This document shows positions 1 through 64,000 of a stretch of 64,000 nucleotides of DNA, in pieces (the first letter of the stretch is position 1; each line of letters begins with the position of its first letter). The DNA comes from Terebella lapidaria (lineage: Eukaryota > Annelida > Polychaeta > Terebellida > Terebellidae): the NCBI GenBank assembly GCA_949152475.1, contig OX424569.1:22419170-22483169 (forward strand), in the 5' to 3' direction. The notes beneath the pieces were generated by a model. It had not been told where the DNA came from. It was given only the letters and a program-made list of their open reading frames with translations, and searched no databases. The position numbers and the translations under genes are program-made.

Positions 1-2024
1 ATGAACAGATAAGCAGATAGGGGACATCCTTGCCTTACTCCACGTTCAATATTGAATCCTCTCGAAGAGTAACCATTATTTATTATAACACTGTTTATAT
101 GTGTGTACAGAATCTTTACCCATTTAATGAGGTTCCTACTCAAGTTAAAAGACTTTAGACTGTCAAATAGAAATTGCCATCTTACTGTATCGAAGGCTTT
201 TTCAAAGTCGATTAGAAGAATTATAGCAGAGAGATTTCGGATTTTGCAATAATGAATAATGTCTTCCGTTGTTCTAATATTTTCACCTATATATCTGCCT
301 TTTATATATGCATTTTGGTCATTTTTTATGACCGTGGGTAGGAGTGGGGCTAAAGTTTGTGCGATTATTTTAGCTATTATTTTATAATCCGTTGCAAGTA
401 AACTCAGGGGTCTCCAATTTTTTAGATGTAGTCTATCTTTCCCTTTTTTGGGTATTAATGTTAGAATGCCACGCTTCTGATTTATTGATAATTCGCCCTT
501 CTCGAAGGCGTAGGCGATTGATTCTTTCACTAAGGTCTTTATATCAGGCCAGAAGAATTTGTAAAAGTCGCTTGATAGGCCATCTATTCCTGGTGTTTTT
601 CCATTTTTCAAATTTTTAAGGGCATTGCCGCATGATGTTTCAGTTATAACTATGTTACTGTCTTGATTTTGGTTAGGGGTTAATCGTGGAATGTTGCGGT
701 TGTTTAACATATGCATATAGTGTTCATGGTTTCTGGGGTTTTTGCTTGTTTCCTTGTAGAGATTTTCGTAGAATATTCTTTCTTGCTCAAGGATTTCATG
801 GGGATGCACAATGCTTTTTCCATTTACAGTTAGCTGCGTTATTGTTTTGTTAACATAGTTCCGCTTTTCTAGATTTAGGAAATAAGAAGTATTCTTTTCA
901 CCTTCTTCGAACCATTGCGCTCTGGATCGCATTATGACACCGCTTGCGTGTTCTAATTTTAAGCTATTTAATTCTTGCTCATATGCTTTTAATTGCTCGT
1001 TATTCTGGTCTATATTTACACCATTAGCCAGGTTTTCGTGCAAGTTTTTAATTTTATTCTCGAGGTCTGATTTAGATTTGGCTAGATCAGCCGATTTATG
1101 TTTACTGTACATTATTGTGGCATTCCGAATTTCCATTTTGATCATTTCCCACTTTAATCCTTTATCTTCAATGTTGTATTTATCAATATTATCCTGTATA
1201 ACTTTTTTTATGAGGGTTATATAGCGAGTGTCTCTTAACAGCATGTTATTAAATTTCCAATACCCGGGGCCGCGTTTTGAATTGGGTGATCCCTTTAAAC
1301 TAAGTTCTATGAGGCTATGATCTGACAAGGAACATGGCATGATATCTGTCTTGTCGATTGTATTGATTAGATGATCTGAAATTAACCAGTAATCTAAGCG
1401 ACAGTATATGTTTTTTGCTTTACATTGCCATGTGAACATGAACTTGCTTTCATTTAAAACTCGCCATATGTCGCTTAGCTGGTAGGATTCCATTAAACTT
1501 TCCATACACTTTCTAAATCTGAATGAGCTGTTCATGCTCGTATTGCCTCCTTTCTTATCTAGGGATGGGTCGAGAACAATATTGAAATCGCCTCCTAGTA
1601 TGAGATTTTTTCCGTCGTACTTAGTCAGACAGTCCATTAGTTTTTCTATAAAACGTATTTGGTTATTTTCGCTTAGCTGCGTTGGTGCGTATACGTTTAC
1701 GAGCACAAAAACATTGTTTAGACACGAAATCTCAAGAATTATGAAACGACCTTCTGAATCTTTAAAGTCAGATATTATTGTATATTCTAGGTTTCTGGGT
1801 ATTAGAATTGCTACACCTTTACTTCGGGGAGTCCCGTGGGCAAATACAATATCCCCGCCCCATTCGTTTTTCCATTTATTTTCTATATCTGGAGAGCTAT
1901 GTGTTTCCTGTAGGAACGTTATTGCTTTGTGCTTATTAGCGATGGTAGAAAATATGCTGATTCGCTTTCTTTTGTCTGTTCGTATGCCGCGCACATTAAG
2001 AGAATTTAAGGCTAAGTTATCCAT
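1..2024 (-). CDS. LINE ORF2: AP endonuclease plus reverse transcriptase (partial)
   Basis: The frame is open for 674 codons from an ATG at 2024 to the left edge. The N-terminal APE-type endonuclease shows SLNVRG, the catalytic-Glu motif LQETHS, NVYAPT, GGDFN and the terminal SDHSLI, in the normal order. A linker with the WFEEGEKNTSYF motif follows, then the reverse transcriptase: TPGIDGLSSDFYK, KNWRPLSLLATDYKI, the first catalytic Asp in LIDFEKAFD, and GVRQGCPLSAYLF close to base 1. The second catalytic motif (F/YADD), thumb and C-terminus lie outside the window. The wording of the LQETHS and WRPLSLL blocks is that of the L1/Tx1 clade. The enzyme would nick target DNA and prime cDNA synthesis on it. 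No stop or frameshift was seen, so the copy could be active if the missing part is also intact. Confidence 0.9.
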   Translation of the reverse strand, partial: MDNLALNSLNVRGIRTDKRKRISIFSTIANKHKAITFLQETHSSPDIENKWKNEWGGDIVFAHGTPRSKGVAILIPRNLEYTIISDFKDSEGRFIILEISCLNNVFVLVNVYAPTQLSENNQIRFIEKLMDCLTKYDGKNLILGGDFNIVLDPSLDKKGGNTSMNSSFRFRKCMESLMESYQLSDIWRVLNESKFMFTWQCKAKNIYCRLDYWLISDHLINTIDKTDIMPCSLSDHSLIELSLKGSPNSKRGPGYWKFNNMLLRDTRYITLIKKVIQDNIDKYNIEDKGLKWEMIKMEIRNATIMYSKHKSADLAKSKSDLENKIKNLHENLANGVNIDQNNEQLKAYEQELNSLKLEHASGVIMRSRAQWFEEGEKNTSYFLNLEKRNYVNKTITQLTVNGKSIVHPHEILEQERIFYENLYKETSKNPRNHEHYMHMLNNRNIPRLTPNQNQDSNIVITETSCGNALKNLKNGKTPGIDGLSSDFYKFFWPDIKTLVKESIAYAFEKGELSINQKRGILTLIPKKGKDRLHLKNWRPLSLLATDYKIIAKIIAQTLAPLLPTVIKNDQNAYIKGRYIGENIRTTEDIIHYCKIRNLSAIILLIDFEKAFDTVRWQFLFDSLKSFNLSRNLIKWVKILYTHINSVIINNGYSSRGFNIERGVRQGCPLSAYLF

Positions 2025-2896
2025 GATGTATAGTTGTGAAGTAGGTCGGTACTGGTTAGTATGTATGATGAGAAACACAAAATATAAAGGACAGTCATTA
2101 GAGTAATGATGAACATCTTAGTTAGCATTTTAATTAGTGCAGACCGATGTGGCGTGCGATGCTCTGAGATACTGCCATCATAGTGTGACATAATTGTGTG
2201 AGTGATTGCACAGGGATGTGGCATTAGTGATAACACTGTGAGGGGATTACCGTTTGGACTGGAGGGCCCACGCCGACAGTAAGCTAGGCCAAGTACAAGC
2301 ACAAGCTCACCTGCAATCCCAGACAGACTGAAGAAATGGGCACGCCAGTCACCGACAACAATACTCACAGTTTGGTACCATGCAACCGCCATTTCAGCTT
2401 ATACATATTTCTTTTTGATGTATTGATTACACAGAGACATACGTATGGATGTACAATTACATATTACACGTGAGGACACATCCACAGATACCTATGCTGT
2501 CACAAACTAGAATTCATGGCTATTTATGGGCGATGTGAGGAAGATTACCGTTGGGACTGGAGGTTCCACATCGACAGTCAGCTGGGCCAAGTACAAGCAC
2601 AAGCTCACCTGCAATCCCAGACAGACTGAAGAGATGGGCACGCCAGCCCGCGGCAAAGGTACTCACCAAGGACACACATTCATTTTTTGTATACTATGCT
2701 GTACCACTATACTGGATCTCGCCTGAGGGTACATGATATAAGGCACGTACATTTTATACTACGTCTATAGATCGCCTGATATATTAACGGATGTACGACG
2801 TTGTCTATAATAGAAATAATACAAAAAAAGAAAATTACTAACCTAGTAGTAAGAGTACGTTTGGTACAGAACTTTAAAACTGATGAAGTTTTTCCT
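2025..2896 (-). other. LINE inter-ORF spacer with a duplicated ~134-bp unit
   Basis: The spacer between the esterase stop and the ORF2 start has no long minus-strand frame of recognised type. It is unusually long for a LINE inter-ORF region and contains two copies of a ~134-bp unit (2237-2370 and 2534-2667). The rest, including the stretches 2371-2533 and 2668-2896, shows no feature I recognise. Confidence 0.55.
2237..2667 (-). repeat. Two copies of a 134-bp unit with splice-donor-like ends
   Basis: Copies at 2237-2370 and 2534-2667 match over most of their length, with the same central block AAGTACAAGCACAAGCTCAC on the + strand. Read on the minus strand, both begin with a strong donor-like GTGAGTA and both carry GATTGCAGGTGAGC in the middle. 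Both also share the peptide-like string FSLSGIAGELVLVLG. Splicing is inferred only; no acceptor partner is obvious. Confidence 0.6.
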
Positions 2897-3547
2897 TTAG
2901 GACTTGTCCAACTGACCTCGTAGTCTTGTAACCGTACCGTCGAAGAACAGTTTCAGTGCTGAGGTTCCTTTGTAGCTGAGATGGAGTCCGTCACGCGCGA
3001 ACATGGTACGGTCGACGGTTTTGTCTTGTTGGATGAAGGGCCTCCACGTGTACAGGAAGTGACAACCGCGCGACTTGGATAGTCTACGGAGGCGCGTATT
3101 GACTTCCTGACGGACGGCGTCTTCCGTGGGTGTATCCTTTGGACGGGGTATTATGGCGGAGATGGCGATCTTTGCGAGTGGATTGAGCACTTTGATTTCC
3201 TGCACCAGCTGATCGTAGACTTGCGTGATGTGTTCGGCCGAGCAGGATGCAAGGTTATTGGTCCCGACGTGCAGTATAATCAGTTTGAAAGATTTTACTC
3301 TGGCGCCGTACATTCTGATGTGACGTTTCAATGTTTCAATTCGTGCGCCAGGAAATGCTTGAACACAAGTGTATCGGGTATTTCTGATGAATTTACAGAT
3401 ACTATCGCTCAGAATGGTGTAATTGTTCCCAAGATGCCCGGGCCACTTGTATAGAGTGTGTCTGTAGTGGCACTTAGGTCCTGTGAGTTTAACGTGCATA
3501 TCGTCATAAATATGACGGATAGGACAGTACCGTTTTGAAGGCGGCAT
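2897..3547 (-). CDS. LINE-encoded SGNH/GDSL-type esterase
   Basis: This 216-residue frame carries the four SGNH hydrolase blocks in order. Block I is ILSDSICKFI with the nucleophile Ser49 (the usual Gly before DS is Ser). The block II glycine is in PGARIETLK (about 67). Block III is LHVGTNNL with Asn97. Block V is DGLHLS with Asp186 and His189. It resembles the esterase domains of CR1/L2-type ORF1 proteins and of PAF-acetylhydrolase-like SGNH enzymes. Such domains are thought to act on membrane lipids or acyl groups, but the substrate is unknown. It lies 31 bp downstream of ORF1, so it would need re-initiation or an internal entry site. All catalytic residues are present, so it is probably an active enzyme. 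Confidence 0.82.
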   Translation of the reverse strand: MPPSKRYCPIRHIYDDMHVKLTGPKCHYRHTLYKWPGHLGNNYTILSDSICKFIRNTRYTCVQAFPGARIETLKRHIRMYGARVKSFKLIILHVGTNNLASCSAEHITQVYDQLVQEIKVLNPLAKIAISAIIPRPKDTPTEDAVRQEVNTRLRRLSKSRGCHFLYTWRPFIQQDKTVDRTMFARDGLHLSYKGTSALKLFFDGTVTRLRGQLDKS

Positions 3548-3578
3548 CGTTTCGAGTCACTGTGATATCAGTCTGTGT

Positions 3579-4916
3579 TCACTGTAGTTTGTTCCGGATG
3601 CTTTTCAGCAGCTCGCCGAGTTGATTCTGGCCTGTCCAGATTGGGTCGTCGGCTTTCCTTACCGCTTCAAGAGACATGCCAATCCCCCAGAATTTGTCGG
3701 TAGGTGAGGCTTCAGCGAGGGTAGTGTTACCTGTCGACACGAGGAAGGAACACAAGTTTTTGTTCTGATCGAACTTGGCTTGGAGGCCTTTTTCCATCAC
3801 CCTCGGCGCTATTTCTAGCCACTTTTTATCGTCGTAGTTGATCTTGTTTGCTATGGCTTTCTGGGCTGCGGGGTCATCGGCGTTCAATATTGCGTTTGCA
3901 GCTCCCGTGTCGTTGGCGTGGAGCGCTAGCTGATGAAGGTAGAACTGTTCGGAGCAGTTATACAAGGTGCCGTTTATCTCGATGTCACAAGGATAGTGGT
4001 TGGATAATGGAGAGTTGCGTCCCCAGAAATATGTGGTCTCATTTATGGTCGGAGTGGACAGTTTTCGGGGGTCGAGGTCATCGGGAAGGAGATGCAATGT
4101 TTTCACTGTGTACGGTATGTCAAAAATCACAAGTTTGTCCTCTCGGATGTAGCAGTGGTCTTTGTATTTTGACATGGATTTTGCAGCAGACAATATCGGC
4201 GTCAGAACTTTCCTGCGTGCTCGTATCTCCGCCGGGTAATGTCGAGTGATGTAGATATCGGACTGCTGGGGCTGTGATTGGTCAGACTCGTCAGGTTGTG
4301 TGTTTCTTGCGTTCCACACTTTTTGCTTGTCGCTTGACCGCAGGAAACTGACAATGATGGGCCTCGGCTTGACTGTTCTGTGGGTCTGTCGTCTGGACGT
4401 GATCTTAGGACCCACTCGATGAACACGGTCGAAATCGATGTTGTCTGGATCAAGCTTCAGTGAAGTTTTCAGGTAGATGCGGACTGTGGCTTCAGATTGT
4501 AGCTCACTTTCCCATGTTTTTTCGGGAAGTCCGTGGATCAGCAGCTGTTTGCGCATAGAATATGACTCTAGGAGAAGGACCTTGTCATGTACATAAGCCT
4601 TGTCGGTTTCAAGTTTTTCGATTTGTTTGTGCAATCGTTCATTTTCAACAACAATGTCGTTGATTTGCTGATCATGCTTGGATACGTCCTTTGTTAGGAC
4701 ACTGAGTTTTTCCTTGACGCCCTCGATGTCAATCTTTACCTCCTGTATCTGGGCGGTCAGGCCGCTGTACATTTCTTGTGCCCACCGCGGAGCGTTGGCC
4801 AGTTCCTGCTTTGGCATTTTGTTAGCTTCACAGAGTGCTGGTGATACTTGTGAGCGATTGCGTTTCCTAGAGCTTGAGGGGGTGGAGCCCTGTGTGGTAG
4901 TATTGTTACTTTCCAT
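3579..4916 (-). CDS. LINE ORF1: coiled coil + RRM + CTD fused to NADAR (YbiA-like) domain
   Basis: This frame has 445 residues. Residues 1-40 are Ser/Lys-rich with basic KRNR, and about 55-115 form a heptad-rich coiled coil. Residues 118-200 match the L1 ORF1 RRM (SYSMRKQLLIHGLPE, then FDRVHRVGP and RPIIVSFL), and about 205-270 are the L1 C-terminal domain (ARRKVLTPILSAAKS). Residues 293-445 are a NADAR domain: FWGRNSPLSNHYP, the acidic CSEQFYLH, DKFWGIGM and NQLGELLKSIRNKL. All hallmark positions of the NADAR/DUF1768 family are kept. ORF1 proteins bind LINE RNA as nucleic-acid chaperones; NADAR enzymes act as N-glycosidases on ADP-ribose-type substrates. The fusion is unusual. The start is the first ATG before the basic N-terminus. 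Confidence 0.85.
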   Translation of the reverse strand: MESNNTTTQGSTPSSSRKRNRSQVSPALCEANKMPKQELANAPRWAQEMYSGLTAQIQEVKIDIEGVKEKLSVLTKDVSKHDQQINDIVVENERLHKQIEKLETDKAYVHDKVLLLESYSMRKQLLIHGLPEKTWESELQSEATVRIYLKTSLKLDPDNIDFDRVHRVGPKITSRRQTHRTVKPRPIIVSFLRSSDKQKVWNARNTQPDESDQSQPQQSDIYITRHYPAEIRARRKVLTPILSAAKSMSKYKDHCYIREDKLVIFDIPYTVKTLHLLPDDLDPRKLSTPTINETTYFWGRNSPLSNHYPCDIEINGTLYNCSEQFYLHQLALHANDTGAANAILNADDPAAQKAIANKINYDDKKWLEIAPRVMEKGLQAKFDQNKNLCSFLVSTGNTTLAEASPTDKFWGIGMSLEAVRKADDPIWTGQNQLGELLKSIRNKLQ

Positions 4917-5196
4917 ACAACAGTCTGTGTAGCTATGTATGTGACCACCGTCAGCCGGTCACGGTTCGCTGCGTCTTCCTCGCCGCGATGTATATTGTGT
5001 ATGGGCAATGCGAATGTCTTGCGTAAAATGTCGATTTTTTCTATCCGAAGATTATGTTATGTCTGCTGGGTGAACACACATCTTTAGACAGTTACTGTGT
5101 TGTGAGAGTCACATCCTTTGCGAATCTTACTGCGTTTATCGGCAGTTTTCTGCAGAGCACTTTGAGATTACACGATCGGCGCTGCCATGCTTTATA
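4917..5196 (-). promoter_or_regulatory. Putative LINE 5' untranslated region
   Basis: This non-coding stretch lies upstream of ORF1 on the minus strand. LINE promoters normally sit here, but I see no specific element. The end is set only by the start of the tandem array at about 5197. Confidence 0.35.
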
Positions 5197-5490
5197 TCCA
5201 ATAAGTCTATTATTGACCTCAATAAAAATAGTTAAGATGAGAAACAATTATTATTGAGCTCAACAAGGTTAAGGTTTTGTCCGGTAGAAATTTCTGGGTG
5301 TAACCGAATAAGTTAACTTTATTTTTACATGTTAAGTCTATTATTGACCACAATGAAAATAGTTAAGACAAGAAATATTTATTATTGGGCTCAACAAGGT
5401 GAAGGCTTTGTCCAGTAGAGATTTTATGGCTGTGACCAAATAAGTTAACATTATTTTTTTGCTAGTTAAGTCTATTATTGATCACAATAG
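5197..5490. repeat. ~131-bp minisatellite, about 2.2 copies
   Basis: The phrase AAGTCTATTATTGAC recurs at about 5203, 5334 and 5466, followed each time by CAATRAAAATAGTTAAG-like sequence and a TCAACAAGGT block. The period is about 131 bp and the third copy is cut short where the next array starts. Confidence 0.8.
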
Positions 5491-5504
5491 CTTTTTATGA
5501 AAAC

Positions 5505-6560
5505 ATTGATCAACTTTTACTTTGAATTTCAACTTGAGACCATGTTTGGCACAAATTATGAGTTAAATTATAACTTATGGTGAAAAATTCGATCTGGCTC
5601 CAATTTCGTCATCTTGAAATGCAGTTTTGGTCAACTTTTACTTTGAATTTCAACTTGAAAGCATGTTTGGCACATATTATAAGTCAAAATATAACTTATG
5701 GTGAAAAGTTCGATCTGGCTCCATTTTCGTCATCTTGAAATGCAGTTTTGGTCAATTTTTAGTTTGAATTTCAACTTGAAACCAAGTTTGGCACATATTA
5801 TGAGTTAAAATATAACTTATGATGAAAAGTTCGATCTGGCTCCAATTTCTTTATCTTGAAATGCAGTTTTGGTAAACTTTTAGCTTGAATTTCAACTTGA
5901 AATCAAGTTTGGCACATATTATGAGTTAAAATATAACTTTGACGAAAAGTTCTATCTGGCTCCAATTTCTTCATCTTGAAATGCAGTTTTGGTCAACTTT
6001 TACATTGAATTTCAACTTAATACCAAGTTTGGCACATATTATGAGTTGAAATATAACTTATGACGAAAAGTTCTATCTGGCTCCAATTTCGTCATCTTGA
6101 AATGCAGTTTTGGTCAACTTTTACATTGAATTTCAACTTAATACCAAGTTTGGCACATATTATGAGTTGAAATATAACTCATGGCGAAAAGTTTGATCTG
6201 GCCCCAATTTCGTCATCTTGGAATGCAGTTTTGGTCAACTTTAATTTGAATTTCAACTTGAAATCAAGTTGGGCAGGTATTATGAGTTAAAATATAACTC
6301 ATGATGAAAGGTTTGATCTGGCTCAAATTTTGTCATCTTGAAATGCAGTTTTGATTAACTTTTACTTTGAATTTCAACTTGAAACCATGTTTGGCACATA
6401 CATGTATTATGAATCGAAATATAACTTATGGTGAGAAGTTCAATCTGGCTCCAATTTTGTCATCTTGAAATGCATTTTTGGTCAAATTTTACTTTAAATT
6501 TCAACTTGGAACCAAGTTTGTAAAATATTCTGAGTTGAAATATAAATTGGTGAAAAGATT
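5505..6560. repeat. ~121-bp minisatellite, nine copies
   Basis: The block TTTGAATTTCAACTTGAAAC followed by GGCACATATTATGAGTTAAA and GATCTGGCTCCAATTTCGTC recurs roughly every 121 bp, with starts near 5508, 5631, 5752, 5874, 5995, 6117, 6236, 6356 and 6478. The copies differ by point changes and small indels. No open frame is conserved. The array lies directly beside the 131-bp array. Confidence 0.9.
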
Positions 6561-7844
6561 GATCTATCTGTATTTTCGTTATTTTATCAAACATGTCGAA
6601 TGGAAATTCATATACATGTAAAGAGATTTCAGTGGTGATTTTGAATTCGACCTTCAATAACCTCGGAAAATCAGTGCAGCAATTTTGGTGGGGAAAAGAA
6701 AACAGTTGTGACTTGAGATTTAACATTTCTCTGGTAATCTTTTTTAGCCCTTGCTCTAGTTTTTCACACTTGACAGTGATATATTTGGGGCAACAGAGAT
6801 GATAGGGCTACGGGGGATACACCCAAGCGGTCGTAGGCGACCGGAAGCGTCTAGTTTTTTACCAGCAACATTGCGGAACGGCTGGCCTCCGTGGTTGAAC
6901 GTGGGACGTATCAGGGATTCCTCTTTCAAAGACCTGATTCCAATGTAAACATAAACAAAACCTTGCGCGCCTGTCAATCTTGGTGTAAACACTACTTTCA
7001 GCCTTCTGTTTCGGGTGAAATAGCACATAAATAGCCATGTGTATGCGATTTTGGGGATCATACTTGATTGTTTTGATATAATTTTTTAACTGAGCTGGCT
7101 TTTCAATTCGAACAAATATTAGTAACTACATGTATGTGCAAATGCCGCTTTAATATGATCAACTTGAGCGTTGATGATTTTGAGTGGTCAATTTCAAGGT
7201 GAATGTGGAATGTTAAAATGACATTTTTAAACTAGAATTCTGAGATTGTCTCAAACGAAGCTGTTGGAAAGCTACAAGCCCCTTAGACCATTATGGCCTC
7301 ATAAGCTAATTCGGTCACTTGACATCTGGTGTCCATCTGGCATCCATTGTCTGTCTGCTAGCAAAAAATCTCAGAATCCGCTCATACTCAAAGTTATGGC
7401 TACCTCAACATGTGCAAATTGGCTAATATTGAGACAACATTATTGTAGATGCATGTAGAGCTAAAGAATTGATGAGGTGCATCGTTTGATGATCTTGAAC
7501 TTGTACACGTGACCTTGAAAGTTCAGCTTGGGTCATGGCTTCTCCGTTTTGCGTAAACTGGCCTTCAGAGACAAAAAGCTCAGTAGAGCTTGAGCTTGTA
7601 TTATGAGCATTATATGTATGATTCGTGATGCCTTTTTTGATGGACTTTCAAGTAAACCTCAATTGACCTTATTATTCAATGTCCAGGTGCCAGGTTCCTT
7701 TGGCACAATTTATAACATCATTTAAAGAGAAATATACATGTAATTCTACTATCAGAGTTCTTGTCATACACATCGATTACCAAACTGAGAATCATTAAAG
7801 ATATTCTGTTTTAAAAGTCTACCCTCAACTTTATCAAATTTTAG
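6561..7844. other. No gene seen; probable intron of the SPAG1-like gene
   Basis: AT-rich, non-repetitive sequence with only short frames of random type. It ends at a pyrimidine-rich tract and AG that serve the next exon. I see no further exon of the gene here. Confidence 0.5.
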
Positions 7845-10234
7845 ACTGAAGAAAAAGAGAAAGCTGATGAGAAGGCATCTGCTGCAAAGACACACAAAAG
7901 AATACAGATTGAGCAAGTGGAGAGCTCTTCAGATGAGGAGGAAGGATTTTCAAAGTCTTCTATGCCCAAGTCCCCCAAAAGTCCTGATTCTTCCAAGAAT
8001 ACTGTCAGGGATTCCACAGTGCAGAACAAACCTGTGATACATGCGGACGCCAAAGGCCATGAGAAATCCCAGGGTAAAAAGGCTGCGAAATCTACAAAAT
8101 CACCAGAGAAGCAGGAGGGTGATGCTGAGAATGTCAAGAAGAGACCTGTTTCTGTCCCTGTGCTGAAGCGAGTGACACCATACGAGTTCATGCAGGCGTG
8201 GCTATCACTCAAAGGGTCAAACGACGTGGAATCCTACACAAATCTACTACGTCAGGTTGAGCCTAAAAGCCTTAAGTCAGGTATGTTGCCGTCCCACTTC
8301 AGGATCTACTAACCTCTCTAAATGCAAGTGAACTGTACATTCAGATAGAAGTGAATTCATGCCATTTTGGAATAGAATACATGATATGGAATTGACCTAT
8401 CCCAAATGCCCCTGAAATACTTCAGAAAACTTCTCTTTGGCCAATATCAAAGTTTTGTAGAAAATGACGTAAAAAGACTCGGACAAACTGGATTTGGGAT
8501 AGGTCAATTGGAAGGATGAAATGGTGATGACTTTTCTTGCCGACAGTGATCAGCAACAAGCTGGATGCAGACATGCTGATGACAGTGGTCAGGTGTACCA
8601 AACACCTTGTTGACAATGGTAAGGATAGCATGTTCTCAGATGTATGATAAATTTATACTTGTCTGTGATGTTATACACTGAGATATATCAAGTCATAAGT
8701 ACATACATTGTACTTACCAAATACTTCCCTATATATGGTTTTATTTTTGCCCTTAGTCGTTTCACAGATTCTGAGCTTGCGAGGAATTCGTGAAATGACT
8801 AAGGGCAAAAAACCGAACAGTGAAATGTATAAATTTACATAAAACTTATATAATAGTTAGAATGATTTGTTTATTCTGCACTGGTGAGCAGCTGAAGCCG
8901 AGAAGGCGCTGGAGTATCTTGTCAATCTTCCTCTGATACCGCGCTTCCAGATGGTGGCAATGTTCATGTCCTCCCAGGATAAACAAGGTCAGTTACACAC
9001 AGAAGTTTAATGGGAAATCCCGTCAAAGAATTGCCTCAACTTGCTACATGGTTTTAACAAGAAAATGCAGCTGACTGCGGGAGATGACATTAGAGCTCGA
9101 GCACATCAGCTACCATATCCTCCCCACATGATTCCAATTCATTCCCGTATATTATGATGAAAAACTTCTCCTACTTCATTCATATTCCTATTGAGTAAAC
9201 ATTCATTTTGAATTCAATGAAACGAATATGCCTGCTAAAATGTTATTGAACCTCAATAAAATATTCTTAAAATTATTGGAAACTATCAGGACTATCTGCA
9301 TCTGAGAACGAGATATAGCCCTAACACATGCCTAATGGGCCAATTGAAAGACCAGTTCGAAACAAAAAGGCTTCACAACCCAGGATGAAACACCCTGTCA
9401 AGTGATAAAATATGTCAAAATACGGTAAATGTAACCGTGGCAGCGCAGACGTATGGTTGTGTTTACTTCATAACGTGAAAGAAAGCCACAAGCGAGCTTA
9501 CATCGTGCATGCATGCACGAATTGCTGCTCAGAGAATATGTGTTCCAAAATACGTGTCATTGTGGTAAAATTTGCTTTGCATTCTGGGAACGTCAATTTC
9601 CACCGGCTCCGCAATTTTGGGACGTTTTTAGGCAACTGGAGCGTTTTACGTAATTTTTTCAAACCTAACACATCGATTTATGCATTATATATCTGTGGAA
9701 TATTCAAAATTTGCTATCAATTCGAGAGATTTCATGTCAAGGACGAAGAAAATCCTCATTTGGAGTAGGTGTCTAAACGTTCACATGCCACTACGAGCGT
9801 CGATAGGTTGGCATGAAAACTCCATAAGAAAGTCAGCACATAGACATGTAGAGAGTTGGGGGCTTCGCCCCCAACGCTCTAATGTCAAAAATGATTGATT
9901 TAAGATTCCATGGAATTTTGACTTCTCAGTTCTGGAAGTTAATTATGTGAAATATGTCCATGATTCTCCAACAAGCTGATTCAAATTTCAACTTGTTTAA
10001 ATCAGCATCATTTGTGTGGCTAAATGTATTGACCACAAACACAAGTGAGGAAATGGTTGATGCAACAACAACTCTAACATACATTTAGTGAAATATCACT
10101 GGACAAAATATACTGATACTTTTTTATGTGTATTCACAGAACTATCATCTGTGGTTGAGAAACTTCAGGGAAAAGTCAGCGAAGACACTCTGGCCAAAGG
10201 ACTGATCATCATTCGCAAGCAGTTCAAGCTTTGA
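7845..10234 (+). CDS. SPAG1: SPAG1-like protein, last four exons (RPAP3_C domain)
   Basis: Four exons splice in frame to a 232-residue C-terminus: 7845-8280, 8547-8618, 8892-8987 and 10140-10234. All three internal introns are phase 1 with GT-AG borders (CAG/gtatgt, ATG/gtaagg, AAG/gtcagt). The first ~105 residues are an acidic and Lys/Ser-rich linker with a casein-kinase-like SSSDEEE. The RPAP3_C domain follows: VTPYEFMQAW, YTNLLRQVEPKSL, VISNKLDADML, FQMVAMFMSSQDK, ending LIIIRKQFKL. In SPAG1 and RPAP3 this domain contacts RUVBL1/2 in R2TP-type HSP90 cochaperone complexes; SPAG1 assembles axonemal dynein arms in the cytoplasm. The wording PYEF and ISNKL fits SPAG1 better than RPAP3 from memory. 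The N-terminal TPR exons lie outside the window or beyond the LINE. Confidence 0.75.
8547..8618 (+). CDS. SPAG1: SPAG1-like exon, 72 nt
   Basis: Bordered by ttgccgacag and gtaagg. It encodes VISNKLDADMLMTVVR... and keeps phase 1 at both ends, so skipping it would keep the frame. It is one helix pair of the RPAP3_C fold. Confidence 0.75.
8744..8811. repeat. Intronic hairpin, 22-bp arms
   Basis: The left arm 8744-8765 and right arm 8790-8811 are inverted copies (TTTTTGCCCTTAGTC and its complement, one mismatch over 22 bp) around a 24-nt loop. This could be a remnant of a small TIR or hairpin element. Confidence 0.7.
8892..8987 (+). CDS. SPAG1: SPAG1-like exon, 96 nt
   Basis: Acceptor gtgagcag, donor AAG/gtcagt. 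It encodes AEAEKALEYLVNLP and RFQMVAMFMSSQDKQ, the conserved 'RF..v.MFMs..dK' segment of RPAP3_C domains. Both borders are phase 1. Confidence 0.75.
10140..10234 (+). CDS. SPAG1: SPAG1-like terminal exon
   Basis: The acceptor is tgtgtattcacag. The exon encodes ELSSVVEKLQGKVSEDTL and ends IIIRKQFKL before TGA, matching the end of the RPAP3_C domain (compare the human SPAG1 ending in LKRQYEL). The long intron before it, 8988-10139, shows no other feature. Confidence 0.75.
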
Positions 10235-10930
10235 TGTCGACTATAACTTCAATAGTTACTGACTTATTGTATCCTCGAATGATAAGTCTGAGATGTTATG
10301 GTTTAGGTCATGGTACCGTAGCGGTCATAAAGATTTTACAAACTCATGCTGTGGGTCGTGCCAGGTTGCTGATCCAGCAGTCTTAGTTGCCCTTGAATCA
10401 CTCGTTCTATACTTGTTCCTTCTACGCCTCCCCCCATACAGCCCCACACCCGTGATTAGTGGCAAGTTAGTATACTTACATCTAGAGTAATGTTTCAGAC
10501 AAGACCTTTTCATTTGTCGCAAGGTGATTTTAACAGGCTACCAATACTCTATGACCGAACTACTCCGCTAGAAAAAACCCAATTAGCTATCAAGAAGACC
10601 TGCAACCTAAAGCAAAATGATCATCTTTAATTAATACATGTAAACGGACCTGATGTTAGACTATTCTGTCAGTTCTGGATTTGTTGATTATTGAAACATG
10701 ATTGAAAGCCTTGCTGATCTAACAGGCATTACCAGTAATACCAGGAGAGAACTGCCCAACATCCGGAGAACATAATATAAACCTAAGCTACTTTTGTTTG
10801 GAGGTTATATCTGCAAAACTGCAGAATCTATTGATTGCATATGCAACTTTTGAATGTGTGGAGCGGTTGGGGTACAAACTGGCTAAAATACGATTTTGTG
10901 GTCAATCTGGCAAACGACCTTTATTAAACC
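10235..10930. other. 3' untranslated and intergenic sequence, no other gene seen
   Basis: This follows the SPAG1-like stop codon. I see no clear AATAAA close by and no coding frame with recognisable content. Confidence 0.4.
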
Positions 10931-11247
10931 TATAGCTCGAAAGAATTTCTGCTGATTCATCCTTGAGGCTTTCATGCATATCTCGGACTTGGATTTTCGT
11001 TTTCATCAATATCTTGGAAATGGCGCGTCGAAATTTTGGACTTGTCGTCCTAGACAAATTTGTCTAAGGAGTATTAGGGATGACCTTTGACCTTGACCTT
11101 AAATTTGTTCACTGAGTCGGTATTTTTCCTTTTCGTCGATATCTCTGAAACGGTGCGCCGTATAGCAAAACGGACATTATTTTTGGACTTGATATTAAGG
11201 ATGAACTTTGACCTTAACCCGAAATTTTTTGCTGATTCGGCATTTTT
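10931..11247. repeat. Diverged copies of the ~148-bp 'TCGATATCTC' repeat
   Basis: Two degenerate units share GCTGATTC, ATATCTCGGA-like, TAGACAAATTTGTCTAAG and GATGACCTTTGACCTTGACC blocks with the array at 63.18-64.0 kb. The second unit is interrupted at its CATTTTT by the first HINE 5' end. Confidence 0.75.
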
Positions 11248-11929
11248 AGGTTACCGGACCTTTGGTCCGCTAACCTATTGGCATGGCGTTGCGTCCGGCG
11301 TCCGGCGTCGGCGTCGGCATCGTCCACATTTTTAGGTTACCGGACCTTTGGTCCGATAACCTATTGCCGTGGCGTTGCGTCCGTCGTCCGTCGTCGTCCG
11401 TCGTCGTCGTCCGTCTACATTTTTAGGTTACCGGACCTATGGTCCGATAACCTATTGGCATGGCGTTACGTCCGTCGTCCGTCGTCCGTCCGTCCGTCCG
11501 TCGTCCGTTCACATTTTTATCTTTAAAGTATGTGATCGAATCTTTCTGAAATTTTGCACAAAAATACCTAAAAATATTTCAAGGAAAGGTTTTTTTTTGT
11601 TTTTCGATTTTCGCATTTGTTTCAAAATGGCGGCCGTTTTCGACGAAAAATGCCTGATTTTGGACTTTGGCGGCCATTTTCTCAAAAACTGTTCAGTAAC
11701 TTTTTTTCTTTTTGATACACAACACTCCTCATATGTACTCCTGTGATGTGTATAAGTTTCGTTGCGCTTGAATTGCTCGAAGTGGGCCATTTTGGGCCAA
11801 ACTTGGCCCAAATGGGACTTTCCTATGTTAAATTTTCCTATGCTTTATAATGGGACACATTATGCCTTATATCTCACTTAATATTGAGATTAGAGACTAG
11901 GAATCAATTGTGGACATATAGGAAATGAT

Positions 11930-13120
11930 ATATGCTGAATATTCTCGTGACCTTGAGTTTGACCTCTGACCTCAGTTTCAAGGTCAAAGAACAAAATGGC
12001 TAATATCTCGCTTATTATCGACTTTACAGCTTAGAAATCAATTGTGGACATATAAGAAATGATATATACCGAATATTCTGATGACCTTGAATTTGACCTT
12101 TGACCTCATTTTCAAGGTCACAGGACAAAATGGCTAATATCTCACTTCTTATCGACTTTACAGCTTAGGAATCAATTATGAACATATAGGAAATGATATA
12201 TGCAGATTATTGTTGTGACCTTGAATTTGACCTTCGACCTCATTTTCAAGGTCACGGGACAAAATGGCTAATATCTCACTTATTATCGATTTTACAGCTT
12301 AGTGATCAATTGTTGACATGTAGGAAATGGTATATGCTGAATATTCACGTGACCTTGAATTTGACCTTTGACCTCATTTTCAAGGTCACGGGACAAAATG
12401 GCTAATATCTCGCTTATTATCGACTTTACAGCTTAGGAATCAAATATGGACATACAGGAAAGGATATACGCTGAATATTCTGATGACCTCAAATTTGACC
12501 TTTGACCTTATTTTCAAGGTCATAGCACAAAATTGCTAATATCTCGCTTATTATCGACTTTACGGCTTAGGAGTCAATTGTGAACATATAGGAAATGATA
12601 TATGCTGAATATTCTCGTGACCTTGAATTTGACTTTTGACCTCATTTCCAAGGTCGCAGGACAAAATTGCTAATATCTCGCTTATAATCGACTTTATGGC
12701 TTAGGAATCAATTGTGAACATATAGGAAATGATATATGCTGAATATTCTCGTGACCTTGAATTTGACCTTTGACCTCATTTTCAAGGTCACAGGACAAAA
12801 TGGCCAATATCTTGCTTTTTAGCGATTTTGCAGCTTAGGAATCAATTGTGAACATATAGGAAATGATATATGCTGAATATTCTAGTGACCTTGAATTTGA
12901 CCCTTGCCCTAAATTTCAAGGTTAGTCATTTTATTTTCAAGGTCAGAATACAAAATGGCTTATATCTCGCTTATTATCAAATTTACAGCTTAGAGGTCCA
13001 TAGTGAACATATAGGAAATGATGTATGCTGAATATTTTGGTGTTCTAGAATTTGACCTTTGATCTCATTTTCAAGGTCAGAGAACAAAATGGCTAATATG
13101 TCGCTTATTATCATCTTTAC
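11930..13120. repeat. HINE ~134-bp monomer array (first block)
   Basis: About nine monomers. Each has the order GACCTTGAATTTGACC, TTTGACCTCATTTTCAAGGTCA, ACAAAATGGCTAATATCTC, CGACTTTACAGCTTAG, AATCAATTGTG, CATATAGGAAATGATATATG. The GACCTTTGACCTC part is a direct repeat (DR1 on the other strand), and TCAAGGTCA is an ERR/SF-1-type extended half-site. The same monomer fills most HINEs in the window. Confidence 0.9.
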
Positions 13121-13672
13121 ATCTGCCCCTGATGACGCCAGTGTGTCTTTGGATAAACTATTTGGTCGGGCTTTGTTTCTATTGCAAAATGTTGTATTTT
13201 ACCTTTCTTATTGGCATCATCAAAATTTGATTGTATTGGTGGTAATAGATTGATACTTACATTTGTACCACTGAGTCGGTGTCACTACTGGCGGACGTTA
13301 AATCTGTCCCCGAGGATACCATCAACTCAGTAGCCTTCGGGCTTGTGATTGGGTACTTTTGTACTTGTCATGTATCTATTACATGGGGTTAGATTCGGAT
13401 TTCTAAATTATTTTCATAGGTTGTTGGGCAGTTGTATACTAATTCCATCTGGTGTACAGTAGAAACAACTACATTTAACACATTGTCTGCCCCTGAAGAC
13501 GCCAGTGTGTCTTTGGATAAACTATTTGGTCGGGCTTTGTTTGTTTCTATTGCAAAATGTAGTATTTTACGTTTCTTATTGGCATCATCAAAATCTGATT
13601 GTATTGGTGGTAATAGATTGATACTTACATTTACAGCATAGGAATCAATTGCGAATATAGAGGAATGATATA
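13121..13672. repeat. HINE internal module with a repeated 'GCCCCTGATGACGCC' block
   Basis: Two direct copies (about 13123-13250 and 13489-13620) of a block containing GACGCCAGTGTGTCTTTGG and TTGGTCGGGCTTTGTTT, split by a CTGAGTCGGTGTCACT segment. The same module is found at 19685-20190 and, rearranged, at 27371-28300. It has no conserved coding frame. Confidence 0.75.
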
Positions 13673-14462
13673 CAGTAGAACTCCAGTAATGTGGTCACCC
13701 ATCGTACCAGTGATTTTGGCCACATTATAGGAGTGGCCACATTATAGGACTCAAGCCATATTTTGCACCGGCCATATTGTTTATCTGATGTTAACTCAAG
13801 CGAAAATCAACATATATTATACAATTTGTACATGTGTATGAGTTAAATAAAACATGTACATGTAGTTTATATGTGAATAGCATTTTATTGAACCAAGTTA
13901 TATCATAAATGTAATATTTGAAACACAAATACTAAAATGTCAATACAGTTTACTAACAGAATATTTAGAACAACTGAATGTCACTTTTTGAAGAAAGATG
14001 TGATTGTTGTTTGGCGGCGTTTAGCCAAATCATGATCAACATGATACGAGTACGAGGTTTGTTTATCAACGTTTGGGTAAGCCAAGAGAAGAAAGGTGTG
14101 AAGAAGTGACATGCAGACAGCCGGTCGGCTTGCTGCTCTTGGCTAATGTAAATGTTCAGCTGACCGCATCGGTGAATGAAGACTTGCAGACGGCTGGCCG
14201 CTTGAGGCTAATGTTCAATTGACCGCATCAGTGAGTTTGGGGGGGGGGGGGGGGGACGTTGGCTGCTTGGTGGCCGTATTGTGTGATTTTATGGGCTTTT
14301 GTGACCAGATACACTGACCGCATTGTGGATAAGGGGAGTGGCCACATTATAGGCGTAACCTTAACATGTAAATGCCTATGCTGGCGTTCGGGACCAATGC
14401 ATCTGACCACAATGCATGGGTTGACCACATTTCTGGAGTGACCGCAGGCTGGAGTTCTCCTG
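13673..14462. mobile_element. Tc1/mariner-superfamily MITE, TA target duplication
   Basis: Comparison with the empty site at ~20205 shows a 790-bp insertion into GATATATACTG with a duplicated TA. The ends are CAGTAGAACTCCAG and the complement of CTGGAGTTCTCCTG, with longer imperfect arms holding AATGTGGTCAC and CACATTATAGG. The TA target and CAG/CTG ends suit a pogo/Tigger-like family. No transposase frame survives. A G19 run lies at ~14238-14256. The arms differ at several positions, so it is not brand new. Confidence 0.85.
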
Positions 14463-16271
14463 TATACTGAATATTTTCATAACCTTGAACTTGAACTTTG
14501 ACCTCATTTTCAAGGTCACATCACAGAATGGCTAATGTCTCACTTATTATCGACTTTACAGCTTAGGAATTTATTGTGGACATACTAGAAGTGATATATT
14601 TGTTGAAAATTTCATGACCTTGAATTTATCAGTGACTTTATTTTCAAGGTCACTGGACAAAAGGCTAATATCTAAAATGTATTTTGTCCGGTAACCTTTC
14701 TTAGCCCTTGGGCTAATTTTTATCTTTAAAGTTTACGATCGGATCTTTCTGAAATTTTGCACAAAAATGCCTAAAAATATTTCGAGATATTTTTTAGTTT
14801 TTTGATTTTCGCAATTATTTCAAAATGGCGGCTATTTTCGTCGAAAAATGGCCAATTTTGGACTTTGATGGTCGTTTTCTCAAAATCTGTTCAGTAACTT
14901 TTTTTCTTTTTGATACATAACACTCCTCATATGTACCCCTATGATGTCTATAAATTTCGTTGCGCTTGAATCGCTCGAAGTGGGCCATTTTGGCCCAAAC
15001 TCGGCCCAAATGGGACTTTCCCATGTTAAATTCTCCTATGCTTTATAATGGGACACATTATGCCTAATATCTCACTTAATATTGAGATTAGAGACTAGGA
15101 ATCAATTGTGGACATATAGGAAATGATATATGCTGAATATCCTCGTGACCTTGAATTTGACCTCTGACCTCAATTCAAGGTCAGAGCTTAAAATGGCTGA
15201 TATCTCGCTTATTATCGACTCTACAGCTTAGCAATCAATTGTGGACATATAGGAAATGATATATTCTGAATATTCTCGTGACCTTGAATTTGACCTCTGA
15301 CCTCAGTTTCAAGGTCAGAGCACAAAATGGCTTATATCTCGCCTATTATCGACTCTACAGCTTAGGAATCAATTGTGGACATATAGGAAATGATATATTC
15401 TGAATATTCTCGTGACCTTGAATTTGACCTCTGACCTCAGTTTCAAGGTCAGAGCACAAAATGGCTTATATCTCGCTTATTATCGACTCTACAGCTTAGG
15501 AATCAATTGTGGACATATAGGAAATGATATATGCTGAATATTCTGATGACCTTGATTTGACCTTCGACCTCATTTTCAAGGTCACAGGACAAAATGGCTA
15601 ATATCTCGCTTGTTATCGACTTTACAGCTTAGCAATCAATTATGAACATATAGGAAATGATATATGCAGATTATTGTCATGACCTTGAATTTGACCTTTG
15701 ACCTCATTTTCAAGGTCACAGGACAAAATGGCTAATATCTCACTTATTATCGATTTTACAGCTTAGGCATCAATTGTGGACATATAGGAAATGATATATG
15801 CTGAATATTCTCGTGACCTTGAATTTGACCTCTGACCTCATTTCCAAGGTCCAAGGACAAACTGGCTCATATGTTGCTCCTCTATTGACTGTATGGCTTG
15901 GGAATCAATTGTGGACATGATATACATGATATAGAAAATGATATACACTGAATATTTTGATGACCTTGAATTTGACCTTTGCCCCTTCATTTTCAAGGCT
16001 ACAGCATAAAATTGCTAATATCTCTCTGATTATTGAACTTACAGCTTAGCAATCAACTGTGGACATGATATATGCTTAATGTTATATATGCTGAATATTC
16101 TCTTGACCTTAAATTCAACCAGTGACCTGGCTAACACCTAAAATATTAAACATTGTCCGGTAACCTATCTTTGGCCCTTGGCCTAATTTTTAGGTTACCG
16201 GACCTTTGGTCCGATAACCTATTGCCGTGGCGTTGCGTCCGTCGTCCGTCCGTCCGTCCGTCCGTCCGTCC

Positions 16272-16424
16272 GGGCGGACGAGAGTATGGTTGTGTGACTA
16301 GAAAAGGCACACAACCATAAGTTGTGAGGAAATTTCTTCTTGTGTGCCTATTTTGGGGAGTTGTGTGCCTATTTTAGATAGGAAATTTAACATGTAAAAG
16401 GCACACAAGAAGGTCTCGTCCGCA
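16272..16424. other. Word-repeat cassette 1 inside the GTCC microsatellite
   Basis: About 153 bp are bounded by the inverted pair GCGGACGAGA (16274-16283) and TCTCGTCCGC (16414-16423). Inside, the word TTGTGTGCCTATTTT occurs twice forward, its complement AAAAGGCACACAA twice, and a variant TTGTGTGACTAG once. Its left border aligns with cassette 2 at 42.29 kb (ACGA..GTAT..TTGTG.GACTA.AAAA) and both end in GTCCGCAC. No coding frame. Confidence 0.75.
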
Positions 16425-17003
16425 CGTCCGTCCGTCCGTCGTCCGTTCACATTTTTATCTTTAAAGTTTATGGTCGAATATTTCTGAAATTTTGCACAAA
16501 AATACCTAAAAATATTTCCAGGAAAGGTTTTTTTTAGTTTTTTGATTTTCGCATTTTTTTCAAAATGGCGGCCTTTTTCGTCGAAAAATGGCCAATTTTG
16601 GACTTTGACGGTCGTTTTCTCAAAATCTGTTCAGTAACTTTTTCTCTTATTGATGCATGACACTCCTCCTATGTACCCCTTTGACATGTATAAATTTCGT
16701 TGCCCTTGAATCGCTCGAAGTGGGCCATTTTGGGCCCAAACTCGGCCCAAATGGGACTTTCCCATGTTAAATTCTCCTATGCTTTATAATGGGATACATT
16801 AAGCCTAATATCTCACTTAAAATTGAAATTAGAGACTAAGAATCAATTGTGGACATATAGGAAATGATATATGCTGAATATTCTCGCGACCTTGAATTTG
16901 ACCTCTGACATTGGTTTCAAGGTCATAGCGGCCGTTCTCGTCGAAAATGGCTAATTTTGGACTTTGATGGTCGTTTTCTCAAAATCTGTTCAGTAACTTT
17001 TTT

Positions 17004-18539
17004 AGGTTACCGGACCTTTGGTCCGATAACCTATTGGCATGGCGTTGCGTCCGTCGTCCGTCCGTCCGTCCGTCCGTCCGTCCGTCCGGCGTTAACATTT
17101 TTATCTTTAAAGTTAATGATCGAATCTTTCTGAAATTTTGCACAAAAATGCCTAAAAATATTTTGAGAAGGAGGTATTTTTTTGTTTTTTGATTTTCGCA
17201 TTTTTTTCAAAATGGCGGCCGTTTTTGTCGAAAAACGCTCAATTTTGGACTTTGACGGCCATTTTCTCAAAAACTGTCTGATCAGTTTTGAGTTTTTGGT
17301 TTCAAAAGATTCCCCTCATATACCTCTGTGATATGTATAAGTTTGGTTGCCCTAAATTCGCCGGTTTCCGTGTGGCGGCCATTTTGAATTTTTGGCGGGT
17401 CGGCGAAAAAAATTTTTTTCGCCCCAAATCGCATTACTATCCATTTTGGGCCATTTCTAGGGCCAAAAAAAATTTTCACCCTTTGAAAAAAATTTTGGAC
17501 TTGAAAAATTTTCAGCAGTTTTTTCCTTCATAATGGGAGCTGTCCGGACTGTACTCATAGAACGCTTGAAGATAGAGCTTAGAAATTGGCACTTTCAAAT
17601 GGGAAGTCATATATGGCGACTTGTGTGGTGACCTTGAATTTGACCTTGGATGACCTTGAAAGGTCAAAACAGCCATTTTTGGGTCAAAAAACGCTCAAAT
17701 TTGCACCTGGTCTGTATTTTCTCAAAAACTGTCTGATCAGTTTTGAGATTTTTGCTTAAGAAGATTCCTCTTATATACCTCTGTGACGTGTATAAGTTTT
17801 GATGCCCTTGAATCGCCGATCTCAGTGTGGCGGCCATTTTGAATTTTTGACGAGTCGCCGAAAAAATTTTTTTTCGCCCCAAATCGCATTACTATCCATT
17901 TTGGGCCATTTCTAAGCAAAAAAAAATTTTCACCCTTTGAAAAAAATTTTGGACTTGGAAAATTTTCGGCACTTTTTTCCTTCAAAATGGGAGCTGTCTG
18001 GACTGTACTGATAGAACGCTTGAAGATAGAGCTTAGAAATTGGCACTTTCAAATGGGAAGTCATATATGGCGACTTGTGTGGTGATCTTGAATTTGACCT
18101 TCGATGACCTTGAAAGGTCAAAACAGCCATTTTGGGGTCAAAAAATGCCCAGATTTGCCTCTGTAGATGAAATACTTGCAGATAGAACTCATGTTTGCAG
18201 TATGAACATATAGGAAGACATATATGGCACAACTAATGATGACCTTGGAACTTGACGTCAGATGACCTTGAGTGCCGAATGTCTGACTTGGAATGTGTAA
18301 ATTGACCTGAGCGGCCTAAACGATTCCACCCAAAATATAGAATATCAAATGCCGCACACATACATGTAATGGTAACATCGAAGTTCATACGGATGACCTT
18401 GATTGGTAAATCCCAAGGTCATATGTTTACACTGCGAACCTTGATCGGTAAATCTCAAGGTCTGTTACCTGCCAATGCTGCCATGCATGGCCAAACCAAA
18501 ATTGTCCGGTAACCTATCTTAGCCTTTGGGCTAATTTTT
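17004..18539 (+). mobile_element. Nested HINE, 'GCCCCAAATCGC' subfamily
   Basis: It runs from AGGTTACCGGACC at 17004 to GTCCGGTAACC plus AGCCTTTGGGCTAA near 18537, inserted in the T-run of another HINE. The body is not the 134-bp array but a ~455-bp unit present twice (about 17280-17735 and 17735-18150), each with CTGATCAGTTTTGAG, GTGGCGGCCATTTTGAA and CGCATTACTATCCATTTTGG. Close relatives are at 42216-43940 and 61810-62910. Confidence 0.82.
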
Positions 18540-18699
18540 CTTATTGATGCATAACACTCCTCATATGTACTTCTGTGACATGTATAAATTTCGTTGCGCT
18601 TGAATCACTCGAAGTGGGCCATTTTGGGCCCAAACTCGGCCCAGATGTGACTTTCCCATGTTAAATTTTCCCATGCTTTATAATGGGACACATCAAGCC

Positions 18700-19680
18700 T
18701 AATATCTCACTTAATATTGAGATTAGAGACTAGGAATCAATTGTGGACATATAGGAAATGATATATGCTGAATATTCTCGTGACCTTGAATTTGACCTTT
18801 GACCTCATTTTCAAGGTCACAGGACAAAATGGCTAATATCTCGCTTATTATCGACTTTACAGCTTAGAAATCAATTGTGAACATATAGGAAATGATATAT
18901 GCTGAATATTCTCGTGACCTTGAATTTGACCTTTGACCTCATTTTCAAGGTCACAGGACAAAATGGCTAATATCTCGCTTATTATCGACTTTACAGCTTA
19001 GGAATCCATTGTGAACATATAGGAAATGATATATGCTGAATATTCTCATGACCTTGAATTTGACCTTTGGCCTCATTTTCAAGGTCACAAGACAAAATGG
19101 CTAATATCTCGCTTATTATCGACTTTACAGCTTAGGAATCAATTGTGAACATATAGGAAATGATATATGCTGAATATTCTCGTGACCTTGAATTTGACCT
19201 TTGACCTCATTTCCAAGGTCACAGGACAAAATTGCTAATATCTCGCTTATTAACGGCTTTTACGGCTTAGGAATCAATTGTGAACATATAGGAAATGATA
19301 TATGCTGAATATTCTCGTGACCTTGAATTTGACCTTTGACCTCATTTTCAAGGTCACAGGACAAAATGGCCAATATCTTGCTTATTAGCGACTTTGCAGC
19401 TTAGGAATCAATTGTGAACATATAGGAAATGATATATGCTGAATATTCTAGTGACCTTGAATTTGACCCTTGACCTAAATTTCAAGGTTAGTCATTTTAT
19501 TTTCAAGGTCAGAATACAAAATGGCTTATATCTCGCTTATTATCAAATTTACAGCTTAGAGGTCCATAGTGAACATATAGGAAATGATGTATGCTGAATA
19601 TTTTGGTGATCTAGAATTTGACCTTTGATCTCATTTTCAAGGTCAGAGAACAAAATGGCTAATATGTCCCTTATTATCAT
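18700..19680. repeat. HINE 134-bp monomer array (second block)
   Basis: Seven near-identical monomers at 134-bp spacing, then a variant monomer (GGTTAGTCATTTTATTTTC) also seen at ~12920 and broken at 26028. The order of variants matches the first block, so both arrays were amplified as part of an element rather than expanded separately. Confidence 0.85.
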
Positions 19681-20462
19681 ATTTACATCTGCCCCTGGTG
19701 ACGCCAGTGTGTCTTTGGATAAACTATTTGGTCGGGCTTTGTTTCTATTGCAAAATGTTGTATTTTACGTTTCTTATGGTGGTAATAGATTGATACTTAC
19801 ATTTATACCACTGAGTCGGTGTCACTGCTGGCGGACGTTAAATCTGTCCCCGAGGATACCATCAACTCAGTAGCCTTCGGGCTTATGATTGGGTACTTTT
19901 GTACTTGTCATGTATCTATTCCATGGGGTTAGATTCGGATTTCTAAATTATTTTCATAGGTTGTTGGGCAGTTGTATACTAATTCCATCTGGTGTACAGT
20001 AGAAACAACTACATTTAACACATTGTCTGCCCCTGAAGACGCCAGTGTGTCTTTGGATAAACTATTTGGTCGGGCTTTGTTTGTTTCTATTGCAAAGTGT
20101 AGTATTTTACGTTTCTTATTGGCATCATCAAAATCTGATTGTATTGGTGGTAATAGATTGGTACTTACATTTACAGCATAGGAATCAATTGCGAATATAG
20201 AGGAATGATATATACTGAATATTTTCATAACCTTGAACTTTGACCTCATTTTCAAGGTCACATCACAGAATGGCTAATGTCTCACTTATTATCGACTTTA
20301 CAGCTTAGGAATTTATTGTGGACATACTGGAAGTGATATATTTGTTGAAAATTTCATGGCCTTGAATTTATCAGTGACTTTATTTTCAAGGTCACTGGAC
20401 AAAAGGCTAATATCTAAAATGTATATTGTCCGGTAACCTTTCTTAGCCCTTGGGCTAATTTT

Positions 20463-23400
20463 TTTCATTGATGCATAACACTCCTCACATGTACCCCTGT
20501 GACATGTATAAATTTCGTTGCGCTTGAATCGCTCGAAGTGGGCCATTTTGGGCCCAAACTCGGCCCAAATGGGACTTTCCCATGTTAAATTCTCCTATGC
20601 TTTATAATGGGACACATTAAAGCCTAATATCTCACTTAATATTGAGATTAGAGACTAGGAATCAATTGTGGACAAATAGGAAATGATATATGCTGAATAT
20701 TGTCGTGACCTTGAATTTGACCTCTGACCTTGGTTTCAAGGTCAGAGCGGCCGTTTTCGTCGAAAAATGGCCAATTTTGGACTTCGACGGTCGTTTTCTC
20801 AAAATCTGTTCAGTAACTTTTTTTTCTTATTGATGAAAAACACTCCTCATATGTACCCCTGTGACATGTATAAATTTCGTTGCGCTTGAATCGCTTGAAG
20901 TGGGCCATTTTGGGCCCAAACTCGGCCCAAATGTGACTTTCCGATGTTAAATTTTCCTGTGCTTTATAATGGCACACATTAAGCCTAATATCTCACTTAA
21001 TATTGAAATTAGAGACTAGGAATGAATTGTGGACATATAGGAAATGATATATGCTGAATATTCTCGTGACCTTGAATTTGACTTTTGACCTCATTTTCAA
21101 GGTCACAGGACAAAATGGCTAATATCTCGCTTATTATTGACTTAACAGCTTAGGAATCAGTTGTGAACATATAGGAAATGATATATGCTGAATATTCTTG
21201 TGACCTTGAATTTGACCTTTGACCTCATTTTCAAGGTCACATGACAAAATGGCTAATATCTCGCTTGTTATCGACTTTACAGTTTAGGAATCAATTGTGA
21301 ACATATAGGAAATGATATATGCTGAATATTTTCGTGACCTTGAATTTGACCTTTGACCTCATTTTCAAGGTCACATGACAAAATGGCTAATATCTCGCTT
21401 ATTATCGACTTTACAGCTTAGGATTCAATTGTGAACATATAGGAAATGATATATGCTGAATATTCTCATGACCTTGAATTTGACCTTTGACCTCATTTCC
21501 AAGGTCACAGGACAAAATTGCTAATATCTTGCTTATTATCGACTTTACAGCTTAGGAATCAATTGTGAACATATAGGAAATGATATATGCTGAATATTTT
21601 CATGACCTTGAATTTGACCTTTGACCTCATTTTCAAGGTCACATGACAAAATGGCTAATATCTCGCTTATTATCGACTTTACAGCTTAGGAATCAATTGT
21701 GAACATATAGGAAATGATATATGCTGAATATTCTCATGACCTTGAATTTGACCTTTGACCTCATTTCCAAGGTCACAGGACAAAATTGCTAATATCTCGC
21801 TTATTATCGACTTTACAGCTTAGGAATCAATTGTGAACATATAGGAAATGATATATGCTGAATATTCTCATGACCTTGAATTTGACCTTTGACCTCATTT
21901 TCAAGGTCACAGGACAAAATGGCCAATATCTTGCTTATTAGCGCCTTTACAGCTTAGGAATCAATTGTGAACATATAGGAAATGATATATGCTGAATATT
22001 CTAGTGACCTTGAATTTGACTTTTGACCTCATTTTCAAGGTCAACAGGAGAAAATGGCTAATATCTCGCTTATTATCGACTTTACAGCTCAGGAATCAAT
22101 TGTGAACATATAGGAAATGATATATTCTGAATATTTTAATGAGATTGAATTTGACCTTTGACCTAAATTTCAAGGTCAGTCATTTTATTTTCAAAGTCAG
22201 ATTACAAAATGGCTTATATCTCGCTTATTAGGTTACCGGACCTTTGGTCCGATAACCTATTGCCATGGCGTTGCGTCCGGCGTCCGTCGTCCGTCGTCCG
22301 TCGTCCGTCGTCCGTCCGTCCGTCCGTTCACATTTTTATCTTTAAAGTTTATGATGGAATATTTCTGAAATTTTGCACAAAAATAACTAAAAATATTTCC
22401 AGGAAAGGTTTTTTTTAGTTTTCTGATTTTCCAATTTTTTTCAAAATGGCGGCCGTTTTCGTCGAAAAATGGCCAATTTTGGACTTTGACAATCATTTTC
22501 TCAAAATCTTATCAGTAACTTTTTTTCTTATTGATGCATAACACTCCTCCTATGTGCCCCTGTGACATGTATAAATTTCGTTGCCCTTGAATCGCTCGAA
22601 GTGGGCCATTTTGGGCCCAAACTCGGCCCAAATGGGACTCTCCCATGTTAAATTCTCCTATGCTTTATAATGGGACACAATTAAGCCTAATATCTCACTT
22701 AATATTGAGATTAGAGACTAGGAATCAATTGTGCACATATAGGAAATGATATATCCTGAATATTCTGGTGACCTTGAATTTGACCTCTGACCTCGGTTTC
22801 AAGGTCAGAGGGCCATTTTCGTCGAAAAATGGCCAATTTTGGACTTTGACGGTCGTTTTCTCAGAATCCGTTCAGTAACTATTTTTCTTATCAATGCATA
22901 ACACTCCTCATATGTACCCCTGTGACACGTATAAATTTCGTTGCCCTTGAATCGCTCGAAGTAGGCCATTTTGGGCCCAAACTCGGCCCAAATGGGACTT
23001 TCCCATGTTAAATTCTCCTATGCTTGACAATGGGACACATTAAGCCTAATATCTCACTTAATATTGAGATTAGAGACTAGGAATCAATTGTGGACATATA
23101 GGAAATGATATATGCTGAATATTCTCAGGGTCTTGAATTTGACCTCTGACCTCGGTTTCAAGGTCAGAGCACAAAATGTCTAATATCTTGCTTATTAACG
23201 ACTTTACAGCTTAGGAACCAATTGTGGACATATAGGAAATGATATATGCCGAATATTCTGATGACCTTGAATTTGACCTTTGACCTCATTTTCAAGGTCA
23301 CACCACAGAATGGCTAATATCTCCCTTATTATCGATTTTACAGCTTAGGGATCAATTGTGGACATATAGGAAATGATATATGCTGAATATTCTCGTGATC

Positions 23401-25377
23401 TTGAATTTGACTTCTGACCTCAGTTTCAAGGTCAAAGCACAAAATGGCTAATATCTTGCTTATTATTGACTTTACAGTGTAGGAATCAATTATGAACTTA
23501 TAGGAAATGATATATGCAGATTATTGTCATGACCTTGAATTTGACCTTTGACCTCATTTTCAAAGTCACAGGACAAAATGGCTAATATCTCATTTATTAT
23601 CGATTCTACAGCTTAGGGAGCAATTGTGGACATATAGGAAATGATATATGCTGAATATTCTTGTGACCTTGAATTTGAGCTTTGACCTCATTTTCAAAGT
23701 CACAGGACAAAATGGCTAATATCTCATTTATTATCGATTCTACAGCTTAGGGAGCAACTGTGGTCATATAGGAAATGATATATGCTGAATATTATCGTGA
23801 CCTTGAATTTGACCTCTGACCTCAGTTTCAAGGTCAGAGCTCAAAATGGCTAATATTTCGCTTATTATTGACTTTACAGCTTAGGAATCAATTGTGGACA
23901 TATAGGAAATGATATATGCAGATTAATATCGAGACTATCAATTTGACCTTTGACCTCATTTTCAGGATCACAGGACAAAATGGCTGATATCTCGCTTTTT
24001 ATCCACTTTACAGCTTAGCAATCAATTGTGAACATATAGGAAATGATATATGCTGAATATTGCTATGACCTTGAATTTGACCTTGACCTCCTTTTCAAGG
24101 TCGCAGGACAAAATAGCTAATATCTCGCTTATTATCGATTTCACAGCTTAGGAATCAATTATGAACATATAGGAAATGATATATGCTGAATATTGCTATG
24201 ACCTTGAATTTGACCTTTGACCTCATTTTCAAGGTCAGAGAACGAAATGGGTAATATCTCGCTTTTTATTGACTTTACAGCTTAGCAATCAATTGGGGAC
24301 ATATAGAAAATGATATATTCTGAACATTGTCATGACCTTGAACTTCACCTTTGACCTAATTTCCAAGGTCACAGGACAAAATGGCTAATGGCTTGCTCAT
24401 TATGGACTTTACAGCTTAGGAATCAATTATGAACATATAGGAAATGATATATGCTGAATATTCTCGTGGCCTTGAATTTGAGCTTTGACCTCATTTTCAA
24501 GGTCACAGGACAAAATGGCCAATATCTTGCTTATTAGCGACTTTACAGCTTAGGAATCGATTGTGAACATATAGAAAATGATATATGCTGAAAATTCTCG
24601 TGACCTTGAATTTGACCTTTGACCTCATTTTCAAGGTCACAGGACAAAACGGCCAATATCTTGCTTATTAGCGACTTTACAGCTTAGAAATCAATTGTGA
24701 ACATATAGGAAATGATATATGCTGAATATTCTAGTGACCTTGAATTTGACTTTTGACCTCATTTTCAAGGTCAACAGGACGAAATGGCTAATATCTCGCT
24801 TATTATCGACTTTACAGCTTAGGAATCAATTGTGAACATATAGGAAATGATATATTCTGAATATTTTAATGATATTGAATTTGACCTTTGACCTAAATTT
24901 CAAGGTCAGTCATTTTATTTTCAAAGTCAGATTACAAAATGGCTTATATCTCGCTTATTATCAAATTTACAGCTTAGGGGTCCATAGTGAACATATAGGA
25001 AATGATGTATGCTGAATAGTTTGGTGATCTAGAATTTAACCTTTGATCCCCTTTTCAAGGTTAGAGATATGGCGATTTCAGTGGTCACCTTGAATTTGAC
25101 CTTCAACTTTCTCGGCTTAACTCTGTATATTTCTCCGGTAACCTTTCTAGCCCATTGGGCTAATTTTATCAAATTTACAGCTTAGGGGTCCATAGTGAAC
25201 ATATATAGGAAATGATGTATGCTGAATAGTTTGGTGATCTGGAATTTAACCTTTGATCCCATTTTCAAGGTTAGAGATATGGCGATTTCAGTGGTCACCT
25301 TGAATTTGACTTTCAACTTTCTCGGCTTAACTCTGTATATTTCTCCGGTAACCTTTCTAGCCCATTGGGCTAATTTT
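20463..25377 (+). mobile_element. HINE (CTCCGG 3'-end type) lacking a 5' end, interrupted by another HINE
   Basis: It begins within the leader (CATTGATGCATAACACTCC), and its own 5' hairpin is not present next to it. It carries a 134-bp array to 22229 and is split in CGCTTATT by the element 22230-25167. It resumes with ATCAAATTTACAGC at 25168 and ends in TCTCCGGTAACC and TAGCCCATTGGGCTAA. The variant order matches 29954-32314, 33062-35184 and 59501-61808. Confidence 0.68.
22230..25167 (+). mobile_element. Nested HINE, full length
   Basis: It starts with the hairpin AGGTTACCGGACC TTT GGTCCGATAACCT. Next come GTCC repeats, a leader with ACATTTTTATCTTTAAAG and CAAAATGGCGGCCG, and about 18 monomers of 134 bp. 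It ends in CTCCGGTAACC (inverted repeat of the 5' terminus) and the hairpin TAGCCCATTGGGCTA before TTTT. It sits in TT/AT of the outer element with no target duplication visible, as expected for Helentron-type insertion in T-rich sites. It is about 2.9 kb with no reading frame. Confidence 0.82.
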
Positions 25378-26028
25378 ATCGACTTTACAGCTTAGAAATC
25401 AATTGTGAACATATAGGAAATGATATATGCTGAATATTCTCAAGACCTTGAATTTGACCTTTGACCTCATTTTCAAGGTCACAGGACAAAATGGCTAATA
25501 TCTCGCTTATTATCGACTTTACAGCTTAGGAATCTATTGTGAACATATAGGAAATGATATATGCTGAATATTCTCGTGACCTTGAATTTGACCTTTGGCC
25601 TCATTTTCAAGGTCACAGAACAAAATGGCTAATATCTCGCTTATTATCGACTTTACAGCTTAGGAATCAATTGTGAACATATAGGAAATGATATATGCTG
25701 AATATTCTCGTGACCTTGAATTTGACCTTTAACCTCATTTCCAAGGTCACAGGACAAAATTGCTAATATCTCGCTTATTATCGACTTGACGGCTTAGGAA
25801 TCAATTGTGAATATATAGGAAATGATATATGCTGAATATTCTCGTGACCTTGAGTTTGACCTTTCACCTCATTTTCAAGGTCACATGACAAAATGGCCAA
25901 TATCTTGCTTATTAGCGACTTTGCAGCTTAGGAATCAATTGTGAACATATAGGAAATAATATATGCTGAATATTCTAGTGACCTTGAATTTGACCCTTGA
26001 CCTAAATTTCAAGGTTAGTCATTTCATT

Positions 26029-27370
26029 AGCTTACCGGCCCTTTGGGCCGATAAGCTATTATCGTGGTTTTTCGTCCGTCGTCCGTCCGTCGTTCGTCAG
26101 GCGTCCGTCCGGGTCTGTAACTTTTTTTTGGCATGATGACTTTCCCCATAAATTTGTCAGAACATACCTTAGGCCAATATCTAAAAACACTTTTTAAATT
26201 TTTTTGATTGAATCGTTTTCGCCGATTTGGCGGCCATTTTTGACGAAAAATTGCCAATTTTGGACTTTGGTGGCCATTTTCTCAAAATCTGTCTGATCAG
26301 TTTTGAGATTTTTGTTTCAAAACATTCCTCTCATGTACCTCTATGACATGTATAAGTTTCGTTGCCCTTGAATCGCTGGTCTGCGTGTGGTGGCCATTTT
26401 TATTTTTTGACGGTTCGGCGAAAAAAAATTTTTTTGTCCCAAATCAAGTCACTATTCGTTTTGAGCCATTTCCAGCAAAAAAAAAAAAAAATTTTTTTTT
26501 GATCCTTGAAAATTTTTAGGACTTCGAAAATTTCACCCAATTTTTCCTTCATAATGGGAGCTATCCAGAGTAATCTCATAGAACACTTCAAGATAGAGCC
26601 TAAGCATTGGCACATTCAAATGGGAAATCATATATTGCGGTTTGAGTGGTGACCTTGAATTTGACCTTCAATGACCTTGAAAGGTCAAAACGACCTTTTT
26701 TGTCGAAAAAACGATGAATTTTGCCTTTGGTGGTCATTTTCTCGAAATTTCATTGAAGGTCAAATTCAAGGTCACCACTCAAACCGCAATATATGATTTC
26801 CCATTTGAATGTGCCAATACTTAGGCTCTATCTTGAAGTGTTCTATGAGATTACTCTGCATATCTCCCATTTTGGAGGAAAAATTGGGTGAAATTTTCTA
26901 AATCCAAAAAAATTTTCGATATTAAAAAAAAAAATTTTTTTTTTTTTTTGCTGGAAATGGCTCAAAACGAATAGCGACTTGATTTGGAACAAAAAAAATC
27001 AAAATGGCCGCCACACGCAGACCGGCGATTCAAGAGCAACGAAACCTAAACATGTCATAGAGGTACATGAGAGGAATGTTTTGTAACAAAAATCTCAAAA
27101 CTGATCAGACAGTTTTTGAGAAAATGGCCACCAAAGCCAAAATTGGCAATTTCTCGTCAAAAATGGCCCCCAAATCGGCAAAAACGATTCAATCAAAAAA
27201 ATTCAAAAAACGTTTTTAGATATTGGCCTGAGGTATGTTCTGACAAATTTATGGGGAAATTCATCATGCCAAAAAAACGTTACAGATCCGGACGGACGAC
27301 GGACAGACGACGGACGACGGACGAAAAACCACGATAATAGCTTATCGGCCCAAAGGGCCGGTAAGCTAAT
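26029..27370. mobile_element. Foldback A: ~1.34-kb palindrome of a second HINE family
   Basis: The ends are AGCTTACCGGCCC TTT GGGCCGATAAGCT on the left and its complement on the right (CGGCCCAAAGGGCCGGTAAGC). The two ~650-bp arms are inverted copies including the GTCC microsatellite, GGCATGATGACTTTCCCC and GCCGATTTGGCGGCCATTTT. They meet around 26690-26760, with a short non-palindromic centre. Transcribed either way, it would fold into a long duplex. Arm divergence is moderate, so the palindrome is not very recent. Confidence 0.85.
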
Positions 27371-27847
27371 AATTTAGAAATCCGAATCTAACCCCATGGA
27401 ATAGATACATGACAAGTACAAAAGTACCCAATCACAAGCCCGAAGGCTACTGAGTTGATGGTATCCTCGGGGACAGATTTAACGTCCGCCAGCAGTGACA
27501 CCGACTCAGTGGTATAAATGTAAGTATCAATCTATTACCACCAATACAATCAAATTTTGATGATGCCAATAAGAAACGTAAAATACAACATTTTGCAATA
27601 GAAACAAACCTCGACCAAATAGTTTATCCAAAGACACACTGGGGTCATCAGGGGCAGATGTAAAGATGATAATAAGCGATATATTAGCCATTTTGTTCTC
27701 TTACCTTGGAAATGAGATCAAAGGTCAAATTCTAGATCACCAAATTATTCAGCATACATCATTTCCTATATGTTCACTATGGACCCCTAAGCTGTAAATT
27801 TGATAATAAGCGAGATCTAAGCCATTTTGTATTCTGACCTTGAAAAA
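27371..27847 (-). repeat. Inverted ~475-bp segment of the HINE
   Basis: This block is the reverse complement of sequence found uninverted at ~13.0-13.4 kb and ~19.5-19.95 kb. It runs from the complement of GGATTTCTAAATT to the complement of TTTTCAAGGTCAGAATAC. The flanks outside the two foldbacks are exactly the neighbours expected on either side, so the segment was flipped in place. Confidence 0.85.
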
Positions 27848-28070
27848 CATAGCACCAAGGGTGCTGTAGCTTACCGGCAATCATGTGAATTGCGTGGAAT
27901 ACTGAATACATATAAATTGTTACACTGATGGTAAAATCTATATGTTAAAACAACATTTACGAAGATGTTTTAACATATTGATTTTAACATCAGTGTAACA
28001 ATTTATATGTATTCAGTATTCTATGCAATTCACATGATTGCCGGTAAGCTACAGCACCCTTGGTGCTATG
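27848..28070. mobile_element. Foldback B: 223-bp palindrome with a third type of terminus
   Basis: It begins CATAGCACCAAGGGTGCT then GTAGCTTACCGGC, and ends with the complement GCCGGTAAGCTAC and AGCACCCTTGGTGCTATG before TTTTT. Arms of ~100 bp (AATACTGAATACATATAAATT and so on) are nearly perfect inverted copies. The terminal hairpin plus TTACCGG core follow the same layout as the HINE 3' ends, but with different hairpin sequence. Confidence 0.82.
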
Positions 28071-28589
28071 TTTTTCATAGGTTGTTGGGCAGTTGTATAC
28101 TAATTCCATCTGGTGTACAGTGGAAACAACTACATTTAACACATTGTCTGCCCCTGAAGACGCCAGTGTGTCTTTGGATAAACTGTTTGGTCGGGCTTTG
28201 TTTGTTTCTATTGCAAAATGTAGTATTTTACGTTTCTTATTGGCATCATCAAAATCTGATTGTATTGGTGGTAATAGATTGATACTTACATTTACAGCAT
28301 AGGAATCAATTGCAAATATAGAGGAATGATATATACTGAATATTTTCATGACCTTGAACTTGAACTTTGACCTCATTTTCAAGGTCACATCACAGAATGG
28401 CTAATGTCTCACTTATTATCGACTTTACAGCTTAGGAATTTATTGTGGACATACTAGAAGTGATATATTTGTTAAAAATTTCATGGCCTTGAATTTATCA
28501 GTGACTTTATTTTCAAGGTCACTGGACAAAAGGCTAATATCTAAAATGTATATTGTCCGGTAACCTTTCTTAGCCCTTGGGCTAATTTT

Positions 28590-29953
28590 CATTTTAGTAC
28601 ATATCTCAAGAATCATTTTTTTGAGTCAGCATTTTGTTTGTTTGTTTGTTTGGTATCTCAGTACGGGGTGTCATAGAGCAAAACATAGAGCAAAACAGAT
28701 GTCATTCTTGGCAAGCATGTTATAAATGTTACAGGTTAATCTCTACACCGCGATGCCTCCAAGGCATCTTTAGGCCTTGACATCTATGTGCAGTTCTGTC
28801 AGATTCCATGACAGGGGAGATGTGGTCCCATCTGGCTTTGATATAGAGATATAAACTTGTCACCAGTAGCCACAGAAGACCTTCTGTACCTTCTAGTTAA
28901 TGAGTGTACTTTGTTTTTGTGTGTCAAAAGCTTTTTTTGTATATTTTGTTATTAATTTTTGCAAAGCAGAAAAAAAACTACAAATGTTTGATAATTGTGT
29001 GAATGAATCATGTGATAATTCAAAATGAATTGAAATCAAGTTTTGTTCACAAATGAACATGTCAAACTCTATACAAGTTTTCAAATACACAATTGTTGAT
29101 TGTAATGCAATATCCAGAACAAACAAACAAAAACATAGCAAAAAAATGAAAATGACGCTACAAATATATTCACAGATTTGTGAGATACGATGACTGATAT
29201 GATTACTTCTAAAATTTGAAAACTGTCCCGAGGCAAACCAACAAGCTGCACAACCTCCTCGTAGAAAACTTAGCATGGATTATAAAGTGATTATGTCCGA
29301 GGGAATACATGTACATGTAGCTGGTTCTTGCATACATTTACAATTTTGCATTACCACACACAAATACTGGTAACGATTAAAAAACAACAACACTAGATGT
29401 ATTTCCATTAGAATAATAAAACTAATATGCCCTACCGGTATCAGGGGGATTTACACTGACATTAACTAACCTTCTAATGAGCAAAATATATGCAATGTTT
29501 CATTGCTACCAGTATACATGTACATTAAATTGTATGATTGAATAGGGTAGAGAATTGATCAAGCCATGTACTGGACAAAATGTTTTATTTTACCAAAATG
29601 TACAACTTTGACATGACAATACACAGTTACTGATACAAATAAATAAATCCCATTATACCAAAATTCACATTTGACAAATGTAAGGTTGTCAAACTAAACA
29701 GTACGTTTTGGTCCGAATCATTCACTGTGTATTGAGCCATTCCCAGGCAACAACATTATAAAAAAAAATTACCATTGGAAATGTTTTTGACATAAATGAT
29801 GTACAAAATTTGACCCATCATTTTCTTCATACTGGGAGCTGTACTTAGTAAACGCCCATAGTGGGCTAGATTGTCAATAGATTGTTACTGTAAAACTACT
29901 AATTAAGGCATTTCGGCAGAAATGCCTTTATGGTTTTAGCAGAATTTTTTTTT
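28590..29953. other. No gene or repeat recognised
   Basis: AT-rich sequence with a short GTTT run at ~28637 and scattered short frames without recognisable content. It separates two HINE clusters. Nothing supports a gene. Confidence 0.4.
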
Positions 29954-32314
29954 AGGTTACCGGACCTATGGCGCCATGCGTCCGGCGTCGTCGTCCGTCG
30001 TCCGTCAACAATTTTATCTTTAAAGTTTACGATCGAATTTTTCTGAAATTTTGCACAAAAATGCCTAAAAATATTTCGAGAGTTAGGTATTTTTTAGTTT
30101 TTTGATTTTCGCATTTTCTTCAAAATGGCAGCCGTTTTCGTCGAAAAACGGTCAATTTTGGATTTTGGCGGCCATTTTCTCAAAATCTGTTCAGTAACTT
30201 TTTTTTTTATTGATGCATAACACTCCTCATATGTACCCCTGTGACATGTATAAATTTCGTTGCGTTTGAATCGCTCGAAGTGGGCCATTTTGGGCCCAAA
30301 CTCAGCCCAAATGTGACTTTCCCATGTTAAATTCTCCTATGCTTTATAATGGGACACACTAAAGCCTAATATCTCACTTAATATTGAGATTAGAGACTAG
30401 GAATCAATTGTGGACATATAGGAAATGATATATGCTGAATATTGTCGTGACCTTGAATTTGACCTCTGACCTTGGTTTCAAGGTCAGAGCGGCCGTTTTC
30501 GTCGAAAAATGGCCAATTTTGGACTTCGACGGTCGTTTTCTCAAAATCTGTTCAGTAACTTTTTTTTTCTTATTGATGAAAAACACTCCTCATATGTACC
30601 CCTGTGACATGTATAAATTTCGTTGCGCTTGAATCGCTTGAAGTGGGCCATTTTGGGCCCAAACTCGGCTCAAATGTGACTTTCCCATGTTAAATTTTCC
30701 TATGCTTTATAATGGCACACATTAAGCCTAATATCTCACTTAATATTGAAATTAGAGACTAGGAATGAATTGTGGACATATAGGAAATGATATATGCTGA
30801 ATATTCTCGTGACCTTGAATTTGACTTTTGACCTCATTTTCAAGGTCACAGGACAAAATGGCTAATATCTCGCTTATTATCGACTTTACAGCTTAGGAAT
30901 CAGTTGTGAACATATAGGAAATGATATATGCTGAATATTCTTGTGACCTTGAATTTGACCTTTGACCTCATTTTCAAGGTCACATGACAAAATGGCTAAT
31001 ATCTCGCTTATTATCGACTTTACAGTTTAGGAAACAATTGTGAACATATAGGAAATGATATATGCTGAATATTCTCGTGACCTTGAATTTGACCTTTGAC
31101 CTCATTTCCAAGGTCGCAGGACAAAATTGCTAATATCTCGCTTATTATCGACTTTACAGCTTAGGAATCAATTGTGTACATATAGGAAATGATATATGCT
31201 GAATATTTTCGTGACCTTGAATTTGACCTTTGACCTCATTTCCAAGGTCGCAGGACAAAATTGCTAATATCTCGCTTATTATCGACTTTACAGCTTAGGG
31301 ATCAATTGTGTACATATAGGAAATGATATATACTGAATATTCTCGTGGCCTTGAATTTGAGCTTTGACCTCATTTTCAAGGTCACAGGACAAAATGGCCA
31401 ATATCTTGCTTATTAGCAACTTTACAGCTTGGGAATCGATTGTGAACATATAGGAAATGATATATGCTGAAAATTCTCGTGACTTTGAATTTGACCTTTG
31501 ACCTCATTTTCAAGGTCACAGGACAAAACGGCCAATATCTTGCTTATTAGCGACTTTACAGCTTAGGAATCAATTGTGAACATATAGGAAATGATATATG
31601 CTGAAAATTCTCATGACCTTGAATTTGACCTTTGACCTCATTTTCAAGGTCACATGACAAAATGGCTAATATCTCGGTTATTATCGACTTTACAGCTTAG
31701 GAATCAATTGTGAACATATAGGAAATGATATATGCTGAATATTCTCATGACCTTGAATTTGACCTTTGACCTCATTTCCAAGGTCACAGGACAAAATGGC
31801 CAATATCTTGCTGATTAGCGCCTTTACAGCTTAGAAATCAATTGTGAACATATAGGAAATAATATATGCTGAATATTCTAGTGACCTTGAATTTGACTTT
31901 TGACCTCATTTTCAAGGTCAACAGGACAAAATGGCTAATATCTCGCTTATTATCGACTTTACAGCTTAGGAATCAATTGTGAACATATAGGAAATGATAT
32001 ATTCTGAATATTTTAATGATATTGAATTTGACCTTTGACCTAAATTTCAAGGTCAGTCATTTTATTTTCAAAGTCAGATTACAAAATGGCTCATATCTCG
32101 CTTATTATCAAATTTACAGCTTAGGGGTCCATAGTGAACATATAGGAAATGATGTATGCTGAATAGTTTGGTGATCTAGAATTTAACCTTTGATCCCATT
32201 TTCAAGGTTAGAGATATGGCGATTTCAGTGGTCACCTTGAATTTGACCTTCAACTTTCTCGGCTTAACTCTGTATATTTCTCCGGTAACCTTTCTAGCCC
32301 ATTGGGCTAATTTT
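29954..32314 (+). mobile_element. HINE, CTCCGG 3'-end subfamily
   Basis: The 5' hairpin is damaged (AGGTTACCGGACCTATGG then GCGCCATGCG; the second half is deleted). The leader, two CAGTAACTTTTTTT segments and about 13 monomers follow. The end is GGTCACCTTGAATTTGACC, CTCCGGTAACC and TAGCCCATTGGGCTAA. The same variant monomer order is found at 33062-35184 and 59501-61808. The next element follows directly after its T-run. Confidence 0.8.
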
Positions 32315-32316
32315 TT

Positions 32317-35300
32317 AGGTTACCGGACCTTTGGTCCGATAACCTATTGCCATGGCGTTGCGTCCGGCGTCCGTCCGTCCGTCCGTCCGTTCACATTTTT
32401 AGGTTACCGGACCTATGGTCCGATAACCTATTGCCATGGCGTTGCGTCCGTCGTCCGTCCGTCCGTCCGTCGTCCGTCCGTCCGTCGTCCGTCGTCCGTC
32501 TGTTAACATTTTTATCTTTTTTGTTTACGGACGAGTTTTTCTGAAATTTTGCACAAAAATGCTTAAAAATAATTCAAAAAGGAGGTATTTTTTAGTTTTT
32601 TGATTTTCGCATTTTTTTCAAAATGGCGGCCGTTTTCGTCGAAAAATGGGCAATTTTAGACTTTGACGGTCGTTTTCTCAAAATGTGTTCAGTAACTTTT
32701 TTTCTTATTGATGCATAACACTCCTCATATGTACCCCTCTGACATGTATAAATTTCGTTGCCCTTGAATCGCTCGTAGTTGGCCATTTTGGGCCCAAACT
32801 CGGCCCAAATGGGACTTTCCCATGTTAAATTCTCCTATGCTTTATAATGGGACACATTAAGCCTAATATCTCACTTAATATTGAGATTAGAGACTAGGAA
32901 TCAATTGTGGACATACAGGAAATGATATATGCTGAATATTCTCGTGACCTTGAATTTAACCTCTGACCTCGGTTTCAAGGTCAGAGCGGCCGTTTTTTTC
33001 GAAAAATGGCGAATTATGGACTTTGACGGTTGTTTTCTCAAAATCTGTTCAGTAACTTTTTAGGTTACCGGACCTATGGTCCGTAACCTATTGGCATGGC
33101 GATGCGTCCGGCGTCGTCGTCGTCCGTCGTCGTCCGTCGTCGTCGTCGTCCGTCAACAATTTTATCTTTAAAGTTTACGATCAAATTTTTCTGAAATTTT
33201 GCACAAAAATGCCTAAAAATATTTCGAGAGGGAGGTATTTTTTAGTTTTTTGATTTTCGCATTTTTTTCAAAATGGCGGCCGTTTTCGACGAAAAATGCC
33301 TGATTTTGGACTTTGGCGGCCATTTTCTCAAAATCTGTTCAGTAACTTTTTTTTTTATTGATGCATAACACTCCTCATATGTACCCCTGTGACATGTATA
33401 AATTTCGTTGCGCTTGAATCGCTCGAAGTGGGCCATTTTGGGCCCAAACTCGGCCCAAATGGGACTTTCCCATGTTAAATTCTCCTATGCTTTATAATGG
33501 GACACATTAAAGCCTAATATCTCACTTAATATTGAGATTAGAGACTAGGAATCAATTGTGGACATATAGAAAATGATATATGCTGAATATTGTCGTGACC
33601 TTGAATTTGACCTCTGACCTTGGTTTCAAGGTCAGAGCGGCCGTTTTCGTCGAAAAATGGCCAATTTTGGACTTCGACGGTCGTTTTCTCAAAATCTGTT
33701 CAGTAACTTTTTTTTCTTATTGATGAAAAACACTCCTCATATGTACCCCTGTGACATGTATAAATTTCGTTGCACTTGAATCGCTTGAAGTGGGCCATTT
33801 TGGGCCCAAACTCGGCCCAAATGTGACTTTCCCATGTTAAATTTTCCTATGCTTTATAATGGCACACATTAAGCCTAATATCTCACTTAATATTTGAAAT
33901 GAGAGACTAGGAATGAATTGTGGACATATAGGAAATGATATATGCTGAATATTTTCGTGACCTTGAATTTGACTTTTGACCTCATTTTCAAGGTCACAGG
34001 ACAAAATGGCTAATATCTCGCTTATTATCGACTTTACAGCTTAGGAATCAGTTGTGAACATATAGGAAATGATATATGCTGAATATTCTTGTGACCTTGA
34101 ATTTGAGCTTTGACCTCATTTTCAAGGTCACATGACAAAATGGCTAATATCTCGCTTATTATCGACTTTACAGTTTAGGAATCAATTGTGAACATATAGG
34201 AAATGATATATGCTGAATATTCTCATGACCTTGAATTTGACCTTTGACCTCATTTTCAAGGTCACAGGACAAAACGGCCAATATCTTGCTTATTAGCGAC
34301 TTTACAGCTTAGGAATCAATTGTGAACATATAGGAAATGATATATGCTGAAAATTCTCATGACCTTGAATTTGACCTTTAACCTCATTTTCAAGGTCAAA
34401 TGACAAAATGGCTAATATCTCGCTTATTATCGACTTTACAGCTTAGGAATCAATTGTGAACATATAGGAAATGATATATGCTGAATATTCTCATGACCTT
34501 GAATTTGACCTTTGACCTCATTTCCAAGGTCACAGGACAAAATTGCTAATATCTCGCTTATTATCGACTTTACAGCTTAGGAAACATATAGGAAATGATA
34601 TATGCTGAATATTCTCATGACCTTGAATTTGACCTTTGACCTCATTTTCAAGGTCACAGGACAAAATGGCCAATATCTTGATTATTAGCGCCTTTACAGC
34701 TTAGAAATAAATTGTGAACATATAGGAAATGATACATGCTGAATATTCTAGTGACCTTGAATTTGACTTTTGACCTCATTTTCGAGGTCAACAGGACAAA
34801 ATGGCTAATATCTCGCTTATTATCGACTTTACAGCTTAGGAATCAATTGTGAACATATAGGAAATGATATATTCTGAATATTTTAATGATATTGAATTTG
34901 ACCTTTGACCTAAATTTCAAGGTCAGTCATTTTTTTTTCAAAGTCAGATTACAAAATGGCTTATATCTCGCTTATTATCAAATTTACAGCTTAGGGGTCC
35001 ATAGTGAACATATAGGAAATGATGTATGTTGAATAGTTTGGTGATCTAGAATTTAACCTTTGATCCCATTTTCAAGGTTAGAGATATGGCGATTTCAGTG
35101 GTCACCTTGAATTTGACCTTCAACTTTCTCGGCTTAACTCTGTATATTTCTCCGGTAACCTTTCTAGCCCATTGGGCTAATTTTTTTGTTATTTATGCAT
35201 AACACTCCTCATATGTACCCCTGTGATGTGTATAAATTTTGTTGCCCTTGAATCGCTATTTTTTCCAAAATGGCAGCCGTTTTTGTCGAAAAACAACTAA

Positions 35301-35820
35301 TTTTGAACTTTGACAGCCATTTTCTCAAAATCTATTCAGTAACTTTTTTTCTTTTTTTGGACAAGGATGCTTAATCCTGTTCTTCATACTGTGTATGAAA
35401 ATGGATTGGCTTGAATCGCTTGAAAAACCCGAATTATAGGCCCAAAGGGCGCAAAAAGGCCAAAATTTCACTGTTTGAACATTCTCTCCGAATCTCTTTA
35501 GTAAATTTCCTTCTAATTTCACATGATGATGTAATTTCACACTGGTTATGAAATATATAACAGTGAATTGCCTTGATTGGCTCTAAAGCCTAAAATTCAA
35601 GCCCAAAAGACCCCAAATGACTAAACTTCACCTTTTTTTGACATTTTTTCAAAAACTGTTCAGTAACATTTCTTATAATTTCACATAGGTATGGCATTTA
35701 GCTATGTTAATGACTTGTACAGAGGTGGGGTGCATTGAATCTGTGGAAACGTCGAAAAGTAGGCCCAAATCCTCAAAATTGGCTAAATTTGATTTTGTCA
35801 ACATTATTCCAAATCTGTTA
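32317..35820 (+). mobile_element. HINE pair with stacked 5' ends, decayed 3' end
   Basis: 5' ends lie at 32317 and 32401, the second inside the first at ACATTTTT. The leader reaches CAGTAACTTTT, where the full element 33062-35184 is inserted. The sequence then resumes with GTTATTTATGCATAAC and fades into diverged leader-like copies (AAAATGGCAGCCG, CTCAAAATCTATTCAG) to about 35.8 kb. No matching 3' terminus is seen. Confidence 0.65.
33062..35184 (+). mobile_element. Nested HINE, full length
   Basis: It opens AGGTTACCGGACCTATGGTCCG and a GTCGTC-rich microsatellite. About 12 monomers follow. It ends in CTCCGGTAACC and TAGCCCATTGGGCTAA. It sits in the T-run of CAGTAACTTTTT of the outer element. 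It is the closest relative of 29954-32314 and 59501-61808. Confidence 0.82.
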
Positions 35821-36447
35821 TGCGCGAACTTACGGTAAAGTCTATACGGACAGGTCCGAAACGAGCCGAGTCAGACCGAGTGCAACGAAGAGTCCAAATG
35901 TCCTGCGTCGACCAATGTCATGTGTCGGTATTGTCTTGACAGTTTATGAATGACACACGACAAAGAATTATCGAGTCATGTACGTTTTTTGTTTGCAAAG
36001 GAGGCTTGAAATTGAAAAAAAAAGAGATTCGGGTATTTCCGACTTTACTGTAGCATGACTGCGCATGCGCGCATTAATTACGATCAAACTTTTTATTACG
36101 ATTATTACGATTATTGCTTTTGAGGTATGGAAATCAAGAAAATTTATTCGCGTGAATTTGTCAATTATCTGATTACTGACGGCAGGACAGCAGTTCAAAA
36201 CAACAGATAGGCCTACACGCTATTTGGTTGACATCGTTTGTGATACGAATAAATCATAGACTAGGCCACCCGCGTGGCCGTCGGCGGCGGTCTCACCGGA
36301 AAACGGCCGCCGCTGTCATAACGCGCACGTGTGAACAAGCGAGTATCCGCACACACCCAAGCGCGTGGATGTGCATGAACGTGCAATCGCGACTTACAAC
36401 CACCATTCAGTTTGATGTCAAAATGTGTCCAGCTTTTTTTTCGGAGC
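35821..36447. other. No gene recognised
   Basis: Non-repetitive sequence, less AT-rich than its neighbours in places (CCGTCGGCGGCGG at ~36279). Short frames on both strands show no family resemblance. Confidence 0.35.
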
Positions 36448-37209
36448 ACATGTACAATTTAGTGGGCAATCCTATTTCTCTAGGAGTATGATAACCATTG
36501 ACAATGATTCATGATTGATGAGTTAATCAGTGGCACAAAATGATAAATACAGATAAAAAGAACATCTGGTGTGAAATAAAGAACACTTTTCTGTCATAAC
36601 CAACTGTAATTCCGGATCCTAAGTATCGGAAATTACTGGTTACTGATGGGCCGATGATCGATTATTTTCGAAAGTCAGTTGGTTTGCCAAACCGATTTCG
36701 ATGATCGATTATGGAATCTTATAATCGATTATCTAAAAGTGGCAAAAGTTCTTTGTAATCCATGAAAAGTCAACAAAGAATATGTATTTCAAAAATACAT
36801 ACCAATTTTTAATTGCAAATTTGTGAAATGTGAAGTTGTAAACTATAGTATTTACTTTGAAACCACATCAATTCCCCTTTATAACATATATTCTGCCAGT
36901 AAAGATTGTGCAACACTTGATTATGATATCACAGTTAAACCGATTAATAATCGAAAGTCAGTTGGTTTGTCGGGTTGGATGTACAATAACGTGGGCAATC
37001 TGAGTCATAGGCTGTGATTGGTTCAAAACTGGTCACATGGTACAGAAAGCATGGCGCTGATTGGTCACACCCACATTTGCCCAGAGTGGCACTTTATCCT
37101 ACATTCGCTCCGGTTTGTCAAACCGATTATGAACCAATGATCGATTACGAAATTCAAACCAACTCCCATCACTATTACTGGTAATAAAATTGCCCACGTA
37201 ATTGTACAT
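36448..37209. mobile_element. TIR element(s) with GGATGTACAAT / ATTGTACATCC ends
   Basis: GGATGTACAATAACGTGGGC at 36976 and its near-complement GCCCACGTAATTGTACATCC ending at 37209 form 23-bp arms of a ~234-bp element. A diverged third copy of the arm (CATGTACAATTTAGTGGGC) lies at ~36449. Between them are repeated GATCGATTA and AGTTGGTTTG/CAAACC inverted words. Either one older 760-bp element or two nested ones; no transposase. Confidence 0.6.
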
Positions 37210-37520
37210 CCTAGCCTTTTTGTTTATTGTATCATTTAATTGTTCTGCTGAACTTCTGCAGTTAGGCCTACGTTGTGTAATAAATTTGAATATAAATTAA
37301 CCTGTGGTAGATCTAGCCATAAATAAAACATGAAGACGTTCGGTTAGGTGCCGTAGACAACATGGCGCCAGGTGCTGAATGATTTGGGCGAAGTAAAGAA
37401 AAAAAAAAAAACCAACTCATCGTGGTAGCATGCCGCCGAGTAATCCATCCTGATTTTGCTACTTCGCAAAGTTCGCCTACCAGTCCATAGACATTCAGTT
37501 AACTATGATACTACCATGTA

Positions 37521-38012
37521 CTGTAAAAGTACTAATTTTCGCGCGGTACTTATTTCGCGGTAAGGGTAGATCCGCGAAATTAAATACCTCGCTAAAATAA
37601 GTCTCCCGCGAAAATTAATTTTGAGGTTTGTGGCCGTCCATAGCACAATACGCTGTTGCTAATCATAACGCGCAGAATTACGTTAGTTACAGTGCCCAGA
37701 TACCGGTCGCTAGCGTCTGCATGGCACGTGCTTGAACTTGGTGCCGATGACATCTGCACCAAGTTCAAGCTTTTGCAGACTAAGCATGACTTGTTTGACG
37801 TTTGTGTTTAAAATTTCAAATAAAATCTGATTTGATTTCCTGTGACTTTCCATTTCTCACACCAATTGCATTGACATACTGTGATGTCCATCAACTGCAA
37901 ATTCTTTACGCGATTACTGGCAATCACTGAACCGCGAAATTAAATCCCCGCGAAATTGCCTGGGGGTAAAAACCGCGAAATTTAATACCCGCGAAAAAAA
38001 GTGTTTTTACAG
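37521..38012. mobile_element. 492-bp MITE with CGCG-rich TIRs, TA target duplication
   Basis: The ends are CTGTAAAAGTACTAATTTTC and the complement of AAAGTGTTTTTACAG, extended by TTTCGCGG-type words (CCGCGAAATT). TA flanks both sides. The arms are ~40 bp and imperfect. It is non-coding; the TA target suggests a Tc1/mariner- or ISL2EU-like transposase in trans. Confidence 0.75.
37730..37770. repeat. Perfect 15-bp hairpin inside the MITE
   Basis: GCTTGAACTTGGTGC (37730-37744) and its exact complement GCACCAAGTTCAAGC (37756-37770) flank an 11-nt loop. The perfect stem contrasts with the diverged TIRs around it. Confidence 0.85.
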
Positions 38013-38291
38013 TATTACTATGCTGTACATGCCAGCACTGAGTTCTCAAGAGCGTACCATTGATCAACACCTCTTTGTGTGCATGTGTTAACTCCCGAGG
38101 GTGAAATATGCTATAGAATCTTCATTTAGAGTACTGTATTTGTATATTTCATGGAGAGAGGCTAAGTTTTATTGATTTTGTATCAATAAAATTGACATGA
38201 AAACGTTTTGTGTTGTTATTTGTGAACTTTCATGTTGTGGTTGCTGCCATTTTGTAGAGTTCTTCAGAACGAGCATACTGATTGACTTTTT

Positions 38292-40980
38292 AGGTTACCG
38301 GACCTTTGGTCCGATAACCTATTGCCGTGGCGTTGCGTCCGTCGTCCGTCGTCGTCGTCCGTCGTCGTCCGTCTACATTTTAAGGTTACCGGACCTATGG
38401 TCCGATAACCTATTGGCATGGCGTTGCGTCCGTCGTCCGGCGTCCGTCGTCGTCCGTCGTCGTCCGTCGTCGTCCGTCGTCGTCGTCGTCGTCGTCCACA
38501 TTTTTATCTTTTTTGTTTACGGGCGAATTTTTCTGAAATTTTGCACAAAAATACTTAAAAATAATTCAAGAAGGAGGTATTTTTTAGTTTTTTGATTTTC
38601 ACATTTTTTTCAAAATGGCGGCCGTTTTCGATGAAAAATGCCTGATTTTGGACTTTGGCGGCCATTTTCTCAAAATCTGTTCAGTAACTTTTTTTCTTTT
38701 TGATATATAACACTCCTCATATGTACTCCTATGATGTCTATAAATTTCGTTGCGCTTGAATCGCTCGAAGTGGGCCATTTTGGCCCAAACTCGGCCCAAA
38801 TGGGACTTTCCCTTGTTAAATTCTCCTATGCTTTATAATGGGACACATTATGCCTAATATCTCACTTAATATTGATATCAGAGACTAGGAATCAATTGTG
38901 GACATATAGGAAATGATATATGCTGAATATTCTCGTGACCTTGAATTTGACCTCTGACCTCAGTTTCAAGGTCAGAGCACAAAATGGCTTAGATCTCGCT
39001 TATTATCGACTCTACAGCTTAGGATTCAATTGTGAACATATAGGAAATGATATATGCTGAATATTCTTGTGACCTTGAATTTGACCTTCGACCCCATTTT
39101 CAAGGTCATAGGACAAAATGGCTAATATCTCACTTATTATGGATTTTATAGCTTAGGAATCAATTGTGGACATATAGGATGATATATGCTGAATATTCTC
39201 GTGACCTTGAATTTGACCTCTGACCTCATTTTCAAGGTCACAGGACAAAATGGCTCATATCTTGCTCCTCTATTGACTGTATGTCTCGGGAATCAATTGT
39301 GGACATATAAAAAATGATATACACTGAATATTTTGATTACCTTAAATTTGACCTTTGCCTTCATTTTCAAGGCCACAGCACAAAATTGCTAATATCTCTC
39401 TGATTATTGAATTTACAACTTAGCAATCAACTGTGGACATGATATATGCTTAATATTATATATGCTGAATATTCTCTTGACCAGTGACCTGGCTTGTCCG
39501 GTAACCTATCTTCGGCCCTTGGCCTAATTTTATCTTTAAAGTTTACGATCGAATCTTTCTGAAATTTTGCACAAAAATGCCTAAAAATATTTCGAGAGGG
39601 AAGTATTTTTTAGTTTTTTGATTTTCGCAATTATTTTAAAATGGCGGCCGTTTTCGTCGAAAAATGGCCACTTTTGGACTTTGGCTGTCGTTTTCTCAAA
39701 ATCTGTTCAGTAACTTTTTTTCTTATTCATGCATAACACTCCTCATATGTACCTCTGTGACATGTATAAATTTCGTTGCCCTTGAATCGCTCGAAGTGGG
39801 CCATTTTGGGCCCAAACTCGGCCCAAATGGGACTTTCCCATGTTAAATTCTCCTATGCTTTATAATGGGACACATTAAGCCTAATATCTCACTTAATATT
39901 GAGATTAGAGACTAGGAATCAATTGTGGACATATAGGAAATGATATATGCTGAATATTGTCGTGACCTTGAATTTGACCTTTGACCTCATTTTCAAGGTC
40001 ACAGGACAAAATGGCTGATATCTCGCTTATTATCGATTGTGAACATATAGGAACTGATATATGCTGAATTTTCTCGTGACCTCGAATTTGACCTTGACCT
40101 CATTTTCAAGGTCACATGACAAAATGGCTAATATCTCGCTTATTATCGACTTTACAGCTTAGGAATCAATTGTTAACATATAGGAAATGATATATGCTGA
40201 ATATTTTTGTGACCTTGAATTTGACCTTTGACCTCATTTTCAAGGTCACAGGACAAAATGGCCAATATCTTGCTTATTAGCGACTTTACGCCTTATGAAT
40301 CAATTGTGAACATATAGGAAATGATATATGCTGAATATTCTAGTGACCTTGAATTTGACCTTTGACCTCATTTTCAAGGTCAACAGGACAAAATGGCTAA
40401 TATCTTGCTTATTATCAATTTTACAGCTTAGGAATCAATTGTGAACATATAGGAAATGATATATTCTGAATATTCTCATGACCTTGAATTTGACCTTTGA
40501 CCTAAATTTCAAGGCCAGTCATTTTATTCTCAAGGTCAGAATACAAAATGGTTTATATCTCTCTTATTATCAAATTCACAGCTTAGGGGTCTATAGTGAA
40601 CATATAGGAAATGATGTATGCTGAATATTTTGGTGATCTAGAATTTGACCTTTGATCCAATTTTCAAGGTCAGAGAACAAAATGGCTAATATGTCGCTTA
40701 TTATCATCTTTACAGCTTCGGAATCAATTGCGAATATAGAGGAATGATATATACTGAATCTTTCCATGAACTTGAACTTTGACCTCATTTTCTAGGTCAC
40801 ATCACCGATCACAGAATGGCTAATATCTCACTTATTATCGACTTTACAGCTTAGGAATTTATTGTGGACATACTAGAAGTGATATATTTATTGCAAAATT
40901 ATTTTCAAGGTCACTGGACAAAAGGCTAATATCTAAAATGTATATTGTCCGGTAACCTTTCTTAGCCCTTGGGCTAATTT
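38292..40980 (+). mobile_element. HINE with one nested HINE in its ACATTTT site
   Basis: The outer 5' end is at 38292. A second 5' end at 38383 interrupts it at CTACATTTT and ends at ~39530 (TGTCCGGTAACC, GGCCCTTGGCCTAA). The outer element then resumes with TATCTTTAAAGTTTACG and ends at ~40980 with TTAGCCCTTGGGCTAA. Both contain 134-bp monomers; the inner is short (~1.15 kb, about five monomers). Confidence 0.8.
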
Positions 40981-41260
40981 TTTTTTTTTTTTTTTTTTTT
41001 TTCTTCCGCCGTTTGGTTTCCGGATCATAACTCTTGAACGCCTCGATCTATCTTTTCGAAATTTTCACAGCTCATCCGAAATACTTTGCTTCTAACCCCT
41101 ATTGTTTTTCGTCGAAATCCGAAATCCAAGATGGCCTCCAGCGGCCATTTTGGAAAAAAAAATCGGGCGATTCCTGTCAATGTCATAATTTGATTCAGGC
41201 AATTTCCAGGGGGAAAAATTTTTTTGGGTGTATTTTTTTTGGGACTTAGAATTTTTCCCT
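40981..41260. repeat. T-run plus 'CTTCCGCCGTTTGG' repeat fragment
   Basis: A ~22-base T-run directly after the HINE end leads into CTTCCGCCGTTTGGTTTCCG and GATAAC, a block that recurs at ~62935 after another HINE end. It is a dispersed repeat of unknown class; further on AAGATGGCCTCCAGCGGCC occurs. Confidence 0.6.
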
Positions 41261-41339
41261 CGCCTGCCCCCATGCAGGTGTAATACTGTGACTGAGCCAT
41301 GCTACTGTATTCACTGACTGCTGCCTGGATGTCCAGCAT

Positions 41340-41596
41340 GAGGCTAGGCTCTGCCCTCTCAGCCAGTGCAGGAGATCAGCCAGTCTGTCCAGCACAGCAA
41401 TGGGCTCTGCCCCTCTCAGCCAGCCCTGCACAGTCATGCCTTACAAGATCAGCCAGTCTGTCCAGCTCAGAAATAGGCTCCGCCCCTCTCAGCCAGCCCT
41501 GCTCAGTCATGCCTGACAAGATCAGCCAGTCTGTCCAGCACAGAAATAGGCTCCACCCCTCTCAGCCAGCCCTGCTCAGTCATGCCTGACAAGTGA
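41340..41596. repeat. ~72-bp GC-richer minisatellite, three copies
   Basis: GATCAGCCAGTCTGTCCAGC recurs at ~41370, 41448 and 41520 with CCCCTCTCAGCCAGCCCTGC and GTCATGCCTGACAAG between. The two right-hand copies are nearly identical. Open frames over it are by-products of the repeat. Confidence 0.85.
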
Positions 41597-42215
41597 TACA
41601 GCTAGCATGTCCAACATGACCCTAGGCTCATATCCATGCAATATCCCTCACTCCCCCCTCCAAAGCCTGGTTTACTAGTGTGTGTACATGGTAAAAGAAT
41701 GAAGTTCCATCCCACAGAATACAATAGTTGGTTAATAAGCCAACACACATGACACAACATGCTTGGGGAATGATTTGCCCTGTCTGCATTTATATTGTAC
41801 AAACATGTATTGTTTGAATGTTTTGTTATTCAACTCTATTTCACATGCAATGACCAAATCATCATTGTTTTAGTTAGCTGGCAAATGTTTGGCTTTGGTT
41901 ATAATATGAATGCGAAAATTCCGCTGTATTGTACAAGTTTTGAAATCACAAAATTGGCTAAGATGACACAGCATTCTTTTAGTCACGTATCATTTTATAT
42001 TTGACAGGAGCACCTGAAAAATATCACGAACATTCTGATTAAATATACTAGTACGCTGAATAATATTGGCTGGGTAATTGTCCATTCATTTGGGGTGGCA
42101 AATGTCTGGTGGGCCAAGTTGTCAAGATGATAAAAAAAAAAAAAGCAGTTCTGGTAAGAAACTGTCTGATGAGCTCTCACTCTTACCCACATACAATGGC
42201 CTATGTATCCTTTTT
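41597..42215. other. No gene recognised
   Basis: AT-rich single-copy-looking sequence with short frames only, ending at the next HINE. Confidence 0.35.
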
Positions 42216-43940
42216 AGGTTACCGGACCTTTGGTCCGATAACCTATTGGCATGGCGTTGCGTCCGTCGTCCGTCCGTCCGTCCGTCCGTACCAACGAAGG
42301 TATATTTGTGGGACTAAAAAAAAGGGATTTGTGGGACTAAGTGGATTTGTGGGACCATTTTAGTGATTGTGGGACTATTTTAGTCCCACAAAGCTGTCCA
42401 AGAGCTGTTTGTGGGACTAAAATTTAATAAGGAGAAGTCCCATAAGGGTCTATTCGTGAGGATGTCCGCACGTCCGTCCGTCCGTCCGTCCGTCCGGCGT
42501 TAACATTTTTATCTTTAAAGTTAACAATCGAATCTTTCTGAAATTTTGCACAAAAATGCCTAAAAATATTTTGAGAAGGAGGTATTTTTTTGTTTTTTGA
42601 TTTTCGCATTTTTTTTCAAAATGGCGGCCGTTTTTGTTGAAAAACGCTCAATTTTGGACTTCGACGGCCATTTTCTCAAAAACTGTCTGATCAGTTTTGA
42701 GTTTTTGGTTTCAAAAGATTTCCCTCATATACCTCTGTGATATGTATAAGTTTGGTTGCCCTAAATCTGCCGGTTTCCGTGTGGCGGCCATTTTGAATTT
42801 TTGGCGGGTCGGCGAAAAATTTTTTTTTCGCCCCAAATCGCATTACTATCCATTTTGGGCCATTTCTAGGGCAAAAAAAATTTTTCACCCTTTGAAAAAA
42901 ATTTTGGACTTAGAAAATTTTCGGCACTTTTTCCCTTCATAATGGGAGCTGTCCGGACTGTACTCATAGAACGCTTGAAGATAGAGCTTAGAAATTGGCA
43001 CTTTCAAATGGGAAGTCATATATGGCGACTTGTGTGGTGACCTTGAATTTGACCTTTGATGACCTTGAAAGGTCGAAACAGCCATTTTTGGGTCGAAAAA
43101 CGCTCAAATTTGCACCTGGTCTGTATTTTCTCAAAAACTCTCTGATCAGTTTTGAGATTTTTGCTTAAAAAGATTCCTCTTATATACCTCTGTGACGTGT
43201 ATAAGTTTTGTTGCCCTTGAATCGCCGATCTCAGTGTGGCCGCCATTTTGAATTTTTGACGAGTCAGCGAAAAAACATTTTTTCGCCCCAAATAACATTA
43301 CTATCCATTTTGGGCCATTTCTAGGCAAAAAAAAATTTTCATCCTTTGAAAAAAATTTTGGACTTAGAAAATTTTCGGCACTTTTTTCCTTCATAATGGG
43401 AGCTGTCAGGACTGTACACATAGAACGCTTGAAGATAGAGCTTAGAAATTGGCACTTTCAAATGGGAAGTCATATATGGCGACTTGTGTGGTGACCTTGA
43501 ATTTGACCTTGGATGACCTTGAAAGGTCAAAACAGCCATTTTGGGGTCAAAAAATGCCCAGATTTGCCTTTGTAGATGAAATGCTTGCAGATAGAGCTCA
43601 TGTTTGCATTATGAACATATAGGAAGACATATATGGCACAACTAATGATGGCCTTGAACTTGACGTCAGATGACCTTGAGTGCCAAATGTCTGACTTGGA
43701 ATGTGTAAATTGACCTGAGCGGCCTAAACGATTCCACCCAACATATAGAATATCAAATGCCGCACACATACATGTAATGGTTACATCGAAGTTCATACGG
43801 ATGACCTTGATTGGTAAATCCCAAGGTCATATGTTTACACTGCGAACCTTGATTGGTAAATCTCAAGGTCTGTTACCTGCCAATGCTGCCATGGCCAAAC
43901 CAAAATTGTCCGGTAACCTATCTTAGCCTTTGGGCTAATT
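42216..43940 (+). mobile_element. HINE of the 'GCCCCAAATCGC' subfamily with a word-repeat cassette
   Basis: It runs from AGGTTACCGGACC at 42216 to TGTCCGGTAACC and AGCCTTTGGGCTAA near 43935. Its GTCC microsatellite is split by cassette 2. The body is the ~455-bp unit twice (about 42680-43140 and 43140-43600), then GACTTGGAATGTG and AACCTTGATTGG segments. It is very close to 17004-18539, which lacks the cassette. Confidence 0.85.
42289..42470. other. Word-repeat cassette 2 inside the GTCC microsatellite
   Basis: About 182 bp built from the word TTTGTGGGACTA (five forward copies, some ending CTATTTTAG or CTAAAA), its complement TAGTCCCACAAA, and a variant AAGTCCCATAAG. Flanking microsatellite is GTCC on both sides, and it ends GTCCGCAC like cassette 1. 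No coding frame. Confidence 0.75.
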
Positions 43941-45189
43941 TTTTTATAACACATATTGCATGTATACATCACACTCTGCAAGTATATAAACAAATTTTAG
44001 AGTGACGAGGTGAATCACAGAATCATGTCGATTCTTATTTCCATGATTCAATAAAAAAAAACATCAATCCACAGGGCACTCCATAGCGTAGGAGAATCCG
44101 TAATTACGCACATGTTATGTCATTTCATGCAAATATTTATATGTGAGTGCGTACGCTTCGTATCAGGGAAAATACCAAAGAAATAACCATGAAACTTTAT
44201 TTTTGCCCCTGAAAACAAGCTTTGTGCCTACGTCATCAAAGGCGGAGCACAAGACCATACATGCAGCGCGAACTGGCCAATCAAACAAGTTCAGAATGCT
44301 AGATGTCGCCTCAATCGCGATACTTTTTGGGGCAAACTTGGCACACATCATGAATGACAGACAGCATTGTCGGTGTGTTTGTAACTTTGTACGAAAAACA
44401 GCCGAGCTCCCGAAATCTGTTTCACATTTACTTGTTCAGTAGTATATTTTCTTCTGGGAATAAACTTGTCAAATCACTTAATAAGACGACCATGATAATA
44501 CTTCAATGACCTGGCTGTAGCCTATTCTGTGACATGGACATGGTGTACTGAAGCCACACGAGTGTGCTCTAATGCTCTATTCCTTGTTATTGTATTACAA
44601 AATTCTACATTAATTTCAGAACCTACCCCTCTGTTTCAAAGCCAAGGGGTACAGCAAAAATTTACCCATTAAAATTGACCCCCTTTTCTTGAGATCAAGG
44701 GGTGTGTTACTCCTTTCCAAAAATTCCTACTGAGTGCTCTGAACCCATCAGTCCTAAATTTGCTGCATTCCCAAGTTCGCCAACTACATTGTACACTGGT
44801 ACCACACTTATTACAGTGGACTGATGTTCGTGTTTTATTTTATCATTGTATGTAAAATCTTTTAAAAAATTGCTGATGCCCAGAGAATACTAGTAAGGTG
44901 TTTATTACATTTTTTTAAAACTTCGAGCTATGTTGGGAGCATTATGATTCACATTCTGAAAGTCATAATGTATCTGATGAAATGCATCCTAATGTAGCCT
45001 CTATGAAATGTCACCAATGAAACTAAGAAAAATACAGTAATGAATTTAATAATTATGAGAATAACCAAATTACTTCAATATAAAAATTACTTCTGTTACC
45101 TGTAGATGAAAGCTGTACATCTGGTACCTGACTAGTTTTACCTGATTAGAATTCTTTGCAGTTGTCTAATTTATTGGTCTCCTTTTTTT
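43941..45189. other. No gene recognised
   Basis: A 99-codon + frame at 44143-44442 has no recognisable domain and no splice context. The rest is AT-rich with no repeats I can align. Confidence 0.35.
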
Positions 45190-45694
45190 ACTCACCGAAG
45201 GTGAGTATATGGGATCGACCGTGTGTGTATGTTTGGATGTATGTATGTCACAAACGTGGCACGTTTTGTTGTATGGGGACGGATTTTTTCCATTTGGGGC
45301 ACGTTCTGGCCCTTTCTGCTCCCTCTATCGATATGCCAACTTTGGAATTTCTTCGTGCATCCATGTTGACGTAGTTGCAAATTTAATTGTCGAGTCGGAC
45401 AAATTCCGCACACAACTCCAGTCGCCAACATGTATCTAAGATCGGAGGGAGGGAGATGATAGACGTGACAGCCGTGTGTGATGGATTCTGAGATGGGCGA
45501 ATGCTGCTCCACACTAAGGACTTCCCGACCTCCCGGGGCAAGTAATAATTGGGTGAGGGCAAGTGAGAAAAAACAAGCAGTCGCCCGACGGGCAACCACA
45601 AATTTGCGGCCAAATCTTAGACATATTATTCAAATAAATGTGTTCAACCTGTCAACCTGTCAAGATTGATTCACCACCGTATTGATTTACTGAG

Positions 45695-45925
45695 GGCTGG
45701 ATGACACATCAATACTTTGTATGTACATAAATTATGCAAATTACGCAGTTAGCCAATAGCATTTGCGGGTTTACCATGACACATCAGAACTTTGTAATGA
45801 TGCAAATTACGCAGTTAGCCAATAGCATTTGCGGGTTTACCATGACACATCAGAACTTTGTATGTACATTTTGTACATAAATTATGCAAATTACGAAGTT
45901 AGCCAATAGCATGTGCGGGTTTCTC
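45695..45925. repeat. ~65-85-bp tandem repeat, three copies
   Basis: ATGACACATCARTACTTTGT, AATTACGCAGTTAGCCAATA and GCATTTGCGGGTTTACC recur three times. The middle copy lacks a TATGTACATAAATT piece present in the others. Confidence 0.85.
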
Positions 45926-46499
45926 AGATCGTGTGCATGTTTACGATGTTGCATAACAACGCATCTACCGAACGAACATGTTCCAAGTATTTGAAGCGTG
46001 CCGAATAAGTAGGCGAGATACGGTGGCTACTGTTTTCCGGTTACAAAGCGATACTGGATACTGTACTATGTTATTGTTAATATCAGAGTATAATATGATT
46101 TGATGATTGAAAGGAAGAAATTTGGATCTAGAGTACAATAACAAGTTATTAACAACACCATGCATTTCATTGACTGAAATATTGTGTAAAATCTGATTTT
46201 TAAAACTCGTTTACACCGTTTTTTGCCTTTAGTTCAGTCAAGTTACTTCGAGCAAACTATTCAACCGAATATTGTATATCTGTGATACAAACGGCAATTA
46301 ATTTACACAAACCTGTCTTCCGGAAGGCTATCTGTTTCTTTCAAAAAGCAAAAGTTTTATTTAAGCGAGGATTTGCTCGAAACATGGGCGCCGACATATT
46401 GCTTGGTTCTCGACAACTGATGACGGAATCCAAATGGACAAGTTCAAATTAGTAATAATAGAGGGATCGCGTTGTCAGTTGTCGTCAAGGTGCCTGCAA

Positions 46500-47290
46500 G
46501 TGCGAGTGAGTGAGTGAGTGATCGAGTGAGTGAGTGAGTGAGTAAATCGTTTATTAAAGTGACATATACAAAATGAATATAATTATAACGCACACACATA
46601 ATAAGATGTATCCAGCCTCACAGAGCTTATAAGTCACTACTAATGTTTGTTGTTACAGTTATATATGACAGACTGGCGTAATTCCCATGCTTTACTTAAA
46701 TACACAGCAAGTTGCTTTTGACACACTGAATTTAAATAAGAAAATTGTTCAACCGTACTACAGTCAAGAAAATTTACATTATTATTTGATACTTTATCAA
46801 AAAGTTCTTTTCGAAATGTACAATACATGTACTTAGGGCAAACCATCAGGAAATGTACTTCATCTTCAATGTTGCTTGAATTACAAATGCTACATGTTCT
46901 ATCTTCCAAAGAAGTGTTACTAAACCGTCCAGTTTCAACATGTAATGGTAATATGCCCAGTCTGAACTGTGCTAAAATTGACCTACCCTTTCTCGACATG
47001 TAATCGGATACATATGGTTCAGTTTCAATTATATTTTTGTACAATATATACGTTCTGAGTTTTGGTTTTTCCTTTACTGCAGTTTCCCAAACGTTTTGCA
47101 TCATCCCGTTGAATCTATATTTAACAAAATCCAAATTACAAAAAGATTTACTTTCAAACACACCACAAAGATCAATATTGCTGAAAATCTCACTGGATCA
47201 GTTATTTTTGCAAAGTTCCCAATCAATATCAAATGAAACTTTTGTTGAACGGGAATTATCCATTGATACCAGTTACCAGTATAGGTAACT
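46500..47290 (-). mobile_element. 5'-truncated non-LTR retrotransposon, 3' end
   Basis: On the minus strand a C-terminal LINE frame is followed by a short tail with AATAAACGATTTACTC and an (ACTC)n microsatellite at ~46500-46546 instead of poly(A). Such simple-repeat 3' tails occur in CR1/I/Jockey-related clades. The copy is truncated at about 47290. Confidence 0.72.
46640..47161 (-). CDS. C-terminal fragment of a LINE polyprotein (zinc-knuckle-like)
   Basis: This 173-residue frame shows the post-RT C-terminal region typical of many animal LINEs. RSILAQFRLGILPLHVETGRF is followed by the Cys-His cluster RTCSICNSSNIEDEVHFLMVCPKY, ending in a charged tail. No reverse-transcriptase motif is present, because the element is truncated. 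The frame can be followed upstream to about 47250 on the same strand, across one stop codon (TGA at about 47198). It lies within the ACTCACC-type element and is a passenger there. The start given is only the first Met in the fragment, not a real initiation site. Confidence 0.7.
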   Translation of the reverse strand: MFESKSFCNLDFVKYRFNGMMQNVWETAVKEKPKLRTYILYKNIIETEPYVSDYMSRKGRSILAQFRLGILPLHVETGRFSNTSLEDRTCSICNSSNIEDEVHFLMVCPKYMYCTFRKELFDKVSNNNVNFLDCSTVEQFSYLNSVCQKQLAVYLSKAWELRQSVIYNCNNKH

Positions 47291-48420
47291 TGTCAGTCAG
47301 GACTGATGCAGGACAGCTGAGATAACATCGCTGAGTTTATATGAACAAAGAGGCGGGCAAGATCTCAAATACGCTCAAAGGAGTATTTGTGGCGCTGTAA
47401 CCAACTGCCCAAGACATGATCATATGGAGTCAGATCTAGAGCCATTCCCAGCGCATGAACACTGCCGGTAGTGTTTTCCAGGAATCCTTGCCTTTGACCG
47501 ACTAGTTTTTCATGTTTCTATGCAGAATCAAACAGGGATTCTACGTTGAACGGGCAATCAGAAGGATAAAAGAATATCATATTTTTTATGGTGTTCTTCC
47601 ACTCAGGGTGGCTTCTTGTATCAACCAGATTTGGACAATCTGTGGGATTTTGACCACATTTGGTGGTCCTCTGTTCTAACATGAGATTCGTGCAGTAGTT
47701 GTAGTACACTTTCCAGAGCAATACATGTCTTGAGACTTCAACATGTACAAAATACTTTTTAGCAGAAATGTACAGTATATTTGTGTGTACAATTGTATAA
47801 TTGTGTTGTAACTCAGTAGAGTATTGTCCGATGCATATTTAAGTATTTATAGCTTAATTAGCAGTACTTGTATATATTATACCACGTATCCCAATGTATG
47901 TGTGCTTAACAAATAAAGGTCTTTTCAAATATAACTTTGAATTGAGTGACTCTGGATATATGCTGGCGAGATAGAGTGTGTCCCAAAAAAAGAAGTATAC
48001 CGAAAATTGGTGGATTATGTGATGAATATAAATAGTTACCAATTAATGAAAAACAGTTGCAACTGCGATAAAACATACGTACTGACAAAATGTTGTAAAG
48101 TATATACTTTTCTATTATCCTAAACTGAACCTCTGGTCCAAACATCAAGCAGCTCATTTTATCAATTATAGGTATGATATTCATACATGTATCTTGCCAC
48201 AGTATATATTCCAGGTATTTTCTGTAAACTTGTAGGATACACTGTATTTTATTCGGTACAAAAACTGACACAGGTGTATGAAACATGAATTTTGTCCCTA
48301 GGATGATTATTGGTATTCAAATTTAGCTGGTATGCTACAGGAAACTTGGTCCTATTTTGTAATTTGTATTTCTGTAAGCTTGCATAGGGTTCATTATGAT
48401 AGGCTGCATCACGTCATAAT
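47291..48420. other. No gene recognised
   Basis: Interior of the ACTCACC-type element; AT-rich with short frames of no recognisable content. Confidence 0.35.
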
Positions 48421-48523
48421 GGGTACATTAATACATGCTGGAGCCCGTCATAATGTACCCATATGTACCCATCTTCGGTGAGTACGGCGCCCCATGGGCC
48501 CTTGTTGCAGACATCAAATCAGT

Positions 48524-48574
48524 ATGGGAAAGAAGAAGTCTAGTGTTTTGAAGAGAGCTGCCAAGTTGGCGAAG
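48524..48574 (+). CDS. Possible first coding exon of the Helentron
   Basis: ATG opens MGKKKSSVLKRAAKLAK, a basic NLS-like stretch, up to a donor AAG/gtttgc. An acceptor ctgtttcag lies at 48694. Splicing to 48695 leads into a frame that stops at TGA 48832; an AG further on (gatgaggcgag) would join the main frame. The exon is plausible but unproven. Confidence 0.4.
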
Positions 48575-48732
48575 GTTTGCACCATGACATGTTAGTTTTA
48601 TGGTGAACAATGACAATAAAAGTCAACAATATGTGTATTGTTTATGATTTTACTCTGCCTTGACATTTTTTGTGCATGGCCTCTTCTGTTTCAGAACTTG
48701 AGAGCGATTGATGAGGCGAGGGGCCTGGAGGA

Positions 48733-49629
48733 GTGGTCACCCGGACATCGAACGAGGACGATGCTGTGGGTGCTCGAGGAGCCCCCGGGGACAGTCACCC
48801 CGTCAACAAACTCGAGGAGGGTGACCTCGTGAAAAAACAACCTCAGATTGAGGAGGGTGACCTCGTAAAAAAACAACCTCAGATTGAGGAGGGTGACCTC
48901 GTTAAAAAACAACCTCAGAATGCTCAAAATTTTGCTCCGAATGCTCGAACCAACCTCGATCCAACCTCAAAATGCTCAGAATGCTCAAAACAATATCAGA
49001 ATGAAAAACAACCTGCCATACTTGATAAACGTCAAAATGAAGCGAAGTGCTGCCCAAATTTTCCAAAGCGCAAAGAGAATCGTGCTGAATCATGCACCAA
49101 GCCTTTGAAACTTCCCAATATCAGTTTGCTTGATAACGTGGATACTCCTCAAACTGTGGCATCAACATGTGGTACTACATGTACTAACACATCTCGACAA
49201 CAATCCACTTATTTTGTCTCTGTTCACACAATCAAGAGTTTGAAACTCAAACCTGAAGTTGTAAAATATCATGAAGAAAGTGTTCTTGGATCATTTCATC
49301 AAGGTGATGTTCACTTTCCAGAAATTAGCCGTGGTAGACAATGCACATGTAATTCTTTGGCTGCTTTGTGCAAGTTGAAGGTCATTGGCTCAAGTATGTT
49401 GAAATGTGGTGAAATCAATGATATACTCAACAAGGGAGATTGCATTTACAGGAAAGTTATCGAGAATTTAGCCCTGCATAATAAACTTTCCAATGTCTAT
49501 TTAAATTTCGAGGAATTGCCATCAGAGTTTGATATGTGGAATGTGCACTTCAAAGTGACCTTGTTGGATCGTACAAGTGGTATTTGTGGGAATCCAGAAT
49601 TTCCTCACGAGTTTGGGTTCAGTCTGTGA
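48733..49629 (+). CDS. Helentron N-terminal region: acidic repeats and C76-like cysteine protease (first half)
   Basis: The frame is open for 298 codons but has no good ATG near its start (it begins GTG after upstream stops), so the true N-terminus probably comes from an upstream exon. Near residue 29 a 13-residue unit, EEGDLVKKQPQI, is repeated three times (39-bp DNA repeats, 48815-48917). From about residue 190 the sequence FHQGDVHFPEISRGRQCTCNSLAAL matches the cysteine-nucleophile block of C76/OTU-like deubiquitinase domains found in Helentron proteins; the Cys is at about 204. The domain runs on past TGA 49627 in the same frame. The protein likely processes ubiquitin or the polyprotein. 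Confidence 0.65.
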   Translation: MVTRTSNEDDAVGARGAPGDSHPVNKLEEGDLVKKQPQIEEGDLVKKQPQIEEGDLVKKQPQNAQNFAPNARTNLDPTSKCSECSKQYQNEKQPAILDKRQNEAKCCPNFPKRKENRAESCTKPLKLPNISLLDNVDTPQTVASTCGTTCTNTSRQQSTYFVSVHTIKSLKLKPEVVKYHEESVLGSFHQGDVHFPEISRGRQCTCNSLAALCKLKVIGSSMLKCGEINDILNKGDCIYRKVIENLALHNKLSNVYLNFEELPSEFDMWNVHFKVTLLDRTSGICGNPEFPHEFGFSL

Positions 49630-49635
49630 AATGCT

Positions 49636-52443
49636 GTGGCAGATGGTATGTTACAAGCAAATTATGCTCTTTTGATGATAGGTAGTAGTTGTATGGCTCT
49701 ATCAAAATCTGGCAGAAATTATGTGTTAATTGATTCCCATGCAAGAGATTGTAATGGACGACTGTCCGAGTCAGGCAAAGCAGTAATGCTCAAATTCATG
49801 AGCATAGAAAAGTTATGTTCACACCTTCTGGATGTGACTTCTCAGAGTGCTAGAAATTTCCCTTTTGAAATGCAGCCTGTAGCAATTCATACAGAAAAGA
49901 TTGACACTCAACGAATCTTCACTAATCTTTCAATGCAAGCATACATGGCAGATCAAGCAAGAAAAACTAAACTTTTAAAAACACGAAAAACTAAAGTAGG
50001 CCCAACGAAAGGAGAAAAAAGAAGAATTTACTTCAAGAACATGATGAAAGCATATCGACAAAATACAAACTTCAGAGAGGCAGAACGAACTAGGCAAATG
50101 ACTAAAAAACGCACGATGAGAACAGATGCAAAGTACAGAGATGCAGAACGAACTAGGGAAGTTACTCAAAAACGCACCATGAGAACAGATGAAAATTACA
50201 GAGATGCTGAACGAGCTCATAAACGTACTATGAGGACAGATGTAAAGTACAGAGATGCAGAACGAAATAGGGAAGTTACTCAAAAACGCACCATGAGAAC
50301 AGATGAAAATTACAGAGATGCTGAACGAACTCATAAACGTACTATGAGAACAGATGTAAAGTACAGAGATGCAGAACGAAATAGGGAAGTTACTCAAAAA
50401 CGCACCATGAGAACAGATGAAAATTACAGAGATGCTGAACGAACTCATAAACGTACTATGAGAACAGATGTAAAGTACAGAGATGCAGAACGAAATAGGG
50501 AAGTTACTCAAAAACGTACCATGAGGACAGATGAAAAGTACAGAGATGCTGAACGAACTCATAAACGTACTATGAGAACAGATGTAAAGTACAGAGATGC
50601 AGAACGAACAAGGGAAGTTACTCAAAAACGTACCATGAGGACAGATGAAAAGTACAGAGATGCTGAACGAACAAGGGAAGTGACTCAAAAACGTACCATG
50701 AGGACAGATGTAAAGTACATAGATGCAGAACGAAATAGGGAAGTTACTCAAAAACGCACCATGAGAACAGATGAAAATTACAGAGATGCTGAACGAACTC
50801 ATAAACGTACTATGAGAACAGATGTAAAGTACAGAGATGCAGAACGAAATAGGGAAGTTACTCAAAAACGTACCATGAGGACAGATGAAAAGTACAGAGA
50901 TGCAGAACGAACTAAGGAAGTGACTCAAAAACGTACAATGAGGACAGATGAAAAGTACAGAGATGCAGAACGAACAAGGGAAGTGACTCAAAAACGTACC
51001 ATGAGGACAGATGAAAAGTACAGAGATGCAGAACGAACTAGGGAAGTGACTCAAAAACGTACCATGAGGACAGATGAAAAGTACAGAAATGCAGAACGGA
51101 CCAAGGAAAAGCAACAAAAGCAACAAAAAAGGAAATGTGATTTTTTCAAAGAAAGCGAGCGTGTTGCCAAAAAGCAAAAACGTCTACATCAATCAAACAA
51201 AAAAGTCGAACAACATAAAGACCGAAGGAGAAAATCACAGAAAAGGATGTCCTCTGATTTTGTGTACAGCGAAAATGCGTCAAAACGACAAAGATTATTC
51301 GGAAATAGCTTGGATGACTGCATTAAAAATTTCCATATCAAAATAGCAGAAGGCCCAATTTATGTATGTTGTTGTTGTCGTCAAACCTGTTTCAGGGAAA
51401 CTGTTCAAAAATCGTTCAGAATTTTATTGTCTCCTTCTGATAAGGACCTTGTCGAGAAATGTATTCTTAATTATTGTGATCAACAGGACACTCCCGGTGA
51501 ATGGATATGCAAAACCTGCTATGGATCTATAAAATCTGGTAAAGTTCCCAAGTTGTCAATGGCAAATAAAATGATGTTTCCGGAAAAACCAAAGGAACTA
51601 GAACTGTGCCCCCTTGAAGAAAGACTTGTTGCATTGCGTATTCCTTTTGTGCAAATCCGAGAATTACCGAGAGGTGGTCAGCTGTCAATTCGTGGTAATG
51701 TCGTCAATGTTCCGTGTGATATTGAACCAACCATTCGCACTCTACCGAGAAACTTATCTGAAAGTAAAACCATTTCTGTGCAACTTAAAAAGAAAGTATC
51801 GTTTGCCAGCTCTGTATTTACAGAAAATATTCGGCCACAAAAAGTATTGAATGCTGTGAAATACCTTCTGGATAATAGTCCTTTATACAAAGATGAAAAC
51901 ATTTCTGTAGACGATGAATGGACCAACAAAATAACCAGTGACAGTGATATCGAAACAATGGAATTGACTGGTGTAGCAGCAGAAATTTTAAACGACGATA
52001 TCGATGTGCCTCTACAGAAAGAAAATGAACAGGAAACACAAGAAAACACTTGTATCGACGACGATGACAACTTCAGTGAATTAGATGAGCGAGAACAAGT
52101 AATGGGTAACATGGACACACTCTTAGATGATGGAGACACATTTGATGATGACAAAATTTACACATTCGCTCCAGGAGAGGACCAGACACCAATTGCTATG
52201 TTTCAAGATGAAAATTCTGAATACTTAGCTTTCCCAACCATTTTTTGTGGTCACAAACGTCCAGATAATTCTGAAAGAGAAAGGTCTGTACATTACAGTG
52301 ACATTTGTAAATGGGAGCTCCGTTCCGAAGATCGCAGAGTAGCCATGTCGGTGCCCAACTTATTTTACAAAATGAAGAAGAATCAGTTGAAACAAGTTAA
52401 AGATAAAATTGGACTGGCTGTTCGTAGATGCAAAATGGGATAA
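49636..52443 (+). CDS. Helentron protein: protease second half, charged repeats, zinc-binding DUF6570-like region
   Basis: This 935-codon frame is in phase with the preceding one across TGA 49627, so its 'start' is artificial. Residues 1-80 complete the C76-like fold with the catalytic-His block YVLIDSHARDCNGRLSESGK (His about 35). Residues 149-491 are 17 copies of a charged unit (RTMRTDEKYRDAER), mostly as alternating 17- and 21-residue forms. Around 575-640 two cysteine clusters, YVCCCCRQTC and WICKTCYGSIKSGK, begin a DUF6570-like zinc region found before Helitron Rep domains (QIRELPRGGQLSIRGNVVNVP). An acidic stretch follows. The end, FYKMKKNQLKQVKDKIGLAV, is the start of Helitron_like_N; the frame shifts at A8 (52443-52450). 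Confidence 0.75.
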   Translation: MADGMLQANYALLMIGSSCMALSKSGRNYVLIDSHARDCNGRLSESGKAVMLKFMSIEKLCSHLLDVTSQSARNFPFEMQPVAIHTEKIDTQRIFTNLSMQAYMADQARKTKLLKTRKTKVGPTKGEKRRIYFKNMMKAYRQNTNFREAERTRQMTKKRTMRTDAKYRDAERTREVTQKRTMRTDENYRDAERAHKRTMRTDVKYRDAERNREVTQKRTMRTDENYRDAERTHKRTMRTDVKYRDAERNREVTQKRTMRTDENYRDAERTHKRTMRTDVKYRDAERNREVTQKRTMRTDEKYRDAERTHKRTMRTDVKYRDAERTREVTQKRTMRTDEKYRDAERTREVTQKRTMRTDVKYIDAERNREVTQKRTMRTDENYRDAERTHKRTMRTDVKYRDAERNREVTQKRTMRTDEKYRDAERTKEVTQKRTMRTDEKYRDAERTREVTQKRTMRTDEKYRDAERTREVTQKRTMRTDEKYRNAERTKEKQQKQQKRKCDFFKESERVAKKQKRLHQSNKKVEQHKDRRRKSQKRMSSDFVYSENASKRQRLFGNSLDDCIKNFHIKIAEGPIYVCCCCRQTCFRETVQKSFRILLSPSDKDLVEKCILNYCDQQDTPGEWICKTCYGSIKSGKVPKLSMANKMMFPEKPKELELCPLEERLVALRIPFVQIRELPRGGQLSIRGNVVNVPCDIEPTIRTLPRNLSESKTISVQLKKKVSFASSVFTENIRPQKVLNAVKYLLDNSPLYKDENISVDDEWTNKITSDSDIETMELTGVAAEILNDDIDVPLQKENEQETQENTCIDDDDNFSELDEREQVMGNMDTLLDDGDTFDDDKIYTFAPGEDQTPIAMFQDENSEYLAFPTIFCGHKRPDNSERERSVHYSDICKWELRSEDRRVAMSVPNLFYKMKKNQLKQVKDKIGLAVRRCKMG
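50098..51110 (+). repeat. Coding tandem repeat, 17 units of 51 or 63 bp
   Basis: Seventeen units begin KRTMRTD; the short form ends AERTH and the long form ends AERNREVTQ. Short and long alternate through much of the array, giving a 114-bp higher-order unit, while the last four are all long. DNA identity between units is high, suggesting recent homogenisation. Confidence 0.92.
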
Positions 52444-55400
52444 AAAAAATGACAGCTGGCCAGTTACTGCAACCAAATGCATTCACAAATTTAGTAAATT
52501 TAGATGAGGGCTTCTATATTTTCAAATCCATAAGAAATTCGCCTGCATATCTTGAAAAAAGGAAGAAGGATGTGTTTGCAATGATACGCCAAATTGGATT
52601 ACCAACATGGTTCGCATCTTTTTCTGCTGCTGACACAAAATGGCCAGATTTACTAAAAATTATTGGAAAATTAGTGGACAAGAAAGAATACACTGATGAT
52701 GATATTGAAGGAATGGATTGGACAGAACGAACAAGGCTCTTACAATCAGACCCAATTACGTGTGCTAGATATTTCAACAATCGAGTTTCAGTTTTCATTA
52801 ATTCTGTCCTTAAAAGTGACCATACTCCCATTGGAAAAATAAATGATTATTTTTATCGAGTAGAATTCCAACAGAGAGGTTCCCCTCACATTCACATGCT
52901 TATATGGGTAGAAAATGCACCTGTATTCGGCGAAAGTGACAATGCAGAAATAGTAAAGTTTATTGACCAGTATGTATCCTGTTCCAGTGACGTTGCTAAT
53001 TCTGAACAAATATTCAAGGGTCAAATGCACAAGCACTCGAAAACATGTAGGAAATATGGTAAAGCGATATGTCGGTTTGGTTATCCAATACCACCAATGC
53101 CAAGGACTATGATATTGATGCCTTTGGACCCTACGACAGATACTGATGATGATAATGATACTGATTCAGACCCGGACACAAATGCTGAAAGACTTCAAAG
53201 AATTGAAACCATGTTGGCTGAAAACAAAGATGGTATTAAATTGTCGTTTGGAAATTTTTTGCAAAAGCTCAGAATGACAGAACCTCAGTATATAAAAGCT
53301 ATTCGTAGTTCCATGAAAGATGTCAAAATATTTTTGAAACGTGACCCATGTGACATAAGGGTAAATGCTTATTGCAAACAGTTAATATCAGCTTGGAAGG
53401 CTAATCATGATTTGCAATTCATTTTAGATCCTTATGCATGTGCAATGTACATTGTCAATTACATCAATAAGTCTCAGAAAGGAATGAGTGCTTTATTGGA
53501 CCGAGCATGCAAAGAAGCCAGAGCAGGCAATATGGACATAAAACAAAGTGTTCGACATATAGGGAATATGTTTCTAAAGAGTGTTGAGGTTTGTGCTCAA
53601 GAAGCTGTTTACCTAGTCTTACAGGTGCCCCTTTCAAAATGTACCAGAGAAGTAATATTCATAAATACGTCACCACAAGCAGACCGAATTTTCATGTTGA
53701 AAAGTAAAACAGATTTGGAAGAATTGGCCTCCACAGACGTTGAAACAAAGAATATCATTGCCAGATATAGCCAACGTCCCCGGCAATTAGAAGATTGGTG
53801 TCTTGCGGATTATGCATCAAAGTTGAATGTTCAATATAATTCTACCAAAGCTACAAAAAATGTTGCAGAATATAATACAGATCTAGGATTCGACAAAGAA
53901 GCTGATATATATGACGAAAACAATGAAGTTGATGACAAAGAAAATGATGACAATATGAAGAAATCAAATATCATTTTAGCTTTACCAAATGGTACATTGT
54001 TCACCAAAAGAGCTAAATCTAGGGTCATTCGTTTTGTTAATTATAATCGTAAGTCGGACTATGAAAATTTTTGCCGGGAAAAGCTAATGCTGTTCTTACC
54101 ATGGAGGAATGAAGAAAAAGATTTGTGGGGAATATTCGACACATATGAGGAACATTTCAAAGCAGTGGAAAAAACAATCGGTGAGAAATATCAAGAATAT
54201 GCAAATTATACAGAAGTACTGGATGATGTTGCCGAAAAATCACATAATCTTCAAGACGAGCAGGTCTTTGACAATCTTATACCTGGTGCCCAAGAACAAA
54301 ATGCCCTAGATGAAGAGATTGGATCAGCAGAAAGCCAAAAATACATCTACTTTGACCCAAATCAGTGCTCTGAAATGCAGTCTGATTTTCTAGGCGACAA
54401 TATTGGATCAGCAGTTTCAGTGGCCAATGAGACATCCGTACCCAATAGACTTCCTCAAGCTGAATATTTGCAGTTAGTCCGGTCTCTCAATCGAAAACAA
54501 AGAGAATTTTTTTTACACGTTGTCCACTGGATAAAAACCAAAGAAGAGCCATTAAGGGTTATATTGACTGGCGGCGCCGGTGTTGGAAAATCTGTAGTTA
54601 CCAATACATTATATCAAACACTACATCGTTACCTTTGTTCTTGTGAAGGTGAAAATCCACTTGATTGCCGAATACTCCTCTTAGCTCCAACTGGTAAAGC
54701 TGCTTTCGGTATCCGTGGAACAACTATACATTCCGCATTGTTCCTACCAGTGAGTCAAGGTTATAAAGTTTGTAAACCACTAGACACGGAAAAGCTGAAC
54801 ACTCTTCGAACAAAGTATCGAAATCTTTCTGTAGTCTTCATTGATGAAGTATCTATGGTCGGCCATGACATGCTTAATTTCATAAACCTAAGATTGCAGC
54901 AAATCAAAGGAAATACCAAGGTCTTCGGTGGAGTGCACATGATACTAATTGGCGACTTGTGTCAGTTACAGCCTGTAGGTGATGGTTGGATATTCAAAGA
55001 CTTGATTTCTGGATATGGTCCACTTGCAACAAATCTGTGGAAGGAGTATTTCTCAGCTTTTGAACTTGACGAGATCATGAGACAGAAAGGTGACCAGCAC
55101 TTTGCGCTCTTGCTGAATCGTTTGCGAGAAGGTAAACATACTCAGAATGATATTGACACACTGAAAGAAAGAAAGTGTCAACCAGAAGACGAGTCCAAAT
55201 TCCTTGACTTACCTCATTTATTCACAACTAATGCAAAGGTGAACAAATTCAACAGTTCTCTCTTTGACAAAAGTTTGAACCAAAAAGTGACTATTCCTGC
55301 TTTGGATTCTATTTTAGGTGATTTGTCAAATAATGTCAAAGAAAAAATAATTCCGACAATAACTACAGATCCAACTAGGACAGCAGGCTTACGCAATCCT

Positions 55401-56618
55401 CTTAGAGTCTCACCCGGATTAAGATATGAGGTTGTTGCAAATATATCTGTTGATGATGGCCTAACAAATGGCTCTGGGTGTGTCCTAAAACATATTGAAT
55501 ATAAGATGAATACCACAACAAGACCAAGTATTTTGTGGGTCCACTTTGATAATGAGAAAATTGGTCAAGATCAGAGAAGAAAATATCGAGCATTATATTC
55601 TCCCCAAATTTCACCAGAATGGATACCAATTTTTGACATTAAGCGAAAGTTTACTGTGCGCAGAAATGTACATGCTGTCCGAATACAGTTTCCTCTAAGG
55701 TCTGCAGCAGCCAAAACAGTTCACAAAGCTCAAGGAGAAACATTGCCAAAGGTTGTTGTTCACTTGGGGTCAACTCGAAGAGACCATATTCATTATGTGG
55801 CACTAAGTAGAGCACAGAATATTGCAAATCTTCACATCTTAGAACTGAATGAAGACAAAATAGCAACGTGTGATGCTGTTACAAAAGAATTGGAAAGACT
55901 AAGGCAAGATGCTGCTGTCAAGCTTTGCTATTCACCCTTGTATCAGATGAACACAAACACCTTCAAGATTGTCTTTCATAATGCACGATCACTTCATGCT
56001 CATTTTCAAGATATAATGGCAGATGCAAATTTTATGTGTGCTGATGTAGTTTCATTTGCAGAATCTAGGTTGACTCAAAATGATCCAGATGATAGCTATA
56101 GCTTTGATCAATTCATTCCTCTCAGAAATGATGAAGCAATAGACGGCACATCAAAATGTCGACCTCATCATGGTTTGCTTTCTCTTGTCCAAAAGAAGCA
56201 CTCTGACCATTTTCTCATCTTCAGCCACTTCAGTTCTGTGTCATTAGAATTCACTTTCATCAAAACTGGTGACTTGTCGAATCCTATTCAAATAGTATTT
56301 TTATACAGATCACCTGCATTTTCATTTGAGATGTTCAAAGGTATAATGACAAAAGAATTATTGCGTATTGTTGACCCCACAATAAATCTAGTTATTTTGG
56401 GAGATTTCAATTATGATCATCGTGACAGGTCTCATTCTGGTCTAGAACAATATATGAACAATACCTTCAATTGTAGCAACAAAATGAATTCACCTACAAC
56501 AGATCATGGTTCAACATTAGATTTAATTTTCACAAACTTGGACTCGATATCGACAACCACATTAGAATGTCCTTGGTCTGACCACAAAGCAATAGTTGCA
56601 TATATCAATGAAATATAG
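52428..56618 (+). CDS. Helentron Rep-helicase-endonuclease
   Basis: This frame has 1396 codons. The listed ATG overlaps the previous frame and is probably not a real start; the Rep frame continues from the preceding ORF. GFYIFKSIRNSPAYLEKRK opens the Rep. The HUH motif is SPHIHMLIW (about 151-159), and the catalytic tyrosines lie in CAMYIVNYINKSQKG (about 335-350). The helicase is PIF1-like: Walker A GGAGVGKS (about 714), Walker B FIDEVSMVG, IGDLCQLQPVG, then HKAQGETL and VALSRAQ. After about 1176 a CR1-like endonuclease completes the protein: FKIVFHNARSLHAH, FAESRL, ILGDFNYD, TLDLIFTN and SDHKAI. All catalytic motifs appear present. It would nick, unwind and re-join DNA in rolling-circle transposition. 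Confidence 0.9.
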   Translation: MQNGIKKMTAGQLLQPNAFTNLVNLDEGFYIFKSIRNSPAYLEKRKKDVFAMIRQIGLPTWFASFSAADTKWPDLLKIIGKLVDKKEYTDDDIEGMDWTERTRLLQSDPITCARYFNNRVSVFINSVLKSDHTPIGKINDYFYRVEFQQRGSPHIHMLIWVENAPVFGESDNAEIVKFIDQYVSCSSDVANSEQIFKGQMHKHSKTCRKYGKAICRFGYPIPPMPRTMILMPLDPTTDTDDDNDTDSDPDTNAERLQRIETMLAENKDGIKLSFGNFLQKLRMTEPQYIKAIRSSMKDVKIFLKRDPCDIRVNAYCKQLISAWKANHDLQFILDPYACAMYIVNYINKSQKGMSALLDRACKEARAGNMDIKQSVRHIGNMFLKSVEVCAQEAVYLVLQVPLSKCTREVIFINTSPQADRIFMLKSKTDLEELASTDVETKNIIARYSQRPRQLEDWCLADYASKLNVQYNSTKATKNVAEYNTDLGFDKEADIYDENNEVDDKENDDNMKKSNIILALPNGTLFTKRAKSRVIRFVNYNRKSDYENFCREKLMLFLPWRNEEKDLWGIFDTYEEHFKAVEKTIGEKYQEYANYTEVLDDVAEKSHNLQDEQVFDNLIPGAQEQNALDEEIGSAESQKYIYFDPNQCSEMQSDFLGDNIGSAVSVANETSVPNRLPQAEYLQLVRSLNRKQREFFLHVVHWIKTKEEPLRVILTGGAGVGKSVVTNTLYQTLHRYLCSCEGENPLDCRILLLAPTGKAAFGIRGTTIHSALFLPVSQGYKVCKPLDTEKLNTLRTKYRNLSVVFIDEVSMVGHDMLNFINLRLQQIKGNTKVFGGVHMILIGDLCQLQPVGDGWIFKDLISGYGPLATNLWKEYFSAFELDEIMRQKGDQHFALLLNRLREGKHTQNDIDTLKERKCQPEDESKFLDLPHLFTTNAKVNKFNSSLFDKSLNQKVTIPALDSILGDLSNNVKEKIIPTITTDPTRTAGLRNPLRVSPGLRYEVVANISVDDGLTNGSGCVLKHIEYKMNTTTRPSILWVHFDNEKIGQDQRRKYRALYSPQISPEWIPIFDIKRKFTVRRNVHAVRIQFPLRSAAAKTVHKAQGETLPKVVVHLGSTRRDHIHYVALSRAQNIANLHILELNEDKIATCDAVTKELERLRQDAAVKLCYSPLYQMNTNTFKIVFHNARSLHAHFQDIMADANFMCADVVSFAESRLTQNDPDDSYSFDQFIPLRNDEAIDGTSKCRPHHGLLSLVQKKHSDHFLIFSHFSSVSLEFTFIKTGDLSNPIQIVFLYRSPAFSFEMFKGIMTKELLRIVDPTINLVILGDFNYDHRDRSHSGLEQYMNNTFNCSNKMNSPTTDHGSTLDLIFTNLDSISTTTLECPWSDHKAIVAYINEI

Positions 56619-56709
56619 ATATCTTCATGATAGATGTATGATTCAGGCGCCATATCCAGGTAATGGGGGTTATACAGTACAGCCTGGCCCCTCCAAAGTG
56701 GCACCAAAT

Positions 56710-56734
56710 GTGTCCACCCATGATGGGTGGACAC
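56710..56734. repeat. Near-perfect 25-bp palindrome
   Basis: GTGTCCACCCAT and ATGGGTGGACAC flank a single G, 92 bp after the endonuclease stop codon. It could be part of a terminator or end signal of the Helentron; no T-run follows. Confidence 0.85.
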
Positions 56735-57711
56735 GTGGGGGTGGGAAGGCAATATAGTAGGATGACCCCTCTGGTGTGGGTGCCACTGGGTGGGAGTAAT
56801 GGTTATTGATAACTATAATATAATATGATATATTTTGCCGTATGACATAGGTACAGCAGTATATGTCTTGATTTCATTCCAATTATAAATGTTTGAAAAA
56901 ATCACTTGTCTTACAGTATTTATACGCATGTGTTGTTGCAGGGTGCATATTCTTGATATTGTTCACATTTTCTGAGATATAAATATTCAAAAGGGGGGTC
57001 ATAGTTTCGGGGTATAATAATGTACTATTTAACATGTATACTATTTATTCAATTTTTTTTCTCATATTTTAGTACTGGATATTGCTACTTGTTATGATTT
57101 ATTTGAATCTTTATTGGCTCGTATGTGATAATTATATTAATTTTGTTTGAATCATTTGTGTTGAAGAACAATCACTCAGTATTGTAAATATATCAAATCA
57201 GTGATATTATTTATGTTTTGTTGTCACATATAGATGTATATTGTTGACACTTCTGGAGTATGTACTATTTAACATACATGTATATTTCTCATTATTTTTA
57301 GCATCAAATAATGCTGCTCGGTTTAAATTATATAGATGTGTGAGATAATGTTACTGACATAAAATGGTAAATTTGCTGGTAGTACATGCAGTTGTATGGT
57401 AGTTATATTGACAAATGGAGCACAAAAGTTGGTAAAGAAACAGGATCAAATATATACCCATCAAATATATGTATAGTTCAAACAATCTTTCAAACACATT
57501 TCAATATTGCAAATTATTGTCATTAATGATATATTGAATGTGAATGTAAAGTTCACTGCTACATGTATATTGAACATGTACAATAATATTTTGAACACTG
57601 CTGTCTACAATGTACATGTACAATAATATATCAATATGAATTGTATGACCTCATGCGTCTGGGTGTTACATGTATATTTCATCACCGTGAACTAATGATA
57701 ATTTCACCTCG

Positions 57712-57900
57712 TGACTGGCCAGGCTAAATGGTTTCATGTACAATATCATTCATCATTTCAGTGGCCAGGCTATAAACGCTTGCGTTCACAACATCATTAT
57801 ATCTCCTGTGGCCAGGCTATAAACGTTTGCGTCCACAATATTCATGTCATCATCTCCACAGTGCATGGCCATGCTATGAATGTGTCTCAATGGCATTTTT
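57712..57900. repeat. ~47-bp tandem repeat around TGGCCAGGCTATAAACG
   Basis: TGGCCAGGCT occurs at 57716, 57762 and 57809 and, diverged, at 57866. The two middle copies share GGCCAGGCTATAAACG and TTGCGT-CACAA. Confidence 0.75.
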
Positions 57901-58561
57901 GTACAATGTACCAAACTGAAATACTAATTAATGATGCTGAAACCTGACACCCAGATCATTGAGTTAATATCACACACAATTGTGATGTGCACATAGACTT
58001 GCTGCAGAATTTTTCACCAACTATCATTCTTGTTGTACCATTTACTGATTATCTGGCAGGCATGGCAATTTACGCATGCATGAAAGATGTCCATTTTCAC
58101 CAGTACTGTGTTATATGACTGTATTAGCACACATGGTAAACTGAAGTTTAACATCATCTTTACACCTGTGGGTTTCCTTGGTTAGAATATGCAAACTCTA
58201 CTATACTCTGCTTGCATTACTATATATGTGCATTTTTACGGTTCAATATATAGGATTATGACAAACATGTACCATATACTTTATTCATCCACTTGTAGAA
58301 TATTCTCTGCACAGAAAGTTTATAGCTGTCTGTATCTCTGTATGATGCCATTTCAAAGTGTGCACATCCACTCCTACATTAACACACTTATTTTGTACTG
58401 GAATCACTTTCTTTTAGGTGTTGAATCATTTATTATACAATGTACTGATGATTGGTTATTTCACTCAAATAACTTGTTTCCTCCTTCATTACCATGTTGA
58501 TTGATTAGTTGATAAAAATAAATTATTAAATCAATTTCATTTGAGTTCTTTGATCATTTTT

Positions 58562-59420
58562 AGGTTACCGAACCTTTGGTTCGATAAACTAGTGGCATGG
58601 CGTGTCTGTCGTTTGTCGTATGCCGTTCACATATCTTTCTTTTTTGTTCACGGGCGAATATTTCTGAAATTTTGCATAAAAATGCTAAAATTATTTCAAC
58701 GCAGAGGTATTTTTTAGTTTTTGATTTTTGCTATTATTTCAAAATGGCAGGCATTTTTGACGAAAAATTTTGGACTTTGATGGACATTTTCTCAAAATCT
58801 GTTCAATAACTTTTTTTCTTTTTGATGCATAACACTCCTCATATATACTCCTGTGATTTGTATAAGTTTCGTTGCCCTCGAATCGCTCAATGTGGGCCAT
58901 TATGGCCTAGACTCGGCCCAAATAGGACTTTCCCATGTTAAATTCTCCTGTGTTTTATAATGGGACACTTTATGCTTAATATCTTACTTAATATTGGCAT
59001 TAGAGACTAGGAATCAATTGTGAACATATAGAAAATGATTTTTCCATGACCTTGAATTCAACGTTTGACCTCATTTTCAAAGTCAAAAGGACGAAATGGC
59101 TAATATCTTGCTTCTCTATTGACTTTATAGCTTGGGAACCAATTGTGGACATATAGAAAATGATATACACTGAATATTTTGATGACCTTGAATTTGACCT
59201 TGACCTTATTTTCAAGGTCAGAGCACAAAATGGCTAATATCTCCCTTATTGTTGAATTTACAGCTTAGGAAACAATTGTTGACATACTAGAAATGATATA
59301 TGATGAATATTCTTGTGACCTTGAATTGACCATTGACCTTATTTGCAAGGTCATGGGACATAAGTCTAATATCTGAAATACATATTGTCCGGTAACCTTT
59401 CTTAGCCCTTGGGCTAATTT
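58562..59420 (+). mobile_element. Diverged short HINE
   Basis: The 5' hairpin is AGGTTACCGAACC TTT GGTTCGATAAACT. The leader and only about three monomers follow. The end is TGTCCGGTAACC plus TTAGCCCTTGGGCTAA. It has more changes than other copies, so it is older. Confidence 0.75.
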
Positions 59421-59500
59421 TTATCTTTAAAGTTTATGATGGAATATTTCTGAAATTTTGCACAAAAATACCTAAAAATATTTCCAGGGAAGGTTTTTTT
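59421..59500 (+). mobile_element. HINE leader fragment
   Basis: ATCTTTAAAGTTTATGATGG to CCAGGGAAGG matches the HINE leader (compare 22340). It lies between one element's 3' end and the next element's 5' end. Confidence 0.65.
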
Positions 59501-61808
59501 AGGTTGGTCCGTAACCTATTGGCATGGCGATGCGTTCGGCGTCGTCGTCGTTCGTCGTCCGTCGTCGTCGTCGTCGTCCGTCAACAATTTTATCTTTAAA
59601 GTTTACGATCGAATTTTTCTGAAATTTTGCACAAAAATGCCTAAAAATATTTCGAGATGGAGGTATTTTTTAGTTTTTTGATTTTCGCATTTTTTTCAAA
59701 ATGGCGGCCGTTTTCGACGAAAAATGCCTGATTTTGGACTTTGGCGGCCATTTTCTCAAAATCTGTTCAGTAACTTTTTTTTTTATTGATGCATAACACT
59801 CCTCATATGTACCCCTGTGACATGTATAAATTTCGTTGCGCTTGAATCGCTCGAAGTGGGCCATTTTGGGCCCAAACTCGGCCCAAATGGGACTTTCCAA
59901 TGTTAAATTCTCCTATGCTTTATAATGGGACACATTAAAGCCTAATATCTCACTTAATATTGAGATTAGAGACTAGGAATCAATTGTGGACATATAGGAA
60001 ATGATATATGCTGAATATTGTCGTGACCTTGAATTTGACCTCTGACCTTGGTTTCAAGGTCAGAGCGGCCGTTTTCGTCGAAAAATGGCCAATTTTGGAC
60101 TTCGACGGTCGTTTTCTCAAAATCTGTTCAGTAACATTTTTTTCTTATTGATGAAAAACACTCCTCATATGTACCCCTGTGACATGTATAAATTTCGTTG
60201 CGCTTGAATCGCTTGAAGTGGGCCATTTTGGGCCCAAACTCGGCCCAAATGTGACTTTCCCATGTTAAATTTTCCTATGCTTTATAATGGCACACATTAA
60301 GCCTAATATCTCACTTAATATTGAAATTAGAGACTAGGAATGAATTGTGGACATATAGGAAATGATATATGCTGAATATTCTCGTGACCTTGAATTTGAC
60401 TTTTGACCTCATTTTCAAGGTCACATGACAAAATGGCTAATATCTCGCTTATTATCGACTTTACAGCTTAGGAATCAGTTGTGAACATATAGGAAATGAT
60501 ATATGCTGAATATTCTTGTGACCTTGAATTTGACCTTTGACCTCATTTTCAAGGTCACATGACAAAATGGCTAATATCTCGCGTATTATCGACTTTACAG
60601 TTTAGGAATCAATTGTGAACATATAGGAAATGATATATGCTGAATATTTTCGTGACCTTGAATTTGACCTTTGACCTCATTTCCAAGGTCGCAGGACAAA
60701 ATTGCTGATATCTCGCTTATTATCGACTTTACAGCTTAGGAATCAATTGTGAACATATAGGAAATGATATATGCTGAATATTCTCGTGGCCTTGAATTGG
60801 AGCCTTGACCTCATTTTCAAGGTCGCAGGACAAAATGGCCAATATCTTGCTTATTAGCGACTTTACAGTTTTACTTAGGAATCGATTGTGAACATATAGG
60901 AAATGATATATGCTGAAAATTATCGTGACCTTGAATTTGACCTTCGACCTCATTTTCAAGGTCACAGGACAAAACGGCCAATATCTTGCTTATTAGCGAC
61001 TTTACAGCTTAGGAATCAATTGTGAACATATAGGAAATGATATATGCTGAAAATTCTCCTGACCTTGAATTTGACCTTTGACCTCATTTTCAAGGTCACA
61101 TGACAAAATGGCTAATATCTCGCTTATTGTCGACTTTACAGCTTAGGAATCAATTGTGAACATATAGGAAATGATATATACTGAATATTCTCATGACCTT
61201 GAATTTGACCTTTGACCTCATTTCCAAGGTCACAGGACAAAATTGCTAATATCTAGCTTATTATCGACTTTACAGCTTAGGAATCAATTGTGAACATATA
61301 GGAAATGATATATGCTGAATATTCTCATGACCTTGAATTTGACCTTTGACCTCATTTTCAAGGTCACAGGACAAAATGGCCAATATCTTGCTTATTAGCG
61401 CCTTTACAGCTTAGAAATCAGTTGTGAACATATAGGAAATGATATATGCTGAATATTCTAGTGACCTTGAATTTGACCTTTGACCTCATTTTCAAGCTCA
61501 ACAGGACAAAATGGCTAATATCTTGCTTATTATCGACTTTACAGCTTAGGAATCAATTGTGAACATATAGGAAATGAGATATTCTGAATATTTTAATGAT
61601 ATTGAGTTTGACCTTTGACCTAAATTTCAAGGTCAGTCATTTTATTTTCAAAGTCAGATTACAAAATGGCTTATATCTCGCTTATTATCAAATTTACAGC
61701 TTAGGGGTCCATAGTGAACATATAGGAAATGATGTATTGACCTTCAACTTTCTCGGCTTAACTCTGTATATTTCTCCGGTAACCTTTCTAGCCCATTGGG
61801 CTAATTTT
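59501..61808 (+). mobile_element. HINE, CTCCGG 3'-end subfamily
   Basis: The 5' end is shortened (AGGTTGGTCCGTAACC, the ACCGGACCTAT part lost). GTCGTC repeats, leader, about 13 monomers and the end CTCCGGTAACC / TAGCCCATTGGGCTAA follow. A ~75-bp deletion lies before the end (GATGTATTGACCTTCAACT). Its variant order is that of 29954-32314 and 33062-35184. Confidence 0.8.
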
Positions 61809-62910
61809 ATCTTTAGAGTTTACAAGCGGATTTTCCTGAAATTTTGCACAAAGCTGCCTAAAAAAATTTCAAGAAGGGGTTATTTTTTAGTTTTTTTATT
61901 TTCGCATTTTTCTCAAAATGGCGGCCATTTTTGACGAAAAATTGCCAATTTTTGACTTTAGCGGCCATTTTCTCAAAAACTGTCTCATCAGTTTTGAGAT
62001 TATTGATACAAATGATTCCCCTTATGTACCTTTATGATGTTTATAAGTTTTGTTGCCCTTGAACCGCCGGTCTCCGTTTGGCGGCCATTTTGAATTTTTC
62101 GGTAAATGGCCGGATCGGCGAAAAAAAAATTTTCGACCCAAATCGCATTACTATCCATTTTGGGTCATTTCTCAGTGTTTCTAGGCAAAAAAAATTTTTC
62201 ACCCTTTGAAAAAATTTTTGGACAAAATTTTCGGCACTTTTTTCCTTCATAATGGGAGCTGCCAGGACTGTACTCATAGTACGCTTGAAGATAGAGCTTA
62301 GATATTAGCACTTTCAAATAGGAAGTCATATATGGTGATTTGGGAGGTGGCCTTGAATTTGACCTTTGATGACCTTGAAAGGTCAAAACAGCCATTTTGG
62401 GGTTTAAAAAAATTCCAAATTTGCCTCTACAGATGAAATGCATGTAGATAGAGCTTCAGTTTGCATTATGAACATATAGGAAGTCATATGGAACAACTAA
62501 TGATGACCTTGATTTTGACCTTGGATGACCTTGAGTGCTAAATGTCTGGCTTGAAATCTTGAAAGTGGCCTCTGAAGCATAAACTTTTGCACATACAGAT
62601 TAGGATTGTGTATAAGCCTATAAAAAAAGTCATGTATAAATGGCACATTTTTTGGTGACCTTGAACTTGACCTTAAAGACCTTGAAGGGCAAATCTCAAA
62701 ATCTGAAATTGGCCTCTACACATGAAATACTTGTTGATAAAGCTTATTTGCTTGTATTATGGACATATGAAGTCATATGCAGCATACCTAATGGAGACAT
62801 TGAAATTCACAAAGATGACCTTGACTGGTAAATCTCAAAATCATATGTCACCTACAATGCTTAAAACCAAAATTGTCCGGTAACCTATCTTAGCCCTTGG
62901 GCTAATTTTT
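61809..62910 (+). mobile_element. HINE 3' part, 'GCCCCAAATCGC' subfamily relative
   Basis: It resumes as TATCTTTAGAGTTTACAAGC after the previous element's end. It carries one diverged ~455-bp unit and GAACTTGACC-type segments and closes with TGTCCGGTAACC and TTAGCCCTTGGGCTAA. Its 5' hairpin was not found. Confidence 0.68.
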
Positions 62911-63180
62911 TTTTTCTTTTTTTTTTTTTCTTCTTCCGCCGTTTTGGTTTCCGGACGATAACTTTAGATTGCCTTGATGGATCCTTATCAAATTTTCACC
63001 ACTAGTCAGAAATGATATGTGGAAGAACCCTATTCTTTTTGAGCCGGCTCCGAGGTCCGTGAGGATGAAATCAAGGTTTTTGGTTTCCGGACGATAAGTC
63101 GAAAAATATTCAGGCAATAGATGCAGAACTCTGCATGGAGGTTCATATACCACCAGGGAAGATGACCTTTGACCTAGAGG
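62911..63180. repeat. T-run plus 'CTTCCGCCGTTTTGG' repeat
   Basis: Same block as at 40981 (TTCTTCCGCCGTTTTGG, TTTCCGGACGATAAC), again immediately after a HINE end. It continues with a second TTTCCGGACGATAAG at ~63086. Confidence 0.6.
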
Positions 63181-64000
63181 TCAAAATAATTTTTTGCTGA
63201 TTCATCCTTGAGGCTTCCTGCATATCTCAGAAACGGTGCGTCGTAGAGCGAAACGGACGTTATTTTCGGACTCGTCGCCCTAGACAAACATGTCTAAGGG
63301 GTATTAAGGATGACCTTCGACCTTGACCTTGAATTTTTCTGCCGAGTCGGCATTTTTCGTTTTCGTCGATATCTCGGAAACGGTGCGTCGTAGAGTGAAA
63401 CGGACGATATTTTCGGCCTAGTAACACTAGACAAACATGTCTAAGGGTGTTATGGATGAACTTCGACCTTGACCTTGAATTTTTCTGCTGAGTCGGCATT
63501 TTCGCTTTCGTTGATATCTCGGAAACGGTGCGTCATAGAGCGAAACGGACGTTATTTTCGGACTCGTGGCACTAGACAAACATGTCTAAGGGGTATCATG
63601 AATGATCTTTGACCTTCACCTAAAATATTTTCGCCAAGTCAGCATTTTTCGTTTTAGTCGATATCCCGGAAACGGTGCGTCGTAGAGCGGAACAGACGTT
63701 ATTTTCGGACTCTTCGCCCTAGACAAACATGTCTAAGGGGTATTAAGGATGACCTTCGACCTTGACCTTGAAATTTTCTGCCGAGCCGGCATTTTCGCAC
63801 CCGTGGCACCAGACCAACATGTCTAAGGGGTACTGTGGATGAACTTTGACCTTAACCTTGAATTTTTCTGCTGAGTCGGCATTTTTCGTTTTCATCGATA
63901 TCTCAGAAACGGTGCTTTGTAGAGCGAAACAGACGTTATTTTCGGACTCTTCGCCCTAGACAAACATGTCTAAGGGGTATTAAGGATGACCTTCGACCTT
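63181..64000. repeat. ~148-bp tandem repeat running off the right edge
   Basis: Units carry GAGTCGGCATTTTTCG, TCGATATCTCGGAAACGGTG, CGTCGTAGAGCGAAACGGAC, TAGACAAACATGTCTAAG and GATGACCTTCGACCTTGACC. Units begin near 63190, 63342, 63490, 63640, 63780 (shortened) and 63870. Diverged relatives lie at 10.93-11.25 kb. No coding frame is conserved. Confidence 0.9.

Follow-up and report, generated by a model that had tools for sequence, protein, structure and literature searches.

Does a LINE of the polychaete Terebella lapidaria carry a genuine NADAR (YbiA-like) domain on its ORF1 protein and, if it does, is this domain likely to remove ADP-ribose? The question is raised by a stretch of 64,000 nucleotides (hereafter, the window), for which the original prediction, made from the letters alone, had placed an L1-type ORF1 fused to a NADAR domain at positions 3579-4916. 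These coordinates proved to be correct: ORF1 is read on the minus strand, from 4916 to 3579, and encodes 445 amino acids, translation of the plus strand of the same interval giving 16 stops. The features discussed below are collected in Table 1.

Table 1. Features of the apparent LINE and of its ORF1 protein (positions in the window).
Feature	Position	Strand	Basis
ORF2, APE-type endonuclease and reverse transcriptase, open at the window edge	1..2024	-	Pfam, PDB
Spacer from esterase ORF to ORF2, with direct duplication	2025..2896	-	sequence comparison
Separate SGNH/GDSL esterase ORF, 216 aa	2897..3547	-	Pfam PF13472, PDB 4c1b
ORF1, 445 aa: coiled coil, L1-like RRM region (weak), C-terminal NADAR	3579..4916	-	ORF list, Pfam, AlphaFold2, PDB search
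NADAR domain, ORF1 residues 295-445	3582..4034	-	Pfam, NCBIfam, phrog, PDB, AlphaFold2, Foldseek
Ala356-Asn357 for Gly-Arg (G78, R79 in P. nicotianae)	3846..3851	-	alignment
Leu330 for the pyrophosphate-contacting Lys (K50 in P. nicotianae, K95 in E. coli C7)	3927..3929	-	alignment, PMC11543638
L1-ORF1p-like RRM region (weak), ORF1 residues 118-231	4224..4565	-	PDB search
Coiled coil, ORF1 residues 42-127	4536..4793	-	AlphaFold2 helix prediction

The fusion of NADAR to a LINE ORF1 is real and is confirmed by this analysis. The C-terminus of ORF1 is matched by the Pfam profile PF08719 over its full length (E = 4.8e-37; 128.1 bits vs a cut-off of 35.1), ORF1 residues 296-445 corresponding to positions 1-163 of the 163 in the profile, and all four motifs quoted in the original prediction were found in the ORF1 translation. 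A chance NADAR-like stretch is excluded by the Pfam E-value of 5e-37. The NCBIfam model TIGR02464 (riboflavin biosynthesis intermediates N-glycosidase) was matched over its cut-off with E = 4.4e-36 and phrog_1017 with E = 8.9e-40, while the PDB sequence search recovered two solved NADARs, 8bau (E = 5.4e-17) and 2b3w (E = 1e-5). The AlphaFold2 model of the domain, built with an alignment of 53 rows of NADAR relatives, reached pLDDT 96.2 and pTM 0.90 and is predicted to adopt a YbiA-like fold. Foldseek placed the NADAR of P. nicotianae (8bau) closest to it among solved folds (E = 3.7e-11, TMq 0.90, rmsd 2.0), followed by 2b3w (TMq 0.78), with no further solved structure at E ≤ 0.001; nidovirus polyproteins were also among the Foldseek matches.

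The N-terminal parts of the protein are less clear-cut. Of the L1-type architecture proposed originally (coiled coil, RRM and CTD), the coiled coil is borne out by a long helix in the single-sequence AlphaFold2 prediction (block mean pLDDT 90-96 over residues 51-110), all coiled-coil-type Pfam matches in ORF1 being under their cut-offs; the RRM is weakly indicated, and the CTD was matched by no tool. In the single-sequence model of residues 1-291 (pTM 0.30) the coiled coil is the only reliable part, and the RRM stretch belongs to its low-confidence portion. When residues 110-291 were compared with 177,635 distinct PDB sequences, two matches were obtained at E ≤ 10, and both were to human LINE-1 ORF1P (E = 0.58 and 0.61), collinear over the RRM; in Pfam the same residues gave nothing at E ≤ 10, no RRM or L1 model included. 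The likeness of this region to LINE-1 ORF1P is specific but weak.

The pocket of the domain was read from an alignment of the window sequence with 171 NADAR relatives, none of which was dropped. These comprise 8 selected phage loci, 3 selected plasmid loci, the best 80 among 589 sequences confirmed in genome contigs of bacteria and archaea, and the best 80 among 292 confirmed in viral contigs, so the set consists of best-scoring prokaryotic or viral proteins, with eukaryotic and LINE NADARs absent from it, 8bau apart; in the latter, which is eukaryotic, Lys-Gly-Arg is present. A column was regarded as near-invariant if one residue was common to at least 93% of the 171 relatives, which held for 33 columns. 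The P. nicotianae numbering used here equals the PDB chain index minus 2, as checked by hand on E43, K50, R79, Y84, D86, W89, R93, E125, D130 and W133.

ORF1 keeps 27 of the 33 near-invariant columns, including E323, K353, W366, E402, D407 and W410, and to this extent it retains the NADAR hallmarks, as had been claimed; the claim fails, however, at the Lys equivalent to K50/K95, which is Leu, and at the Gly-Arg pair, which is Ala-Asn. The six lost columns (given as consensus, position and window residue) are W307H, M327L, K330L, F334A, G356A and R357N. Among the 171 best-scoring relatives, position 330 is occupied by Lys in 170, by Arg in one and by Leu in none; position 356 is Gly in every one; and position 357 is Arg in 163, Lys in 5, Gln in 3 and Asn in none. 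Taken as a triplet, these residues read KGR in 162 relatives, KGK in 5, KGQ in 3 and RGR in one, LAN being found in the window sequence alone. The lost Gly-Arg belongs to LGRxV.

The most columns lost by any of the 171 best-scoring relatives is 5, vs 6 in ORF1, and two relatives of similar divergence (L056 and L008) lose 5 each; the count of ORF1 thus tops the range without standing far apart from it, and part of the loss may be plain divergence. The columns lost by these two relatives are other than those lost by ORF1, except for W307, and both of them, together with a third one with nearly as many losses (L124), retain the Lys, the Gly and the Arg.

The structure of the P. nicotianae protein with ADP-ribose shows the pyrophosphates bonded by K50, R79 and R93, and also by W89, by W133 and, via water, by D130 (PMC11543638, as far as its accessible text goes). 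Of the 11 side chains listed there as surrounding the ligand, eight are kept in ORF1 (E43, K75, Y84, D86, W89, E125, D130 and W133), among them K75, a basic residue near the site, and the three lost ones, K50, R79 and R93, are precisely the basic ones bonding to the pyrophosphates. In the alignment, the ribose and adenine contacts remain. The catalytic Glu (E125) and E43 are kept as E402 and E323; both positions are Glu in 171/171 best-scoring relatives, 160 of which were reached through an EASP..D..W-type motif that itself contains the E125 position. Not all of these positions carry the same weight: the R93 column is variable among the 171 relatives (Arg in 44, Lys in 30, Ala in 29), as is that of D86, and Y84 is mostly Phe, so these three count little either way, and the weight falls on K50 and R79. 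Additionally, E323, W366, D407 and W410, mapped by spacing, match residues mutated in the SNA-3 NADARs and are apparently kept; the SNA-3 residues were described as homologues of YbiA N-glycosidase residues (PMC9303266, in the portion available).

Considering the retention of the catalytic residues and the adenine contacts along with the loss of the basic pyrophosphate contacts, we favour, with a probability of about 0.45, a NADAR domain with a changed ligand over one that efficiently hydrolyses guanine-ADP-ribose. It would either act on a ribosyl N-glycoside that has no bound pyrophosphate or serve the RNP as a ligand-sensing or ligand-binding module. L1-type ORF1p trimerises, and RRM domains of ORF1 proteins are thought to bind the RNA (PMC3905857, in the part consulted). 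The ORF1p considered here most likely coats the element RNA as L1 ORF1p does, and, given trimerisation, several NADAR copies would ride on each RNP, which would then display several such domains. The domain was presumably recruited to handle ADP-ribose or another ribosyl ligand, as others infer for NADARs of invertebrate RNA viruses, and in this lineage the pocket keeps the catalytic Glu, Asp and Trp together with the adenine contacts but no longer has the three basic side chains in contact with the pyrophosphate.

Next in rank, and unlikely in our estimation, stands a pseudo-enzyme or structural tail, the NADAR fold being then a mere scaffold that provides an RNA, protein or localisation contact in the ORF1p multimer. 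The pocket losses agree with such a role, as does the case of SNA-3 domain 1, which is without the residues tested (PMC9303266); yet the catalytic and distal-ribose residues are kept (27/33 near-invariant columns), and a pure scaffold would not need them.

A little less likely still is the canonical counter-defence enzyme put forward in the original prediction, namely an ORF1p NADAR that strips host-added ADP-ribose from element RNA, cDNA, target DNA or RNP proteins. In its favour, four E. coli and phage NADAR types and a myxobacterial YbiA hydrolyse guanosine-ADPr in vitro (PMC11125620), the same reaction is reported for eukaryotic members (PMC11543638), and the NADARs of animal RNA viruses (nidoviruses, as well as picornaviruses of annelids and bivalves) were proposed to reverse host macromolecular ADP-ribosylation (PMC9503650), each of these sources being cited from the text available. 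The nidovirus polyproteins among the fold matches and the preserved E402, E323 and Trp/Asp contacts point the same way. However, K95 of the E. coli C7 NADAR, the counterpart of K50, is largely conserved across the superfamily and is essential for efficient guanine de-ADP-ribosylation, and even the K95R variant, which hydrolyses in vitro, gives no rescue from DarT1 (PMC11543638); in ORF1 this residue is Leu, and the R79 equivalent is Asn. Because of these replacements, ADP-ribose removal by the known chemistry is unsafe to assume: of the counter-defence idea, the fusion stands, whereas the activity is plausible as ancestry and doubtful for the present version of the domain. Anyway, the mutant evidence on K95 comes from one bacterial antitoxin, and other groups might replace the lost ones in ORF1.

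The codons for residues 330, 356, 357 and 334 lie at least 2, 1, 2 and 2 base changes, respectively, from the consensus residue, and the three open frames contain zero stops in 1335 codons. Under neutral divergence of 1%, 2%, 3% and 5%, the probability of finding no stop in so many codons is 0.15, 0.024, 0.004 and 8.7e-5, respectively, in a model with substitutions only, uniform rates and no selection. Seven changes in 12 bases, counted in codons that were chosen after their loss had been seen, would hardly be expected from so little neutral time, and the pocket changes therefore probably predate this copy, having arisen in the lineage while the element was active. Decay of this one copy as their source was rejected on the codon argument, within the uniform substitution-only model; the frames of the single copy, examined for neutral decay, revealed none. 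The element looks intact and recently active. All statements on the pocket and on the element refer to this one copy, including those on L330, A356 and N357.

The remainder of the locus supports an otherwise typical LINE, as ORF2 lies downstream on the same strand. It starts at 2024 with an ATG just ahead of the endonuclease domain, runs for 674 codons without a stop to the window edge, and matches Pfam models of the APE endonuclease and RT; the best PDB matches of these first 674 codons are human LINE-1 ORF2p (E = 1.1e-58), and with L1 nearest among solved structures ORF2 is as expected for the L1/Tx1 group. Between the two frames lies an ORF absent from the original prediction, which starts 31 bases past the ORF1 stop codon and encodes a putative esterase (Pfam PF13472, E = 5.9e-14). 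Its best PDB match is 4c1b (E = 1.5e-7), the esterase of zebrafish ZfL2-1 ORF1p (PMC3905857). The catalytic Ser, Gly, Asn and Asp-His align to this structure (SDS, FPGAR, HVGTN, IAIS and DGLH), and the equivalents of H191 and S228 are kept as well. These two are transposon-specific positions, whose double mutation blocks the ZfL2-1 esterase activity (PMC3905857); the 4c1b numbering used was derived by hand as chain index plus 131 and agrees with S143, I144, T194 and R200 of that paper, in its available part. The esterase is not placed inside ORF1p behind a coiled coil lacking an RRM; it occupies its own ORF, with the RRM-type ORF1 separate. Such an arrangement is not unheard of in retroelements, since a GDSL esterase is present as an extra ORF in bdelloid LTR elements and in Penelope-like elements (PMC5408684, in the text available).

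Judging by order, strand and spacing, ORF1, the esterase ORF and ORF2 apparently make up one LINE which, to judge from the part inside the window, is of the L1/Tx1 group. That two nested or abutting elements meet here, ORF1 with the esterase on one side and ORF2 on the other, with the 0.87-kb spacer as the junction, is highly improbable: the spacer is long and contains a 132/133-bp duplication, and GC content is 46-50% over ORF1 and the esterase vs 34-39% over ORF2, but the frames lie on one strand in the canonical order, the ORF2 frame is uninterrupted from the ATG that shortly precedes the endonuclease domain, ORF2 is richer in AT than ORF1 in L1, CR1 and Daphne, too (PMC7140322), and NADAR-containing ORF1s are reported in Tx1 LINEs (PMC12477816), ORF2 here being nearest to LINE-1. 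The GC step, which is seen within positions 1-5000, was rejected as proof of a mosaic, the direction being the same in those other LINEs (PMC7140322, in its accessible part).

Several observations concern the non-coding parts of the element and its upstream flank. The spacer measures 872 bases, and its duplicated segments (2237-2368 and 2534-2666; 132 and 133 bases) are 87% identical. Read on the minus strand, each of the two includes CTTCAG...TTGCAGGTGAGC, which, by motif, we take to resemble 3' and 5' splice sites. Compared with 20 shuffled versions, the spacer has a somewhat better predicted fold (z = -2.9). Directly 5' of ORF1 there is a tandem array of a 121-bp unit in 8.7 copies with 88% matches (5506-6565), and a repeat of about 131 bp, in about 2.3 copies by hand count, occupies 5191-5488, likewise 5' of ORF1; these arrays may be promoter monomers in the 5'UTR of the LINE, or else an unrelated satellite.

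As to its relation to known systems, human LINE-1 shares with the element the APE and RT domains of ORF2 (E = 1.1e-58), the coiled coil of ORF1 and the weak RRM match. To our knowledge, it possesses neither a NADAR domain nor an esterase ORF. The P. nicotianae (8bau) and E. coli YbiA (2b3w) NADARs have the fold and most active-site residues in common with the LINE protein, from which they differ at the pyrophosphate site. The 216-aa ORF has its best solved relative in the ZfL2-1-type SGNH esterase of CR1/L2, RTEX and Penelope elements (PMC3905857), in contrast to which it is an ORF of its own, next to the RRM-type ORF1 of an L1-type element, and has SDS, not GDS, in Block I.

The original prediction knew of no described LINE with this architecture; however, the fusion is not new to print, since a 2025 paper on Ectocarpus TEs mentions, in one sentence of its available text, that several Crassostrea gigas families of Tx1 LINEs in Repbase seem to have YbiA-family NADARs in their ORF1s, and suggests RNA processing as the role of these domains (PMC12477816). 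These oyster elements, which can be likened to ours by description only, bear the domain in ORF1 of an L1-superfamily LINE, as here. The same source reports NADARs in an Ectocarpus Gypsy lineage (PMC12477816); an LTR retrotransposon with an acquired NADAR shares the acquisition, although the domain is located in Pol there and in the LINE ORF1 here. Among the titles and opening abstract lines listed from the open literature, no NADAR LINE beyond the oyster Tx1 ones and no L1/Tx1 LINE with a separate esterase ORF was found, and the word NADAR is absent from the accessible portions of two papers on mollusc LINEs (PMC10294476, PMC11203168). What appears to be new here is the pocket with lost conserved residues and the combination, in what is apparently a single element, of an esterase with an RRM-type ORF1. 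As a tentative and, on the whole, somewhat unlikely generalization, there may be a class of L1-type LINEs with two extra enzymes, namely an esterase of the transposon type, encoded by a separate ORF, and a NADAR in which the basic contacts to the pyrophosphate were replaced during activity, which would give ORF1p a new ribosyl-ligand specificity, as a hydrolase or a sensor, in the retrotransposition RNP.

The role of NADARs in animals is described as unclear (PMC11125620, in the part available), and no study known to us has tested whether LINEs counteract ADP-ribosylation by the host. An intact-looking element with a NADAR of its own provides a defined protein for assays; from the changes in its pocket, little or no guanine-ADPr hydrolysis and a different ligand are predicted.

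Relatives of the element were also searched for. As single sequences, a search that finds close relatives only, ORF1, the NADAR domain alone, ORF2, the esterase and an RT fragment had no confirmed relative among viral contigs. Within the 64-kb window, tblastn at E ≤ 1 revealed no further copies of ORF1 or the esterase ORF, returning the queries themselves and one weak match (E = 0.099), and ORF2 found only itself; Rfam yielded 0 matches at the gathering threshold, and 0 tRNAs were detected. Elsewhere in the window, a Helitron-type element is situated on the plus strand at 48733-56618: its first ORF contains DUF6570 and long imperfect repeats of a RDAERTREVTQKRTMRTDEKY-like unit, and the next one combines Helitron_like_N and a PIF1 helicase with an APE-type endonuclease at the C-terminus. 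Short ORFs overlap one another at 11087-11746; their translations are repeatedly YRTFGP.TYWHGVASVVRR-like, and the stretch is apparently a repeat.
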